Shown here piece after piece: positions 1 through 59,034 of a DNA stretch of 59,034 nt. A program made the translations under genes and the position numbers. Origin of the DNA: an uncultured Roseburia sp. (lineage in GTDB: Bacteria; Bacillota; Clostridia; Lachnospirales; Lachnospiraceae); NCBI GenBank assembly GCA_947062675.1, contig CAMSQM010000014.1, forward strand, positions 1-59,034. The letters are read 5' to 3'. Under the pieces are notes generated by a model. It searched no databases and was not told the DNA's origin. It worked only from the letters and a program-made list of their open reading frames with translations. Each line of letters starts with the position of its first letter. Position 1 is the stretch's first letter.

Positions 1-49
1 CCTGCCTTCCTGCCTTCTCCTGTAATGAACCAGCAATATGTTCCCTCAT
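1..49 (-). CDS. Start of an unidentified gene downstream of hydG, cut by the window edge
   Basis: An ATG at 49-47 opens a frame that runs off the left edge (begins MREHIAGSLQEKAGRQ). It is preceded by a GGGAG-type ribosome binding site and starts 31 bases after the hydG stop on the same strand. In many Clostridia the next gene of this operon is hydF, the GTPase scaffold for H-cluster assembly, but sixteen residues show no GTPase motif, so the identity stays open. Confidence 0.45.
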   Translation of the reverse strand, partial: MREHIAGSLQEKAGRQ

Positions 50-80
50 TTCTGTCCTGCTCCCTGTAAGTACCCCTTCC

Positions 81-1502
81 CTAAAAACGGAAGTCACGCT
101 TTCCCTCCGCGATGTCATGGATATACTCATAAGTGGTCTGTCTGACTTTCGGGTTCGGAATCTGTCCCAGTTCCCGCTCAATGAGCTCCATTCCGGCCTG
201 TTTTGTCTCCGGCCCTGCGTAATCCTCAAGATACTCTTTTAAGGTCATAAGAGCGTTCGGATGACAGCAGTTTGATATCTGCATATTTTTGCAGAGCTCC
301 ATAAAGCGATCCCCCGTCCGCCCTTCCCGGTAGCACGCCGTGCAGAAGCTCGGAATATAGCCCAGCTTTATCAGCCAGTTTACCACCTCGTCGAGTGTCC
401 TCTGGTCACTGACATCAAACTGCGCGCTTGTCACCTCTTCCGCGGCCCCTGGGTCCGCATAGCCGCCGACGCTGGTCTTTGACGCGCCGCTGATCTGGGA
501 CACGCCAAGAGGCAGCACCCGCTCGCGGACCTCCCGGCTCTCGCGGGTGGATATAATCATTCCGGTGTACGGCACGGAAATACGGATCAGCGCACAGATT
601 TTTGCAAAAGTATCATCGCTGATTCCGTTGTCAAATGAAGACGGATCAATATCGTCCGCATGTTTGACGCGCGGCACGCTGATCGTGTGCGGTCCCACAC
701 CGTGCACTGCCTCCAGATGCTCCGCGTGCATTAAAAGCCCCGCAAATTCATAGCGGTACAGCTCCAGGCCGAAGAGGACTCCCAGGCCCACATCGTCGAT
801 TCCGCCCTCCATCGCGCGGTCCATCGCTTCCGTGTGATACGCGTAATCATGTTTGGGGCCCGCCGGGTGCAGCTTTTCATAGCTTTTCCTGTGGTAAGTC
901 TCCTGAAACAGGATATAGGTACCGATTCCGGCCTCCCTTAATCTGCGGTAATTTTCCACGGTCGTCGCCGCAATATTGACATTGACGCGACGGATTGCCC
1001 CGTTTTTGTGGCGGATACCATAAATAGTGTCTATGGATTCCAGAATATATTCGATCGGGTTTCTGACCGGATCCTCCCCCGCCTCGATGGCCAGGCGCTT
1101 GTGCCCCATATCCTGAAGCGCGGTCACTTCCCTCACAATCTCCTCCTGCGTCAGCTTTTTGCGCGCAATATGCCGGTTCTTCAGATGATACGGGCAGTAC
1201 ACGCAGCTGTTGACGCAGTAATTGGACAAATACAGCGGTGCAAAGAGCACAATGCGGTTACCGTAATAGTCTTTTTTGATCTGCTCTGCCAGCGCATAGA
1301 TTTTCTCCAGCTTATCCGGCAGCTCACAGGCCAGCAGTACAGAGGCTTCCCTGTGGCTGAGACCTTTTCTCTCCCCCGCCTTTGCGAGAATGGAGTCTAT
1401 CAGCTCTGCATTTTCCCGGTTCGCGTCCGCATATGCCAGCGTCTCCCGGATCTCCTCATCAGAAATAAATTCCTCCGCTTTACGCGATTTTACATCGTAC
1501 AT
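81..1502 (-). CDS. hydG: [FeFe]-hydrogenase maturase HydG (radical SAM tyrosine lyase)
   Basis: HydG cleaves tyrosine to make the CO and cyanide ligands of the [FeFe]-hydrogenase H-cluster, acting in the cytoplasm with HydE and HydF. The 473-residue protein has the family's length. It carries the radical-SAM CX3CX2C motif (CVNSCVYC, about residues 99-106) and the C-terminal CX2CX22C motif (starting CTAC) that holds the second, dangler-iron cluster unique to HydG. The start has a strong site (GGAGAAAGACG before ATG). It lies 49 bases after hydE on the same strand, so the TM1266-hydE-hydG order points to one maturation operon. No hydrogenase structural gene is in the window. Confidence 0.95.
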   Translation of the reverse strand: MYDVKSRKAEEFISDEEIRETLAYADANRENAELIDSILAKAGERKGLSHREASVLLACELPDKLEKIYALAEQIKKDYYGNRIVLFAPLYLSNYCVNSCVYCPYHLKNRHIARKKLTQEEIVREVTALQDMGHKRLAIEAGEDPVRNPIEYILESIDTIYGIRHKNGAIRRVNVNIAATTVENYRRLREAGIGTYILFQETYHRKSYEKLHPAGPKHDYAYHTEAMDRAMEGGIDDVGLGVLFGLELYRYEFAGLLMHAEHLEAVHGVGPHTISVPRVKHADDIDPSSFDNGISDDTFAKICALIRISVPYTGMIISTRESREVRERVLPLGVSQISGASKTSVGGYADPGAAEEVTSAQFDVSDQRTLDEVVNWLIKLGYIPSFCTACYREGRTGDRFMELCKNMQISNCCHPNALMTLKEYLEDYAGPETKQAGMELIERELGQIPNPKVRQTTYEYIHDIAEGKRDFRF

Positions 1503-1551
1503 CGTCTTTCTCCTCTCTTTTCGGTCAGCGTCTGTCTTTTCCGCTTTCCAA

Positions 1552-2637
1552 TCAGCTTTCGTCTGCCTCTGCCGGATAATCCCCCCGCACAGCCGCTATC
1601 CGGTATCCGATCCCCTCAATCCGCTCCCGCAGACCGGAGAGGCATTCAGCCGCCTCGTCCCCGGTACAGATTTTATTGTCATAGAGCATGTACTTTTCGC
1701 GGACGCTGACAGGGGACAGATTCGGCATCACCACGTTCGCCCCGGCAAGAATCCCCATCTCACGCCCTCCGGGATGTATCGTGCCGAGCGCCGTGGTCGC
1801 CGGAAGCAGCACACGCGGGTGCAGCAGGCGGATTATGGACAGCAGCCGCAGCGTCAGATCCAGCGTCCCCGCCGGCTCTTTCCCGAACGGCGTATCCTTC
1901 TGCGGGATAAACGGCCCGATTCCCACCATTTCGGGGGAGAGCTCGCGGATCAGCTGCAGATCCTTATACAGCGTCTCCACCGTCTGCCCCGGCGAGCCTG
2001 CCATAAACCCGCAGCCTGTCTGAAACCCGCATTCTTTCAGATCCCGCAGACAGCGGATACGCTCGGCGCAGCTTAGTTCCGGCGGGTGCAGATGTCTGTA
2101 ATGTTCCCCGTCCGCCGTCTCATGCCGCAGCAGATAGCGGTCCGCCCCCGCCCTCCGGAACGCCCGGTAGCTCTCCCGCGGCCGCTCCCCGATGGAGAGC
2201 GTCACGGCGCAGTCAGGATATCTGTCTTTGATCGCGGACACAAGCGCACAGATCCTGTCATCGGTGAAGTACAGATCCTCCCCGCCCTGCAGCACAAACG
2301 TCCGGAAGCCCAGCCCGTAACCCGCCTCGCAGCAGGATAAGATCTCATCCTGCGTCAGCCGGTAGCGCTGTACCCCGGAACTGCTCCTGCGGATTCCGCA
2401 GTAATAGCAGTCATTCCGGCAGTAGTTCGTGAATTCAATCAGTCCCCGGATGTAGACGTCATTCCCATAGATCCGCCGTGTCTCCTCCCTCGCCTGCGCC
2501 GCCAGATACGAGATACCCTCCCTGTCTTTCGTCGCAAGCAAAAGGCCCAGCTCCTGCAGGCTGATGTCCCTTTCCCTGCGCATTCGGCCGGTAATCTCCC
2601 GCACACTCTGCGCACACGTCCTTTTGTCCTCCGTCAT
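1552..2637 (-). CDS. hydE: [FeFe]-hydrogenase maturase HydE (radical SAM)
   Basis: HydE is a radical SAM enzyme that works with HydG and HydF to build the 2Fe subcluster and its dithiolate bridge. The 361-residue protein has the CX3CX2C cluster motif (CRNDCYYC, near residue 71) followed by GIRRSS, as is usual in HydE, and a BioB/ThiH-like barrel. Its ATG overlaps the stop of the preceding small gene (ATGA), so the two are probably translationally coupled; a GAAGGAG site lies inside the end of that gene. Length and motifs fit HydE better than biotin synthase, and hydG follows. Confidence 0.93.
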   Translation of the reverse strand: MTEDKRTCAQSVREITGRMRRERDISLQELGLLLATKDREGISYLAAQAREETRRIYGNDVYIRGLIEFTNYCRNDCYYCGIRRSSSGVQRYRLTQDEILSCCEAGYGLGFRTFVLQGGEDLYFTDDRICALVSAIKDRYPDCAVTLSIGERPRESYRAFRRAGADRYLLRHETADGEHYRHLHPPELSCAERIRCLRDLKECGFQTGCGFMAGSPGQTVETLYKDLQLIRELSPEMVGIGPFIPQKDTPFGKEPAGTLDLTLRLLSIIRLLHPRVLLPATTALGTIHPGGREMGILAGANVVMPNLSPVSVREKYMLYDNKICTGDEAAECLSGLRERIEGIGYRIAAVRGDYPAEADES

Positions 2638-2903
2638 CCTCTCTGCTCCTTCTTCCGGCCGGGATTCGCGTACACCGTCTTTACCTGGATTCCGGACAGG
2701 GAGCCGATTTTTCCGGAAAGGGCGTTTATGATATCCTGCGGCGCGTCAATGGCGACGCTGATAATGTTTACGCTGCGCCCGCGGTACGGAATCCCCATTC
2801 TGCCGATAATGTATGCGCCGTATTCATGCAGCAGACCATTCAGCCGCCCGACAGATTCCGTATCTTCCACGATTATCGCGATCAGTGCGATTCTTGTCTC
2901 CAT
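2634..2903 (-). CDS. TM1266-family ACT-like protein, putative iron-only hydrogenase system regulator
   Basis: An 89-residue protein of the TM1266 family: a small ferredoxin-like/ACT fold protein (begins METRIALIAIIVED) almost always encoded beside HydE/HydG. The family is annotated as a putative regulator of the iron-only hydrogenase system, but its ligand and action are not established. The start has an AGGAGG site. It is the first gene of the maturation operon and shares an ATGA overlap with hydE. A promoter with a large dyad lies just upstream (3003-3054), which would suit autoregulation, though nothing in the sequence proves that. Confidence 0.85.
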   Translation of the reverse strand: METRIALIAIIVEDTESVGRLNGLLHEYGAYIIGRMGIPYRGRSVNIISVAIDAPQDIINALSGKIGSLSGIQVKTVYANPGRKKEQRG

Positions 2904-3002
2904 CCGTATCCTCCTGCGCGTTTTTTCTTCCGCCCGCCGCAGTAAATCCGCCGCGTCCGCTGTGCCCGGGGCGTTCTCTGCCGGATTCCCTGAAAACGGG
3001 AA

Positions 3003-3054
3003 CCCGGCTTTTCTCCGGATATTCTATTTTAACATATCCCGGAAAGCCGGGCAA
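3003..3054 (-). promoter_or_regulatory. Promoter of the hyd maturation operon inside a large dyad
   Basis: On the minus strand, TTGCCC (3054-3049), 17 bases, then TAAAAT (3031-3026) make a sigma-A type promoter about 120 bases before the TM1266-like gene. The -10 lies at the centre of nested inverted repeats: CCCGGCTTT (3003-3011) with AAAGCCGGG (3043-3051), and GGATAT (3017-3022) with ATATCC (3034-3039). Both have their axis near 3027-3028. This looks like an operator. Promoter by motif and spacing; operator by inference. Confidence 0.6.
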
Positions 3055-3099
3055 GCTTTTGATTGCGCCAAAAAACTATATCCATCGTTTTTTCTTCGC

Positions 3100-4575
3100 C
3101 TACTGGGGGCCCGTCAGCACTTTATTCAGGATATCCGCCAGAGGCTCCATCGCGTTCATCGCCTCCTGCACCGTGTTTGTCTGCGCTCCCACCTCGATCA
3201 GAAGCGTTTTCGGACAGTAATGCATATTGTAGCGGTATCCTTTCAGGTAAATACGCCGCGTAAATCCCGGATAATACTCTGCGGCCTTAAGCTGCATCTG
3301 AAACGATACCGCGAGATTATCCGCTATGTAAGGATTGGCCAGATATGCGATGTCGCCGGTGCGCGTGGTGCGGCTTAAACCGTTAAAAAACATGATTTTC
3401 GCCGTCTGCTTCCCATTCACCTCCGTCACAAGCCTGGTATCTTCCCGCACACCGTCCCTGTGCAGGTCGATCACGACCTCGATCCCCGGATTTTCCGCGA
3501 GAAGCTTCTCGAGCGCAGGACCGGCCCGCGAGTAGGCGTGATCCCGGTCCCCCACATCATACTCCCCCTTGTGGTGAATGACATTCATACCATACTGTTC
3601 TGTCAGAATCTTTGTCAGGTAATCCCCGACTCCCACTACTGTCGTCGACTTATCTCCCGCCACAGAATCCGCATATCCCTCCTGCGAGTGGGTGTGATAA
3701 ATAAGGATCTGCGGGACGGAAGCGTCATGAGAGAGACGGACGTCTTTTCCGAGCAGGGCATCCGCGTTCAGCTGGCTTCCATTGATCGTCGTCGTATTGT
3801 CGATCTGGTAAAAATTCTGAGTCAGATAATCGAAATCATTCAGTTTTTCCCGCGGATAGGTCACGGCTTTTCCGGTCGCGGTGACCGGCAACGCGGCGCC
3901 GGCTCCCTGCGCCGCCGCACTCCCCTCCGTCTGACCTCCCTCTCCGTCGTTTCCGGCCACGGGCTGTCCCTGGCTGTCTGACGCAGGCGGGTCTGACGCT
4001 GTCATTTCTCCTTCTGCTGTCCCGGACGAATCCGGCACCGCCCCGTTTTCCGCCGCTTCCGGTCCCGGCGCGGCGCCTTTTTCCGCCATCTCCGGATCCG
4101 CCGCACTGTTTTCCGCCACGATCCCCGCAGCCGCTCCCGCACCGGTTTTGTCTGTTTCCCCGGACATGACACCGTAGTCGGCGGGCCCTCCTCCCGTCTC
4201 AACCACATTCCCGTTCTCGTCCACATAGTTCTCGTCGGCCGCCTCCCGCGCCAGGATCGCCTCATAGGAAAGCTCGCTCTCAAACTGTGTCTGATATTCC
4301 TCCCCGAACCACTGTTCCTCCCCCAGAGGAAAGATATGGGCGAGCAGCCATCCGGTCAGTCCGTCGTCATCCCCGTCCGCAGCCTCGTAAGCCAGCCCGG
4401 GCAGGTACCACTCCAGAATTTCCTGATAACAGGCCACCGCAGCCTCTGTTTTCAGTTTTAAGAGCAGATCCCCGTTTCCCTGAAAGAACAGTACGACCGA
4501 CGCGATCCCTGCGGTAATCAGGAGCGGACCTGTATATATTTTTTTCTTTCTGTCCCGATATCGATAAACACGCAT
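3100..4575 (-). CDS. spoIIP: Stage II sporulation protein P, cell-wall hydrolase
   Basis: SpoIIP is a membrane-anchored amidase/endopeptidase that, with SpoIID and SpoIIM, removes septal peptidoglycan and drives engulfment. The 491-residue protein has an N-terminal membrane anchor (about residues 15-35), a low-complexity Glu/Ala/Gly-rich linker (about 130-240), and the catalytic domain from about residue 255. The zinc-site stretch ILIYHTHSQEGY and later VIDLHRDG are characteristic. It follows gpr on the same strand with 75 bases between, the usual gpr-spoIIP arrangement. No good ribosome binding site precedes the ATG, so the exact start is uncertain. Confidence 0.92.
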   Translation of the reverse strand: MRVYRYRDRKKKIYTGPLLITAGIASVVLFFQGNGDLLLKLKTEAAVACYQEILEWYLPGLAYEAADGDDDGLTGWLLAHIFPLGEEQWFGEEYQTQFESELSYEAILAREAADENYVDENGNVVETGGGPADYGVMSGETDKTGAGAAAGIVAENSAADPEMAEKGAAPGPEAAENGAVPDSSGTAEGEMTASDPPASDSQGQPVAGNDGEGGQTEGSAAAQGAGAALPVTATGKAVTYPREKLNDFDYLTQNFYQIDNTTTINGSQLNADALLGKDVRLSHDASVPQILIYHTHSQEGYADSVAGDKSTTVVGVGDYLTKILTEQYGMNVIHHKGEYDVGDRDHAYSRAGPALEKLLAENPGIEVVIDLHRDGVREDTRLVTEVNGKQTAKIMFFNGLSRTTRTGDIAYLANPYIADNLAVSFQMQLKAAEYYPGFTRRIYLKGYRYNMHYCPKTLLIEVGAQTNTVQEAMNAMEPLADILNKVLTGPQ

Positions 4576-4650
4576 AATAGAATTTATGCATGACAGGCGT
4601 TTCTTATTCTCTCTCCTTCCGCCCGCAGGGCGCGGAAAAAAACCGTATCA

Positions 4651-5613
4651 TCACTGCACCTGCGCCTTTGCGCCCATAAAGGCGATATTAAGCCCCTCCG
4701 AGATCGTAAAACTCAGCCTTTTGACAGATTCGTCAATGTCTTTGGGCGTGACAAACATGGCGTTGAGACTGGGTGAGAGCAGCTCCCGGATCAGTTCATA
4801 TTTCTCCGCGTCATTGAGCTCCTCCAGTGAATTTCCAAGCGTTGAGAATGCCGGGCTCTGCGTCATAGCCGTCACAAGGCTGAACATCGTATCGTTTACT
4901 ATTGTCGCCGCGTCTACCACGGTGGGAATCCCGATGGAAATCACCGGAACACCAAGGCTTCTGGCGTTCAGCCCGTGCCGGTGATTGCCGACCCCGCTTC
5001 CCGGATTGATTCCGGTGTCCGTCACCTGTATCGTCCGGTTCAGACGCTTTGTGCTGCGCGCAGCAAGGGCGTCCACCACGACAATCAGCTCCGGTTTCGT
5101 CTCCTTTATAATTCCGCGTATGATCTCCAGACTCTCCATCCCTGTCTGTGCCATGACGCCCGGAACAATGCTGCTGATACGGTTCACCCTCTCCTGCCCG
5201 AATGCGTATTTTCCATATTCATTCAGGATATGGCGCGTGATAAAAAGATTGTCCACCACGCGCGGGCCGAGCGCGTCAGGCGTCACGTCGCGGTTTCCAA
5301 GCCCGACAACCAGCACGGAGGTCTCCTCCCTGCGTATGCGCGCCAGTTTCCGGATGATTTTTGCGAGCTGGACGGAGATCTCCCTGTGATAATCCTCGTC
5401 CTCCTCATCCATATTTCCCGCCTCAATTGTGATATAGGTCCCTTTGGGTTTTCCCATCGTCTTTGCACCGTTTTCCGTCTCAATGACAACCGTGCTGATC
5501 GTCAGATTTTTGTCAATCCTCTCCTCCATAAACCGGACGCCTTTCAGCTCCACATTGTCTTCCTGCATTTTCTCCTGCGTCTCTAACGCCAGGTCGGTCC
5601 GAATCTGATACAT
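4651..5613 (-). CDS. gpr: GPR germination protease (spore endopeptidase)
   Basis: GPR degrades the small acid-soluble proteins that coat spore DNA, at the start of germination; it is made as a zymogen in the forespore. The protein reads MYQIRTDLALE at the N-terminus and contains VLVVGLGNRDVTPDALGPRVV, as in the family. I chose the ATG at 5613 rather than one ten codons upstream because GGAGG sits five bases before it and clostridial homologues begin with this IRTDLA segment, giving 320 residues. It is followed by spoIIP on the same strand and is divergent from rpsT. No forespore sigma-factor promoter was recognised with confidence. Confidence 0.93.
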   Translation of the reverse strand: MYQIRTDLALETQEKMQEDNVELKGVRFMEERIDKNLTISTVVIETENGAKTMGKPKGTYITIEAGNMDEEDEDYHREISVQLAKIIRKLARIRREETSVLVVGLGNRDVTPDALGPRVVDNLFITRHILNEYGKYAFGQERVNRISSIVPGVMAQTGMESLEIIRGIIKETKPELIVVVDALAARSTKRLNRTIQVTDTGINPGSGVGNHRHGLNARSLGVPVISIGIPTVVDAATIVNDTMFSLVTAMTQSPAFSTLGNSLEELNDAEKYELIRELLSPSLNAMFVTPKDIDESVKRLSFTISEGLNIAFMGAKAQVQ

Positions 5614-5719
5614 AACATCCTCCATTCCCGTCTGTGTTTCCACTGCAGTTCACATCACATAGTTTCTCTTGCCTGCAAAAAAATATCCGCGCATTCTGCT
5701 ATTTTTTTGCAGATATCTC

Positions 5720-5748
5720 TTGACAGAAAAGCCTGTATATCCTACAAT
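5720..5748 (+). promoter_or_regulatory. Sigma-A promoter of rpsT
   Basis: A perfect TTGACA (5720-5725), a 17-base spacer and TACAAT (5743-5748) point toward rpsT. Transcription should start near 5755, leaving a leader of about 75 bases. Confidence 0.85.
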
Positions 5749-5760
5749 ATACAGGTATGT

Positions 5761-5795
5761 TTACATTAAACTGTCCGTGTCCGGATTTAATGTAA
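5761..5795 (+). promoter_or_regulatory. Stem-loop in the rpsT leader
   Basis: TTACATTAAA (5761-5770) pairs perfectly with TTTAATGTAA (5786-5795), and an inner TCCG/CGGA stem (5774-5777 with 5782-5785) extends it. It lies between the promoter and the ribosome binding site and has no U-tract, so it is not a terminator. Translational autoregulation by S20 is a possibility, not shown. Confidence 0.5.
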
Positions 5796-5830
5796 CAGTG
5801 AACATGAACTGAGTATGGGAGGTGTACGGA

Positions 5831-6094
5831 TTGGCTAACATCAAATCTGCTAAGAAGAGAATTTTAGTATCGAAGACAAGAGCTGCCAGAAACAAGTCTG
5901 TCAGAAGCAGTGTTAAGACAGCGATCAGAAAAGTTGAAGCCGCTGTCGCTGCGAACGACAAAGAAGCTGCTAACGCCGCTTTGACAGCCGCGGTCTCCAG
6001 AATCGAGAAAGCTGCTTCCAAGGGAGTCTATCACAAAAACAATTCTGCCAGAAAAGTCTCCCGTCTGGCAAAGCTTGTGAACACACTGGCTTAA
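5831..6094 (+). CDS. rpsT: 30S ribosomal protein S20
   Basis: S20 binds 16S rRNA early in assembly of the small subunit. The 87-residue protein starts MANIKSAKKRI and is rich in Lys, Arg and Ala, as the family is. The start is the TTG at 5831: GGGAGGTG (5817-5824) lies six bases before it, and the family always begins at this ANIKSAKKR segment. A longer frame from the GTG at 5822 would begin within the ribosome binding site. The gene stands alone, with its own promoter and terminator, between gpr and an unknown gene. Confidence 0.96.
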   Translation: MANIKSAKKRILVSKTRAARNKSVRSSVKTAIRKVEAAVAANDKEAANAALTAAVSRIEKAASKGVYHKNNSARKVSRLAKLVNTLA

Positions 6095-6126
6095 AAAGAG
6101 ATATAGATTCAGATTGTATATCAGAA

Positions 6127-6157
6127 AACACCGGCTCCCGTCAGGCCGGTGTTTTTT
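6127..6157 (+). terminator. Rho-independent terminator of rpsT
   Basis: AACACCGGC (6127-6135) pairs perfectly with GCCGGTGTT (6145-6153), followed by a T-run. It lies about 30 bases past the rpsT stop. Confidence 0.9.
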
Positions 6158-6243
6158 CGTGTCGTCTGTTGTTTTTTCATTTTCTGACGATATATAAGAC
6201 AGGAAACGAATTATCAGCAGACACACATCTCAGGAGGTTTTTC

Positions 6244-6810
6244 ATGCAGACAACATATATTTCAGGATTATCGAAGGTTCTCCACCCCGAACGGGATAAA
6301 CGCACCGCGACAGACCGGATCTGCGACGGTCTGAGCAGATCCGGTTACGGCCTGCGCCGCGGTGAAGCCGCAGGAGAAAGCGCCCTGGACAGTTTTTCCA
6401 TCACAAAAAACATCTCAGAACTTTTAAGCCCCGCCTGCGGCATGACGGAGGAAGAAAAAGAAGAATATCTGGCGCACATTCTTGCAAAGTTAAAGAGCGG
6501 GGAAAAGCTCTCCGGCGAGGAGATGCGCTTTCTGCAGGCGGAAGACCCAGTGCTCTACCAGCAGGCCGCCCGCGTGCAGATGATGCGCGACTCTCTGGAG
6601 GCACGTCTTAAAAGCTGCACCTCAAAGGAGGAGGCCGCTGAAGTCTATTCGGACAGCCTCTCTTCCGTCTCAAAAGAGGATCCGGCAAAAGAATACTTAA
6701 TCGCCGCCTATCAGAAGGTGATGGAGGAATTTCAGAAATCCGACGAATACAGGAAGCTCCCTGAAAAAGAGGAGGACGCAAAAACCCCCGGAACCGGAAA
6801 AAGATCCTGA
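6244..6810 (+). CDS. Unknown protein, Lachnospiraceae-type
   Basis: A 188-residue protein I do not recognise. The start is the ATG at 6244, six bases after a perfect AGGAGG (6232-6237); a longer frame from 6169 has no such site. It has no signal peptide or membrane segment. The sequence is hydrophilic and mostly helical in character, with a Glu/Lys-rich stretch around residues 65-95 (MTEEEKEEYL, KLKSGEKLSGEEMRFL) and a charged C-terminus. It is convergent with the 3' part of spoIVA, with a shared terminator between them. Real by its start site and composition; function unknown. Confidence 0.75.
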   Translation: MQTTYISGLSKVLHPERDKRTATDRICDGLSRSGYGLRRGEAAGESALDSFSITKNISELLSPACGMTEEEKEEYLAHILAKLKSGEKLSGEEMRFLQAEDPVLYQQAARVQMMRDSLEARLKSCTSKEEAAEVYSDSLSSVSKEDPAKEYLIAAYQKVMEEFQKSDEYRKLPEKEEDAKTPGTGKRS

Positions 6811-6833
6811 CGCCGGAAAACGCGCAGAAAACA

Positions 6834-6859
6834 GGGTGCGGCGTTTTACCGCCACACCC
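6834..6859. terminator. Shared hairpin between convergent genes
   Basis: GGGTGCGGCG (6834-6843) pairs with CGCCACACCC (6850-6859) with one mismatch. It lies between the stop of the plus-strand unknown gene and the stop of spoIVA on the minus strand. Only short T-rich stretches follow on either strand, so it is a moderate candidate for a bidirectional terminator. Confidence 0.55.
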
Positions 6860-6867
6860 TCTTCTTA

Positions 6868-7140
6868 TCATATAATAATACAGACCATTCCGCCGTTGCT
6901 GTCGTTGACAATCTTCTGCATCGTGTCCTGCAGCTTCATCTGGCATTCATCGTCCATCATCGCAATCTTGCTGCGGATACCGTCCTCCATCAGCTCACCG
7001 ATGGATTTTCCGAAAATGTTGGTCTCCCAGGCCCCCTCCTCGCTCTGCTGCCCTTCTTTGATATAGGAAATCAGATCATTCGCCTGCTCCTCGCTCCCGA
7101 CAATCGGGGCAATCTCCGTTTCGATATTCGCCTTAATCAT
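6868..7140 (-). CDS. spoIVA: spoIVA, 3' part (C-terminal 90 codons), separated from its 5' part by the element
   Basis: These 90 residues (starting MIKANIETEIAPIVG, ending GGMVCIII) match the C-terminal end of SpoIVA, the ATPase that polymerises on the forespore and anchors the spore coat. From memory, B. subtilis SpoIVA has PSIHMIKVDVESEFAPIIG here and ends GGLIAIIL. The frame is open upstream into the shared core TGTATG at 7142-7147, where codons for Ile-His precede the Met. The 5' part lies at 17858-16647 and ends at the same Ser-Ile-His. The ATG overlaps the recombinase stop (ATGA), so this piece might be made by coupling even before excision. Joined, the gene would have 494 codons, against 492 in B. 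subtilis. Confidence 0.95.
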   Translation of the reverse strand: MIKANIETEIAPIVGSEEQANDLISYIKEGQQSEEGAWETNIFGKSIGELMEDGIRSKIAMMDDECQMKLQDTMQKIVNDSNGGMVCIII

Positions 7141-7168
7141 GTGTATGATCCGGCACAGACAGAAGCTT
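7122..7168. other. Left attachment site of the spoIVA element
   Basis: The junction between the spoIVA 3' part and the element. The core TGTATG is at 7142-7147. The inner arm GGCACAGACAGAAGCTT (7152-7168) is the inverted partner of the inner arm at the right end (14 of 17 positions). The axis between the two arms falls between 7142 and 7143, which predicts a TG crossover dinucleotide (CA on the coding strand). Confidence 0.82.
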
Positions 7169-8786
7169 CACTTCCACGTTTGCGTTTTACCAGGAAGAGC
7201 CTGGCTTTATCCTCCGTTTTTAAATATACGTATAACTGCACCACATTTTTCCGATCCGTTTTTTTCACCTCGATCCGGTCCAGAATTGCATCGACCATTC
7301 CGTCGCTGATTCCTTCTTCAAAGTCAAGCTCACTGGAAATCAGTTCCCGGAATGTACTTATCATACCGGCTATCCCCTTATTCTTCTCCCTGTCCTCCTC
7401 CAGCTGTCTTATTTTATCTTCCGCCTCCTCAATCCCGGCGTTGAATAAATTATTTCTATATTCAAATTCATCATCAGAAATCCTGCCCTGGATGCTCAGC
7501 TCTAACAGCCTGTCCTTTTTCTTCATCAGATCGTTAATGTTCAGTCTGTATTGTGCCAGCTCTCTCTCTATCGTCGACCGGCCCGCGGCATCCGCATATA
7601 TTTTTATTAAATCACGGATAATATCCGCTTTTTGGGCAATCATATCTCCGCAGATCTTCTTCATGGCCTCATCGGACTCCGTCGTATAAACTGCCGGCGA
7701 ATCACAGGCGCTTTTTCCTTTTTCCGTGTAAACCTTACACTGCCACGCTTCCCGCACACCGCTTTTGTACCGGTATATCTTATGGTGATAAGATGTCCCA
7801 TGGTTCATACATATGATTTTTCCGCTATATCTGTACCGGTTATTATAGGCACCTGCGGCGGCCGCTTCCTTTATGGCGGTTCCTCTTTTATTCAGAATCC
7901 TGTTTGCCCGCTCCCATAATTCCTCCGATACAATCGGCGGAACATTTTCTTTATCTTCATACACCACCCATTCTCCGGGTTCTATATATTTTCTGGCGTT
8001 ATGCCTGTAATCATATTTCTGTGTCTTATTTCCACAGTAGTAACCTTTATATTTCGGATTGGAAATAATATTTCTGATCGTGCTGGCAGCCAGATCATTG
8101 TTTCTGGAATTTTTGATCCCCTTTTCTCCCAAAACCCTCGATATTACCCGCATACCAAAATGCCGGTTTACATACATATCAAAGATTTCCCTTATAATCT
8201 CCGCTTCTTCTTCCACAATCACAAGTTTTCCGTTATCTTTTTTATAACCCCAGATCTTATTATTGCCCAGAACCGAACCTTTTTCTATGGCCCGCCTGAA
8301 CCCGAACCGCACCCTCTCTGAGATCTTGCGCACCTCATCCTGCGCAATGCTGCTCATAATCGTCAGCCGCAGCTCACTGTCCGGCAGCAGCGTGTTAATA
8401 TTGTCTGACTGAAACAAAACGCCCACGCCGCAGGTCAGCAGCTGCTGTGTATACTGAATGCTGTCTACTGTATTTCTTGAAAAACGGGAGATTTCTTTTG
8501 TTATGACAAAATCAAATTTTCCCGATTTCGCGTCTTCAATCATCGTCAGGAAGCTTTCTCTCTTTTTTACGCTCGTCGCGCTCAGCCCCTCGTCTATGTA
8601 TCCTTCCACAAATTTCCAGTTGGAATTCTGCTTTATCATATCAGAATAGTATTTTATCTGTGCCGACAGGGAATGTAACTGTTCATCTTTTTCAGTGGAT
8701 ACCCTGGCATAGTAAGTAACTCTCATCGGAATATCATAAATTGATTTTCCGCTGTTCAGCTCCCTTCTGATACTATACAAATCCAT
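7137..8786 (-). CDS. Large serine recombinase, predicted to excise the spoIVA element
   Basis: A 549-residue large serine recombinase. The resolvase domain (about residues 22-165) has the catalytic serine at residue 30 in YARVSTEKDEQ, with SRFSRNTVD further on. A recombinase domain follows (about 175-290; KGSVLGNNKIWGY, ISNPKYKGYY), then a zinc-ribbon region (about 340-395; Cys in IICMNHG, WQCKVY and SACDSP) and a coiled coil (about 420-475). Its last codons read through the att core: the stop TGA overlaps the ATG of the spoIVA 3' part. Position, family and orientation mirror SpoIVCA at the skin element. When it is expressed is not visible; a sigma-E promoter for it was looked for and not found. 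Confidence 0.93.
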   Translation of the reverse strand: MDLYSIRRELNSGKSIYDIPMRVTYYARVSTEKDEQLHSLSAQIKYYSDMIKQNSNWKFVEGYIDEGLSATSVKKRESFLTMIEDAKSGKFDFVITKEISRFSRNTVDSIQYTQQLLTCGVGVLFQSDNINTLLPDSELRLTIMSSIAQDEVRKISERVRFGFRRAIEKGSVLGNNKIWGYKKDNGKLVIVEEEAEIIREIFDMYVNRHFGMRVISRVLGEKGIKNSRNNDLAASTIRNIISNPKYKGYYCGNKTQKYDYRHNARKYIEPGEWVVYEDKENVPPIVSEELWERANRILNKRGTAIKEAAAAGAYNNRYRYSGKIICMNHGTSYHHKIYRYKSGVREAWQCKVYTEKGKSACDSPAVYTTESDEAMKKICGDMIAQKADIIRDLIKIYADAAGRSTIERELAQYRLNINDLMKKKDRLLELSIQGRISDDEFEYRNNLFNAGIEEAEDKIRQLEEDREKNKGIAGMISTFRELISSELDFEEGISDGMVDAILDRIEVKKTDRKNVVQLYVYLKTEDKARLFLVKRKRGSEASVCAGSYT

Positions 8787-8819
8787 ACGGCCAGCTGCTC
8801 CCTCTCCTTTCTTTTTGCT

Positions 8820-8960
8820 TCAATGATATTTTATAATCATTTTCTTTGCCTTCTGATATAATTCCTTAGAAATGATTCCCTTATTGTACAGCTGCTCATT
8901 AATATGCAGCTTTACCTGAATTTCGTACTCCTCCATAATATGTTTCTCTTCAATTGTCAC
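8820..8960 (-). CDS. 46-residue small protein upstream of the recombinase
   Basis: A GTG at 8960 opens a 46-codon frame (MTIEEKHIMEEYEIQ then VKLHINEQLYNKGIISKELY), ending 33 bases before the recombinase start. GGAGGG precedes the GTG; an internal ATG at 8936 would give 38 residues. The stretch LYNKGIISKELYQKAKKMI resembles the short SHOCT helical motif, though I cannot confirm the family. Its place, directly before the recombinase and apparently co-transcribed, makes it a candidate accessory protein or recombination directionality factor. That role is inference. Confidence 0.6.
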   Translation of the reverse strand: MTIEEKHIMEEYEIQVKLHINEQLYNKGIISKELYQKAKKMIIKYH

Positions 8961-8990
8961 TCCTGCCCTCCGCCCCTTTTTCTGTTTTTT

Positions 8991-9020
8991 ACATTTTATT
9001 CAGCTTTCAGAATAAAATGT
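8991..9020. repeat. AT-rich inverted repeat upstream of the recombinase module
   Basis: ACATTTTATTC (8991-9001) and GAATAAAATGT (9010-9020) form a perfect 11-bp inverted repeat with an 8-base spacer, between the end of eetB and the small gene. No U-tract follows on the minus strand, so an operator controlling the recombinase module is as likely as a terminator. Confidence 0.5.
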
Positions 9021-9026
9021 CTGTCG

Positions 9027-9524
9027 TTACCATATCACAATTTTACGGATACGCTTTGTGACCGCCGCGCCGAGCACGCCGATCGCAACTCCCGACAGAC
9101 TTCCCGCCAGAAGCAGCGCCGGCAGGTAATAGACAAGGCTGGGTGTATCTAACACCAGGATCGCCATGAGAATCTGTCCGACATTATGAAATATGCCGCC
9201 CAGCACACTGACGCCGGTAAGTGTGAGTCGTTTTGTCCGCTTCGCAGCGACCATCACCAGAAGGCTCATGATACCCCCGGCAAGACTGTAGAGCATGGCC
9301 GCCATGCTGCCGAACGTAAAGCCGGTCAGCACAATCCGGATCATGGACAGCAGAAATGCGTCTCCGTCATTTAAAGTATACAGCGCCACTATAATCACCA
9401 GATTCGCCAGTCCCAGTTTCGCTCCGGGAATACCTGAATGAACCGGAATTAAAGATTCCACATAAGAAAAAATAAACGCCAGCGCAATTAAAAGTCCCAG
9501 ATATGCAATTTTTCTTGTCTTCAT
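9027..9524 (-). CDS. eetB: EetB-like Gx transporter family membrane protein (heptaprenyl diphosphate synthase component I family)
   Basis: A 165-residue, very hydrophobic protein with about five membrane segments (starts MKTRKIAYLGLLIALAF; PGAKLGLANLVIIVALYTL is typical of the family). The family is called Gx transporter or heptaprenyl diphosphate synthase component I. In the Listeria extracellular electron transfer locus the equivalent gene is eetB, needed for electron export though its biochemical role is unclear. It follows eetA by 12 bases on the same strand. The symbol rests on the conserved neighbourhood (eetA, fmnB, pplA, ndh2) as much as on the sequence. Confidence 0.82.
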   Translation of the reverse strand: MKTRKIAYLGLLIALAFIFSYVESLIPVHSGIPGAKLGLANLVIIVALYTLNDGDAFLLSMIRIVLTGFTFGSMAAMLYSLAGGIMSLLVMVAAKRTKRLTLTGVSVLGGIFHNVGQILMAILVLDTPSLVYYLPALLLAGSLSGVAIGVLGAAVTKRIRKIVIW

Positions 9525-9536
9525 GTTTTCCGCTCT

Positions 9537-9923
9537 CTAACTGGTCATGGAATCCACACCGGATTCCTCTCCGTTTTCAATTTCCACTACCACCTTATTG
9601 GGCAGACAGACTATGGTCTCTCTCTGTCTGCTGATCGCGCGGTGATTCACACAGATTCCATCGGGGCAGGACGCCTCGGTAATATCTGCTCTGCCGTCCT
9701 TTATCACCAGCACATTATAGGACCCGTCCGGCAGTTCCACTTTCTCCGTGACATCTTCATCCAGCGGGAAACGCCCGTACACACTCTCTCCCGCCGTGAC
9801 AACTGCCACCGGCTCTTTCGTATTCGCACGCTGAAAGACATTGAATCCAATATAAAGCACAGCCGCGGCTGCCAGAATAACCACAATCAAAATTATATCA
9901 TTTTTCCGCGCAATTTTTTCCAT
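9537..9923 (-). CDS. eetA: EetA-like NusG domain II membrane-anchored protein
   Basis: A 128-residue protein with one N-terminal membrane segment (about residues 8-28; IILIVVILAAAAVLYI) and an extracytoplasmic domain with DGRADITEASCPDGICV and IVCLPNKVVVEI, characteristic of the NusG domain II family. The start at 9923 has GGGAG six bases upstream; an ATG five codons earlier is less well placed. NusG-II proteins of this size next to a Gx transporter and ApbE are EetA in Gram-positive extracellular electron transfer loci. It sits between fmnB and eetB in a tight row. Confidence 0.82.
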   Translation of the reverse strand: MEKIARKNDIILIVVILAAAAVLYIGFNVFQRANTKEPVAVVTAGESVYGRFPLDEDVTEKVELPDGSYNVLVIKDGRADITEASCPDGICVNHRAISRQRETIVCLPNKVVVEIENGEESGVDSMTS

Positions 9924-9955
9924 CTGATTCTCCCACATTCCATTCTTTTCCGGTT

Positions 9956-11008
9956 TTATTCCGCCAGAAATGCCTCAAAATTTTCCGAGTACCGGATGCT
10001 TCCGTCTTCCATGATCCACATGGCTTCCACACCTTCCAGTCCGTTCACAAATGCAAGGCCCTCCTCATACGTCATATTGTACACTGATGTGGACAGGGCG
10101 TCGGCCGCACCGGAATCTTCCGCGATGACAGAGACGGCACTAAAATAGTCTGCCGGCATCAGCGTATCCGGGTCAATAATGTGGCAGTAGCGCTCATCGT
10201 CCACGATATAATATCTCTGGTAGTTCCCGCTCGTCACCACACAGGCGTCCGCCATATCCACCTTCCTGACATAAGGCTCCTCACTGCCGGTATCCGGATT
10301 CTGAATTCCAAGTCTCCACTTTGTCCCGTCGATCCGGCCTCCAACCGCACAGACATTTCCGCCCACGCTTATGAGCACATGCTCCATTCCAATCTCTTTT
10401 GCATACTCCGCAACCCGCTGCACCGCATATCCCTTGCCGATGCTTCCCACATCCAAAGACATTTCCGGGTCGCTCAGGTAAACCGTGGACGCCTCCTCAT
10501 CAATTATGACTTTTGTGATATCCGTGTGTCCGGCGGCCGCGAGAAGCTCTTCCATCGGCGGCAGTGCGGCCTCTGCCGGATTATTATTTCCCGCCTCCCG
10601 ATACTCATGCCAGATAGAAAGCACGCTTCCCATGGCGATATTTACCTGTCCGTTCGTGCGCTCATACATCTCTTTGCTAAACTGCAGCAGGCGGATAATC
10701 TCCATGTCAGTCTCAACCGGTCCGACTCCCGCATTGTCATTGATTGTCCTGATATTATTGATTCCCTCATATTCGTGATAAATATCATAAAGTTCATTGT
10801 AACAGACAAGCTTTTCCTTCAGCAGCTCAATCTGTTCCGTAAACGCCTCCCGGCTCGTTCCATATCCTGTAATCTCTGTCCTGGTGTCAAATACATTCAG
10901 AAATGTCGCCGTATAGCGCGTCTGCTCCTTCGGCGCGCCATGCGCCGCAGAAACAGCGAGCAGCAGCACCGCGGCTGCAGGAATTAACGCTTTCTTCACC
11001 CGATTCAT
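9956..11008 (-). CDS. fmnB: FAD:protein FMN transferase (ApbE/FmnB), exported
   Basis: ApbE enzymes transfer FMN from FAD to a Thr or Ser of extracytoplasmic proteins; FmnB in the Listeria system flavinylates PplA. The protein (350 residues from the chosen start) has a signal segment (KKALIPAAAVLLLAVSAAHG), then ApbE hallmarks: DVGSIGKGYAVQRVAEYA, ISVGGNVCAVGG, VTSGNYQRYY and HIIDPDTLMPA. The ATG at 11008 is preceded by AGAGGGGAAAAGT. Its likely substrate is the neighbouring two-repeat lipoprotein. The intergenic segment before it (11042-11132) is strongly structured and may set its expression below that of pplA. Confidence 0.92.
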   Translation of the reverse strand: MNRVKKALIPAAAVLLLAVSAAHGAPKEQTRYTATFLNVFDTRTEITGYGTSREAFTEQIELLKEKLVCYNELYDIYHEYEGINNIRTINDNAGVGPVETDMEIIRLLQFSKEMYERTNGQVNIAMGSVLSIWHEYREAGNNNPAEAALPPMEELLAAAGHTDITKVIIDEEASTVYLSDPEMSLDVGSIGKGYAVQRVAEYAKEIGMEHVLISVGGNVCAVGGRIDGTKWRLGIQNPDTGSEEPYVRKVDMADACVVTSGNYQRYYIVDDERYCHIIDPDTLMPADYFSAVSVIAEDSGAADALSTSVYNMTYEEGLAFVNGLEGVEAMWIMEDGSIRYSENFEAFLAE

Positions 11009-11041
11009 ACTTTTCCCCTCTGAAATGTCTGGCCGCCGCAC

Positions 11042-11114
11042 TTCCCCTGTTTATAAAACAGGAATTATTTTTCTGCTTTATAAACAGGGGAGTGCGCGTA
11101 AACGCACACTCCCC
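11042..11114 (-). other. Two overlapping hairpins between pplA and fmnB
   Basis: CCCCTGTTTATAAA (11044-11057) pairs perfectly with TTTATAAACAGGGG (11077-11090). GGGGAGTGCG (11087-11096) pairs with CGCACACTCCCC (11103-11114) with one bulge. They share the GGGG at 11087-11090, so only one can form fully. On the minus strand the second forms first, just after the pplA stop. It may be a partial terminator or RNA-end stabiliser. Confidence 0.6.
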
Positions 11115-11132
11115 GTTGTCTGTTCTTTTTAC

Positions 11133-12338
11133 TTATTTCGCACTGTCCGCCGCCTTTGTGATTACAGAATTGAAATCTGTAACGTGGATCGTAACAGAAG
11201 CCGCGAGATCCGCGTCAGAAGGAACTCCCTCCGTCACCGCCGTACCGTTTACCTCGTCAGCCGTTTTACCGATCGCATACTGCGCATAAGCGGCAGCCTG
11301 CTCATTCCACTCTTTTCCGATGGAGGAGGCAGCCTTCATGCCATAGCCGGCACCGATCACATTTTTGGAATCAACGGCAGCCGTAAGATCCGTCGTAATC
11401 TTTCCGGTCGCATCAAACTTTACATTTGCCTGTACCGCATCAATCTGTGCGCTTGTGATAACGCCGTCCGCATTTACAGTCAGCGCGGAAACCGTGGTAT
11501 AAGCCTGTGCGACACCCTCCGCGTCCGCGGCTGCGTCCGTGGAGTCTGCAATGCTGGTAACAACACCGACACCCAGTTTATCACCGGCCTGCGCGCCCAT
11601 CTCGGTCGCATTAGCAACTGCCTGCGCAACGACCTCCTGCAAACCGCCGATGTGCATCGTACATCCTGCCGCAAGATCTGCGTCAGAAGGAACTCCCTCT
11701 GTCACCGCAATCCCCATTACCTCGTCTGCCGTCCTGCCCACACAGTACTCCGCGAACGCGGCAGCCTGCTCGTTCCAGTCTTTGCCGATGGAAGAAGCCT
11801 TGCTCATTCCATAGCTGGTACCCAGCTCATTCTTACTGGGAACCTCTGCCCCGGTATCTGTTTTGAGCGTTCCGTCTGTCCCGAAATTTATAACCGTCTG
11901 CGCGCAGTCAATCACACACGCCACGATCTTTCCTTCCGCGTCCACGGTAACCGCCGCGATCATCGCGTCTGTCTGCGCAATACCCTCTGCGTCCGCAGAT
12001 GCATCCGCAGAACTTTCCACACTTGTCGCGATGGCGAGACCTGTCTTTAATCCGCCCGGAGTCGCCTCAGTGCTGCCGTCCACCATCTCCGTCCCGGCAC
12101 CTGCCGGCGTGCCGTCTTCCACCTGCTCTGAGCCCGTATCTTCCGGCATGCCCGTATCTTCCGGCATGCCGGCATCTGCTCCATCGCTTCCTGTCTGTGC
12201 ACCGTCTTCCGGCTTTGTTTCATCCTCCGCCGCACCGCCCACTGCCTGCGCGACATCTTCCGGCTTCCTGTTGGTACATCCCGCAAGTGCGGACACCGTA
12301 AGCGCCATGCCTAGTAACAACGCAATTTTCTTTTTCAT
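11133..12338 (-). CDS. pplA: PplA-like lipoprotein with two flavin-bearing repeats
   Basis: A 401-residue lipoprotein: signal peptide with lipobox (LTVSALAGC), then an Asp/Glu/Pro-rich linker with the short repeat GMPEDT, then two similar domains of about 130 residues (about 100-235 and 255-395). Each domain contains SSIGK(D/E)WNEQAAA and TEGVPSDADLAA followed two or three residues later by a Thr, which I take to be the flavinylation site by analogy with Listeria PplA. This surface lipoprotein would pass electrons from the quinone pool to outside acceptors. The start at 12338 follows AGGAGGAAAGATTT. The symbol is by analogy. Confidence 0.85.
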   Translation of the reverse strand: MKKKIALLLGMALTVSALAGCTNRKPEDVAQAVGGAAEDETKPEDGAQTGSDGADAGMPEDTGMPEDTGSEQVEDGTPAGAGTEMVDGSTEATPGGLKTGLAIATSVESSADASADAEGIAQTDAMIAAVTVDAEGKIVACVIDCAQTVINFGTDGTLKTDTGAEVPSKNELGTSYGMSKASSIGKDWNEQAAAFAEYCVGRTADEVMGIAVTEGVPSDADLAAGCTMHIGGLQEVVAQAVANATEMGAQAGDKLGVGVVTSIADSTDAAADAEGVAQAYTTVSALTVNADGVITSAQIDAVQANVKFDATGKITTDLTAAVDSKNVIGAGYGMKAASSIGKEWNEQAAAYAQYAIGKTADEVNGTAVTEGVPSDADLAASVTIHVTDFNSVITKAADSAK

Positions 12339-12377
12339 AAATCTTTCCTCCTGCATTTCTTATGTATCGCTGATATT

Positions 12378-13373
12378 TTATATATTTAACCGGTCATCCG
12401 ACCGGAAAATACCTGTTTTTCCAGGCCCGCAATAAGACTTATCCAGCAACTCTTTTAAAATTTCTGCCTTCTGCCGCGGAAAACGGAGTGCTTCCAGCGC
12501 CTCCGACGCTTTTTCGTAATAGCGTTTCGCCGTCTGATGTGTGAAATCCACGCCTCCGCTCTTTTTTACCTGATCCAAAAGCTCTTTTGCCGGAAGCTCT
12601 CCCGCCTCCGCACGCTTTTTCAGCTCAGGCTTATTGTGAAAGGTATGAATGACAGGAAGTGTGATGACACCCTGCTCATAATCCGACTGCACGCTTTTCC
12701 CTGCTGACTTCGCGTCACATTCATAATCAATACAATCATCTGTAAGCTGAAAAATGATTCCTGTATATCTGCCAAGACGGCGGTACAGGCGCAGCCTCTT
12801 TTCATCCTGCTCGCAGACCACGGCTCCCGCAAAATAGGACGCCTCAAACAGTGCGGCGGTCTTCCTGTTGATAATGCCCAGATAACAGAACATTGACAGA
12901 TTATAGTTAAAATTATTCTCGCTCTGCCTGAGCTCACCCATACAGATCTGCTGCACATAATCAGATGCGTCCAGATCCTTATATTTGTCCGTATCTTCTA
13001 CCTGCGCAAGTTCTTTCAGCGCGGCCGACAGCAGATAATCCCCGCAGATCACGGCCCTGCGCTTTCCGAACTTCTTCTGGAGTGTCTCCACGCCCCTGCG
13101 CATAGCTGCATCGTCCATTATATCATCATGAACCAGCGTGGCCAGGTGAAGGAGTTCTATCGCCGCCGCAAAAACAACTGCATCGTTATGGATACTGCCC
13201 TTCTCATCCATCGCACATGCGAGCACCGCCCTCGCACGGACAAACTTTCCGTGCGTGAAAGTCAGGTGTGATGTATAGGTACGGATCAAAAGCGGCGCCG
13301 ACAGTAATACGCGGTCAACTTCAGCTCTGGTTTTTTCAAACGCGGTTCCAAAATTCAGGGACAACTCAGTCAT
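12378..13373 (-). CDS. dmkB: Polyprenyl diphosphate synthase (DmkB-like)
   Basis: A 331-residue trans-prenyltransferase that would make the long isoprenoid tail of (demethyl)menaquinone. The first aspartate-rich motif is LVHDDIMDDAAMRRG (about residue 80) and the second QLTDDCIDYE (about residue 213). Its start overlaps the end of ndh2 by eight bases, and pplA follows 39 bases later, so it sits within the electron-transfer operon. In Listeria the equivalent gene in this locus is dmkB. The Gx-family EetB may or may not act with it. Confidence 0.9.
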   Translation of the reverse strand: MTELSLNFGTAFEKTRAEVDRVLLSAPLLIRTYTSHLTFTHGKFVRARAVLACAMDEKGSIHNDAVVFAAAIELLHLATLVHDDIMDDAAMRRGVETLQKKFGKRRAVICGDYLLSAALKELAQVEDTDKYKDLDASDYVQQICMGELRQSENNFNYNLSMFCYLGIINRKTAALFEASYFAGAVVCEQDEKRLRLYRRLGRYTGIIFQLTDDCIDYECDAKSAGKSVQSDYEQGVITLPVIHTFHNKPELKKRAEAGELPAKELLDQVKKSGGVDFTHQTAKRYYEKASEALEALRFPRQKAEILKELLDKSYCGPGKTGIFRSDDRLNI

Positions 13374-15368
13374 TGTAGAGATACCACCTCTTTATCCATT
13401 TAATGTTTTTCCAGCGCTTCTTTAAGAACGGTCCTGCGTAGTAATCCAGTCCGATCGTGTATCCTGCGCCGATGAGTAGTGCGACACTTGCAAAAATCAT
13501 CCACATGCCGTTTAAGTACAGTCCCGTCGTGCTTAAGAACATAAACTGAAGAATGATGGATACCGCCGCGCAGGGGAACGTAAACAGTCCGCCCAGCAGT
13601 CCCAGTCCGATCGCCAGCTCCAGCAGCACGATCGCGATCTGCATAAACATCTGCATACCGTCACTCGAGAGAACCATGGTATCCACAGACCAGTTCACAA
13701 ACGGAATATTCAGCTTAAACGCATAATCTGCGAGGGTGGAGCCTGCAAGTTCCTTTCCGCTGACAAAGATTGTCTCAAATAATCCGAAATCCCAGTCCAG
13801 AAGAAGCGTGCCCGCGCCTGCCGCCGCATCTGCCACAACACCGGTTGCGCCCGCCGCCGCATCTGCCGCCGCTCCGGTTGCGCCCGCCGCCGCGTCCACC
13901 GACGGCGTTATGCCGAAATATCCCGCGATAATAGAATTATACCACGCATTTGCGCCGCCAAAAAATCCCTGCAGCATAGGCTTCTCAAACCAGCCTTCCA
14001 CAATCTTCATCACGGCCTCGAATATCCACACCGCGCCCAGCCATACGCGCAGCGGTACAAGAAGAAAGCTCGGCGTCCGGTTCGAAAAATGTCCCCCCAC
14101 AAAGCTTCTGCCGTTGCGGATCGTAAAAATCTCATGCTTCAGATAGCTGAATACTTTCGTCCAGCCCATAACCTGAATAAAATAAATAATATTGATAAAA
14201 TGTTTTGCAAACATGGCAAAGAAAGAAGCCAGATTCATCTGGTGTTCTGCCATACCGCCTCTCGCGGTTCCCCAGCGTCCTCCCACGCATACCATAATGC
14301 CGTGGAACTTCGGACTGTACTCCTGCATGCTGCCCTTTTTTGTGACAGACACAGCGATATTGTTCGCCGCCGTCCCTGCGCTGTGCTCCGCATTCTCGAC
14401 CATCTGCGGAACCGGACGCTCCTCACCCGGAACCGTATAGAACATGTTATCGCCGATCACAAACACATTTTCGTGATCCACACTTCTTAAATAAGAGTCA
14501 ACCTCAATTCTTCCTCTTCCCGCACTCCGGACCTCTTTTGCCGCATCGGCGGTAATCTCCGCGCTCTCAATCCCTGCGGTCCAGATCACGGTGCCTGCGG
14601 CGTGCTCGCTCACCGTATCTTTCTGCTTCAGTCTGATGAAATCCTCACCCACGCCGACCACGCTGGCGTTCATCACAACCTCCACGCCCATCTTCGTGAG
14701 GCGGCGTTCCACCCTGCCGGACAGCTTCTCCGGAAGAACCGGCACCGGACGCGGCAGTCCGTCCACATCCACAAGCTTTACGTCCTCCCGTCTGATATGG
14801 AATCGCTTACAGAGGATCGGCACATATTCTGCGAGCTCTCCGATCATCTCAACCCCGGTAAAACCGGCGCCTACCACATAGAAGGTCAGCAGCCTGCGTC
14901 TCTTCTCCACGTCCGGCTCGTCCGCTGCCAGACGGAAACAGTCGTGAATGCGGTCCCGCAGCCTCACGGCATCGTCGTAAGACCACAGCGTGTAACTGTA
15001 CTCCTCCGCTCCCTCCACGCCGAAATAGGTCGGCCTGGATCCCGCTGCCAGAACCAGATAATCATATGTATACTCACCATTTTCTCCGGTAATCCTGTTT
15101 TCCTCAAAATGAATCTTTGTTATCGTATCCAGAACAACATTGACCCTGCGTCCCGCAAAAATCTGGTCAAGATTCATTTTGACGCTCTCCTCGCCCACAC
15201 GGCACGCTGCAACCTCATGCAGCTCCGTCAGCATCGTGTGGTAAGGATGCCTGTCAATGATGGTAATCTGAGTCTCACCTGCCGCTCCCTGCTTCCGGAG
15301 CTTTTCTCGAGTTTTTTGGTCGCCAGAACCCCCGCGTAACCGGCGCCAATCACTACGATGTTTGTCAT
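13366..15368 (-). CDS. ndh2: Type II NADH dehydrogenase Ndh2 with membrane tail; apparent one-base frameshift near the start
   Basis: Ndh2 passes electrons from NADH to a quinone dedicated to extracellular electron transfer. The ATG at 15368 follows AAGGAGAAAGTC and reads MTNIVVIGAGYAGVLATKKL, the FAD-binding Rossmann motif. The frame then shifts: the rest of the enzyme (IDRHPYHTMLTELHEVA, YVVGAGFTGVEMIGELAEY, FVIGDNMFY) is in another frame. Adding one A to the A4 run (15302-15305) or the A6 run (15312-15317) restores it. An alternative upstream start in the downstream frame would lack the GxGxxG site. From about residue 430 comes a DoxX-like multi-pass tail with an Ala/Gly repeat (AAAGATG units). 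The frameshift may be a sequencing error, a mutation or a phase-variable tract. Confidence 0.85.
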
Positions 15369-15495
15369 GACTTTCTCCTTTTTCGTACAAAATTTTTTTC
15401 TGTAAGTCTGTCCCGGTCCTTGAATGTGTATCGCTCATTATTCTATCATACAAACCGGTTAAATGCCAGTAGTTTTTTAATTGCTTCCAGGATTC

Positions 15496-15524
15496 TTGCA
15501 TTTTTGCCGATAGAATGTTAAAAT
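15496..15524 (+). promoter_or_regulatory. Promoter of dmkA in the divergent region with ndh2
   Basis: TTGCAT (15496-15501), 17 bases, TAAAAT (15519-15524), 71 bases before the dmkA start. On the other strand an extended -10 (TGATAGAAT, about 15450) could serve ndh2. The divergent region 15369-15595 shows no other clear signal. Confidence 0.65.
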
Positions 15525-15595
15525 TCACTGACAGATATTTCAAAACCTCACAACGACAGATAAAGAGAACGACAGATAAAGAAAAAGGAGCTTTT

Positions 15596-16507
15596 ATGAT
15601 TCAGAAATTTCTTAAGTATGTGGAGATTATGACCAAGATTACCAGTGTATTTCCTTTCCTGATGACGCTGGCATTTCTATTTCATGCGGGATACGCCGTC
15701 AATGTCCGGCTGACGCTTGTATTTTTTGCATCCATGTTTATTTTTGATCTGACGACCACCGCCATCAACAATTACGTCGACAGCAGGGATTATCCGGAAA
15801 TGCTCCCGCTGCCCCGGCGCGCTGCCCTGATGATTATTTATGTCATGTTCGCAGTCAGCACGGGCCTGGGGATTTACCTTGCTCTCTGCACCGGAATCGT
15901 GGTGCTGGTCACCGGCATTCTCTGCTTTTTGTGCGGCGTGTGCTACACCTACGGACCGGTTCCCATTTCAAGGCTGCCGCTCGGGGAAGTGTTCTCCGGT
16001 GTTTTTCAGGGTACCCTTATTCCTTTTCTGCTTCTGTACATCAATCTGCCGGAGGGAACACTCCTCACCCTCACGCTCAGCGCGGAAGAAATCGGTCTCT
16101 CTCTTAAGGTATGGCCGCTTCTCACCATGCTGCTCTTATGCGTGATCCCGACCTGCCTGACGGCAAACATTATGTTTGCCAACAACATCTGTGATGTGGA
16201 CGCAGACGTAAAAGTGAACCGTTTTACCCTGCCCTATTTCCTTGGGTTAAAACATTCCCTGACATTGTATGCCGCCATTTATTATACCGCATATCTGGCC
16301 CCCTGTATTATGGTAATACTTGGTATGCTGCACCCAGCCTCCCTGCTTTGTCTTCTGACATTTCCGGTTATCCGGAAGAATATCCGCATTTTCCGGAAAG
16401 AGCAGAAAAAGCCCGACACATTCCTCACCGCCATCCGCAACTATATTATTCTGATGAGCGCATACTGCGTCTCCATCTTCCTCGGCGGTATTTTTGTAAA
16501 ATTTTAA
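15596..16507 (+). CDS. dmkA: UbiA-family prenyltransferase (DmkA/MenA-like)
   Basis: A 303-residue integral membrane prenyltransferase with about eight or nine membrane segments. It has the two aspartate-rich loops of the UbiA family: NNYVDSRDYPE (about residue 59) and NNICDVDADVKVNR (about residue 195). It would attach the polyprenyl chain to 1,4-dihydroxy-2-naphthoate, giving the demethylmenaquinone used by Ndh2. The start at 15596 has AAGGAG five bases upstream. It is the only cargo gene on the plus strand, divergent from ndh2. A GC-rich hairpin (CAGGTGCCC at 16547-16555 with GGGCGCCTG at 16565-16573) beyond the stop may end its transcript. Confidence 0.88.
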   Translation: MIQKFLKYVEIMTKITSVFPFLMTLAFLFHAGYAVNVRLTLVFFASMFIFDLTTTAINNYVDSRDYPEMLPLPRRAALMIIYVMFAVSTGLGIYLALCTGIVVLVTGILCFLCGVCYTYGPVPISRLPLGEVFSGVFQGTLIPFLLLYINLPEGTLLTLTLSAEEIGLSLKVWPLLTMLLLCVIPTCLTANIMFANNICDVDADVKVNRFTLPYFLGLKHSLTLYAAIYYTAYLAPCIMVILGMLHPASLLCLLTFPVIRKNIRIFRKEQKKPDTFLTAIRNYIILMSAYCVSIFLGGIFVKF

Positions 16508-16529
16508 ACTGCTTTCATGGCCGGTGCCT

Positions 16530-17858
16530 TCAAAACCTGTGTGCGTCAGGTGCCCTGCACTCCGGGGCGCCTGCAGTCTGAATTTTAAGCAAATAAAAAA
16601 GGACTATTCCGTCCTTAAATTCAAACTTCTTTTTGTGCCTTTCAATATGTATGGAAGGAGATACCGCTTTCATCTTGACCCCGAATTTATTCCCGTGCCT
16701 GATAAGGACGGGCTCCTCCATTTTGATATCGGACAGTCCCGGACCCACAACACCGTAGCCCTTTACCTGCACTTCCTCAAAGGCATCGGAGACTTTTTCG
16801 TAGGATTCCTTGCGCTCCGCCATCTCACGTATCATGGCAATCAGCTCGTATTCTCCCTGAATCGGCACGCCCGCCAGCTCGCTCATATTCTGGTAATAAT
16901 ATTCTTCCGCGATGTCCATGCGGATTTTCACACATCCCAGCGCGGGATCGAGCTCTTCCACTTTAATTCTGGACACATACTGCTCCGGTGTAAACTGCTG
17001 TGCATACACGTCCTTCGTCTTTTTCATGCCGCCAAGAATATCGGATGCCGTCCTGATAATCTCCGCTTTCATCGGATGTTCCATCTGAAGCATTTCCGCC
17101 CATTTCGGAATGTAAAATTCCACCCGCGCCACCGGAAATTCATAGAGAATGCTCTCCAGAATTTTACAGACATCATCCCTGCGCAGCTGTTCACAGTTGA
17201 CCGGAATTACAGCCGTCTGATATTTTTCCCGCAGCTCCTCTGCCAGGTGCTCCGCCTCCTCCCCGTAGGGCTTCTGGCAATTGAGCACAATCACATAGGG
17301 CTTTCCGATCGCGTTCAGTTCCTGGACCGTCTTCTCCTCGGCGTCCACATAGCCGGCGCGCCCGATCTCCCCGATGGAACCGTCCGTGGTCACCACAATC
17401 CCGATTGTCGCGTGATCCCTGATCACCTTTTCAGTGCCGACCGACGCCGCCTCGACAAATGGAATCTCATAGTCGAACCACGGGGTCTTCACCATCCGTT
17501 TTTCGTTTCCCTCCATGTGCCCGGCGGCTCCGTCCACCATGAATCCAACGCAGTCAATCAGACGCACCTTCACCTTTGTGTCATCTTCCAGCCGGATTTC
17601 CGCCGCATCCTTCGGGATAAATTTCGGCTCCGTCGTCATAATCGTCTTTCCCTGCGCCGACTGCGGCAGTTCATCAATGGTCCGCTCTCTGCTATGTACA
17701 TCTTCCATAAACGGAAGTACCATTAAATCCATAAAACGCTTGATAAATGTGGATTTACCTGTCCGGACCGGACCTACGATTCCAAGATAAATTTCACCGC
17801 CCGTGCGGTTCTGGATATCTTTGTATAAATCAAACTCTTTCTTTGTGCTGCTGTCCAT
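16530..17858 (-). CDS. spoIVA: spoIVA, 5' part (404 codons) with a 38-codon tail read from the element
   Basis: SpoIVA is a mother-cell ATPase that assembles the basement layer of the spore coat around the forespore. Residues 1-404 match SpoIVA: Walker A GPVRTGKST (about residue 29), LPQSAQGKTIMTTEPKF, RLIDCVGF, GIVVTTDGSIG, and MKAVSPSIH at the break. The remaining 38 residues (IERHKKKFEFKDG onward) are encoded by the element and are unrelated to SpoIVA. The last 90 codons are at 7140-6868. The start at 17858 follows AAGGGG, and a sigma-E promoter lies just upstream. Before excision only this truncated protein, lacking the C-terminal region needed for proper coat assembly, could be made. Confidence 0.95.
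   Translation of the reverse strand: MDSSTKKEFDLYKDIQNRTGGEIYLGIVGPVRTGKSTFIKRFMDLMVLPFMEDVHSRERTIDELPQSAQGKTIMTTEPKFIPKDAAEIRLEDDTKVKVRLIDCVGFMVDGAAGHMEGNEKRMVKTPWFDYEIPFVEAASVGTEKVIRDHATIGIVVTTDGSIGEIGRAGYVDAEEKTVQELNAIGKPYVIVLNCQKPYGEEAEHLAEELREKYQTAVIPVNCEQLRRDDVCKILESILYEFPVARVEFYIPKWAEMLQMEHPMKAEIIRTASDILGGMKKTKDVYAQQFTPEQYVSRIKVEELDPALGCVKIRMDIAEEYYYQNMSELAGVPIQGEYELIAMIREMAERKESYEKVSDAFEEVQVKGYGVVGPGLSDIKMEEPVLIRHGNKFGVKMKAVSPSIHIERHKKKFEFKDGIVLFYLLKIQTAGAPECRAPDAHRF
16591..16616 (-). terminator. Possible terminator just inside the right end of the element
   Basis: On the minus strand AAGGAC pairs with GTCCTT (16611-16616 with 16599-16604), followed by a T-rich run (16598-16591). It lies in the direction of spoIVA transcription, about 30 bases inside the element, so it could stop the unspliced spoIVA transcript. 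The stem is short, with three G-C pairs. Confidence 0.5.
16623..16673. other. Right attachment site of the spoIVA element
   Basis: The junction between the spoIVA 5' part and the element. The core TGTATG is at 16648-16653; the inner arm AAACTTCTTTTTGTGCC (16623-16639) is the inverted partner of 7152-7168 (14 of 17). Joined on the excised circle, the arms are separated by 18 bases with the axis in the core's first TG. Confidence 0.82.
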
Positions 17859-17885
17859 AAAAATACCCCTTCCATACTTGATACT

Positions 17886-17914
17886 AGTGTATGAAACGCA
17901 AAACCTGTTTATGT
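17886..17914 (-). promoter_or_regulatory. Sigma-E promoter of spoIVA
   Basis: On the minus strand CATACACT (17893-17886) matches the sigma-E -10 consensus CATACAMT fully. Fourteen bases upstream, ACATAAA (17914-17908) keeps the ATA core of the -35. The start point would fall near 17879, about 20 bases before the ATG. This agrees with mother-cell expression of spoIVA. Confidence 0.75.
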
Positions 17915-17927
17915 CACATTCTTTTTA

Positions 17928-17956
17928 TTGACATCTCCTGTCCGGAAACCTATACT
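17928..17956 (+). promoter_or_regulatory. Sigma-A promoter of the lipid kinase gene
   Basis: TTGACA (17928-17933), 17 bases, TATACT (17951-17956), pointing to the gene at 18009. It lies back to back with the spoIVA promoter. Confidence 0.8.
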
Positions 17957-18008
17957 GAATGCTGAAAAAAACGGAATATTTTACCGGACTGATCGAAAGG
18001 AAGACAGA

Positions 18009-18947
18009 ATGCTGTATTTTATCGTAAATAAAAATTCAGGAAGCGGAAAGGGCGCGGACGCCTGGCGGAAAGTACAAAACGTCCTGCGCGACAGAAACAT
18101 ACGTTACAGGGCTTTCTGCACGGAACACGAAGGACATGCGTACACGCTCGCCGGAACCATCTGTGAGAACGGCGATCCGGATATCTGCCTGATCGTGGTC
18201 GGCGGAGACGGCACAGCGAATGAAGTAATCAACGGGATAACGCACTTTGACCGCGTGCGCTTCGGAATGATACCGACCGGCTCAGGCAATGATTTTGCAC
18301 GCGGACTTCAGATGAAAGGAGACCCCGCGGAGCTTTTGATACAGATCCTGCAGTGCGCGGAAAGGGGCCCGCAGGCAGCCCGGCCGATAGACCTTGGAGA
18401 GGTTTCTCTCCCCGGCATGGATACACCGCGGCGGTTTGCCATCAGCGCCGGCGCCGGGCTCGATGCCATCGTCTGTAAAAAGGCCTTGCATTCCCGCCTG
18501 AAAAAAGTGCTGAACCACCTGCACCTTGGAAAGCTGACGTATCTGTTTCTGACCGTGCACTCCCTCTTTTCCATGAAAACCGCGGACGCAGCGGTCTGTT
18601 TTGATAAGGATATACAGGTATCCCGCAGAAAGGCCATCTGCTTTGCCATAATGAATTTCGGCGCGGAGGGCGGCGGCGTGCCGATGGCTCCTCATGCCAG
18701 CGCCACGGACGGCAGACTCTCCGTGTGCAGTATTTTCGGCATCCCGAAATGGCGGGCGTTCCTCTCTCTCCCACTTCTCGTGACCGCGCGCCACTCGAAA
18801 ATCCGCGGTTTTTCGGTGACAGACTGCAGAGAATGCCGGATAAAGCTTAAAGAGAAAATGATCATTCACACCGACGGGGAGTACTGCGGTAAAGCCGACA
18901 GGCTGCATGTCGCCTGCCTTCCGGGGCTTCTTCGCGTCCTGCTCTGA
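18009..18947 (+). CDS. Diacylglycerol kinase-family lipid kinase (DagK/YegS type)
   Basis: A 312-residue soluble lipid kinase of the DAGK catalytic family, which phosphorylates diacylglycerol or a related lipid at the membrane. Hallmarks are NKNSGSGKG at the N-terminus, VVGGDGTANEVING (about residue 62) and GMIPTGSGNDFARGL (about residue 90). The C-terminal half has the usual TDGRLSVCSIF segment. The start at 18009 follows AAAGGAAG; the promoter is a near-consensus sigma-A one. It is divergent from spoIVA and convergent with the next gene. The true substrate cannot be told from sequence. Confidence 0.85.
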   Translation: MLYFIVNKNSGSGKGADAWRKVQNVLRDRNIRYRAFCTEHEGHAYTLAGTICENGDPDICLIVVGGDGTANEVINGITHFDRVRFGMIPTGSGNDFARGLQMKGDPAELLIQILQCAERGPQAARPIDLGEVSLPGMDTPRRFAISAGAGLDAIVCKKALHSRLKKVLNHLHLGKLTYLFLTVHSLFSMKTADAAVCFDKDIQVSRRKAICFAIMNFGAEGGGVPMAPHASATDGRLSVCSIFGIPKWRAFLSLPLLVTARHSKIRGFSVTDCRECRIKLKEKMIIHTDGEYCGKADRLHVACLPGLLRVLL

Positions 18948-18977
18948 AATCCGGTCCTCAGCGGCAGATCCGCAAGC

Positions 18978-21746
18978 CTATACATTATTCTGGTAACCGC
19001 ACCTGGGGCAGACCGTCCCGCCCGCATATACCTGCCCGCAGCGGTAGCAGCAGATGGTGTCATGCTTTTCCCTCGCCAGATAATCCACATTTCTGGAGTC
19101 CGGCTTCTCCTGCAGATACCGCACAAACTCCCCGAGCACATCCCCGTACGCTTTCAGTTCCTTCGCGTCCACCGCGCACGGAATCTTTGTCTTTGTTCCG
19201 TCTTTCTGCAGCACGTACACGCCTTTGCTGAGAAATCCGCCGGAACAGGTCACACTGCGTATACTGTTCACCGGAATCCCGTACGCGTGCAGCAGGGTGC
19301 TGTAATAAAGATGCTCCGGCGTCAGAATCATCCCTTCTTTTCCGGTGCGTTTCCCGGAAGTGTCCACCACCAGAACCGGGTACTCGAACAGTCCCTTTCC
19401 CGCGGCATAGGAAGCCATCGCAAAATCAATCACTTCCGTCTCTTCCGGCTTCGCCTCCCCCAGGAGTACTTTTTTCGCCGGATAGAAATGGTGTCTGTCA
19501 TTTTCCTTTATCCCGGCCTCCCGCAGCTCCTCTTTCAGCTTTCCGGCCAGCAGCTCGCACTCGTCCGTCTTGATTCTGGCGAGACGTTTTGTCAGCATGG
19601 TCAGGGCGTCCTCTTTCAGCTCCGGCAGAAAATCCCCCTGCATAATCTCCCCGTACGCCCGCATGCCCTCTTCAAAAGACATCTGTGCCGGATCTTTTAA
19701 AAGCTCTCTGATCCGCTGCTCATCGAGCTGCCGGATTCTGCCGGTGACTTTCTCAAGATACGGCTCCGCCAGTTCCGGCAGAAAGTCCCCTTCCCTCAGG
19801 CGGCGGGCAAGATCCGCGAGATCTTCGCGGCTGTTTTTGCGCGCGCGCTTCACAAACCCTGCGATCTCCAGACGTTCCGCCTCCCTGCGGCTCTCGTGCA
19901 GCGCTTCCCCGTAGGGCGTAAGGTCCACGTGCGTGTACGCGGAAAGCTTTTCTGCAAACTTCCGGTATCCCGCGCGGTCCATGCCGGCGGGCATGTGCTC
20001 CATCAGCTTTTTTACCTCGAGCGCACCCTGGCGCTTCATCCCTTCAAGAAGGCGTGAAAGGAGCGGTTTTTTATGTTCCTCAAAGAGTTCCGAACTCTCC
20101 ACTTCATCGTATATCCGCTTCATCACCGCGTAACTTTTGTCCCCGCAGCTCTCCACCTTCTTCTCAAACCCCGCAGCCTGTTCCCTGGAAAGCTGCTCTT
20201 TCACGCGGTGCAAAAGCTCCCGCTGTTCGTCCGGCGCAAGCTGCTTCTCCTGGGATATCTGACGCTCCAGCTCTCCGAGCTGGCGCGGTGAGAAACGGTC
20301 CATGACCGCAAGGCGGGCCTCATATTTCCGCCGCACCGACTCCGTTTCTTCCCCGCCTCCCCGGTCTCCCGGCACACCTTCATCCGTCTCCTCTCTCTCC
20401 GGAACAGACGCTCCCCGGTATGACGTGCGCACACGATCTTCCCCGGCAGAGTGCCCGCCGGGCCGTTCATCTGCCCCTTTGTCCCTGGGACGGGCTCTCT
20501 TTTCCCTTTTCCCGTCCGTCCCTGACAATGTTCCGGCTTTTTTATCCGCCTTTTTCTGTTCCGCGGGATCGTCCGCCTGAACGATATTCTCCTCTTTTTC
20601 CTCCTTCCGGCGGCCACGGGAAAACAGTCCTCTTTTTCCCCGCACGCGGAAGGATTTTACCCTGTTCTCATATCTGCGGACGCTCTCAGGACGGTAAAAG
20701 CCTTCTTCCATCCGGTCTGTGAGATATAAAAGCTCCTCGTCGCTGCGCTCTTCCAGGTTCCGGCACAGGTTCTCAAGCTCCTTTTCCCCGGCCTCCGCCG
20801 TCTCTTCCTCTCTGTGATCCTCATCCGCATTGCGGCCTGTGTCCGCATTGCGGCCTGCATCTGCATAACGGTTGTACCGGCAGTTTGAGACTTTCCGCGC
20901 ATCTGTGCCCAGCAGTTCCAGGTAATCCTCATAGGCCTTTCTGTCATCCCCGAACCGCATCACATATACATCGCCGTCAGGCAGCAGGCGCTTTGGCCTG
21001 GCCGCGTAAAAGCAGTTGCAGACCCCGCAGGTGACAGCCCTCGCCAGCAGCACGGCCCCCTCGTCCGTCCCGATACAGAATTCCCTGTCTTCCGGGTAGA
21101 CCGCCATGTGCAGCTTTTCCTTACAGGAAGGACACAGATATCCAACCATATAAAAATTGTGCCCCAGGCGCTCCTTCTGGCGCTCTCTCAGACTGGTTTC
21201 CACCCGCGCAAATGACAGCAGCTCCCGCTTCCAGACCAGCCTGTGCCAGAGCCCTCCTGTCTCTTCCCGCTCTTCCCGCGGAGGCTTTTCCTCATACTCC
21301 AGGGCAAGCTGGATCACATCCTCATAGGTGATCCGGATTTTTTTCTGATAAAAATAAAAATGCTCCTGGTTATATTCCGGCTCCACCGACAGTTCCTTTA
21401 AGATTCCGCTAAAGAGGCGGTTGAGCTGCTGGTAATTCTTTTCCACCTTAAGCCCGCCCAGGGTTCCCCATTTCCCAAAGGCATAGAGTATCATATTGAT
21501 GACGTTCTGCACCGGCAGACTGTCCGCCGTCTCCTCCACCTTATCCGGCTTTGCCGGAAATTCTATGATATTAGTGGTTATTTTTCTGCTGTCAAAATGA
21601 AAAAACAGGGAGCGCACTTCCCCCTGTAAGATCATATAGTTGCCGGTCACTGCAAAAATACCGTTCCACCGGACCGGCACTTTCATTGTCTGAATCAGTT
21701 TTTCAAAGGTCTGCCGCAGCCCGTGATTTGCCCGCAGTAAAATCAT
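18978..21746 (-). CDS. Large protein of unknown function with zinc-ribbon C-terminus
   Basis: A 922-residue protein I do not recognise. The start at 21746 follows GGAGGG by five bases. About residues 1-200 look globular. Then a Cys-rich segment (CPSCKEKL at about 210 and CGVCNCF at about 240) suggests a first metal site. A long charged Lys/Glu/Arg linker follows (about 295-480), then helical repeats rich in Leu/Arg/Glu (about 480-720) with the phrase EGDFLPEL or QGDFLPEL repeated. Next is a PH-like beta region (MILTPEHLYYSTLL), and last a rubredoxin-type ribbon (CYRCGQVYAGGTVCPRCGY). No membrane segment is seen. Confidence 0.75.
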   Translation of the reverse strand: MILLRANHGLRQTFEKLIQTMKVPVRWNGIFAVTGNYMILQGEVRSLFFHFDSRKITTNIIEFPAKPDKVEETADSLPVQNVINMILYAFGKWGTLGGLKVEKNYQQLNRLFSGILKELSVEPEYNQEHFYFYQKKIRITYEDVIQLALEYEEKPPREEREETGGLWHRLVWKRELLSFARVETSLRERQKERLGHNFYMVGYLCPSCKEKLHMAVYPEDREFCIGTDEGAVLLARAVTCGVCNCFYAARPKRLLPDGDVYVMRFGDDRKAYEDYLELLGTDARKVSNCRYNRYADAGRNADTGRNADEDHREEETAEAGEKELENLCRNLEERSDEELLYLTDRMEEGFYRPESVRRYENRVKSFRVRGKRGLFSRGRRKEEKEENIVQADDPAEQKKADKKAGTLSGTDGKREKRARPRDKGADERPGGHSAGEDRVRTSYRGASVPEREETDEGVPGDRGGGEETESVRRKYEARLAVMDRFSPRQLGELERQISQEKQLAPDEQRELLHRVKEQLSREQAAGFEKKVESCGDKSYAVMKRIYDEVESSELFEEHKKPLLSRLLEGMKRQGALEVKKLMEHMPAGMDRAGYRKFAEKLSAYTHVDLTPYGEALHESRREAERLEIAGFVKRARKNSREDLADLARRLREGDFLPELAEPYLEKVTGRIRQLDEQRIRELLKDPAQMSFEEGMRAYGEIMQGDFLPELKEDALTMLTKRLARIKTDECELLAGKLKEELREAGIKENDRHHFYPAKKVLLGEAKPEETEVIDFAMASYAAGKGLFEYPVLVVDTSGKRTGKEGMILTPEHLYYSTLLHAYGIPVNSIRSVTCSGGFLSKGVYVLQKDGTKTKIPCAVDAKELKAYGDVLGEFVRYLQEKPDSRNVDYLAREKHDTICCYRCGQVYAGGTVCPRCGYQNNV

Positions 21747-21828
21747 AATTTCCCTCCATGCCGGATCGCTGTCCGCAGCCACCACGCCGCGGACAGCCGT
21801 CCCGAGCCACCCGGCATCTGTCCTGTCT

Positions 21829-23625
21829 TTATACCAGCGCTTCTATCTCGTCCAGGATCCTGCCGAATACATCCAGGGCTTTCTGCACGGGCGCCGGATC
21901 CTCCATATCGACTCCCGCAATCCGCAGAAGCTCCACAGGCGGCATCGAACAGCCTCCCGACAGAAACTTCTTATAGCGCTCCACGGCCGGAGCACCTTCC
22001 TTTAAAATGGACTGCGCGATGGACACCGCCGCCGAAAAGCCGGTTGCATACTGATACACATAAAAATTGTAATAAAAATGCGGTATCCTCGCCCACTCAT
22101 ATGCGATTTCGGGGTCAGATATCATATCCGGACCATAGTATTTCTCATTCAGCTCACGGTAGACAGAACAGAGATTCTCCGCGGTGAGACTCTCCCCCTG
22201 CTCCGCCATGCGGCTGGTGCGCATCTCAAATTCCGCAAACATCGCCTGGCGGTAGACCGTCCCCTTGAAGCTGTCGAGATAATGGTTGAGCAGATAAGCA
22301 CGCTCTTTTTTGTCCGTCGTGTTCGCCAGCAGATGTTCCATCAGCAGGATCTCGTTACAGGTGGACGCCACCTCCGCGACAAAAATCCGGTACTGGGAGT
22401 AGACAGACGGCTGGTTTTCATTGGAATACCAGGAGTGCATCGCATGTCCCATCTCGTGGGCGAGCGTAAACATATTGTCCAGCGTGTTATTGTAATTTAA
22501 GAGCACATAGGGATGCACACCGTAAGAGCCGGCCGAATATGCCCCGCTCCGTTTTCCCTCATTCTCATAGACGTCGATCCAGCGGTTCTCAAACCCCTCT
22601 TTTACCTTTGCCACATAATCCTGTCCGAGCGGCGCCAGCGCCGTGAGAACGGTATCTTTCGCCTCCCCGAAAGAGATCTCCCTCGCGGCGTCAGCGATCA
22701 TCGGCGTATAAATATCGTACATGTGCAGCTCATCCACGCCAAGGCATTTTTTGCGCAGTCTCACATAGCGGTGCATTTTATCGAGATTGGCGCCGACCGT
22801 CTCAAGCAGACTCTCGTAGACTTTTGACGGCACATTGTTCGCGTCCACTGCAGCTTCCAGCGAGGACGGATACTTCCGCGCCTTCGCATAGAAAATCTGC
22901 TTTTTCACCTGCCCGCTGTAGAGCGCTGCGAGCGTATTCGCAAACTGACGGTACACGCTGTAAAAATTCTCAAAGGCATCCTTTCTGACGCGGCGGTCTG
23001 CGGACTCTTCCAGCGGAATAAAATTGCCATGGGTCAGGCGCACCATCTCCCCCTGCGCGTTCTTAATCTCCGGATACACAAAATCCGCATTGTTGATGAT
23101 CGAATAGACCTGATCCGGCGTCTGCGCCATCTCTCCCGTCATGGCCACAAGCTTCTCCTGCTCTGCCGGGAGGCTGTGCGCCTTTGTCCGCTGTATTTCC
23201 CGGATCTGGATGCGGTAAAGTGACAGCTCCGGCTTTTCCGCAAAATATCCCTCCAGCACGGCTTCCTCCGTCTCGAGGATTTCCGGCACAATAAATGCCG
23301 TGCGGCTGCTATAATCGGTATACAGGCTGTACATCTTCCGGGACATCGCCTGATGCTCCGTGTTTTTCTGGTCCTGGTCAAAGAGGCGTTCCGCATAGCT
23401 GAATGCCAGATCCACTTTCTGCTCCGCCTTTGCAGCCTGCTCCAGCGTGTGGAACAGATTGTCCGCCGACGCGGTGACCTTTCCCTCCATCTGCTCCAGA
23501 ACAGACGTGAGGACACCGATCTCCCGGAGCTCCTTTTCCCAGTCTTCTTTCGTGGCGTACATATCGCGCAGATCCCATGTATCCTCTTCTCTTACTTCGC
23601 TTCTTTTTGGTAACTGTCCTGTCAT
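21829..23625 (-). CDS. pepF: Oligoendopeptidase F (M3 metallopeptidase)
   Basis: A 598-residue cytoplasmic zinc peptidase that cuts short peptides. The zinc motif HEMGH is at about residue 385 (MFTLAHEMGHAMHSWYS), with the third ligand glutamate in AEVASTCNEILLMEHLL. Length and N-terminal LPKRSEV, EEDTWDL fit PepF of Firmicutes. The ATG at 23625 follows GGGAGGAAGCA. It stands between two genes of unrelated function with gaps of about 80 bases, and is probably transcribed on its own. Confidence 0.94.
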   Translation of the reverse strand: MTGQLPKRSEVREEDTWDLRDMYATKEDWEKELREIGVLTSVLEQMEGKVTASADNLFHTLEQAAKAEQKVDLAFSYAERLFDQDQKNTEHQAMSRKMYSLYTDYSSRTAFIVPEILETEEAVLEGYFAEKPELSLYRIQIREIQRTKAHSLPAEQEKLVAMTGEMAQTPDQVYSIINNADFVYPEIKNAQGEMVRLTHGNFIPLEESADRRVRKDAFENFYSVYRQFANTLAALYSGQVKKQIFYAKARKYPSSLEAAVDANNVPSKVYESLLETVGANLDKMHRYVRLRKKCLGVDELHMYDIYTPMIADAAREISFGEAKDTVLTALAPLGQDYVAKVKEGFENRWIDVYENEGKRSGAYSAGSYGVHPYVLLNYNNTLDNMFTLAHEMGHAMHSWYSNENQPSVYSQYRIFVAEVASTCNEILLMEHLLANTTDKKERAYLLNHYLDSFKGTVYRQAMFAEFEMRTSRMAEQGESLTAENLCSVYRELNEKYYGPDMISDPEIAYEWARIPHFYYNFYVYQYATGFSAAVSIAQSILKEGAPAVERYKKFLSGGCSMPPVELLRIAGVDMEDPAPVQKALDVFGRILDEIEALV

Positions 23626-23711
23626 TGCTTCCTCCCTGTATTTTCTCTTATCTGTTTACTTTACGCCTGTTTTCGCAAAAAGTAAACCTTTTTGCAAAAA
23701 TCCGTTCCCGC

Positions 23712-24758
23712 TTAAAATATATACAGCCCGCTCAGGCCCGGCAGCGCTTCCGTAATCTCCCCGCGTGAATGCTCCTCCGTCATCTTTACCATGCTAAGAC
23801 CAAGGTAATCAAGATTCTCAAGCGGGCGCAGGTCATCCAGCGTGACACAGACCTCCGTATGCATATTTCCGCTAATCGTCAGATATTCCAGCGCCGCGGC
23901 TTCCCCGAGCGGCGCCCAGTCCGTGGCGGTACAGGCATACAGACTTAAATACTTTAAGTTTTTAAGTTCCCGCAGAAACGAGAGTTCCTCCGCGTATTCC
24001 ACAGACAGATATTCCAGATTCTGAAGCTGTGAGAGCACTTCGGGGCTCCATTGTATCCCGCCTCCGGCCTCAAGGCGCGTCAGCCGGTCCGCCAGCGGGA
24101 GCAGAAAACTTCCGTCACACTCTCTGTCCGGTTTCGCAGATCCTCCGTCTCCGATCCCGAACTGCTTTAAGGCCGGCAGAAGAGCCAGTTCTTCCAGCTG
24201 TTCTTCCGCGATAACCGCACTTTCAAAGCTCACCGCCTCCAGCTGCGTCAGCGAGCCAAGCGGCGCCAGGGACGGCACCGTGATCCCCCCGAGTGCGAGC
24301 AGCTGCAGATTGTCACACAGGGCAAAATCCTTAAGCGTCTCAGGCTGCAGCTGTGTCTCCCAGTATCCTTTCCCCGGCTCCCACGCTTCTCCCTCTTTTA
24401 CCTTCTGCAGATCAGACCAGTACCGGCCGTCACCTCTCCGGTAAATTGCATGTATCTTCGCAAGCTCACTGCGCAGCACTTCCCCCTCCGGCTTCCCGAT
24501 AAGATTGCGCAGCATCTCCTCCGTCGCCGGATCCGCAAATTCCACCGGCTCATCCGAAGGTACCACGCCGCTGTCTTTCCAGTCTTCCTCGCCCAGCTCC
24601 ACGCCCCCCATCCCCCGGAATGCGGAAGATACCTTTCCATCCTGCGGGTCCGCCTGCGTCCGGGAATCCTTATCTTCCTGCGGGCTGCCGCAGCCCGGCA
24701 GCAGCAGAACCAGCAGCAGAACTGCTGTAATCCATTTTCTCATCCTGATATGCAACAT
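23712..24758 (-). CDS. Leucine-rich-repeat lipoprotein (copy 1)
   Basis: A 348-residue predicted lipoprotein: signal peptide with lipobox (LLLVLLLPGC), a conserved middle (EMLRNLIGKPEGEVLRSEL, then ALCDNLQLLAL), then about six irregular leucine-rich repeats (LGSLTQLEAVSF, LSQLQNLEYLSVEYAEEL, LKNLKYLSLYACTATDW). I chose the ATG at 24758, eight bases after AAAGGA. It is a close paralogue of the gene immediately upstream, so the pair arose by tandem duplication. LRR lipoproteins usually bind proteins at the cell surface; no specific partner can be named. Confidence 0.82.
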   Translation of the reverse strand: MLHIRMRKWITAVLLLVLLLPGCGSPQEDKDSRTQADPQDGKVSSAFRGMGGVELGEEDWKDSGVVPSDEPVEFADPATEEMLRNLIGKPEGEVLRSELAKIHAIYRRGDGRYWSDLQKVKEGEAWEPGKGYWETQLQPETLKDFALCDNLQLLALGGITVPSLAPLGSLTQLEAVSFESAVIAEEQLEELALLPALKQFGIGDGGSAKPDRECDGSFLLPLADRLTRLEAGGGIQWSPEVLSQLQNLEYLSVEYAEELSFLRELKNLKYLSLYACTATDWAPLGEAAALEYLTISGNMHTEVCVTLDDLRPLENLDYLGLSMVKMTEEHSRGEITEALPGLSGLYIF

Positions 24759-24839
24759 AACCCCCATCCTTTCTGAAACCACTCACCGGATAACGGCTGC
24801 CGTTTCCGTCCTGCCGGAAATCCCCCCTGCCCGGGCGCA

Positions 24840-25883
24840 TCATAAGATGCAGAGCCCCGTGAGTCCCGGAAGCGCCTCCGTGATCTCCCCGCGGGAATGC
24901 TCCCTCGTCATCTTCACCATGGTAAGAGCAAGATAATCAAGGTTCTTAAGCGGGCGCAGATCATCCAGCGTGACACTGATTTCTGTATCCATATTGCCCG
25001 AAATCACCAGATGTTCCAGCTGTACGGCCGCCCCGAGAGGCGTCCAGTCCGCGGCGGTGCAGGCATACAGGCTTAAGTTTTTTAAATGTGTGAGCTCCGG
25101 AAGAAACGAGAGATCCTCCGCGTATTCCAGAAACAGATATTCCAGATTCTGAAGCTGCGAGAGCACTTCAGGATTCCACTGTATTCCGCCTCCGGCCTCC
25201 AGATACGTAAGCCGGTCCGCCAGCGGAAGCAGAAAACTGCCGTCCGGCGAACCTTCCGGCTCCGTAAATGCGCCTGTCCCGGCACACAGCTTTTCCAGGG
25301 CAGGCAAAAGAGCCAGTTCCTCCAGCTGTTCTTCCGCCACGTCCGCTCCTGAAAATCCTACCAGCTCCAGCTGCGTCAGCGAGGCCAGGGGCGCGAGGGA
25401 CGGCACCCGGATACTCCCGAATTCAAGCCACTGCAGATTGTCACACAGGGCAAAATCCTTAAGCGTCTCAGGCTGCCGCGTCGTCCACGGGCCCTGCCCC
25501 TCCTCCTTCGGGAGCGTGCCGTCGGGAACCTGCAGATCAGACCAGTAACGGTCACTTCTCCAGTAGATGGCGTGAATCTTCTGCAGCTCGCTGCGCAGCA
25601 CATCGCCCTCCGGCTTCCCGATAAGATTGCGCAGCATCTCCTCCGTCACCGGATCCGCAAATTCCACCGGGACGTCCGGAGATACCACACCGCTCTCCTT
25701 CCTCCCCTCTTCTCCGATCCCGCACTTCCAGAACCCCCGGAACGCGGAGGAAACCTCTCCCGTCTCCGTCTCCGGCAGGACCGCCGCCTGCTCCACCGCC
25801 TCTGCCGGCCGTCCGCCACAGCCGGAACATATCAGAAGCACGGCGAGGACCGCCGCTGTTTTTCGTATCCCTGAATGAGCCAT
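24840..25883 (-). CDS. Leucine-rich-repeat lipoprotein (copy 2)
   Basis: A 347-residue predicted lipoprotein, paralogous to the next gene over most of its length (EMLRNLIGKPEGDVLRSEL; LYACTAADWTPLG; LPGLTGLCIL at the end). The signal peptide ends in a lipobox (LLICSGC). The N-terminal spacer and the loop around residue 120 differ most between the copies. The start at 25883 follows GAGGAGGGGTTCT. The 81-base gap between the two genes and their shared strand suggest co-transcription. Function unknown. Confidence 0.82.
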   Translation of the reverse strand: MAHSGIRKTAAVLAVLLICSGCGGRPAEAVEQAAVLPETETGEVSSAFRGFWKCGIGEEGRKESGVVSPDVPVEFADPVTEEMLRNLIGKPEGDVLRSELQKIHAIYWRSDRYWSDLQVPDGTLPKEEGQGPWTTRQPETLKDFALCDNLQWLEFGSIRVPSLAPLASLTQLELVGFSGADVAEEQLEELALLPALEKLCAGTGAFTEPEGSPDGSFLLPLADRLTYLEAGGGIQWNPEVLSQLQNLEYLFLEYAEDLSFLPELTHLKNLSLYACTAADWTPLGAAVQLEHLVISGNMDTEISVTLDDLRPLKNLDYLALTMVKMTREHSRGEITEALPGLTGLCIL

Positions 25884-25976
25884 AGAACCCCTCCTCTCCG
25901 GAAAAATACGTTTCTTATATCATACTCTTTCCCGCTGCGAAAATCAATTTGTTTCCCGCAAAGCGGTTTCAGACAT

Positions 25977-26006
25977 AAAAAGCGCGGCCCCTCCCCGGCG
26001 CCGCGC
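25977..26006 (-). terminator. Terminator of the TrpB2-type gene
   Basis: GCGCGGC (25982-25988) pairs with GCCGCGC (26000-26006); on the minus strand the hairpin is followed by TTTTT (25981-25977). It lies about 30 bases past the stop of the gene at 26037. Confidence 0.88.
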
Positions 26007-26036
26007 CTGTTTTACCCATTCAGTAATCCTGTGCCC

Positions 26037-27422
26037 TTACTGCGGATTTCCCGCAAACTTCGGTATTCCGTCAAACCCGGCCGAAAGCTCCCCGTCTGTC
26101 GGAATATAATCCGTCATCTCTCCGTTGTGGAATTTTTCATAGGCAGCCATATCAAAATAGCCGGTGCCGGTGAGTCCGAAGAGAATCGTCTTTTCCTCAC
26201 CGCTCTCCCTGCACTTTAAGGCCTCGTCGATCGCCGCGCGGATCGCATGACTGCTCTCCGGCGCAGGCAGGATCCCCTCCACCCGTGCAAACTGCTCCGC
26301 AGCCTCAAATACTTCGGTCTGCTCCACGCTGCGCGCCTCCATCAGCCCCTGGTCGTACAGCTCGGAGAGCACGGAGCTCATACCGTGGTAGCGGAGTCCC
26401 CCCGCGTGGTTTGCCGACGGGATAAAGCCGCTGCCGAGCGTGTACATCTTTGCGAGCGGGCAGACCATTCCGGTGTCGCAGAAATCATATGCATATTTTC
26501 CGCGGGTAAGGCTCGGGCAGGAAGCCGGCTCCACCGCGATAAACCGGTATTGTGCCTCTCCCCGCAGCTGTTCGCCCATAAACGGTGAGATCAGCCCTCC
26601 GAGATTGGACCCGCCTCCGGCACAGCCGATAATAATGTCCGGACGGATGCCGTATTTGTCCATCGCAGTCTTCGTCTCGAGCCCGATCACGGACTGGTGA
26701 AGCAGTACCTGGTTCAGCACGCTGCCCAGCACATAGCGGTACCCCTCAGAGTGCGTCGCAACCTCCACTGCCTCCGAGATCGCGCAGCCAAGGCTGCCCG
26801 TCGTGCCCGGATGCTCCGCCAGAATCTTCCGGCCCACCTCCGTCGTCTCCGAGGGCGACGGCGTCACGGACGCCCCGTAGGTGCGCATCACCTCCCTGCG
26901 GAACGGCTTCTGCTCATAAGATACTTTTACCATATAGACTTTACAGTCCAGCTCAAAATAGGAGCAGGCCATGGAGAGGGCTGTTCCCCACTGCCCCGCC
27001 CCGGTCTCCGTGGTCACGCCCTTAAGCCCCTGTTTCTTTGCGTAATAAGCCTGCGCAATCGCGGAATTCAGCTTGTGACTGCCGCTTGTATTGTTGCCCT
27101 CGAATTTATAATAAATCTTCGCCGGGGTATCCAGCTTCTTTTCCAGGCAGTACGCCCTCACCAGCGGCGACGGACGGTACATTTTATAAAAATCACGAAT
27201 CTCCTGCGGAATCTCAATATACGGTGTCACATCGTCCAGCTCCTGCCGGACCAGTTCATCGCAGAATACCGGACGCAGATCCTCATACCCCATCGGCTTT
27301 AATGTTCCCGGATGAAGCAGCGGCGACGGCTTCTTTTTCATGTCCGCGCGGACATTATACCACTTTTCCGGCATCTCCTTTTCCTCGAGGTAGATCTTGT
27401 ACGGTATTTCTCTGTTTGTCAT
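26037..27422 (-). CDS. TrpB2-type tryptophan synthase beta-like PLP enzyme
   Basis: A 461-residue PLP enzyme of the TrpB2 branch, longer than ordinary TrpB and usually encoded away from trpA, as here. The PLP lysine is in GNNTSGSHKLNSAIAQA (about residue 115); the phosphate-binding loop is GCAGGGSNLGG and the tail has GLTGTGYFDM. TrpB2 enzymes can condense indole or related donors with serine; the in vivo role outside the tryptophan pathway is uncertain. It stands alone, with its own terminator. The region before it (27423-27650) holds only a GC-rich hairpin (GCGGCAGCC with GGCTGCCGC, about 27562-27592). Confidence 0.9.
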   Translation of the reverse strand: MTNREIPYKIYLEEKEMPEKWYNVRADMKKKPSPLLHPGTLKPMGYEDLRPVFCDELVRQELDDVTPYIEIPQEIRDFYKMYRPSPLVRAYCLEKKLDTPAKIYYKFEGNNTSGSHKLNSAIAQAYYAKKQGLKGVTTETGAGQWGTALSMACSYFELDCKVYMVKVSYEQKPFRREVMRTYGASVTPSPSETTEVGRKILAEHPGTTGSLGCAISEAVEVATHSEGYRYVLGSVLNQVLLHQSVIGLETKTAMDKYGIRPDIIIGCAGGGSNLGGLISPFMGEQLRGEAQYRFIAVEPASCPSLTRGKYAYDFCDTGMVCPLAKMYTLGSGFIPSANHAGGLRYHGMSSVLSELYDQGLMEARSVEQTEVFEAAEQFARVEGILPAPESSHAIRAAIDEALKCRESGEEKTILFGLTGTGYFDMAAYEKFHNGEMTDYIPTDGELSAGFDGIPKFAGNPQ

Positions 27423-27650
27423 GGCAATCCTCTCCTTTATCCAATTCTCTGGATATCTGTTTCTTCCACTATACTGTAATCCGTGGATATTTTACCAGAT
27501 AAAGATGACAATGACAATCCTGAATCTTATTTTCTACTTTATGTTTATGCGGGTCTGACCGGACAGCGGCAGCCTGCCCCTGCGCACGGCTGCCGCCACC
27601 TTTCTTTCCTGATCCGGCCCGTCCGGGCTGTTTTCCCGCTCTCCGCCCTG

Positions 27651-28124
27651 CTACACCGCGTCGGGCTCCTCCTCCCCGGAAGTTCCGGAGGCGATCTGTT
27701 CCACCGCCTCATCCTGTGTCTCCCCGATCTCATTTATCTTCCGGACACAGTGCGTATCCTCCGCTATCGCGCTTAAAATCCGTTTGATATCCCCCGGCGT
27801 GAACATCGTGATCGCGTGGGAGAGATCCCCGATATTCGCGCGGTTGACTTTCAGGCATCCGCCGTCCTCAAGCGGAATTGTGAGAACCTGATCCGGATCA
27901 CTGACATCCCCGAGACTTAACACCTGGTTTTCGTTGTCACAGTAAAATGTGACCCCGTGATAACAGATAAATCCGTTGTCATCCGCCATAAAAGAATAGG
28001 GCGCGCCCTTTTCTGCCTCCGCTTTCTTCTTCGCGTACTCATTGTCAACCTCAGGCCGCATCTTCCGGTTCTGCACGCGCGAAAAATCCTGATAACCTGT
28101 CACTCCGACTGCCTGTACCGACAT
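27651..28124 (-). CDS. Unknown protein, Lachnospiraceae-type
   Basis: A 157-residue protein I do not recognise. The start follows AGGAGGAAATTGTT, so translation is well supported. It begins MSVQAVGVTGYQDFS and has no signal peptide or membrane segment; a middle part of beta character (FICYHGVTFYCDNENQVLSLGDV) is followed by helices and an acidic tail (GEEEPDAV). Short proteins starting with VTGYQ-like peptides occur in Lachnospiraceae, sometimes near flagellar genes, but no such genes are here. The function is open. Confidence 0.7.
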   Translation of the reverse strand: MSVQAVGVTGYQDFSRVQNRKMRPEVDNEYAKKKAEAEKGAPYSFMADDNGFICYHGVTFYCDNENQVLSLGDVSDPDQVLTIPLEDGGCLKVNRANIGDLSHAITMFTPGDIKRILSAIAEDTHCVRKINEIGETQDEAVEQIASGTSGEEEPDAV

Positions 28125-28258
28125 AACAATTTCCTCCTGTCACTCTGATACCTGATATCCGTGTTATATTTCTGTGATGCTGTCAATCATCTGTATGTAT
28201 TATCGGTATTATGACAGATTTCTTTCGTGTAATGTAATGAAATGCAGGTTTTCTGTCA

Positions 28259-29281
28259 TCAGTTTATTCCGGTCTTCTCCCCTTCCGGATCACGGGACTC
28301 TTCCTGCTCCGGGCGCACCGCCAGCTTCTTTGCGGCCTTCTCCTCCCGCTTCTCCTGCCGCAGTCTCTCACGCCGCGCCTTTTTCTCCGCCTTTGCCGCC
28401 TGCTTTTCTTTCTTCTTTTCCAGCCGGTCCACGGCTTTTTCTCTCAGGCGCAGCTCCTTTCCGGCCACCTTCTCCATCTCCCGCAGGTAGCCCTCCGCTT
28501 TTCTGCGGCTGCGGCGCGCCTGGCGGTACGGATCCCTCAGAAAGTACGGGGCGGTGCCGAGCAGCAGAATCACGGCGCCCGCCGCGGTCAGCACCGGCAC
28601 AAGCAGCCTGTATTCCTCAAAACCAAGCTCATAGCAGACAAAAATCATCAGCATCACCGGAAACAGCAGGAGGTAAAGCACGCGTACCAGCATCTCATAA
28701 GCTGTATCCTGCCTTCCGGTCCCTGAGAGCAGGGCTCCCTCAGCCGCCGTGTAAAATGCCATAAACATACAGATCTCCGAGCCGAAACCGTGCAGGAATC
28801 CGCACAGCGCAAACAGCACAAGAGACAGGAAAAACAGCGAAAATGCCGCCCCCTGATACCACGCATTGCGGTACTCTGCCATGCCTTCAAGCTTATCCTC
28901 ACTGATGCCGTGCATCCGGTAGATTTCCATGCGGATACGGGCCTCGGACGCCTCGTTGTTCTGCTGCTCCTCCTTTCTGCTGCGCAGACTCCCGTCCGCA
29001 GACAGGCTGATCCGGTCGATATATTCCTGCTGCTGCCGGAGCCGTCTGCCCCGCTGCCGCTCAAACCCCGCTTCGCGCTCAAGCTCTTCCTGCAGTCTGA
29101 ATACCCTGCCTGTGCGCGGATTATCTTTCGGCACTTCTTCCGGCTCTCCTGCCCCGGGCAGCAGGCGCGGACAGCTCTCCCTCACCCCGCCTTTTTCTGT
29201 ATCCGGCAGCGGGGACGGGCTGTTCTCTTCCTTCATTCCGCCTGCTTCCGGATTATCCGGCGTAACAGGTATCTCATCCAT
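28259..29281 (-). CDS. Unknown membrane protein with charged coiled-coil tail
   Basis: A 340-residue protein. The N-terminal 95 residues are hydrophilic and Pro/Glu/Arg-rich. Four membrane segments follow at about 150-260 (AAFSLFFLSLVLFALCGFL, ICMFMAFYTAAEGALL, LLLFPVMLMIFVCYELG, LLVPVLTAAGAVILLLG). A strongly charged Lys/Arg/Glu coiled coil takes up the last 75 residues. The ATG follows AAAGGAGGCGCCCGT. A TATAAT box in the middle of a 15-bp perfect inverted repeat lies upstream. No family recognised. Confidence 0.72.
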   Translation of the reverse strand: MDEIPVTPDNPEAGGMKEENSPSPLPDTEKGGVRESCPRLLPGAGEPEEVPKDNPRTGRVFRLQEELEREAGFERQRGRRLRQQQEYIDRISLSADGSLRSRKEEQQNNEASEARIRMEIYRMHGISEDKLEGMAEYRNAWYQGAAFSLFFLSLVLFALCGFLHGFGSEICMFMAFYTAAEGALLSGTGRQDTAYEMLVRVLYLLLFPVMLMIFVCYELGFEEYRLLVPVLTAAGAVILLLGTAPYFLRDPYRQARRSRRKAEGYLREMEKVAGKELRLREKAVDRLEKKKEKQAAKAEKKARRERLRQEKREEKAAKKLAVRPEQEESRDPEGEKTGIN

Positions 29282-29320
29282 ACGGGCGCCTCCTTTATCT
29301 GCTTATTTCCCTGGTTCTCA

Positions 29321-29363
29321 TTTCTGACAGTTTCCCCTTAATTATAGCGGAAACTGTCAGAAA
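29321..29363 (-). promoter_or_regulatory. Perfect 15-bp inverted repeat around a TATAAT box
   Basis: TTTCTGACAGTTTCC (29321-29335) and GGAAACTGTCAGAAA (29349-29363) are perfectly complementary, with a 13-base spacer whose centre reads TATAAT on the minus strand (29346-29341). This suggests an operator over the promoter of the membrane protein gene at 29281. No good -35 was seen. Confidence 0.6.
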
Positions 29364-29402
29364 ATGCCACAAAAACCGGAAATACCCGACTGCGTTTTTC
29401 TA

Positions 29403-29431
29403 TTGTAAATCTGTTAAGAAAATGTTAAAAT
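29403..29431 (+). promoter_or_regulatory. Promoter of the ClC channel gene
   Basis: TTGTAA (29403-29408), 17 bases, TAAAAT (29426-29431), pointing to the gene at 29454. Confidence 0.65.
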
Positions 29432-29453
29432 TTTCCCAGAGGTGAACAGGCTT

Positions 29454-30713
29454 ATGAAAGAACTGATCAGAGAAAAATTACAACACATTTCCGGGCAGGC
29501 GCTGACCTCCCTTAAATGGGTCGTCTTCTCCATCCTGGCGGGCTGTGTCATCGGCTCAGCCGGAACACTGTTTTATTTTGCAATGTCCATCGTGACGCTG
29601 ATGCGCACGCGCAACCCCTGGCTGCTCTTCCTGCTTCCGGTGGGCGGACTTATGATCGTGGGCTGCTACCAGCTTCTGCGCAATGAAAAAGATTCCGGCA
29701 CAAATCTGGTACTCTCAGCCATTCATTCCGGCGACGAGCTGCCGCTGCGCATGGCGCCCCTGATTTTTATCTCGACTCTTATCACACATCTGTTCGGGGG
29801 ATCTGCCGGGAGGGAGGGAGCTGCCTTACAGTTAGGCGGCAGTATCGGAAACGGTCTCGGAAAGCTGTTCCGTTTTGATGAGAAAGACAAAAATATCATG
29901 ATTATGTGCGGCATGAGCGCCGCGTTTTCCGCGCTTTTCGGCACGCCGATGGCGGCGGCCGTTTTCTCCATGGAGGTGGTCAGCGTGGGCATCATGCACT
30001 ATGCGGCGCTGGTCCCCTGTGTCGTCGCCTCCCTGATCGCCCACCGGATTGCACTCTCCTTCGACGTGGCCCCGGAAGTATTTCCGGTCAGGAGTGTTCC
30101 GCCCCTGACCGCCGGCTCCGCCGCATGGGTCTGCGCCCTGGCCGTTCTCTGCGCGCTGCTGTCCATCTGCTTCTGCATCATGCTGCACCAGGCGGAACAT
30201 TTATACCGCAGACTGATCCACAATCCGTACCTGCGCGCCTTCGCCGGCGGCTGTGTCGTCATCGTGCTGACGCTCGCTGTGGGAGATCAGACCTACAACG
30301 GCGCGGGCATGCCCGTGATCGAGGAATGTATGAAAGGCATCGTACGGCCGGAGGCCTTTTTCCTGAAAATGCTGTTTACGGCCGCGACCCTTGGAGCCGG
30401 CTTTAAGGGCGGGGAGATTGTTCCCTCCTTTTTTACCGGAGCGGCGTTCGGATGCCTGTTCGCGGGACTGACCGGTTTTCCTGCCGGCCTGTGCACCGCC
30501 ATCGGCATGACTTCCGTGTTCTGCGGCGTGACAAACTGTCCCGTCAGTGCGCTTCTGATCAGCTTTGAGCTGTTCGGCTACGACGGAATGCCCTATTTCC
30601 TGCTCTCCGTCGCCTTCAGCTATATGCTCTCCGGCTATTACGGACTCTATCACAGCCAGAAGATTATCTACTCCAAGTACAAAACCAATTACATCAATCG
30701 CAAAACGCAGTAA
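29454..30713 (+). CDS. ClC-family chloride channel/transporter
   Basis: A 419-residue integral membrane ClC protein that moves chloride (or another anion) across the cell membrane. Signature segments are GGSAGREGAALQLGGSIGN (the GREG selectivity motif, about residue 120), FSALFGTPMAAAVFSMEVV, and FKGGEIVPSFFTGAAFG (about residue 325). I chose the ATG at 29454, with AGAGGTG upstream, over a GTG four codons before that overlaps this site. There are about ten to eleven membrane segments and no C-terminal CBS domain. Its 3' end overlaps the convergent DUF1284 gene by 20 bases. Confidence 0.9.
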   Translation: MKELIREKLQHISGQALTSLKWVVFSILAGCVIGSAGTLFYFAMSIVTLMRTRNPWLLFLLPVGGLMIVGCYQLLRNEKDSGTNLVLSAIHSGDELPLRMAPLIFISTLITHLFGGSAGREGAALQLGGSIGNGLGKLFRFDEKDKNIMIMCGMSAAFSALFGTPMAAAVFSMEVVSVGIMHYAALVPCVVASLIAHRIALSFDVAPEVFPVRSVPPLTAGSAAWVCALAVLCALLSICFCIMLHQAEHLYRRLIHNPYLRAFAGGCVVIVLTLAVGDQTYNGAGMPVIEECMKGIVRPEAFFLKMLFTAATLGAGFKGGEIVPSFFTGAAFGCLFAGLTGFPAGLCTAIGMTSVFCGVTNCPVSALLISFELFGYDGMPYFLLSVAFSYMLSGYYGLYHSQKIIYSKYKTNYINRKTQ

Positions 30714-31119
30714 TGCGTTTCAGCTGCGCAGTCAGAGCCTCATACCTGCAGAGGCCCTGTCTGTGCCAGTCACAGGTCTCACAGCTTCGCGCAAAAATCT
30801 CCCGCGTCATCTTTTCCGCAGCCTGTCTGCAGAGTTCCCGGTAGGTAGAAACCCGCCCTGTGGAAATCCCCAGCTGCTCCGCGAGAAAGCGGTCCTTTTC
30901 CACCACACTGTTCTGATTCTGCGCACACTCCCCCTGCTCTGTCCGGTTCGGACAGCCGGCGCAGATCACGTCAGGCTCCGCCACGGGCACCAGCTCCTCC
31001 TCCGGATTCGCGCGAAGCCTCTCCACGACCGAAGACATATTTTCGCAGAAAGCTCCGCTGTATCCCTTTCCCTCATAAAGTGAAGTGCACAATATATGAT
31101 GCACCCTGAAATATTCCAT
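30694..31119 (-). CDS. DUF1284 domain protein, Cys-rich
   Basis: A 141-residue protein of the DUF1284 family (RVHHILCTSLYEGKGYSGAF near the start). Several cysteines (CAGCPNRTEQGEC; SCETCDWHRQGLC) suggest a metal or iron-sulfur site. I chose the ATG at 31119, preceded by AAGGAGGGAACGGCGT; upstream extensions in this frame are a shadow of bioY. It follows bioY by about 30 bases on the same strand, so it probably shares the BirA-controlled transcript. Its function is not known. Confidence 0.83.
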   Translation of the reverse strand: MEYFRVHHILCTSLYEGKGYSGAFCENMSSVVERLRANPEEELVPVAEPDVICAGCPNRTEQGECAQNQNSVVEKDRFLAEQLGISTGRVSTYRELCRQAAEKMTREIFARSCETCDWHRQGLCRYEALTAQLKRITAFCD

Positions 31120-31148
31120 ACGCCGTTCCCTCCTTATTTTGTCCCCCT

Positions 31149-31712
31149 CTACTTTCCCATCGCCGGACGCTTTTCTTCTGCCAGAATATTTCCCGCTGAC
31201 AATGCTTTTCTGACCGGTAGCGCAACCAGATATGCGCCCGCCACAGATACCGCATCTTTTACAAGGTATGGCATGGACACCGCCGCAAACGCCTGCAAAA
31301 GTGTGACGCCCGCCACAACCGCAAACTGCAGAATACCCAGAAAGTGACAGACGGCAAGCCCGGAAAAGCCACACAGAATGCGGCTGACCGGGTGCCTGCG
31401 CCGGATGCCCGCGCCGCAGAGTGCAGCCAGAAACAGAAATCCCCACAAAAATCCCCCGCTGTATCCCACCAGCCAGGAAGGCCCTCCCGTCATTCCCGCA
31501 AATACCGGAACCCCGACGGTTCCCAGAAGCAGATAAACGACGACTGATGCAATTCCCATTCTGCATCCGGCCACGCAGCCGCAGAGCGCTACCGCAAATG
31601 TCTGAAGTGTAACAGGAACGCCGCTCGGCATCGGGATTGTCAGAATGGAAAGAACGCTTAAGACAGCCGTGCACAATCCCGTTGTCACAATGGTTTTTGT
31701 CGATATTTTCAT
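31149..31712 (-). CDS. bioY: Biotin transporter substrate-binding subunit BioY
   Basis: BioY is the membrane S-component that binds biotin for an energy-coupling factor transporter. The 187-residue protein has about six membrane segments and the family motifs PMPSGVPVTLQTFAVALCG and GPSWLVGYSGGFLWGF. The ATG at 31712 follows AAGGAGAATT. The promoter lies over a BirA operator, so expression should fall when biotin is plentiful. No ECF ATPase genes are close by, as is common for BioY proteins that share a general energising module. Confidence 0.95.
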   Translation of the reverse strand: MKISTKTIVTTGLCTAVLSVLSILTIPMPSGVPVTLQTFAVALCGCVAGCRMGIASVVVYLLLGTVGVPVFAGMTGGPSWLVGYSGGFLWGFLFLAALCGAGIRRRHPVSRILCGFSGLAVCHFLGILQFAVVAGVTLLQAFAAVSMPYLVKDAVSVAGAYLVALPVRKALSAGNILAEEKRPAMGK

Positions 31713-31808
31713 AATTCTCCTTATCCCTGTGCGGATTTTGTGCGCCGCAGTTCCGTGGATACCGCACAAAAATCCCCCAGATAGCGCGTCATTATTATGT
31801 ACAGGGAT

Positions 31809-31862
31809 ATCATACGCTCTCCAGTCTTGATTGTCAACCTCTTATTTGTTATGGTTGACAAT
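31809..31862 (-). promoter_or_regulatory. bioY promoter with BirA operator
   Basis: On the minus strand TTGACA (31837-31832), 17 bases, TATGAT (31814-31809) make a strong promoter. The -35 lies inside ATTGTCAACC (31830-31839) / GGTTGACAAT (31853-31862), a perfect dyad of the BirA type (usual form TTGTTAACC...GGTTAACAA). Biotin-loaded BirA would block RNA polymerase. Confidence 0.88.
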
Positions 31863-31961
31863 TCACTTTCTTCCAGAACAGGCAGGTATCGTGCCATCTC
31901 TGCACAACACCTGCCTGTCTGATTTTCCTGCTATATAAGCCCCGTATCCTGCCCGGGATTG

Positions 31962-32239
31962 AGCCGGGACCTCACTTCCCCGCTCTCCCGCACGCAATCT
32001 GACCTGTCATTCCTGTCGGCTCACGGGCAGCAGCCGGGACCTCACTTCTCCGCTCTCCCGCGCAACCTGCCCCGTCATTCCTGCCGGCTCACGGGCAGCA
32101 GCCGGGACCTCACTTCTCCGCTCTCTCCCGCGCGACCTGCCCCGTCATCCCTGTCGGCTCACGGGCAGCAGCCGAGGGCTCACTTCTCCACTCTCTCCCG
32201 CGCGACCTGCCCCATCCCGTAAAGCTTCTCCTCCTTATA
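31962..32239. repeat. Tandem repeats of about 70 bp at the 3' end of tgt
   Basis: Four head-to-tail copies begin at 31962, 32032, 32100 and 32170 (steps 70, 68, 70). Each has AGCCGGGACCTCACTTC, CGCTCTC, CCCGCGC and GTCATTCCTG-type segments with GGCTCACGGGCAGC. The last copy contains the tgt stop and final codons, so the array seems to have grown out of the gene end. With the BirA region it fills the 467-base gap between bioY and tgt. No gene is seen in it. Confidence 0.85.
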
Positions 32240-33328
32240 GGACGCAAACCGCCCCCCGTCGAGCGCCTCGCGGATCTCCTCCATCATATGATTATAAAAA
32301 TACAGGTTATGAAGCACGCAAAGCCGCATCCCCAGCATTTCCTTCGCCTTCAGCAGATGCCGGATGTAAGCCCTGCTGTAACGGCGGCAGGCCGGACACC
32401 CGCACCCCTCCTCAATCGGGCGCATGTCCTTTTCATATCTGCGGTTAAAAAGATTCCGCTTCCCCTCGCCGGTGTAGACATGCCCGTGCCGGCCGTTTCT
32501 GGTCGGATACACGCAGTCAAAAAAGTCGACTCCGCGCTCCACTCCCTCGAGAATATTGGCCGGAGTCCCGACTCCCATCAGGTACGTCGGCTTTTCCAGA
32601 GGAAGATGCGGGATTGTCTCGTCAAGAATATGATACATCTCCTCATGTGTCTCTCCGACCGCAAGACCGCCGATGGCGTATCCGTCGAGCTCAAGCTCCG
32701 AAATGCGCTTCGCGTGATCTATGCGTATATCCGCAAAAATGGCCCCCTGGTTGATGCCAAAGAGCATCTGGGCAGGATTTACGGTATCCTCCAGCCCGTT
32801 GAGACGGTTCATCTCCGCCCTGCAGCGGGTCAGCCAGCGGGTCGTCCGCGCGACCGACTGCTCCACATAGTCCCGCTCCGCCAGCGCCGGCGCGCACTCA
32901 TCAAATGCCATCGCAATCGTCGAGCCAAGGTTGGACTGAATCTGCATGCTCTCCTCCGGCCCCATAAAAATCTTCGCGCCGTCGATGTGCGAGTGGAAAT
33001 ATACGCCCTCTTCCTTAATTTTCCGCAGACCCGCCAGTGAAAAAACCTGGAATCCGCCGGAATCCGTCAGAATCGGACGCTTCCACGCCATAAACCGGTG
33101 GAGACCGCCGACCTCCTTAATCAGCCTGTCCCCGGTGCGCACGTGCAGGTGGTAAGTATTGGAGAGCTCTACCTGGCAGCCTATTTCCTCCAGGTCCTCC
33201 GTGGATACGGCGCCCTTGATGGCGCCCACCGTCCCCACATTCATAAACACAGGCGTCTGTATATCCCCGTGAACCGTGTGAAGCACGCCTCTTTTGGCGC
33301 GCCCTTCCTGTTTCCGCAATTCATACAT
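32180..33328 (-). CDS. tgt: tRNA-guanine transglycosylase (queuine tRNA-ribosyltransferase)
   Basis: Tgt swaps guanine-34 of GUN-anticodon tRNAs for the queuosine precursor. The 382-residue protein begins MYELRKQEGRAKRG and has the active-site segments LTDSGGFQVFSL, FDCVYPTRNGRHG (nucleophile Asp) and the zinc site CGCPACRRYSRAYIRHL. I chose the ATG at 33328, preceded by GGGAAAGGAAAA, because family members start here. It overlaps the aroA stop by eight bases, so the two are coupled. Its last codons lie within the 70-bp repeat array. Confidence 0.96.
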   Translation of the reverse strand: MYELRKQEGRAKRGVLHTVHGDIQTPVFMNVGTVGAIKGAVSTEDLEEIGCQVELSNTYHLHVRTGDRLIKEVGGLHRFMAWKRPILTDSGGFQVFSLAGLRKIKEEGVYFHSHIDGAKIFMGPEESMQIQSNLGSTIAMAFDECAPALAERDYVEQSVARTTRWLTRCRAEMNRLNGLEDTVNPAQMLFGINQGAIFADIRIDHAKRISELELDGYAIGGLAVGETHEEMYHILDETIPHLPLEKPTYLMGVGTPANILEGVERGVDFFDCVYPTRNGRHGHVYTGEGKRNLFNRRYEKDMRPIEEGCGCPACRRYSRAYIRHLLKAKEMLGMRLCVLHNLYFYNHMMEEIREALDGGRFASYKEEKLYGMGQVARERVEK

Positions 33329-34655
33329 TACATTTTTCCTTTCCCGGATAAAGATTCTGTTCTCCGCACAACCGGTCCAGAATCGTAAAATAATCTTTAA
33401 ATGTCTTTGCGCAGCACTCCGGACCGGCAATCCGGATACCGTCTGCGCGCAGCCCTGTCAGCGAAAACGCCATCGCGACCCTGTGATCGTCGTAGGTTTC
33501 AATCACACCGCCATGCGGCACTCCCGGATAAATGGTGACTGCCTCCGGCTCCTCGTCACAGCGTATTCCGATTCTGTGCAGCTCCGCCGCGATCGCGTGA
33601 ATCCGGTCCGACTCCTGGCGGCGGATGTGTCCGATTCCCTCTATCCGGACAGGCCCGTCCGCAAACGGCGCGATGGCCGCCAGCGTAAGCGCCTGATCAG
33701 AAAAATCGTTCATATTCACACAAAGTCCGCGCAGGGTGCCGCCGTGCGGACCGCAGACCACAATTCCCTCCCCGGTCTCTTCCACGGTACATCCCATCTG
33801 CTCCAGAACACCCAGAAACTTCAGATCTCCCTGCGTGTTGTCCATGTGAACATGCCGGACGAGCACGCGGCCGCCCGTAACCGCGGCGGCGGCATAAAAA
33901 TAACAGGCCGCGGACATATCGGGCTCCACCGTATACTGCGTTCTGTGGTACACGGCGCGCCCTGAAATTTCATAGTTCCGGCCATCAAATGAAACAAAGA
34001 CCCCGAAATCCTCCATCATCTTCCGGGTGATCCTGATGTAGGAGCCGTCCGCCTTATCACTGGTGATATGGATGCGCAGTCCACTCCCTGCAAGCGGGGA
34101 TATCAGCAGCAGGGCGCTCAGAAACTGGGTGCTCTGACTGATATCCAGCTTCAGTTCCAGCGGACCGGCCTCTTTCACAGGCGCACGGCCGCGGATGCAG
34201 ACCGGCAGACACATTTCTTTTTCCATATAGGTGACCGCCGCTCCCGCCGCTTCCAGCAGCTCAAACAGCGGCCCCATCGGGCGCCTCTTCATCTGTTCCG
34301 ATGCCTGCACCGTGTACATGCCATCGGAAAATCCGAGCATCGCAGTCAGAAAACGGGCCGCAGTCCCCGCGCTTCCCACATAAATTTCACCCGTCTTTTC
34401 GGGTATCACGCCGGCACAGCCGCGGACCACAACCTGTTTTCTGTCCTCCCTGACCTCCACCGGAAAGCCGAGATCCTGCAGGGCGCGCAGAAAATGTCCG
34501 GTGTCTTCTGAAAACAGTACGCCGTCCAGCCGGACGCTCCCGTCTGAGAGCGCCGCCAGAAGAAGCGCCCTGTTTGTCATACTTTTTGAGCCCGGGACCT
34601 CCACACTCCAGCGGACCGGACCGGCCGGCCTTTTTACGGCATACTCTTCAGACAT
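33321..34655 (-). CDS. aroA: 5-enolpyruvylshikimate-3-phosphate synthase
   Basis: AroA joins shikimate-3-phosphate and phosphoenolpyruvate, the sixth step of the shikimate pathway. The 444-residue protein has VPGSKSMTNRALLLAAL (substrate Lys near the N-terminus), GSAGTAARFLTAML and the C-terminal DDHRVAMAFSL segment. The ATG at 34655 follows GGAGGAGAGCGCT. It lies between aroC and tgt on the same strand; aroC makes chorismate from its product. The SAGTAARF loop has Ala-Ala rather than the usual Thr-Met-Arg of class I enzymes, which hints at a class II-like site. Confidence 0.95.
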   Translation of the reverse strand: MSEEYAVKRPAGPVRWSVEVPGSKSMTNRALLLAALSDGSVRLDGVLFSEDTGHFLRALQDLGFPVEVREDRKQVVVRGCAGVIPEKTGEIYVGSAGTAARFLTAMLGFSDGMYTVQASEQMKRRPMGPLFELLEAAGAAVTYMEKEMCLPVCIRGRAPVKEAGPLELKLDISQSTQFLSALLLISPLAGSGLRIHITSDKADGSYIRITRKMMEDFGVFVSFDGRNYEISGRAVYHRTQYTVEPDMSAACYFYAAAAVTGGRVLVRHVHMDNTQGDLKFLGVLEQMGCTVEETGEGIVVCGPHGGTLRGLCVNMNDFSDQALTLAAIAPFADGPVRIEGIGHIRRQESDRIHAIAAELHRIGIRCDEEPEAVTIYPGVPHGGVIETYDDHRVAMAFSLTGLRADGIRIAGPECCAKTFKDYFTILDRLCGEQNLYPGKEKCNV

Positions 34656-34754
34656 AGCGCTCTCCTCCGTTTCCCCGTCTTTCTCTTTCCTCTTTTCAGC
34701 ACTCCGCATCCCGCCTTCAGCGCACACGTTTTCCCCGTGCCGCCGCACATCCGT

Positions 34755-35867
34755 CTACCGCCTCTGTCTGCCTGCATAAAACATCTCCAGCGCATCCATC
34801 CTCGAACACACATTTGCAAGCAGGGCATCCGCGATTGTGAGCGCGGCCATCGATTCCACGACGACAACGGCGCGCGGGACGATAACCGGGTCATGACGCC
34901 CTCTGATACTCAGGGTAATCTCCTCTCCCGCGCGGCTGACCGTCTGCTGGGCGGACGCGATGGAGGGCGTCGGCTTGATCGCAGCCCGCAGAATAAGATC
35001 ACTCCCGTCGCTGATGCCGCCCAGAATACCGCCGGCGTGGTTGGTTTTTTTCGCCACAGCGCCGTCCCTGATCTCAAACGCATCGTTATTTTCCCGTCCG
35101 GTTGCCCCTGCCGCCTCAAATCCGTCGCCGATCTCAAATCCCTTCACCGCACCGATGGACATCACGGCTTTCGCCAGCCCGGCGTCGAGCTTGTCAAACA
35201 CCGGCTCCCCGAGCCCCGCCGGGAGCCCGCTGACCACACATTCCACAACGCCGCCCGCCGAATTACCGTCCGCCATACAGGCGTCCAGATATCTGCCGGC
35301 TTCCTCTGCAGCCTCGCGGTCCGGCATATAAAAAGGATTCTGCCCGATCTGCGCGGGATCATAATTCTGCGGCCGGATACAGACCGGCCCGATGGATTTT
35401 GTGTAAGTCAGAAACGTGATTCCGAGCCGGTTTAACAGCTTCACGGCGACTGCCCCGGCGGCGACGCGCCCGATCGTCTCCCGTCCGGAAGAGCGGCCTC
35501 CCCCGCGGTAGTCCCTGAATCCGTATTTCCGGTCAAATGTATAATCCGCATGGCCCGGGCGGTAGCAGGAAGCAATCTCACTGTAATCTTTCGACCGCTG
35601 ATCCTTATTGAATACTGCCAGCGAAACCGGTGTTCCGGTCGTCCTCCCCTCAAAAATGCCGGAGAGGATTTCCACGGCATCGTCCTCTTTCCTCGAAGTC
35701 GAATATCCGGACTGTCCCGGCTTCCTGCGGTCCAGAAACTTCCGGATGTCCTCCCCGCACAGGGGAAGTCCCGCCGGACAGCCGTCAATCACAACGCCCA
35801 GCCCTCTGCCGTGCGACTCCCCCCAGGTGGTGACCCTGAAAATAGTTCCGAATGAAGATCCTGCCAT
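34755..35867 (-). CDS. aroC: Chorismate synthase
   Basis: AroC makes chorismate from EPSP using reduced FMN, the last step of the shikimate pathway. The 370-residue protein starts MAGSSFGTIFRVTTWGESHG, with GVVIDGCPAGLPL, YRPGHADYTF and RGGGRSSGRETIGRVAAGAV as in the family. The ATG at 35867 follows GAGGGACATGTT. It is followed by aroA about 100 bases later, forming aroC-aroA-tgt. No leader peptide or riboswitch was seen upstream. Confidence 0.97.
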   Translation of the reverse strand: MAGSSFGTIFRVTTWGESHGRGLGVVIDGCPAGLPLCGEDIRKFLDRRKPGQSGYSTSRKEDDAVEILSGIFEGRTTGTPVSLAVFNKDQRSKDYSEIASCYRPGHADYTFDRKYGFRDYRGGGRSSGRETIGRVAAGAVAVKLLNRLGITFLTYTKSIGPVCIRPQNYDPAQIGQNPFYMPDREAAEEAGRYLDACMADGNSAGGVVECVVSGLPAGLGEPVFDKLDAGLAKAVMSIGAVKGFEIGDGFEAAGATGRENNDAFEIRDGAVAKKTNHAGGILGGISDGSDLILRAAIKPTPSIASAQQTVSRAGEEITLSIRGRHDPVIVPRAVVVVESMAALTIADALLANVCSRMDALEMFYAGRQRR

Positions 35868-35959
35868 AACATGTCCCTCCTCTGTCATCACCCGATTATA
35901 ACACACGCAGATGGGCGCCGCAACCGTCTTTCACGCCCGTCGCCCCCTCTCCGGTCTGC

Positions 35960-37339
35960 TCACGCCGCTTCCTCCATGTCATCCCGCGGCCCTCTTCTGA
36001 CGCGTTCCTGTTTCCGGAACCGCAAAAAACAGACAGCAAAAAAAACAATCCCGTACACCGTCGTAACCGGCGTGGCGAGGCCAACCATCATAAGGGAAGC
36101 CCCCGGAAGACCGGCCATCAGAACCGATACCGGAATCCGGACCAGAAATGCCGACGTAATTCCCTGAATCATCACCGGAATACTCTTTCCACAACCGTTA
36201 AAATAGCCGATGCTGCTGAATAAAACACAGGTCAGAATACATTCCACAGAAAATCCGCGCAGATAATCCGCGCTCTGCGCAATCACTTCCGCATCCCCTG
36301 TAAACAGGGAGGATAACAGGCCGCCGCCAAAAAATCCCATCAGAAATATCACGATTCCGACGGCGCAGCCCGCCGCCATAGCAGTAAAAAATCCCTTCAC
36401 CGCTCTTTCCCGCTGCCCCGCCCCGGTATTCTGCGCCACAAAAGCTGATACGCTCTGCATAACCGAAGAAGGCACAAGCATGATAAACGACACTATTTTC
36501 TGTGAAACACCGTATCCCGCCGACTGCATCAGCCCCATCTGATTGACAATCGTATTGATGACCAGGAACGAAATCTGTACCGTCAGTTCCTGTAAGGCGA
36601 TCGGCACACCCACGCCCAGGATCTTTCTGATCTCCCCGGCATAAACCCTGCACTGCCCGCGTGAAAAAGAGACCGGAAGATTCTGCCTCCGCAGCACTGC
36701 AACCGAGAGAATCACCGACACAGACTGCGCAAGCACCGTCGCAAGCGCCGCTCCGGCAGAATCCATCTGAAATACCGCCACAAACAACAGATCCGCGGCG
36801 ATATTTACCACACAGGCAATCCCGACAAAAAGAAATGGCAGACTGGCATTTCCAACACCGCGCAAAATGCCGCTGATCACATTGTAAGCGATAATGACCA
36901 GAATGCCTCCGGAACAGATCCTGACATACATAACTGCCTTGTCAAAAGATGCCTCCGGCACCTGCATCAAGGACATCAGGCTGCCGGCAGATACTTCCAG
37001 CAGCACTGTGAGCACAATTCCAAGCACTGCAAAGAGAACAATCGTCGTTCCGACCGCATTTCCAGCTTCCTCTGGTTTTTTCTCCCCCAGATGCTGCCCT
37101 ATAATCACAGTGGAACCCATCGCAAGACTTGTTATCACAAATGTAACCATCTGCATAAACGCGCTTCCCGTCCCGACCGCCGCTATCCCGGACGCATCCC
37201 CGAACTGCCCCACCACGAGCAGATCGACGGCCCCGTAGGCCGCCTGGAGAATCAGGGCACCCAGCACCGGAAGTGCGAACCGTATCAGGGCACCGCCGAT
37301 GGACCCTTCCGTAAATGAGCTGACTTTTTTCGTATCCAT
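35960..37339 (-). CDS. MATE-family multidrug/cation exporter
   Basis: A 459-residue integral membrane protein with about twelve segments in two similar halves, of the MATE family that exports drugs or metabolites against sodium or protons. Typical segments are LPVLGALILQAAYGAVDLLVVGQFG, SLAMGSTVIIGQHLG and the second-half AFVAQNTGAGQRERA. The start at 37339 is three codons inside the longest frame because GGAGAGG is better spaced to it. A MarR regulator gene lies 46 bases upstream on the same strand, so the exporter is probably under its control. Confidence 0.92.
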   Translation of the reverse strand: MDTKKVSSFTEGSIGGALIRFALPVLGALILQAAYGAVDLLVVGQFGDASGIAAVGTGSAFMQMVTFVITSLAMGSTVIIGQHLGEKKPEEAGNAVGTTIVLFAVLGIVLTVLLEVSAGSLMSLMQVPEASFDKAVMYVRICSGGILVIIAYNVISGILRGVGNASLPFLFVGIACVVNIAADLLFVAVFQMDSAGAALATVLAQSVSVILSVAVLRRQNLPVSFSRGQCRVYAGEIRKILGVGVPIALQELTVQISFLVINTIVNQMGLMQSAGYGVSQKIVSFIMLVPSSVMQSVSAFVAQNTGAGQRERAVKGFFTAMAAGCAVGIVIFLMGFFGGGLLSSLFTGDAEVIAQSADYLRGFSVECILTCVLFSSIGYFNGCGKSIPVMIQGITSAFLVRIPVSVLMAGLPGASLMMVGLATPVTTVYGIVFFAVCFLRFRKQERVRRGPRDDMEEAA

Positions 37340-37385
37340 AAGAATCATCCTCTCCTTCTTTTTTCAGAAATTATTTCAGGGCGCC

Positions 37386-37874
37386 TTATTCCTCATAAAT
37401 CCTGCCGTGTGCACCGCCCGCATCTTCTTTCAGACTCTTTTCGCGGTGCGGAAGCGTTCGCCACAGTTCTTTCACGACATGTACCGCATCCTCCGCCTCC
37501 TCATTCGTGATATCAGAAAGCGCATCCGACCACATCTCATGAAACTGAATCACATAGCGCTGCACGCACGCCCTCCCCTGCTCTGTCAGCGTGAGCAGCG
37601 TAATGCGCCTGTCTTCCATGTCCGGCTGCTTTTCCAGCATTCCGTACTGCGCCAGCTCCTGTACCAGGCGTGTCACACTCGGCATCGTGATGGAAAGTCT
37701 CCCGCTCACGTCGCTGACACGGCACATCCCCTGCTTCCCCTGCATCTCAAAGACCACACTCAGAACATGAATATGGCGCGGTTTCATGTTTTTCGGAAGT
37801 TCCGGCAGCGTCTCAACAATACGCTTTGCGAGAAAACAGGCATCCAGAAGTTCTTTTAAAGCTGTCACATTCAT
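37386..37874 (-). CDS. MarR-family transcriptional regulator
   Basis: A 162-residue winged-helix protein. The DNA-binding part covers about residues 35-100 (RVSDVSGRLSITMPSVTRLVQELAQYGMLEKQ, with the wing MEDRRITLLTLTEQG). I chose the ATG at 37874, preceded by GAGGAAAATA. It is followed by the MATE exporter and preceded by a 22-bp-armed palindrome, so it most likely represses its own operon and releases it when a ligand binds. The ligand is not predictable. Confidence 0.92.
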   Translation of the reverse strand: MNVTALKELLDACFLAKRIVETLPELPKNMKPRHIHVLSVVFEMQGKQGMCRVSDVSGRLSITMPSVTRLVQELAQYGMLEKQPDMEDRRITLLTLTEQGRACVQRYVIQFHEMWSDALSDITNEEAEDAVHVVKELWRTLPHREKSLKEDAGGAHGRIYEE

Positions 37875-37949
37875 TATTTTCCTCATTTCTGCGCGGCCTT
37901 CTGCTTCTGCCGGGTGTGCGGACACCGCGCAGGCGCATACCCTGAATTC

Positions 37950-38000
37950 ATATACTTATTAATAGTAATTATCTATAATAATTACTATTAATAAGTATAT
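37950..38000 (-). promoter_or_regulatory. Long palindromic operator upstream of the MarR-MATE operon
   Basis: Two perfectly complementary 22-bp arms (37950-37971 and 37979-38000) flank seven bases. Each arm contains ACTTATTAATAGTAATT, itself nearly symmetrical (TTATTAATAGTAATTA), so two MarR dimers could bind side by side. It lies about 75 bases before the regulator start. A small transposable remnant is less likely, as no target duplication is seen. Confidence 0.75.
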
Positions 38001-38061
38001 ACCCGGAAAAACAGAATGTCAAGGCGGATTTTTTTCCGACAGACATTCTGTTCCTGATGCC

Positions 38062-38994
38062 TCACTGTTTCAGCTGTACATCCAGCTGTGGAAACGGGAT
38101 CGTGATCCCGTTTTCATCCAGCGCATATTTTATATTTTCCAGCAGCCGCCATCTGGCCGGCCAGTACTCGGCAGCCGCCACCCACAGTTTTACCCCCATA
38201 TTCAGCGCAGAGTCCCCGAAACTGTCGAGCACCACGATAATATCCTCCCCTGGCATTCTGGCAGGCTCCTTCGCCGCAGCCGCATACAGCACCTCTTTTG
38301 CCGTGCGAATATCCGTCCCGTAGGATACCGGCACCGTGAGGTCAATCCGCCTCCTGTCCATATGGGAGACATTTGTGAGACTGCTGTTCGAGAGCATCCC
38401 GTTTGGCACCACGATCATTCTGTTGTCCGGCGTCAGAAGCTTTGTATAAAAAATAGAGATCTCGGAAACCGTCCCCTCGTTTTTATTGGTATCCTCAATA
38501 ATATACTCCCCAACGCGAAACGGCTTTAACAGAAGAATCAGCACGCCGCCCGCAAAATTGGACAGACTCCCCTGAACGGCAAGGCCGACGGCGACGCCCG
38601 CAGAGCCGAGCACCGCGACCGCGGAAGTCGTTGCAATGCCAAAAAAACCCATGATAATAAAAATGAGCAGGATATACAGGGAATACTTCAGCACCGGAAT
38701 GACAAACTGTCTGACCCCCTCATCTGTCCCCGCCCGCTCCATGGACCGGCGTATCATTCCGGTGATTCCCCGGATCATGCGGGATCCAAGAACATACACC
38801 AGAAACGCGATCAGCGCCTGAAACGCAAAATTCAGCAGCCCCGGAATCAGCCCCTGCAGCCAGGCATGCAGAAGATCCGGGTTTTTCGCCATCTCCTGCA
38901 GCCCCTCCTGGGCACTGTTTAACGCCTCAATCGCCTCCGTTGCGCTGGGAATCGCGCTGGTATTCCCCGCCAGCGCAGAAATATTTCCTCCCAA
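38062..38994 (-). CDS. mscS: Small-conductance mechanosensitive channel (MscS family)
   Basis: A 310-residue MscS-type channel that releases solutes on osmotic down-shock. Membrane segments lie at about residues 50-175, ending in the pore helix GSAGVAVGLAVQGSLSNFAGG, followed by the beta domain (VGEYIIED, LTPDNRMIVVPNGMLSN) and the C-terminal alpha-beta domain. The start is a TTG at 38994 with AAGGAG seven bases upstream. It is flanked by the MarR operator region and a DUF1015 gene, and seems to be a single-gene unit. Confidence 0.92.
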   Translation of the reverse strand: MGGNISALAGNTSAIPSATEAIEALNSAQEGLQEMAKNPDLLHAWLQGLIPGLLNFAFQALIAFLVYVLGSRMIRGITGMIRRSMERAGTDEGVRQFVIPVLKYSLYILLIFIIMGFFGIATTSAVAVLGSAGVAVGLAVQGSLSNFAGGVLILLLKPFRVGEYIIEDTNKNEGTVSEISIFYTKLLTPDNRMIVVPNGMLSNSSLTNVSHMDRRRIDLTVPVSYGTDIRTAKEVLYAAAAKEPARMPGEDIIVVLDSFGDSALNMGVKLWVAAAEYWPARWRLLENIKYALDENGITIPFPQLDVQLKQ

Positions 38995-39056
38995 TCCTCT
39001 TCTCCTTTCTCTTTTCCCCCTGCGGCACGCCAGGGCAGGCCACAGCCGCCTGCGTC

Positions 39057-40301
39057 TTATATCTCATGAATAAACAGACCGCTCCGCAGCTTGGGCTCGA
39101 ACCAGGTCGATTTTGGCGGCATTAACAGTCCCGCGTCCGCCACGGCAAATAGCTCGTCCGCCGACGTCGGATACATTGCGAACGCCACGGCGCAGCCGGT
39201 ACGGCACCGCCGCACCAGCTCTCCGGTCCCGCGGATTCCGCCGACAAAATCAATCCGGCTGTCGGTTTTCGGATCAAGGATCCCTAAGACCGGCGCGAGA
39301 AGCCGCTCCTGCAGCACCGACACATCCAGATCCCGCACCGGATCCCCACAGCTCTGGTCTTTCTGCCGGATACGGCACAGATACCAGCGCTCATTCAGAT
39401 ACATGGAAAAACAGCCCCGCTCCCCGGGACGAACCTCCCGTGCATCCACGGGACAGGCTGTCACATCAAACCTCTTTCTGACTTCTTCCAGAAAAATCTC
39501 CGGCTCATATCCGTTCAGGTCACGCACCACGCGGTTATAGTCGAGAATCCGCAGTTCTTCATCCGGAAACAGAACCGACAGAAAGTAATTAAATTCCTCC
39601 TCCCCGCTGTACCCGGGGTGCGCCATCCGCCGCCTTCGCGCCACCTCCACGGCAGAAGCCGCGCGGTGATGCCCGTCTGCGATATAGACCGTGCCGATAC
39701 CGGCAAATGCGGTGCGGATTGCGGCGACAACGGCGGTATCACGGATGACGAAAACGCGGTGGCGCACTCCGTCCTCCGCGACAAAATCGTACTCAGCATC
39801 CTGTTTTTTTACGGCCTGTGTGATCTCCCTGAGCGTGCGGTCCGCGCGGTATGCCAGAAAAACCGGCCCGGTCTGCGCGCCGCAGCACTCCACATGCCGG
39901 ACGCGGTCGCGCTCCTTTTCCTCTCTCGTGTTCTCATGTCTGCGGATAACGCCGCTTAAATAGTCATCCACAGAGGCGCAGGCCACAATCCCGTTCTGGG
40001 TCCGTCCCTCCATGGTCAGCTCATAAAGATAATAGCATCTGCAGTCCTCACGGCGGAGCGAGCCATCCTCCACCATCCCCCACAGCAGCCCGCGCGCCTT
40101 CTCGTACACATATTCGCCGTACATATCCGCATCGGGCGGAAACTGGGTCTCGGCCCGGTCAATGCGCAGGAAGGAATGCGGATGCTCACGCACAAAAGCC
40201 GCCGCCTCTTTCCGGCTGTAAACGTCGTAAGGGAGGGCAGCAATATCCGCCGCCTTCCCTTTCTCTGGTCTGATGCCTGCAAATGGTCTGATCTCTGCCA
40301 T
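39057..40301 (-). CDS. DUF1015 family protein
   Basis: A 414-residue protein of the DUF1015 family, which begins with IRPFAGIRPEKGKAADIAALPYDVY and has YIADGHHRAASAVEVARRRR in the middle. The family is commonly encoded after serC-serA in Clostridia, as here (42 bases after serA), and is thought to belong to serine metabolism; serine-kinase activity has been proposed for relatives, which I cannot confirm from sequence. It has no signal peptide or membrane segment. Translation starts at an ATG after GGTGCACGGGAGAG. Confidence 0.88.
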   Translation of the reverse strand: MAEIRPFAGIRPEKGKAADIAALPYDVYSRKEAAAFVREHPHSFLRIDRAETQFPPDADMYGEYVYEKARGLLWGMVEDGSLRREDCRCYYLYELTMEGRTQNGIVACASVDDYLSGVIRRHENTREEKERDRVRHVECCGAQTGPVFLAYRADRTLREITQAVKKQDAEYDFVAEDGVRHRVFVIRDTAVVAAIRTAFAGIGTVYIADGHHRAASAVEVARRRRMAHPGYSGEEEFNYFLSVLFPDEELRILDYNRVVRDLNGYEPEIFLEEVRKRFDVTACPVDAREVRPGERGCFSMYLNERWYLCRIRQKDQSCGDPVRDLDVSVLQERLLAPVLGILDPKTDSRIDFVGGIRGTGELVRRCRTGCAVAFAMYPTSADELFAVADAGLLMPPKSTWFEPKLRSGLFIHEI

Positions 40302-40342
40302 CTCTCCCGTGCACCTTTCTTGTCTGTAATTTACAGGATCCT

Positions 40343-41506
40343 TTATTTGATCTTACGGGCTCTGAGCACACCGTCAATCGCGTTGATTCTCGCGATCACT
40401 TCCTCCGTGACCACGGCATCCACATCAATTAAGGCATACGCATAATTCCCTTTTGACTTGTTCGCCATCCCGTCAATGTTTAAGCCCTCGTCCCCGAGAA
40501 GCGTCGTGAAACGGCTGAGCATCCCTTTTGCATTCCTGTGGAGAATCCCCACCCGTCCGGCCGTCATGCAGCCGGCCATATTGCAGTCGGGGAAATTCAC
40601 GGAATGCGTGATATTCCCGTTTTCGAGATAATCGCGGAGCTCGCGGACCGCCATGATGGCACAGTTGTCCTCAGACTCCGCCGTGGAAGCGCCCAGATGC
40701 GGGGTCACAATACAGCCCTTCGCCCCCACAGTCGTCGGATTCGGGAAATCAGAGACGTAGCGCTTGACTCTTCCCGCGGACAGGGCGTCCACCATGGCCT
40801 CCTCGTCCACAAGTGTATCCCTGGAAAAATTCAGGACGATCGTGGTCGGCTTCATCAGCGCGATCGCCTCCGCATTGATCATATTTTTCGTGGCGGGAAG
40901 CAGCGGCACATGAATCGTGATATAGTCACATTCGCGGTAAATCTCATCAATGTTGCTGATATGTTTTACACTTCTTGAGAGATTCCACGCGGCATTGACT
41001 GAAATATACGGGTCATATCCGTATACCTCCATGCCCATGTGCGTCGCCGCGTTCGCGACGAGAACCCCGATCGCGCCCAGCCCGATCACGCCCAGCTTTT
41101 TCCCGGAAATCTCCGTCCCCGCAAAGTTCTTTTTCTGCTTTTCCGCGGTCTTTGCGATATTTTCATCGTTCTGATTCTCAAGACACCAGTCGATCCCTCC
41201 GACGATATCGCGGGAAGCGTAAAACATTCCGGCAAACACGAGCTCCTTGACCCCGTTCGCATTCGCCCCCGGCGTGTTGAAGACAACGATTCCTTTTTCC
41301 GCGCACTTCTCAAGCGGAATATTATTGACCCCGGCTCCGGCGCGCGCGATCGCCGCAAGCGTATCCGGAAGCTCCGTGTCATGCATCGCCGCGCTGCGCA
41401 CCAGCACAGCGTCCGATCCGCCGATCTCTTTTACCTTCTGATAATCCTCCGAAAACAGGTTCAGACCGACCGATGCGATCGGATTCAGACAGTGATAACG
41501 GTACAT
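40343..41506 (-). CDS. serA: D-3-phosphoglycerate dehydrogenase
   Basis: SerA oxidises 3-phosphoglycerate, the first step of serine synthesis. The 387-residue protein has the NAD-binding loop GVIGLGAIGVLVANAA (about residue 139), the catalytic segment HLGASTAESEDN, and a C-terminal ACT domain (LNIDGMANKSKGNYAYALIDVD). This is the shorter form without the extra allosteric domain of some enzymes. Its ATG overlaps the serC stop by one base (TGATG), so serC-serA are translationally coupled. Serine feedback through the ACT domain is likely from the family. Confidence 0.94.
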   Translation of the reverse strand: MYRYHCLNPIASVGLNLFSEDYQKVKEIGGSDAVLVRSAAMHDTELPDTLAAIARAGAGVNNIPLEKCAEKGIVVFNTPGANANGVKELVFAGMFYASRDIVGGIDWCLENQNDENIAKTAEKQKKNFAGTEISGKKLGVIGLGAIGVLVANAATHMGMEVYGYDPYISVNAAWNLSRSVKHISNIDEIYRECDYITIHVPLLPATKNMINAEAIALMKPTTIVLNFSRDTLVDEEAMVDALSAGRVKRYVSDFPNPTTVGAKGCIVTPHLGASTAESEDNCAIMAVRELRDYLENGNITHSVNFPDCNMAGCMTAGRVGILHRNAKGMLSRFTTLLGDEGLNIDGMANKSKGNYAYALIDVDAVVTEEVIARINAIDGVLRARKIK

Positions 41507-42588
41507 CAGACATTTTCCTCCTCAAATTTCTTCATAAATTCCACGAGCTTCTCCACGCCCTCCACGGGCATTGCATTGTAGATCGAGGCGCGCATGCCGC
41601 CGACTGTGCGGTGCCCTTTGAGATTAACAAATCCCGCAGCTGCGGCCTCTTTTACAAATTTTGCGTCCAGCTCCTCATTTCCGGTGACAAACGGCACATT
41701 CATCAGAGAGCGGTCGCCGGGCACGACGGTTCCCGAAAACAGACCGGACGCGTCCAGATAGTCGTAGAGAATCCCTGCCTTTCTGCGGTTGCGCTCCTGC
41801 ATGGCGGTAAGGCCGCCCGCTCTCTTCAGCCACTGGAATACTTTGCCGCAGATATATATGCCATAGCACGGCGGCGTATTGTAGAGCGAATCGTTATCCG
41901 CGTGTGTTTTATAGCGGAGCATGGTCGGAGTCCCCGCAAGAACGTCCTCCGTGATCAGATCCTCGCGGATAATTACGATCACGACGCCGGCCGGCCCGAT
42001 ATTTTTCTGCACTCCGCCAAAAATCACACCGTATTTTTTCACATCCACCGGCTCCGACAGAAAGCAGGAAGACACGTCAGCCACGAGCGTATGTCCCTTG
42101 GTGTCCGGGAGCTCCCGGTATTTTGTCCCGTAAATTGTGTTGTTCTCACAGATATAGACATAATCCAGATCGTCCGGAATGTCCAGATTCCGGCAGTCCG
42201 GAATATAGGAGAATGTTTTATCCTCTGAGGACGCCAGCTTTACAGCCTCCCCGTAGAGCTGTGCCTCCTGATACGCCTTCTTCGCCCACTGGCCGGTGAC
42301 GATATAGCCTGCTTTTTTGTGCTTCATCAGGTTCATCGGGATCATTGCAAACTGCTGGGACGCCCCTCCCTGTAAAAACAATACTTTGTAATTGTCCGGT
42401 ATCTGCATCAGATCACGCAGATCCTGCTCCGCCTCCTTAATGATGGTATCGTACACCTTTGAGCGGTGACTCATTTCCATCACGGACATTCCGCTGCCCC
42501 TGTAGTCCGTCATCTCTTCCGCCGCTTCTCTCAGCACTTCCTCCGGCAGCACCGCCGGTCCTGCGGAAAAATTATATACTCTGCTCAT
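41506..42588 (-). CDS. serC: Phosphoserine aminotransferase
   Basis: SerC converts 3-phosphohydroxypyruvate to phosphoserine with glutamate. The 360-residue PLP enzyme starts MSRVYNFSAGPAVLPEEVL and has the PLP lysine in GGVQKNIGPAG (about residue 196). The ATG at 42588 follows AGAGGAGGAAT. It heads a serC-serA-DUF1015 unit. The 123-base gap upstream holds a small hairpin (CCCGGAAAAGCCGGG) past the ilvB stop without a T-run, and no clear promoter. Confidence 0.95.
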   Translation of the reverse strand: MSRVYNFSAGPAVLPEEVLREAAEEMTDYRGSGMSVMEMSHRSKVYDTIIKEAEQDLRDLMQIPDNYKVLFLQGGASQQFAMIPMNLMKHKKAGYIVTGQWAKKAYQEAQLYGEAVKLASSEDKTFSYIPDCRNLDIPDDLDYVYICENNTIYGTKYRELPDTKGHTLVADVSSCFLSEPVDVKKYGVIFGGVQKNIGPAGVVIVIIREDLITEDVLAGTPTMLRYKTHADNDSLYNTPPCYGIYICGKVFQWLKRAGGLTAMQERNRRKAGILYDYLDASGLFSGTVVPGDRSLMNVPFVTGNEELDAKFVKEAAAAGFVNLKGHRTVGGMRASIYNAMPVEGVEKLVEFMKKFEEENV

Positions 42589-42711
42589 ATTCCTCCTCTT
42601 TCTGCGCGGCTTTTTCATATACCGGATCCGGGCCGCACAGAAACCGGCCGGACCCTTTCCGCACTCATCTGATACTGTAATCCCCGGCTTTTCCGGGCAT
42701 TTTCTGATATT

Positions 42712-44388
42712 TTAATCTTTCAGATCTTCCTCTGTAAACGCCGTGCTGATATCCTTTCCGGGAGCCACCATCGGCCAGACCTTATCGTCGCTGTCAATGA
42801 TGCAGTCGATAACGACCGGCCCGTCTGCCGCGAGCGCTTTCCGGAAAGCCTCGCGGAACTCTTCACGGTTCACCGCGCGGTACGCCGCGGCGCCCATCGC
42901 CTCCGCAAGCTTCACATAATCCATGCCATCGTCGAGAACCGTCGCGGAATACCGCTTTTCATAAAACAGATCCTGCCACTGTCTCACCATTCCGAGCACA
43001 TGATTATTGAAAATCACCTCGATAACCGGCAGCTTCTGCCGCACCGCCGTGGCCAGCTCATTCATATTCATGCGGAAGCACCCGTCCCCCGCAAAATTAA
43101 TCACGTGTTTTCCGGGATCCGCGCACGCGGCGCCGATCGCGGCGCCCAGACCGTACCCCATCGTGCCAAGGCCGCCGGAGGACAGAAATGTCCGCGGCTC
43201 CTTATATTTATAATACTGCGCCGCCCACATCTGGTGCTGCCCCACTTCCGTAACGATCACCGCATCCCCCTTTGTGGCGCGGTAGACTTCCTCGACGATA
43301 AAAGGGCCGGTCAGCGCGCCTTGCGGATAGCTGAGCGGATATTTTTCTTTCAGCGCCTTCACTTCACGCACCCACTCCGCGTGATTCAGCTGTGAAAGAC
43401 GCCCGTTCAGGCGCGCGAGAATCTCCTTCAGATCACCGGTCACGCAGGCGTCCACGCGGATATTTTTGTTGATTTCCGCCGCATCCACGTCAAACTGCAG
43501 AATTTTCGCCCCTCTCGCAAATGTTTCCGCATTCCCGGTAACCCGGTCTGAAAAGCGCACGCCAAGCGCAATCAGCAGATCGCAGCCGCTGACGCCGAGA
43601 TTCGAGGTTTTCGTCCCGTGCATGCCGAGCATTCCGGTATAGAGATCGTCTGTGCCGTCAAACGCCCCTTTTCCCATCAGCGTATCGCAGACCGGCGCAT
43701 CGACTTTGCGCACAAATTCCTGTAATTCGGCACAGGCCCCCGAGATCACAGCCCCGCCGCCGACAAATATATAGGGCTTTTGTGCCTCCTGTATCATCGC
43801 CGCAGCGGTATTAAGCGCCTCATCGTCAATGGCGTCCACAATCCGCGGGACTTCCTGCGCTTTCTGAAATGTATACTCCGTCTTCGCGGCCGTGACATCC
43901 TTGGGGATATCCACCAGCACGGGTCCCGGTCTCCCCTTCTGCGCAATCATAAATGCCCTGCGGATGGTCTGCGCCAGCTTTTCCACATCTTTTACGATAA
44001 AATTGTGCTTGGTGATCGGCGTCGTGATGCCCGCAATATCGATTTCCTGAAAACTGTCTTTACCAAGGAGCGGAACGGTCACATTGCAGGTGAGCGCCAC
44101 CACCGGCACCGAATCCATATAAGCCGTCGCGATACCTGTCACAAGGTTCGACGCACCGGGGCCGCTCGTCGCAAAACAGACGCCCACTTTTCCGGTGCTG
44201 CGCGCATACCCGTCCGCAGCGTGGGACGCGCCCTGTTCATGGGAAGTTAAAATGTGGTGTATCTCATTTTTATGTTTATAGAGTTCATCGTATACATTTA
44301 AAATAGCGCCGCCCGGATAACCGAATACGGTATCCACACCCTGTTCCTTCAGGCATTCAATTACAATCTGCGCACCTGTCAACTGCAT
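42712..44388 (-). CDS. ilvB: Acetolactate synthase, large (catalytic) subunit
   Basis: IlvB joins two pyruvates (or pyruvate and 2-oxobutyrate) with thiamine diphosphate, the first common step of valine, leucine and isoleucine synthesis. The 558-residue protein has VFGYPGGAILNVYD and HEQGASHAADGYARSTGK near the start, and the ThDP motif GDGCFRMNMNELATA (about residue 440). It is the last gene of leuB-ilvD-ilvB. No small regulatory subunit (ilvN/ilvH) follows, so it is elsewhere or absent. Confidence 0.95.
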   Translation of the reverse strand: MQLTGAQIVIECLKEQGVDTVFGYPGGAILNVYDELYKHKNEIHHILTSHEQGASHAADGYARSTGKVGVCFATSGPGASNLVTGIATAYMDSVPVVALTCNVTVPLLGKDSFQEIDIAGITTPITKHNFIVKDVEKLAQTIRRAFMIAQKGRPGPVLVDIPKDVTAAKTEYTFQKAQEVPRIVDAIDDEALNTAAAMIQEAQKPYIFVGGGAVISGACAELQEFVRKVDAPVCDTLMGKGAFDGTDDLYTGMLGMHGTKTSNLGVSGCDLLIALGVRFSDRVTGNAETFARGAKILQFDVDAAEINKNIRVDACVTGDLKEILARLNGRLSQLNHAEWVREVKALKEKYPLSYPQGALTGPFIVEEVYRATKGDAVIVTEVGQHQMWAAQYYKYKEPRTFLSSGGLGTMGYGLGAAIGAACADPGKHVINFAGDGCFRMNMNELATAVRQKLPVIEVIFNNHVLGMVRQWQDLFYEKRYSATVLDDGMDYVKLAEAMGAAAYRAVNREEFREAFRKALAADGPVVIDCIIDSDDKVWPMVAPGKDISTAFTEEDLKD

Positions 44389-44436
44389 ATCGTATTCCTC
44401 TCTTTTCTGAACGAAACTGTTTTGTCCTAAAAAATA

Positions 44437-46104
44437 TCACTGCGGAAGCTCTAAAATCGCCCCGCGGTTGCCGGAAGTCACGAGGGACGCATAGCGCTTC
44501 AGATAGCCGGTCGTCACCTTCGGTTCCCGCGGCTGCCATGCCGCGCGGCGGCGCAAAAGCTCTTCGTCCGGCACGTCCACCTCCAGCTTAAGCGCCGGAA
44601 TATTGATGCGGATCCGGTCGCCCTCCTCAATCAGGGCAATCGGGCCTCCCACGGCCGCTTCCGGGGACACATGGCCGATGGACGCCCCGCGGCTTGCGCC
44701 GGAAAAACGTCCGTCCGTGATCAGAGCCACCGACGATCCCAGTCCCATTCCCGCAATCGCGGAAGTCGGATTTAACATTTCCCGCATTCCCGGTCCGCCT
44801 TTCGGTCCCTCATAGCGGATGACCACGACATCGCCCGCCACGATTTTACCGCCCTTTATCGCCGCGATCGCATCCTCCTCGCAGTCAAAGACGCGCGCCG
44901 GCCCCTCGTGGACCATCATCTCCTCACAGACCGCGGAGCGCTTTACGACGCTGCCGTCCGGCGCGAGATTGCCTTTTAACACGGCGAGACCGCCCGTCTT
45001 ACTGTACGGGTTATCCACCGGGCGGATGACCTCCGGATTCTTATTGACTGCATCCGCGATATTTTCCCCGACTGTCTTTCCTGTCACGGTCATGCATTCC
45101 GTGTGCAGCAGGCCGATATCCGCGAGCTCCTTCATCACGGCGTAAACGCCGCCCGCCTCATTGAGATCCTCCATATAGGTCGGGCCCGCCGGGGCGAGAT
45201 GGCAGAGATTCGGCGTCTTTTCACTGATCGGATTGGCGTAGGCGATATCAAAATCAAAACCGGTCTCGTGGGCGATGGCCGGGAGATGGAGCATGCTGTT
45301 GGTCGAACAGCCGAGCGCCATATCCACCGTGAGCGCGTTTAAGATTGCTTCCTTTGTCATGATATCGCGCGGGCGGATGTCCCTCCGGTACATCTCCATC
45401 ACCGCCATTCCGGCATGCTTTGCGAGTGCGAGGCGCTCCGAATAGACCGCCGGAATCGTCCCGTTCCCGCCGAGTCCCATGCCCAGCACCTCGGTCAGAC
45501 AGTTCATGGAATTTGCTGTGTACATGCCGGAGCAGGAGCCGCAGGTCGGGCAGGTCTTCTGCTCGTACTCTTTTACATCCTCCTCCGTCATGGTGCCAGC
45601 CGCACAGGCACCGACCGCCTCAAACATCGAGGAGAGGCTCGTCTTTTTCCCGTGTACGCGCCCCGCCAGCATCGGACCGCCGGAGACGAACACCGTGGGC
45701 ACATTGACGCGCGCCGCCGCCATCAGAAGTCCCGGCACATTCTTGTCGCAGTTGGGAACCATCACAAGCGCGTCAAACTGGTGCGCCAGCGCCATACATT
45801 CCGTGGAATCCGCGATCAGATCACGTGTGACCAGCGAATATTTCATCCCGATATGCCCCATCGCGATGCCGTCGCAGACGGCGATCGCCGGAAATACCAC
45901 CGGAACGCCGCCCGCCTCCGCCACGCCCATCTTCACGGCCTCCACAATTTTATCCAGATTCATATGCCCCGGCACGATCTCGTTGTAAGAGCTCACAATC
46001 CCGACCATGGGCTTTGCCATCTCTTCCTCCGTAAAACCGAGTGCGTGAAACAGGCTCCTGTGCGGCGCCTGCTGCATTCCTTTTTTTACATTATCACTTT
46101 TCAT
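44437..46104 (-). CDS. ilvD: Dihydroxy-acid dehydratase
   Basis: IlvD removes water from dihydroxyisovalerate and its isoleucine counterpart, using an iron-sulfur cluster. The 555-residue protein has the three cluster regions: [29 protein letters not shown], and earlier [10 protein letters not shown]. The catalytic serine is in [14 protein letters not shown] (about residue 465). The ATG at 46104 follows ATGAGGAAAAC; upstream codons of the open frame have no site. It sits between leuB (99 bases upstream) and ilvB (48 bases downstream). Confidence 0.96.
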
Positions 46105-46203
46105 GTTTTCCTCATTTCTGCACTGCTTTTGTGCATGATGAAGTTTGTGGATGCAGTGCGGACACAAACCCCGCATAAATGCCGTTTCCCAGGGAGCCGG
46201 TAT

Positions 46204-47295
46204 TTAAACACGCGCCGCGATCAGATCTCCCATCTCTGCGGTACCCACCTGCGTCACGCCCGCAGCCTCCTGCGGCATCAGATCAATTGTGCGGTACCCC
46301 TCTCTGAGCACCTGCTTAACAGCGCTCTCAATGGCCTCCGCCTCGGCGTCGAGGTCAAACGTGTAGCGCAGCATCATCGCGGCGCTTAAGATGGTCGCGA
46401 TCGGATTCGCAATGCCCTTCCCCGCGATATCCGGCGCCGAGCCACCGCTCGGCTCATAGAGCCCGAACTTCGTATCGTTTAAGCTGGCGCTCGCAAGCAT
46501 TCCGATCGAGCCGGTCACCATGCTCGCCTCATCCGAGAGAATATCCCCGAACATGTTTTCTGTCAGGATCACGTCAAACTGCCCCGGATCCCGGACGAGC
46601 TGCATCGCGCAGTTGTCCACCAGCATGTGCTCATACGACACCTGCGGGTAATCCTTCGCGACCTCCTCCACAACCCTGCGCCAGAGACGCGAGGAATCGA
46701 GAACATTCGCCTTGTCCACGCTCGTCACCTTTTTGCGGCGCTTCATCGCAATGTCAAAACCGCGCTTTGCGATTCTGCGGATCTCATGTTCATTGTATGT
46801 AAGCGTATCGGTGGCCGTCAGAACGCCGTCCGTCTCTTCTGTCCTGCGCTCTCCGAAGTAAAGCCCGCCTGTCAGCTCGCGCATGATCATCATGTCGAAA
46901 CCGTCGCCGATCACCTCTTCTTTCAGCGGGCAGGCCGCCTTAAGCTCCTCATAGAGATATGCCGGCCGCAGATTCGCAAAGAGATTTAAGGATTTGCGCA
47001 GCCGAAGAAGCCCCGCCTCCGGTCTCTTTTCCGGCGGCAGCCGGTACCACGGCGAGGTGGAAGTATTTCCTCCGATGGAACCCATCAGCACCGCGTCCGA
47101 GGCTTTCGCCGCCGCGATGGCCTCCTCTGTCAGCGGCTCTCCCGTCGCGTCGATGGAACATCCTCCCATCAGGATATCTTCATAGTGAAAGGTATGTCCG
47201 CAGGTCTCCCCGATTTTATTCAGTACTTTTTTCGCTTCCGCGATAATCTCAGGACCGATTCCGTCTCCTGAAATCACACCAATACGGCATTCCAT
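46204..47295 (-). CDS. leuB: 3-isopropylmalate dehydrogenase
   Basis: LeuB oxidises and decarboxylates 3-isopropylmalate in leucine synthesis, with NAD. The 363-residue protein begins [18 protein letters not shown] and has ADKAN-type segment [17 protein letters not shown], the metal-binding [11 protein letters not shown] and [16 protein letters not shown], and [17 protein letters not shown]. The ATG follows GAGGGGCTGAAT. It heads leuB-ilvD-ilvB; leuA, leuC and leuD are not in the window. No T-box or leader peptide fits in the 51 bases between promoter and start. Confidence 0.96.
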
Positions 47296-47345
47296 ATTCA
47301 GCCCCTCTTTCTTTTTTATGATAATTTATTAAAGTCATACTGTTT

Positions 47346-47374
47346 ATAATAATGTATCCAGGGGAACATTGCAA
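47346..47374 (-). promoter_or_regulatory. Promoter of leuB-ilvD-ilvB
   Basis: On the minus strand TTGCAA (47374-47369), 17 bases, TATTAT (47351-47346), about 50 bases before the leuB start. Confidence 0.65.
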
Positions 47375-47386
47375 CTGTTATCTTTT

Positions 47387-48325
47387 CTAAATCAGCCCCG
47401 CCGCCTTCATCACATAAATCCAGAAGAAAATCGTCCCGACCGAGACCGCCGTGCTGATCACGACCAGCTCTCCCGCAAGCTTCCCGTCCCCTCCCATGTT
47501 CTGCGCCATCGGATAGGACGACGCGGCGATTGGCGCCGCAAACATAATCAGATAAAGAAACCTCTCCAGCTCCGTAAAATCCGCCAGGAGAGAGACCCCC
47601 GCGGCGACTGCGGGGAGAAGCATCATTTTAATGCCGAGAACAGAAACCAGGTATTTCCGGTCCGCGCGCACAGAAGAAAAATCCAGTGTTCCTCCGAGCA
47701 CAAACAGAGCCAGAGGTGTTGTCATGGCGGCAAACTGGGAGACCGGCTTTTCCACTGCCTGCGGCAGACAGATCCCGCACACAAGCGCGATCAGGCCGGC
47801 AATCGCCCCGAGAATCAGGGGATTTTTAAGGATCTTCCCGGCCAGGGTCACGATGCTGATGCTGCCGCCCCGGAAGTATTCCAGAATGATCACTGCCATC
47901 ACATTATACAGCGGGACAATCACCGCCACAAGCAGGGAGGCCATGGCAACTCCTTCCCTCCCAAACAGGTTTTCCGTCAGTGGAATCGCAAACAGAACAA
48001 AATTGCTCCTGTAGATCCCCTGGATCACAACCCCGCGCTTTGGATTATCCCTGACCAGCAGAGGAACTATCACAAATAAGACGGCGATCAGCAGAAACAG
48101 GCTGCAGACGCTTACGGCCAGCAGACGCGCGTTCATTTCCAGCGAATCCCCGTTGTCATACATGTTGTAAAACATCATAAATGGAAAAAACACTTTAAAT
48201 ACCAGCTGATTCAGACTCTGCATAAACGCCCTGTCCGCCAGCCGGAGCCGCCTCACCGCATAGCCGAACGCAATACAGATCATAAACGGCATCACCGCAT
48301 TTACTGCAATCCTGAAATTCTCCAT
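47387..48325 (-). CDS. AEC-family (auxin efflux carrier-like) transporter
   Basis: A 312-residue integral membrane protein with about ten segments, of the AEC family that includes bacterial malate and related acid carriers. It starts MENFRIAVNAVMPFMICIAFG and has IYRSNFVLFAIPLTENLFG and the closing segment MFAAPIAASSYPMAQNMGGD. The ATG at about 48325 follows GGAGATTTTT; 62 extra codons upstream are not supported by a site and overlap the end of the preceding gene region. The substrate cannot be told. Confidence 0.85.
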   Translation of the reverse strand: MENFRIAVNAVMPFMICIAFGYAVRRLRLADRAFMQSLNQLVFKVFFPFMMFYNMYDNGDSLEMNARLLAVSVCSLFLLIAVLFVIVPLLVRDNPKRGVVIQGIYRSNFVLFAIPLTENLFGREGVAMASLLVAVIVPLYNVMAVIILEYFRGGSISIVTLAGKILKNPLILGAIAGLIALVCGICLPQAVEKPVSQFAAMTTPLALFVLGGTLDFSSVRADRKYLVSVLGIKMMLLPAVAAGVSLLADFTELERFLYLIMFAAPIAASSYPMAQNMGGDGKLAGELVVISTAVSVGTIFFWIYVMKAAGLI

Positions 48326-48410
48326 AAAAATCTCCATTCGGAATTTTAACAGCCAAAAGGCCGGACTGCCGCCAAATCCGCAGCAGCCCGGCCTCTGTTT
48401 CCTGTACTTT

Positions 48411-49835
48411 TCAGCAGCCCGGCTCTTTTTCGCCGGCCGGCACGGCGCCCTGTCCGCCGCGCAGATACGCGTCGATTCCATTTGCCGCAGCTTTGCCGGC
48501 GCCCATCGCAAGAATCACGGTCGCGGCTCCTGTCACGGCATCCCCTCCGGCGAAAACGCCCTCTTTGGAGGTCGCTCCGTCCTCCTCGCCAGCCACGATG
48601 CACTGCCAGCGGTTGATGTCAAGCCCTTTCGTCGTGGAAGAAATCAGCGGATTCGGAGACGTTCCGAGCGACATAATGACTGTGTCCGCCTCGATCTCAT
48701 ATTCTGACCCGGGTATCTCAACCGGACTTCTTCTGCCCGACTCATCCGGCTCGCCGAGCTCCATCTTAATCACCCGCGCCCCGCGCACACAGCCGTTCTC
48801 ATCCACAAGGATCTCAGTCGGATTCTGGAGCAGGTCAAAAATAATTCCCTCCTCCTTCGCGTGGTGAACCTCCTCCACTCTGGCCGGAAGCTCCGCCTCG
48901 CTGCGGCGGTATACAATATGTACCTCGGCTCCCAGACGCTTTGCTGTCCGCGCCGCATCCATTGCGACATTGCCGCCGCCGACGACAATCACTTTGCGCC
49001 CTGCGCTGATCGGGGTGTCGTATTCTTCCAGAAAAGCTTTCATCAGATTGCTCCTGGTCAGGTATTCGTTTGCGGAAAACACGCCGAGCGCCTGCTCTCC
49101 GGGGATCCCCATAAAGCGCGGAAGTCCGGCGCCTGAACCGATAAATACCGCCTCAAAGCCCTCCTTCTCCATCAGCTCGTCGATCGTCACCGATTTTCCG
49201 ATCACAACATTTGTCTCAATCTTCACGCCGAGCGCCCTGACATTTTCCACCTCCGCGGCGACCACTTCCTTCTTGGGAAGACGGAATTCCGGAATTCCGT
49301 AACTGAGCACGCCGCCCGGCTCATGAAGCGCCTCGAAGATTGTCACATCGTAGCCCATTTTTGCCAGATCGCCGGCGCAGGTCAGGCCTGCCGGACCCGA
49401 ACCGATCACCGCCACTTTATGTCCGTTTTTGTGATCCGGCGCCTTTGGACTGATGCCGTGCGATCTCGCCCAGTCGGCTGTAAAGCGCTCCAGCTTGCCG
49501 ATCGACACCGGATCTCCCTTATATCCGCGAATACATTTTCCCTCGCACTGGCTCTCCTGCGGGCACACACGGCCGCAGACCGCCGGAAGCGCGGAAGCCT
49601 GACTGATGGTCTGATACGCCTCCTCAAACTTCTCTTCTTTTATCCGGGAGATAAATGCCGGGATATCAATCGCCACCGGACATCCTTTGATGCACTGTGC
49701 ATTTTTACAGTTCAGGCAGCGCGCCGCCTCTTCCACCGCCTCTTTCTCGTTATATCCAAGACACACTTCCTCAAAGTTCGCCGCACGAACCAGAGGCTCC
49801 TGCTCGCGAACCGGTACTTTTTTTAATACGTCCAT
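48411..49835 (-). CDS. nfnB: NADPH-dependent glutamate-synthase-like oxidoreductase, probably NfnB
   Basis: A 474-residue flavoprotein annotated in many genomes as homotetrameric glutamate synthase GltA. It has N-terminal 4Fe-4S motifs (CLNCKNAQCIKGCP; CGRVCPQESQCEGKC), the FAD loop VIGSGPAGLTCAGDLA (about residue 147) and the NADPH loop VVGGGNVAMDAARTA (about residue 287). Directly after an NfnA-like subunit gene it is best read as NfnB of the electron-bifurcating NADH-dependent ferredoxin:NADP+ oxidoreductase. The ATG at 49835 follows GGAGGAAAAAA. Glutamate synthesis alone is the alternative. Confidence 0.88.
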   Translation of the reverse strand: MDVLKKVPVREQEPLVRAANFEEVCLGYNEKEAVEEAARCLNCKNAQCIKGCPVAIDIPAFISRIKEEKFEEAYQTISQASALPAVCGRVCPQESQCEGKCIRGYKGDPVSIGKLERFTADWARSHGISPKAPDHKNGHKVAVIGSGPAGLTCAGDLAKMGYDVTIFEALHEPGGVLSYGIPEFRLPKKEVVAAEVENVRALGVKIETNVVIGKSVTIDELMEKEGFEAVFIGSGAGLPRFMGIPGEQALGVFSANEYLTRSNLMKAFLEEYDTPISAGRKVIVVGGGNVAMDAARTAKRLGAEVHIVYRRSEAELPARVEEVHHAKEEGIIFDLLQNPTEILVDENGCVRGARVIKMELGEPDESGRRSPVEIPGSEYEIEADTVIMSLGTSPNPLISSTTKGLDINRWQCIVAGEEDGATSKEGVFAGGDAVTGAATVILAMGAGKAAANGIDAYLRGGQGAVPAGEKEPGC

Positions 49836-50011
49836 TTTTTTCCTCCATGCCGGAGCATTTTTTTGCGAAGGCCGCGAGACGGATATCCAATCCGGCTCTG
49901 CGATTTTGGGTCCGGAGCTCCGACGCAGACCCATAATGTCCCTCCATGCGCACACACGCTCTGCCCGCAGACTGAAAACCGCCGGTTCCTGCTTTTCAAC
50001 TATTTACATAA

Positions 50012-50890
50012 CTAGCTGCAGTGTCCGCATCCGCCGTGATGCGTGTCGCCTTCCTGCAGTCTGAGCATCGCCCTTCCCTCCTCGGTCCTGTACTGATTCT
50101 GGCGCTTCATCGCCTGATCAAAATCCACAAGATGACCGTTGAATTCAGGCCCGTCCACGCAGGCAAATTTTACTTTTCCGTCCACCATCAGGCGGCAGGC
50201 GCCGCACATCCCGGTTCCGTCCACCATAATCGGGTTCATCGAAACAATCGTCGGAAGTCCGAGCTCCTTCGTCAGAATACAGACATATTTCATCATAATC
50301 ATCGGCCCGATCGCCACACAGTGGTCATAGCGGATCCCCTGATCGTAGAGAGCCTGAAGCTGTGCGGTCCCCGTGCCGTGAAACCCGTAAGAACCATCGT
50401 CTGTCGTTATGTACAGATTTGAAGCCACTCTCCTCATCTCCTCCTCGAGGATCAGCAGCTCTTTATTTCTGGAACCCATGATCACATCGCAGTCCACGCC
50501 GTGCTCATGCAGCCATTTTACCTGCGGATAAACCGGAGCCGTCCCGACGCCGCCCGCGATAAACACGATCTTTTTTTTCTTTAACTCCTCCGGCTCCACG
50601 CCGGTCAGATCGGACGGACATCCCAGCGGACCCACAAAATCCTGAAAAATGTCCCCTTCTTTTAAACCGGCCATGCGCTCCGTGGATGCTCCCACAACCT
50701 GAAATACAATCGTGATCGTCCCCGCTTCCCTGTCGTAGTCGCAGATCGTCAGCGGAATGCGCTCTCCCGTCTCATCAATTTTTACTATCACAAACTGCCC
50801 CGGCTCACAGTACTGCGCAACGCGGGGCGCCCTGACATCCATAAGATAAATCTTATCCGCCAGCTTTTCTCTTTTTACGATTGGATACAT
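50012..50890 (-). CDS. nfnA: Ferredoxin-NADP reductase-like subunit, probably NfnA
   Basis: A 292-residue protein with FAD- and NAD-binding domains of the ferredoxin-reductase/dihydroorotate dehydrogenase electron-transfer type (QYCEPGQFVIVKIDETGER, then IVFIAGGVGTAPVYPQ). A C-terminal cysteine cluster (MCGACRLMVDGKVKFACVDGP) binds [2Fe-2S]. The ATG at 50890 follows AAGGAGGATCAGG. With the next gene it forms a NfnAB-like pair balancing NADH, NADPH and ferredoxin, which suits a hydrogen-metabolising anaerobe. The 176-base gap to nfnB holds no other gene. Confidence 0.88.
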   Translation of the reverse strand: MYPIVKREKLADKIYLMDVRAPRVAQYCEPGQFVIVKIDETGERIPLTICDYDREAGTITIVFQVVGASTERMAGLKEGDIFQDFVGPLGCPSDLTGVEPEELKKKKIVFIAGGVGTAPVYPQVKWLHEHGVDCDVIMGSRNKELLILEEEMRRVASNLYITTDDGSYGFHGTGTAQLQALYDQGIRYDHCVAIGPMIMMKYVCILTKELGLPTIVSMNPIMVDGTGMCGACRLMVDGKVKFACVDGPEFNGHLVDFDQAMKRQNQYRTEEGRAMLRLQEGDTHHGGCGHCS

Positions 50891-50987
50891 CCTGATCCTC
50901 CTTACCATTTATCCACCAGTAACTTATAATAAATGAAAAGCCGTCCATTTTCAACGGCTTTTCCCCTGTTTCCATACATATACCAGA

Positions 50988-52193
50988 TTATTTGCGCGAA
51001 TTTCTAAGGAAATCCGGTATCTTGATATCCACCTGCTGTACCGTGCTCTCCGGCTGGCGCGGCTTCTGAATACCCGTGAAGGGCGCGGCACTCTGCTGCG
51101 GCGCCTGCTGCCCCGCATTACCCATCCCGTATCCAGGCATGGCAGGTGGCGCCTGACGGTTCATCCCCGCGGGCCCGACAGGTCTTGTGACTGTCGCTGT
51201 ATTCTGATACTGGAGTTTGGGCATAATCTTATTGGAAGCTCCCGGACTCTCCAGCCCTGTCGCAATGACTGTGATCGTGGCCTCGTCCGCCATGGACTCG
51301 TCAAATTTGGCTCCGAAAATGATATTGGCGTTGTCCCCCGCCAGATCCTGCACATAACTCGCAGCGTCATTGGCATCCATCAGGGAGATATCGCCGGAAA
51401 TATTGATAATGACATGGGTAGCCCCTGTGATCGTCGTCTCGAGCAGCGGGCTTGCAACGGCAAGCTTGACCGCCTCGATGGCCTTGTCGTCCCCCTTGGC
51501 GTTGCCGATACCGATATGCGCCATCCCCTTATCCTTCATAACCGTGGATACATCGGCGAAGTCAAGATTGATCAGCGCTGGGAGATTGATCAGATCGGTA
51601 ATTCCCTGCACGGCCTGCTGAAGTACCTCATCGGCTTTTTTTAAGGCATCCGGCATCGTCGTACGCCTGTCCACAATCTCGAGAAGCTTATCGTTCGGTA
51701 TCACGATCAGGGTATCGACGCTCTCCTTTAAGCGGTCGATCCCGGAGAGAGCGTTCACCATGCGCTGCTTTGCCTCGAACTTAAACGGCTTGGTGACGAC
51801 GCCGACTGTCAGAATCCCCTGCTCTTTGGCAATCCTCGCAACGACAGGCGCTGCTCCCGTGCCGGTGCCGCCGCCCATCCCGCAGGTGACAAATACCATG
51901 TCGGAACCTTTTACCGCCGCGGAAAGCTCTTCCATGCTCTCCTCCGCCGCCTTCTCCCCGATCTCCGGCTGTGCACCGGCACCGAGTCCCTTGGTCAGCT
52001 TTTCACCGATCTGAATCAGCGTCGGCGCCTTGCAGAGCGTCAGAGCCTGCTTATCCGTATTAATCCCGATAAACTCCACTCCTCCGATATTTTCATCAAT
52101 CATTCTATTCACAGCGTTATTTCCAGCACCGCCGACCCCGATCACGATAATCTTTGCACTGGTATCTGCTTCTGTCGTCATTATCTCCAGCAA
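50988..52193 (-). CDS. ftsZ: Cell division protein FtsZ
   Basis: FtsZ is the tubulin-like GTPase that forms the division ring. The 401-residue protein has [19 protein letters not shown], the signature [13 protein letters not shown] (about residue 107) and a variable Gln/Pro/Ala-rich linker (about 320-385) before the C-terminal peptide ([12 protein letters not shown]). I chose the TTG at 52193, seven bases after GGAGG, giving [15 protein letters not shown] as in related Lachnospiraceae. It is the last gene of the division cluster, with its own promoter upstream. Confidence 0.97.
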
Positions 52194-52458
52194 GGTAGTT
52201 CCTCCTTCATTCTCTCCCAAAATTCATATCCTGTTGTAAAAAGCTCCCCCGGTTACACCAATCTATCAGGACCTGAAACACTCCCGTCCCTGTCATCCGT
52301 CATTCCCACATCACAGCCCGCCGGTACACTGAAAATCCGTGCGGCTGCTGCAGCCACCGGAAGCGGCGGACAGCCCGCAAACCCCTGATCCGGCAGAAAA
52401 AGGCACAGATCGTCGTGTTTTGGGCGCAAAATGCTCTGATTGCAAACTCATATATCTT

Positions 52459-52487
52459 ATAATATAATTTTTCCAGAAATTAATCAA
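52459..52487 (-). promoter_or_regulatory. Promoter of ftsZ with a long leader
   Basis: On the minus strand TTGATT (52487-52482), 17 bases, TATTAT (52464-52459). The 303-base gap 52194-52496 contains this promoter and a leader of about 260 bases. I see no open frame or clear regulatory RNA in it. Confidence 0.65.
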
Positions 52488-52496
52488 CAGATTTTT

Positions 52497-53504
52497 TCAA
52501 AAACTTTCACCGTCCCCCGGCGTATCCGCCGCATCAGACTCTCCGGCCTCCTGCGGCTCTTCCGCCTCACGGGGCGTCTCCGGTTCTCCCTCAGCGCCGG
52601 GCTCTCCCGCCCCGCGGGGCGTCTCCGGTTCTCCCCCGCCACCTGATTCTCCCTCCCCGCGGGGCGTCTCCACTCCTTCATCCCCGCCGGGCTCTCCCTC
52701 CCCGCCGGACTCTTCCATCCCGTCCGGACTTTCCTCCCCGGACGGCGTGCTCTCTGTCTTCGCTCTCTCGAAAACGATATCCGTCGTGTCCGGCGTCCAC
52801 GTTTCCATATGCAGCGTGCCGATCATTCCGGAGATCTGCGGCAGAACCGCGGAAATCCGCGCCACCTTCTGCGGCAGATGCCCTAAAGCCCCCATCGTGA
52901 CCCTGATATCCCCGTAACTGAGCGTCGGCTCGAGGTTGTCTTCGTAATGGATTTCTTCCGGGAGAAGTTCATATTTTTTCAGGGTCTGCGTCAGATTCAG
53001 AAGGCCGCCGAGTACCCCGGGCTCTCTGAGCGGAAGCTTCTCATAGAGCACGACCTCGTCGCAGGAAATCCCGGTAATCCTTGGCACATCCGCGATTTCC
53101 TCCACCGAAGTCTCCACGACAAACCCGTCGCGGTCAAAATAGGCGTTCTGACCAATCGAACTGATATAGAAGCTCCCAAGAATCCCCTTCTCATAGACGT
53201 GAATGCGGAGCGTCCGCGGGTCATCCAGGGTGACTGTGAGCATATCCACAAACGGAACGTCCTCCTCGTCCAGCAGACGGTATTTCAGGTACACATAAAG
53301 GGAATTCCAGGAATATTCATCGTCAAGCACCATTCTCTCGATCTGCTGCGCCGAATAAAATTCATTTCCCTCCACAACGACTTTTTTAACCACAAAGACG
53401 TTCCAGACAATCAGAACCGCCGCAGCGATGACCGATACCAGAACCAGAAAAACAGTCATCACCGCCTTTACGCGCTTTTTCTTTCTTTTCTGTTCTCTTT
53501 TCAT
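52497..53504 (-). CDS. ftsQ: FtsQ/DivIB-like cell division protein with repeat-rich tail
   Basis: A 335-residue single-pass membrane protein: basic N-terminus (KREQKRKKKRVKA), one membrane segment (about 14-36), a POTRA domain (VVEGNEFYSAQQIERMVL) and a FtsQ beta domain up to about residue 240. The last 90 residues are a low-complexity Glu/Gly/Pro tail with repeats such as GEPETPRGAGEPG, unusual for FtsQ. It starts two bases after the ftsW stop, with GAGG for ribosome binding. The tail's DNA is repeated as well and may vary in length between strains. Confidence 0.86.
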   Translation of the reverse strand: MKREQKRKKKRVKAVMTVFLVLVSVIAAAVLIVWNVFVVKKVVVEGNEFYSAQQIERMVLDDEYSWNSLYVYLKYRLLDEEDVPFVDMLTVTLDDPRTLRIHVYEKGILGSFYISSIGQNAYFDRDGFVVETSVEEIADVPRITGISCDEVVLYEKLPLREPGVLGGLLNLTQTLKKYELLPEEIHYEDNLEPTLSYGDIRVTMGALGHLPQKVARISAVLPQISGMIGTLHMETWTPDTTDIVFERAKTESTPSGEESPDGMEESGGEGEPGGDEGVETPRGEGESGGGGEPETPRGAGEPGAEGEPETPREAEEPQEAGESDAADTPGDGESF

Positions 53505-53506
53505 AA

Positions 53507-54637
53507 TCAGGTAACCTCAAACTTAATTCCTCTCGACACGGATAACGCCAGGCCCATCTCGGATAAAAGAAACAGTATCGATGTTCCTCCATAGCTGATA
53601 AACGGCAGCGTGATCCCCGTATTCGGAATCGTGTTCGTAACAACGGCGATATTCAGCACCACCTGGATGGAAATATGGGCCATAATCCCCACCACGATCA
53701 GCGCGCCGTACAGATCCGCGGCATTACTGGCTATAATCATAAAGCGCCAGATCAAAAGCAGATAGAGCAGAATCAGGCAGACCGCGCCAAAAAGCCCCAG
53801 TTCCTCACAGATCACGGAGAAAATCATATCGTTCTGCGCCTCCGGGATAAACCCGAGCTTCTGCATGCTCTCCCCCAGTCCTTTGCCAAACAGGCCGCCG
53901 GAGCCGATCGCATAGAGTCCCTGCATGGTCTGAAATCCTTTTTCATGGTGCTCCGGATCCAGCCAGATCTCAATCCTCTCTGCGCGGTAGGCCGCCAGAC
54001 TGATAAACACAACCCCCAGCACAAGCACAACCCCGCCCATAATCAGGAAATGAGAGTATTTCGGGCTTGCGACAAACAGCATACACACAGCAATTCCAAG
54101 GATAATGATTGCCGTACTCAGGTTATTATATGCAACCACTCCTGTGATTGGCAGAACAAACGTCATCACTTTCATCAGCGTTTTAAAATTGCCAACCTGC
54201 TTTGACGTCTTGTAGACGACTGTCGCCAGAAAAATAATCACTGCCACTTTTGCCAGCTCGGACGGCTGAATCGAAAACGGTCCGATTTCAAACCAGCGGG
54301 ACTGTCCTTTTTTCTCGGAGCCAAGGAATATAACCGCCGTACAGAGCCCGAGTGCCACCAGATACGCCAGCGTGCTCATTTTCATCCATATACGGTATGG
54401 CATCTGCGATATAATCAGCATCGCCACCAGCCCCAGCACCGACGCCTGAAGCTGCCGCTTCACATAATGAGCGCCGTCGTCATACCGGAGTACCCCGTAA
54501 TAGGCGCTTGTGCTGTAGAGCATCACAAGCCCGAAACAGAGCAGAAAAATTATCAGAAATAACAGGCTGTAGTCAAAGTACCGCACCGGTTTTGGTTTTT
54601 TTGCCGGTTTCTTTTCATTTTGCTGACCTCTGGCCAT
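53507..54637 (-). CDS. ftsW: FtsW/SpoVE-type SEDS glycosyltransferase
   Basis: A 376-residue membrane protein of the SEDS family with ten predicted segments; FtsW polymerises glycan strands at the septum with its partner PBP. Segments such as FSIQPSELAKVAVIIFLA, GGGLFGKGLGES-like SGGLFGKGLGESMQKLGF and the final ITLPFISYGGTSILF are diagnostic. The ATG at 54637 follows GGAGGGATTC. In spore formers the same family includes SpoVE; position between murD and ftsQ favours a division role, perhaps both. Confidence 0.93.
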   Translation of the reverse strand: MARGQQNEKKPAKKPKPVRYFDYSLLFLIIFLLCFGLVMLYSTSAYYGVLRYDDGAHYVKRQLQASVLGLVAMLIISQMPYRIWMKMSTLAYLVALGLCTAVIFLGSEKKGQSRWFEIGPFSIQPSELAKVAVIIFLATVVYKTSKQVGNFKTLMKVMTFVLPITGVVAYNNLSTAIIILGIAVCMLFVASPKYSHFLIMGGVVLVLGVVFISLAAYRAERIEIWLDPEHHEKGFQTMQGLYAIGSGGLFGKGLGESMQKLGFIPEAQNDMIFSVICEELGLFGAVCLILLYLLLIWRFMIIASNAADLYGALIVVGIMAHISIQVVLNIAVVTNTIPNTGITLPFISYGGTSILFLLSEMGLALSVSRGIKFEVT

Positions 54638-54685
54638 GAATCCCTCCACATGTCTTTTTCATTCCCGCAGGGAGAACCCTGCCAT

Positions 54686-56116
54686 TTACTGCAGACTGTG
54701 CACGTATTCCCTGAAAATGCGGCCACGCTCCTCATAGTTTGCGAACATTCCCCAGCTCGCGCAGGCGGGAGACAAAAGAACGGCATCTCCAAAGACAGCC
54801 TCCCTGAAGCACACATCAACCGCCTCCTCAAGCGTCCCGCACATCACAACATCCGTAAACCCGTGTTTCCGGGCACACTCTGCAATCTTTTCTTTTGTCT
54901 GCCCGATTAAGACCAGCTTTTTCACTTTCCCGCCAAAGCTCTCAATCCATTCATCGTACTCCGAATGCTTATCATAACCGCCGCCGATCAGAAAAGTGGG
55001 ACGGTTCATCGCCTGGATTCCCTTTATGGCCGCATCCGGATTCGTCCCTTTCGAGTCATTGTAAAAACGGACTCCGCGCTTCTCGGTGACATATTCGATC
55101 CGGTGTTCCACCGCCCGGAATTTCCGCAGAACCTGCGCAATCACGGGGATCGGAACGCCAAACCCGATCGCAATTCCCACTGCAGCCATCACATTTTCAT
55201 AATTATGACGCCCCAGCAGGTTCAGCTCACTCACAGAAATAACTTTTACCGCGGATTCTGCTCTCATGGAGGGCGCCTTTTCCACGGAATTCATCGCTTC
55301 CGCAGATTTTAAAGAATCCGCGTCTGCGTACCAGATGGAATCTTCTTCCAGATACAGCCCCCGCTCAAGTCTTCTCTCCCCCGAAAAAAACAGAACATTC
55401 GTTTTCATCTGTTCACCGAACGCGCGCAGGACGTCATCCTCATAGTTAAGCACGCACAGCTCCCCCGCCTCCTGATTTTCCGCAATGCGCTCTTTTGTCG
55501 CGGTGTAGCACTCCATCGTGTGGTGCCGGTCCAGATGATCCGGCGTGATATTCAGGATCGCCGAAATCTGTGGGTGAAATGTGCAAACCGTCTCCAGCTG
55601 AAAACTACTGATCTCCGCCACTGTCACCGTATCCTCCGTCGTATCCGCGGCCACGGATGTGTACGGTATCCCGATATTGCCGACTACTTTCACATCCGCA
55701 AAGTATTCCGCCAGAATCGCGCCTGTCAGGGCGGTCGTCGTCGTTTTACCGTTTGTTCCGGTGATCGCAGCCAGTCTTCCATGCGCGAAGCGGTACGCAA
55801 GCTCTATTTCGCCCCAGACCGGAATCCCCTGCTCACCGAGCCTCCTGACAACCGGACCGTCTGCCGGAACACCGGGACTTAAGATGGCGAGCACCACTCC
55901 CGCCAGCTCCTCGTCACGCCACCCTCCCGTAATAATCTCCACATCTGCAAAAACCGGGGATTTCCGCCGAAGCGCCCCGGTATCCAGCTCCCTGTTCCCG
56001 TCAAAAAGTACCGGAAACGCTCCTTTTTTCTTCAGAAGCTCTGTCGCCGCCGCACCGCTCAGGCCGGAGCCGACGACAAGAACCCTATTTCCTTCTATAT
56101 TAATAGCTGCCCCCAT
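54686..56116 (-). CDS. murD: UDP-N-acetylmuramoyl-L-alanine:D-glutamate ligase
   Basis: MurD adds D-glutamate to the cell-wall precursor in the cytoplasm, using ATP. The 476-residue protein has an N-terminal Rossmann-like domain (VLVVGSGLSGAAATELL), the ATP loop AITGTNGKTTTTALTG (about residue 117), NITPDHLDRH and NDSKGTNPDAAIKGI. The ATG at 56116 follows AAAGGAGAGAAACAGTT. It lies between mraY and ftsW in the usual cluster order. Confidence 0.97.
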   Translation of the reverse strand: MGAAINIEGNRVLVVGSGLSGAAATELLKKKGAFPVLFDGNRELDTGALRRKSPVFADVEIITGGWRDEELAGVVLAILSPGVPADGPVVRRLGEQGIPVWGEIELAYRFAHGRLAAITGTNGKTTTTALTGAILAEYFADVKVVGNIGIPYTSVAADTTEDTVTVAEISSFQLETVCTFHPQISAILNITPDHLDRHHTMECYTATKERIAENQEAGELCVLNYEDDVLRAFGEQMKTNVLFFSGERRLERGLYLEEDSIWYADADSLKSAEAMNSVEKAPSMRAESAVKVISVSELNLLGRHNYENVMAAVGIAIGFGVPIPVIAQVLRKFRAVEHRIEYVTEKRGVRFYNDSKGTNPDAAIKGIQAMNRPTFLIGGGYDKHSEYDEWIESFGGKVKKLVLIGQTKEKIAECARKHGFTDVVMCGTLEEAVDVCFREAVFGDAVLLSPACASWGMFANYEERGRIFREYVHSLQ

Positions 56117-56133
56117 AACTGTTTCTCTCCTTT

Positions 56134-57090
56134 CTATGCAATTCCAAGCAGAGCGATCATGCACAGAATTGCCGTCGTGATCGAAAACACCGCCACCACC
56201 TGCGTCTCGGACCAGCCGCCGAGTTCAAAATGATGATGAATCGGCGCCATGCGGAAAATCCGTTTCCCTCCGCTTTTTTTAAAATAGGTTACCTGTATCA
56301 TCACCGAGAGTACTTCCACGAGGTAGATCAGACCCACGATCGGTATAAAGAGCGGCATCTGCATCATGTAAGCGCAGGAGACGACAAAGCCGCCCAGCGC
56401 AAGCGAGCCGGTATCTCCCATAAACACGCTGGCGGGATACACGTTGAACAGAAGAAATCCCAGCAGCGCACCCACGACGGCACAGGTAACAGGCGCTATC
56501 CCCGCATTGCTTCCGATTGCCACGACAGAGAAGAAAGTCGCCACCATCACCGTCACGCTGGAAGCAAGACCGTCGAGACCGTCCGTAAAATTCGTCCCGT
56601 TTACCGTCCCGATCACCGCCACAAACAAAACGGGAACGGCGAGCCATCCCATATCGAGATACTTACCGCCGGAAAACGGGATCAGCATCGTCAGGGAAAT
56701 TCCTGAGTAGTTTACCATATAATATGCAAATACCCCTGTGACTGCGATCTGACAGAGCATTTTCTGCCAGGGAAGCAGACCGTCGGAGCGGTGCAGCACA
56801 ACTTTCAGATAATCGTCGAAAAACCCGATCACTCCAAACGCGGCCGTCATAAACAGCACCGGCGTAATACGCGGATAATCTCTCACATACACCAGCGACG
56901 TGACCAGAATGCTGGCCAGAATCATCAGTCCGCCCATCGTCGGCGTCCCGTTTTTTTTCAGATGAGATTCCAGCTCTTTCCGCTCCGTCTGCCCCACTTT
57001 CAGTCTGCGCAGAAACGGTATCACGATCGGCCCCAGCAGCGCGCTGATTACAAATGCCAGAATCACCGGTATTACGATTTCGTATGTCAT
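56134..57090 (-). CDS. mraY: Phospho-N-acetylmuramoyl-pentapeptide transferase
   Basis: MraY moves the muramoyl-pentapeptide onto undecaprenyl phosphate to make lipid I. The 318-residue protein has ten membrane segments and the family motifs: GTPTMGGLMIL, VIGFFDDYLKV (Asp-Asp), NGTNFTDGLDGLASSV, and FMGDTGSLALGG; the tail has MAPIHHHFELGGWSE. The ATG follows GAGGTGCGAAATT. murD follows 17 bases later. Confidence 0.97.
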   Translation of the reverse strand: MTYEIVIPVILAFVISALLGPIVIPFLRRLKVGQTERKELESHLKKNGTPTMGGLMILASILVTSLVYVRDYPRITPVLFMTAAFGVIGFFDDYLKVVLHRSDGLLPWQKMLCQIAVTGVFAYYMVNYSGISLTMLIPFSGGKYLDMGWLAVPVLFVAVIGTVNGTNFTDGLDGLASSVTVMVATFFSVVAIGSNAGIAPVTCAVVGALLGFLLFNVYPASVFMGDTGSLALGGFVVSCAYMMQMPLFIPIVGLIYLVEVLSVMIQVTYFKKSGGKRIFRMAPIHHHFELGGWSETQVVAVFSITTAILCMIALLGIA

Positions 57091-57139
57091 AATTTCGCAC
57101 CTCGTATTTTTTAACTTATCCAGTATACGTTATTTTCCA

Positions 57140-58894
57140 TTATTTATCAAGATAAGGCAGAATGTTTTCCATAATTTCTTTAACCACGGGAGCCGCGATC
57201 ATACCGCCGTAATAAGTTCCCTTTGGATTCCGGATCATCAGAAGCACCAGAACTTCCGGATCATCCGCGGGCGCAAATCCCAGAAAGGACGAGATATAGC
57301 GGTGTTCGCTTCGCGGGAGCGTCTGTGAAGTCGCGGTCTTGCCGCCAATCGAATAACCCTCGATCTTCGCGTTTTTTCCGCCGCCCTCCGAGACGACGCG
57401 CTCCAGAAGATACTGCATTTTTTCCGATGTGTCGCCGGTGCAGATTCCCTCCCTGGTGTCATAGGAAAATGTCTTTACCGTCTCTCCGTTTTCATCGCGT
57501 ATTTCCACGCCAAAATGCGGCGTAATTCTGGTACCCCCATTTATAATAGAAGAAACAGTCGTCACAAGCTGCATCGGAGTGATCTGAAAAGACTGTCCGA
57601 AAGAGATGGTCGCCAGCTCCACAGGCCCCACATTCTCTTTTTTGTGCATAATTGTCGCAGCCTCACCCGGAAGATCAATATTGGTTTTTGAGAGCAGGCC
57701 GAACTGCCTGAAATATTTATAAAAATTGTCAACGCCCAGCCTCTCTCCCAGCTCCATAAAAACCGGATTACAGGAATTCATAATTCCCGTCTCAAATGTC
57801 TCCGCCCCGTGCCCTGTCGTCTTTGCACAGCGGATTCTGCGATCCTCCACGATTTTATAGCCCGGACAGAAAAAATTGTCCTCCATCGACACCACGCCCT
57901 CTTCCAGGGCCGCCGTGGCCGTGATAATTTTAAAGGTGGATCCCGGCTCATACGTGTCACTGATGCACTGATTTCTCCACATCTGGTTTAACAGATTCTG
58001 CTTTTCCTCCGCGGACAGCGATTCGACCGGTTTCTCCAGCTGATCCGTCAGTTCCGGAATCAGTGTAAACGGATCGTTCAGGTTAAATTCCGGATAATTG
58101 ACCATTGCCATCAGTTCCCCGTTTTTCGGATTCATCACGATCACTGACACGCTGTCCGCCTCTTTCTGAATACAGGTCTTTTCCGCCGCCTGCTCGCAGT
58201 ACTTCTGAATATTCATGTCCATCGAGATACACAGGTCATATCCATTGACCGGCTCCAGACGCGTCTCACCCGCATTTTCAATCTCGATTCCGCGCGCATC
58301 CGTCAGCGTCAGGATCTTTCCGTTCGTCCCCTGCATATATTCGTCGTACTTTACCTCAAGCCCCAGAATCCCCTGATTATCCGCTCCCGTAAAACCGAGA
58401 ACTTTGGACCCCATCGTCTCATAAGGGTAATAGCGCTTGTAGTCCTCATCCACTTTCACCCCGTCCAGCCCGTATGCGCGGATCCGGTCCCCCGTTTCTT
58501 TATCCACATTTGTGCGCACGCGCTCAATCGCGCTGACTTTCTCCACACGTTTGCGGACTTCCTCCTCCGTCATACCGAGCTCTTTTACAAGGGCCGATAT
58601 CACGGCCTCCGGCTCGCTGATCTGGCTGTGGATCACGGAAATGGTACAGACGGACCGGTTCGTCGCCAGCACGGTTCCGTTTGCATCCAGAATCCTGCCG
58701 CGGGCAGCCTTAATATCACGCTCCCGCTCATGAAGGTTCTCCGCCTTCTGTCCATAGTATTCCGAACAGAAGACCATCAGATACACCAGCCGCCCGATTA
58801 AAAATGTCAGGACAAAAAATACTGCGAGAAACATCACCATCATTTTCTTCCGGTTAAAGGTTCTGCTTCTGTAAAACAGAGTCTCCTGCTGCAT
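57140..58894 (-). CDS. Class B penicillin-binding protein (FtsI/SpoVD type)
   Basis: A 584-residue transpeptidase that cross-links septal or spore peptidoglycan. One N-terminal membrane segment (about 18-40) is followed by a dimerisation domain and the transpeptidase domain with STFK (in YEPGSTFKIITATAAL, about residue 310), SCN (in GIMNSCNPVFMELG) and KTA (GGKTATSQTLPRS) where most relatives have KTG. There is no PASTA domain. The ATG at 58894 follows GTGAGG; nine extra codons upstream lack a site. Division FtsI and sporulation SpoVD are both possible; the neighbouring partial gene may be the other one. Confidence 0.88.
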   Translation of the reverse strand: MQQETLFYRSRTFNRKKMMVMFLAVFFVLTFLIGRLVYLMVFCSEYYGQKAENLHERERDIKAARGRILDANGTVLATNRSVCTISVIHSQISEPEAVISALVKELGMTEEEVRKRVEKVSAIERVRTNVDKETGDRIRAYGLDGVKVDEDYKRYYPYETMGSKVLGFTGADNQGILGLEVKYDEYMQGTNGKILTLTDARGIEIENAGETRLEPVNGYDLCISMDMNIQKYCEQAAEKTCIQKEADSVSVIVMNPKNGELMAMVNYPEFNLNDPFTLIPELTDQLEKPVESLSAEEKQNLLNQMWRNQCISDTYEPGSTFKIITATAALEEGVVSMEDNFFCPGYKIVEDRRIRCAKTTGHGAETFETGIMNSCNPVFMELGERLGVDNFYKYFRQFGLLSKTNIDLPGEAATIMHKKENVGPVELATISFGQSFQITPMQLVTTVSSIINGGTRITPHFGVEIRDENGETVKTFSYDTREGICTGDTSEKMQYLLERVVSEGGGKNAKIEGYSIGGKTATSQTLPRSEHRYISSFLGFAPADDPEVLVLLMIRNPKGTYYGGMIAAPVVKEIMENILPYLDK

Positions 58895-58972
58895 ATACAA
58901 AAACCTCACAAAAGTATTCATAAGAATTCATTCATAGAATTTTATTCAGACTTTTGTGAGGTTATACATTTA

Positions 58973-59034
58973 TTACGGATCTGCCCCTCCGGAGCCTCCT
59001 GCGGCGCCGCCCTCCGCGCCGCCCGCTCCTTCCG
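58973..59034 (-). CDS. C-terminal end of an upstream gene, Gly/Ala-rich, cut by the window edge
   Basis: The minus-strand frame entering from the right edge reads EGAGGAEGGAAGGSGGADP and stops at 58975-58973. A Gly/Ala/Glu tail of this sort ends some SpoVD-like penicillin-binding proteins in Lachnospiraceae, and a second PBP often precedes this one, but 19 low-complexity residues cannot decide it. Only the frame and the stop are visible. Confidence 0.4.
   Translation of the reverse strand, partial: EGAGGAEGGAAGGSGGADP

Follow-up and report, generated by a model that had tools for sequence, protein, structure and literature searches.

Among the closest described counterparts of the locus analyzed here is the skin element in sigK (with SpoIVCA in B. 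subtilis, and CD1231 together with CD1234 in C. difficile), in which, according to the available parts of the source, a sporulation gene is split in one frame, a large serine recombinase is encoded, and excision restores the gene, features that are seen or predicted for the present locus as well (PMC5025042). Similarly, gin, which interrupts the sporulation gene gerE of Bacillus cereus ATCC10987, was described as an island without prophage character that carries restriction genes and has a short core repeat, traits also met among the spoIVA elements considered here, and was stated to depend on the recombinase GirC as well as on an additional factor, GirX (PMC5595907). The yin element in yabG of Clostridium botulinum, SPbeta in spsM, and elements in spoVFB and spoVR likewise interrupt sporulation genes, from which they can be excised, as far as the sources describe (PMC10747680, PMC5025042, PMC4191935). 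Furthermore, a recombination directionality factor has been reported for SPbeta and for C. difficile skin.

In the window, i.e., the whole stretch of 59,034 nucleotides from an uncultured Roseburia sp. that was analyzed, spoIVA was found to be interrupted at codon 404 by an element of 9,506 bp (Table 1). The original prediction had placed the N-terminal 404 and the C-terminal 90 codons of SpoIVA on the same strand, 9.5 kb apart, and both the coordinates (the last 90 codons lying at 7140-6868, minus strand) and the TIGR02836 matches agree with this arrangement; the motif TGTATG that it had named was present at both joints. Before excision, the 5' frame continues into the element, giving 442 aa in total. 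Scripted removal of the 9,506 bp, with joining at the common CATACA, reproduced the proposed crossover product, namely, one SpoIVA frame of 494 codons reading PSIHMIK, with a remainder of 9506 bp. The joined SpoIVA aligned over its full length with uninterrupted congeners, the best identity being 90% (genome G045). The segment had been read as a sporulation-excised intervening element, and at the sequence level this reading is well supported by the lone split copy, the empty sites in congeners, selection, att geometry, recurrence, and a species described as spore-forming that possesses the split gene only. We consider it highly probable that the segment is a sporulation-gene intervening element that its own large serine recombinase, likely helped by a 46-residue partner protein, would excise as a circle by crossover at CA within codon His404, restoring the 494-codon spoIVA in the sporulating cell.

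Table 1. Features of the split spoIVA gene and of the intervening element, in window positions.
Feature	Positions	Strand	Evidence and remarks
spoIVA 3' part and joint	6868..7147	-	SpoIVA_C domain; PF20439, TIGR02836 402-492
Hybrid att site, 3' joint	7117..7168	-	core repeat 7142-7147; predicted crossover CA 7142-7143
Large serine recombinase, 549 aa	7137..8786	-	PF00239, PF07508, phrog_95 integrase
46-aa ORF, GTG start	8820..8960	-	family profile, invariant columns, helical hairpin with mean pLDDT 94.9
EetB-like membrane protein (Hpre_diP_synt_I)	9027..9524	-	PF07456, E 8e-38
EetA-like protein (NusG domain II)	9537..9938	-	PF07009, E 8e-30
ApbE-family flavin transferase	9956..11041	-	PF02424, E 3e-65
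Secreted protein in PplA position, two repeats	11133..12356	-	cluster place conserved; without Pfam family
Polyprenyl diphosphate synthase (DmkB-like)	12378..13373	-	PF00348
Ndh2-type NADH dehydrogenase, C-terminal extension	13366..15543	-	NDH-2 structures to E 1e-51
UbiA-family 1,4-dihydroxy-2-naphthoate prenyltransferase (DmkA-like), divergent	15515..16507	+	PF01040; PRK13387, PRK06080.1-4 below cut-off
Hybrid att site, 5' joint	16623..16674	-	core repeat 16648-16653; predicted crossover CA 16648-16649
spoIVA 5' part	16648..17858	-	codons 1-404, ATPase and middle domains; PF09547, PF20438, TIGR02836 1-399

The site-specific serine recombinase expected to abut the 3' part is encoded within the element and also overlaps the joint, its last codon and stop lying across it and being supplied by spoIVA; read on the circle, the protein would comprise 562 aa. 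The recombinase stop overlaps the ATG of the 3' part (ATGA, 7137-7140), an arrangement that would suit two SpoIVA parts being made separately, the 3' part from this ATG, and cooperating without excision; the recombinase reading frames of G121 and Anaerovirgula even continue into the SpoIVA C domain. However, a SpoIVA in two pieces would leave the conserved att sites and the recombinase unexplained and is regarded as exceedingly unlikely, and the Met at the joint also occurs in the seven uninterrupted congeners read there, indicating that this start codon is no adaptation to such a protein. Regarding excision, the attP predicted for the joints of the His404 class forms a dyad about the CA of that codon. 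The attP of the window scores 16 of 25 paired positions about the centre between C and A, a value that no other centre of the stretch attains (9,470 compared), and at both joints the short common core lies inside the dyad att sites. Taken together with the whole-length congener match and the recurrence of the joint, the unmatched dyad score places the observation beyond chance.

Fragmentation of the same kind was detected in nearly 30 other genomes (29 of the 30 further ones searched whole), in which spoIVA is cut within the same 30 bases; they range over Lachnospiraceae, Oscillospiraceae, Anaerovirgula, and MAGs of Bacilli, and their recombinases are related. The joint falls at His404 in 24 of the 26 genomes with both joints mapped, and in that class the CA of this codon matches between the two sides at every joint (24/24). 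Wherever both parts reside on one contig (12 cases, window included), they share the strand and the N-to-C order (12/12), at distances of 3.5-119 kb. Seven of the short-frame rows among the matches listed (from a total of 273) were followed up, of which G176, G233, G197, and G324 represent splits; the frames of G272, G361, and G326 are ended by contig ends. Of the 30 further genomes in which a related recombinase adjoins a SpoIVA part, 29 yielded no intact spoIVA, although several are incomplete MAGs, in which its absence is only tentative; G487 is an exception, possessing a near-complete spoIVA plus an extra C part. Since the source genome has been assembled to draft level only (87 contigs), an assembly artefact was considered as the origin of the split, and was rated low, to the point of being hardly credible, because independent assemblies share the anatomy, including those of the cultured strains Flavonifractor An10 and An306, Pseudoflavonifractor capillosus An827, and Anaerovirgula multivorans. 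In addition, 8 contigs represented in the protein database encode a recombinase that is 99% identical and shares the C-terminal end, which a single faulty assembly does not explain. In A. multivorans, spore-forming according to the title of its description, spoIVA was found only in split form, with the parts 109 kb apart.

A second intact spoIVA, named beforehand as an observation that, together with a non-sporulating or unaffected strain, would speak against the element, was not found in the source genome (draft, 87 contigs, 94.9% complete), which harbors a single split copy. The proposed search of relatives yielded uninterrupted genes with the site empty: of the 52 other genomes of the genus that gave a match, 51 have spoIVA matched through to its end, the one exception being G047, where the match covers only residues 330-494. 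Relative to G045, dN/dS values of 0.061 and 0.010 were obtained for the two spoIVA parts (at a dS >1, near saturation), and none of the 77 invariant columns of the 3' part was changed in a comparison with seven congener genes, from which L005, L010, and L012 were left out. On these substitution patterns, both spoIVA halves are under strong purifying selection. An insertion that killed spoIVA in a strain no longer sporulating is, accordingly, very improbable, even though another carrier, G472, has a 5' part broken by a stop and a frame break, and even though a recent insertion could look alike with respect to selection. The same codon and an intact att dyad recur across many lineages, and the host retains further sporulation genes, i.e., gpr, spoIIP, SpoIIID, and SigE/SigK-type factors, the SigK-type factor on host contig C45 being matched in one frame over positions 24-226.

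Of the 27 distinct spoIVA elements, 26 contain the 46-residue helical-hairpin ORF, usually directly upstream of the recombinase gene, whereas it was found in none of the 18 sigK loci of the same recombinase clan, marking it as a conserved recombinase partner and a candidate recombination directionality factor. In the recombinase tree, the spoIVA label requires 4 changes compared with 23.2 after shuffling (0/500 as low). Related recombinases adjoin the C-terminal parts of SigK, SigG (at two loci), SpoVD, and a D-Ala-D-Ala carboxypeptidase. The sigK loci account for 18 of the 80 clan loci (counted with the L098 query), leaving out eight loci labelled solely by the query sigX_L139, a recombinase tail. 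A close carrier of the recombinase was not found in the phage and plasmid collections, where the best identity was 42%, and no other recombinase reached E <= 1e-120 in 397 genomes of the host family (scoring being limited to the three best candidates in each genome).

The spore coat has SpoIVA as its platform, and spoIVA is an early sigma-E gene. Because SpoIVA is made early under sigma-E, the element would have to leave before coat assembly begins, a tighter timing problem than the one posed by skin. SpoIVCA of B. subtilis was reported to require sigma-E and SpoIIID (PMC5025042), and control of this type is possibly too late for spoIVA. A sigma-E-like motif in its strict form was found upstream of none of 26 recombinases, compared with a shuffled mean of 0.63, so that no excess is evident; a scan for sigma-70 sites and terminators at 8700-9100 revealed a single promoter-like site, located on the opposite strand (1.1 expected), and nothing of the sigma-70 type on the coding strand. 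That no sporulation promoter was found would suit an element that excises without developmental control (spontaneously or under stress) and acts as a switch yielding a sporulation-competent minority, and yin of C. botulinum, described as excised at all time points, indicates that excision need not be developmental (PMC10747680). Such uncontrolled excision nevertheless appears rather unlikely, considering that the clan targets named so far are all sporulation genes (80 loci; 28 without an assigned target), which suits a loss that matters only in sporulation. Under the favored developmental excision, the element would leave in the mother cell during sporulation, restoring spoIVA there, and would be kept in the forespore, so that cells from germinated spores would inherit it. 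The timing of excision is directly testable, as the family offers an attP that can be aligned, one dinucleotide at which crossover is predicted, and a candidate directionality factor.

The nine genes of the window element comprise the recombinase, the small ORF, and the electron-transfer genes, predicted from their families to form a seven-gene flavin-type extracellular-electron-transfer cluster in which Ndh2, the quinone prenyl genes, ApbE, EetA, and EetB occur together. The Ndh2 of the element is the only one of its kind found in the genome; its congener matches start at residues 72-86, suggesting that the true start is probably located near 15320. For the protein in the PplA position, the place of which is conserved in congeners, neither a Pfam domain nor an identifying named homologue was found, and the single match in a PDB sequence search (E 0.21) was taken as chance. 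Phage structural or replication genes were absent from the window element, which is not a prophage; larger related elements in L082 and L128 carry phage-type nucleotide genes. The electron-transfer cluster was absent from every other element examined. This electron-export cargo would serve the growing cell and be lost from the mother-cell chromosome. As a wider and still tentative proposal, to which we give somewhat less than an even chance, the clan may have specialised on developmental genes of spore-formers, foremost on spoIVA but also on sigK, sigG, spoVD, and a D-Ala-D-Ala carboxypeptidase gene, with the spoIVA codon serving as a port for cargo (respiration, sensor kinase, restriction/defence, and phage-like DNA, up to 119 kb) and the hairpin partner telling the enzyme when to release it; in the window strain, making SpoIVA would cost the mother-cell chromosome the sole cluster for electron export.

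In comparison with the known systems, the window element is not a member of skin, being inserted in spoIVA instead of sigK, and differs from it furthermore in recombinase subfamily and att site and in not being phage-like. The gin element is 28.6 kb long with three recombinases and another target, and the available parts of its description name no respiratory cargo (PMC5595907). Unlike the window element, yin, SPbeta, and the spoVFB and spoVR elements are prophages or prophage-like, with other targets. Among the matches listed in the literature searched, no report of spoIVA as target of an intervening element was found. The spoIVA family represents a source of new recombinase-site pairs, and genome surveys may score the split gene as broken or missing, though it is likely restorable. 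Listeria and lactic acid bacteria possess a similar locus for flavin-based extracellular electron transfer (FLEET), which, as far as the source describes it, shares with the cargo ndh2, a pair of prenyl/quinone genes, apbE, genes of the EetA and EetB type, and a protein at the pplA position (PMC8837199); unlike in that locus, no ribU-like gene was seen in the window element. In contrast to FLEET, the cluster is carried within a sporulation gene, on an element that encodes a recombinase, and the window indicates that the cargo of intervening elements can extend to an entire respiratory gene cluster, beyond phage and defence genes.

Genome-wide search found a single spoIVA in the genome of the uncultured Roseburia sp., and it lies in two parts. 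As the original prediction had it, both parts were on one strand on either side of the 9,506-bp element and shared a hexamer at the joints (CATACA on the coding strand), where joining results in one open frame of 494 codons. A second intact spoIVA was sought in this genome and not found. Uninterrupted copies were sought in related genomes and found in congeners, the best empty site (G045) having 90% identity to the joined protein. A spoIVA match was obtained for 53 of 62 same-genus genomes, this one included, and among the 53 an element-split copy occurred here only. Of the 52 other matches, 51 start within the first nine residues and reach residue 494 (one of them, in G052, as two abutting pieces inside one open frame); for G047, residues 330-494 alone were matched. 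The motif SPSIHM(I)(K/R)AN runs across the joint position in 7 congener loci read on the coding strand (12 loci taken).

Features of the window and recombinase loci beside other sporulation genes
Feature	Position or loci	Strand	Remark
spoIVA 5' part, codons 1-404	17858-16648	minus	TIGR02836 positions 1-399
spoIVA 3' part, last 90 codons	ends 6868	minus	TIGR02836 positions 402-492
Large serine recombinase	7137-8786		crosses 3' joint
46-aa ORF	8820-8960		upstream of recombinase
SigK loci	L091, L093, L095, L097, L098, L100, L101, L104, L105, L106, L108, L110, L111, L113, L117, L120, L125, L133		recombinase ends just before SigK C-terminal part
SpoVD loci	L140, L145, L147		Bacilli MAGs
Carboxypeptidase loci	L134, L136, L137, L146		Bacilli MAGs

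Compared with G045, dN/dS was 0.061 for the 5' part and 0.010 for the 3' part, with dS above 1 and hence near saturation. Columns invariant in seven uninterrupted congeners were changed at 6 of 265 and 0 of 77 positions, respectively. Such values would not be expected of a long-abandoned gene; a recent insertion could show the same. The sporulation genes gpr and spoIIP adjoin the spoIVA region, each above its family cut-off, and SpoIIID is present. Two SigE/SigK-type factors matched the SigK model, both below its cut-off; in a control six-frame search, B. subtilis also fell below it, which is what a sigK interrupted by skin would be expected to give.

Both joints were mapped in 26 genomes, including the window's, and lie at the His404 codon in 24 of them and about 24 bases further on in G121 and G197. 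The CA of the His404 codon was the sole dinucleotide identical on both sides in all 24 His404 joints, the runner-up (AT, three bases on) being identical in 21. The attP consensus from the two joined element arms, tGTTTGttcCa.ACaATACATATtata.G.AaCAAAaaGAAG, represents a dyad centred exactly between C and A of His404, with a fraction of 0.673 of the paired positions complementary versus 0.14-0.39 at ten other centres. For the window attP, the dyad scored 16/25, a value reached by 0 of 9,470 other centres (maximum 15). Since serine recombinases exchange strands at the central dinucleotide within dyad sites, exchange is predicted to take place at the CA located at 7142-7143 and again at 16648-16649.

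Nine genes lie between the two joints. The recombinase, proposed to abut the spoIVA 3' part, is indeed positioned at the 3' joint, but does more than abut: its frame crosses the joint, and its last codon and stop are therefore supplied by spoIVA. On the predicted circle, it would continue to 562 residues. Besides the recombinase and the 46-aa ORF, the element carries genes for an Ndh2-type NADH dehydrogenase, a polyprenyl synthase, a PplA-position protein, ApbE, EetA-like and EetB-like proteins, and a divergent UbiA prenyltransferase. The congener G046 features the same cluster in the same gene order at another chromosomal place, next to a gene taken by eye to be guaA; the 18 kb read gave no recombinase match. 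Given this location, and given that a search at E ≤ 1e-60 detected Ndh2 in just 4 of 48 genomes of the genus, with one copy in the window genome, the cluster is accessory in the genus and carried on the element here. The gene set matches that of the flavin-based extracellular electron transfer locus (PMC8837199). No tblastn match to the cluster proteins was obtained in 80 related loci (best 80 of 537; flanks up to 10 kb each), nor any part of the cluster in the G107 and G121 loci. A perfect 11-bp inverted repeat (ACATTTTATTC/GAATAAAATGT, 8-base loop; 8991-9020), a putative terminator or operator, was noticed by eye between eetB and the 46-aa ORF. The genome also encodes a second serine recombinase of 37% identity (L043:763-2673, contig C17 of G000).

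In a first survey, G107 and G121 showed spoIVA split at the same place, a related recombinase lying between the two parts, and a SpoIVA C-domain survey of 392 order genomes revealed at least four further splits among seven matches examined. A recombinase-alignment scan of named genomes gave 537 related loci, of which the best 80 were retained; in 25 of the 80, a SpoIVA part adjoins the recombinase, the carriers including Pseudoflavonifractor, Flavonifractor, Dysosmobacter, Anaerovorax, Anaerovirgula, and several Bacilli MAGs. Whole-genome searches found spoIVA solely in pieces in 29 of 30 such genomes (one piece found in three of the 29), G487 having a near-complete copy besides the piece; in G472, the 5' part contains a stop and a frame break. 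Both parts share a contig in 11 of these genomes and the window, always on one strand, in N-to-C order, and 3.5 to 119 kb apart. The cargo observed includes a hybrid sensor kinase (G107); type I restriction genes, a MobC/NikA-like gene, and an OLD-type ATPase with a UvrD-type partner, a Gabija-like pair (G121, L035:2836-16839); HsdR (G233); and phage-type ribonucleotide reductase with dUTPase (L082, L128). At L070:2535-5424, unlike the other spoIVA loci examined, the recombinase adjoins and faces the 5' part.

A quick tree built from 86 recombinases, with several long branches unsure, groups the enzymes by target gene (spoIVA, 27 rows: 4 changes versus 23.2 when shuffled, 0 of 500 as low). The window recombinase is sister to that of the Lachnospiraceae MAG L068, whose 3.5-kb spoIVA element encodes a 403-aa protein that could be placed in no known family. 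As the recombinases are 78% identical, compared to 63% for the SpoIVA 5' parts and 82% for the 3' parts, lateral transfer is suggested. The element is rare in the host's family (1 of 397 genomes; recombinase at E ≤ 1e-120, three best candidates scored per genome). Among the best 80 of 537 loci, putative other targets, all beside recombinases of sister clades, were assigned from C-terminal gene parts: SigK in 18 (3 confirmed with NCBIfam), apparently skin-like elements in Oscillospiraceae and kin; D-Ala-D-Ala carboxypeptidase in 4 (1 checked); and SpoVD in 3 (1 checked), with 28 left unassigned. In two loci, both checked (L139:10001-11692, L123:8983-10680), the last 25 or so SigG residues are fused to the recombinase frame, so that elements may be inserted at the extreme end of sigG. 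A related recombinase also lies directly 3' of spoIIIAH (L038:6327-9082). The best phage record showed 42% identity; a relative with 54% identity, accompanied by the partner ORF, lies on a 124-kb viral contig. The viral contigs L184, L186, and L194 match the carboxypeptidase too.

A profile of the 46-aa ORF, built from 15 spoIVA-class sequences, matched 27 of 28 spoIVA loci, or 26 of 27 distinct ones (L034 and L085 being one record), and 12 of 13 non-seed loci; L075 gave no match and G121 a weak one (E 0.006). In 20 of 27 cases, no more than 150 bases separate the ORF from the recombinase that follows it; in seven, the distance is at least 1.8 kb. It was also detected at sigG (2/2), carboxypeptidase (3/4), and unassigned loci (8/28); the profile search gave no match in any of 18 sigK and 3 spoVD loci. 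The predicted fold is a two-helix hairpin (mean pLDDT 94.9) resembling SHOCT_2, below that family's cut-off. Among 120 listed of 323 homologues, no name told of a function, one being labelled YqgQ. Position, size, and co-occurrence make the ORF a likely candidate directionality factor.

SpoIVA is needed for coat building, as established in B. subtilis, and the only spoIVA of Anaerovirgula multivorans is split by 109 kb at a His404 joint. Since this species is spore-forming according to the title of its description (cited in PMC5244501), it should rebuild the gene, and it provides the best indirect sign that such an element is functional. Regarding timing, B. subtilis SpoIVCA depends on sigma-E and SpoIIID (PMC5025042), and the same control may be too late for spoIVA. 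A motif search upstream of the recombinases found no sigma-E-like motif. The yin element was reported as excised at every time point (PMC10747680).

Published elements reside in sigK, spsM, spoVFB, spoVR, gerE, and yabG (PMC5595907, PMC5025042, PMC10747680). In a literature search with most subscription journals outside its coverage, no report was found, among the papers listed, of spoIVA as a target or of an electron-transfer cluster on a sporulation-gene element. Splits of this kind can hide sporulation genes from surveys. The mode of work predicted for the spoIVA element is that of skin and gin, with a target gene, a recombinase and att family, a candidate partner, and a respiratory cargo that appear to be new.
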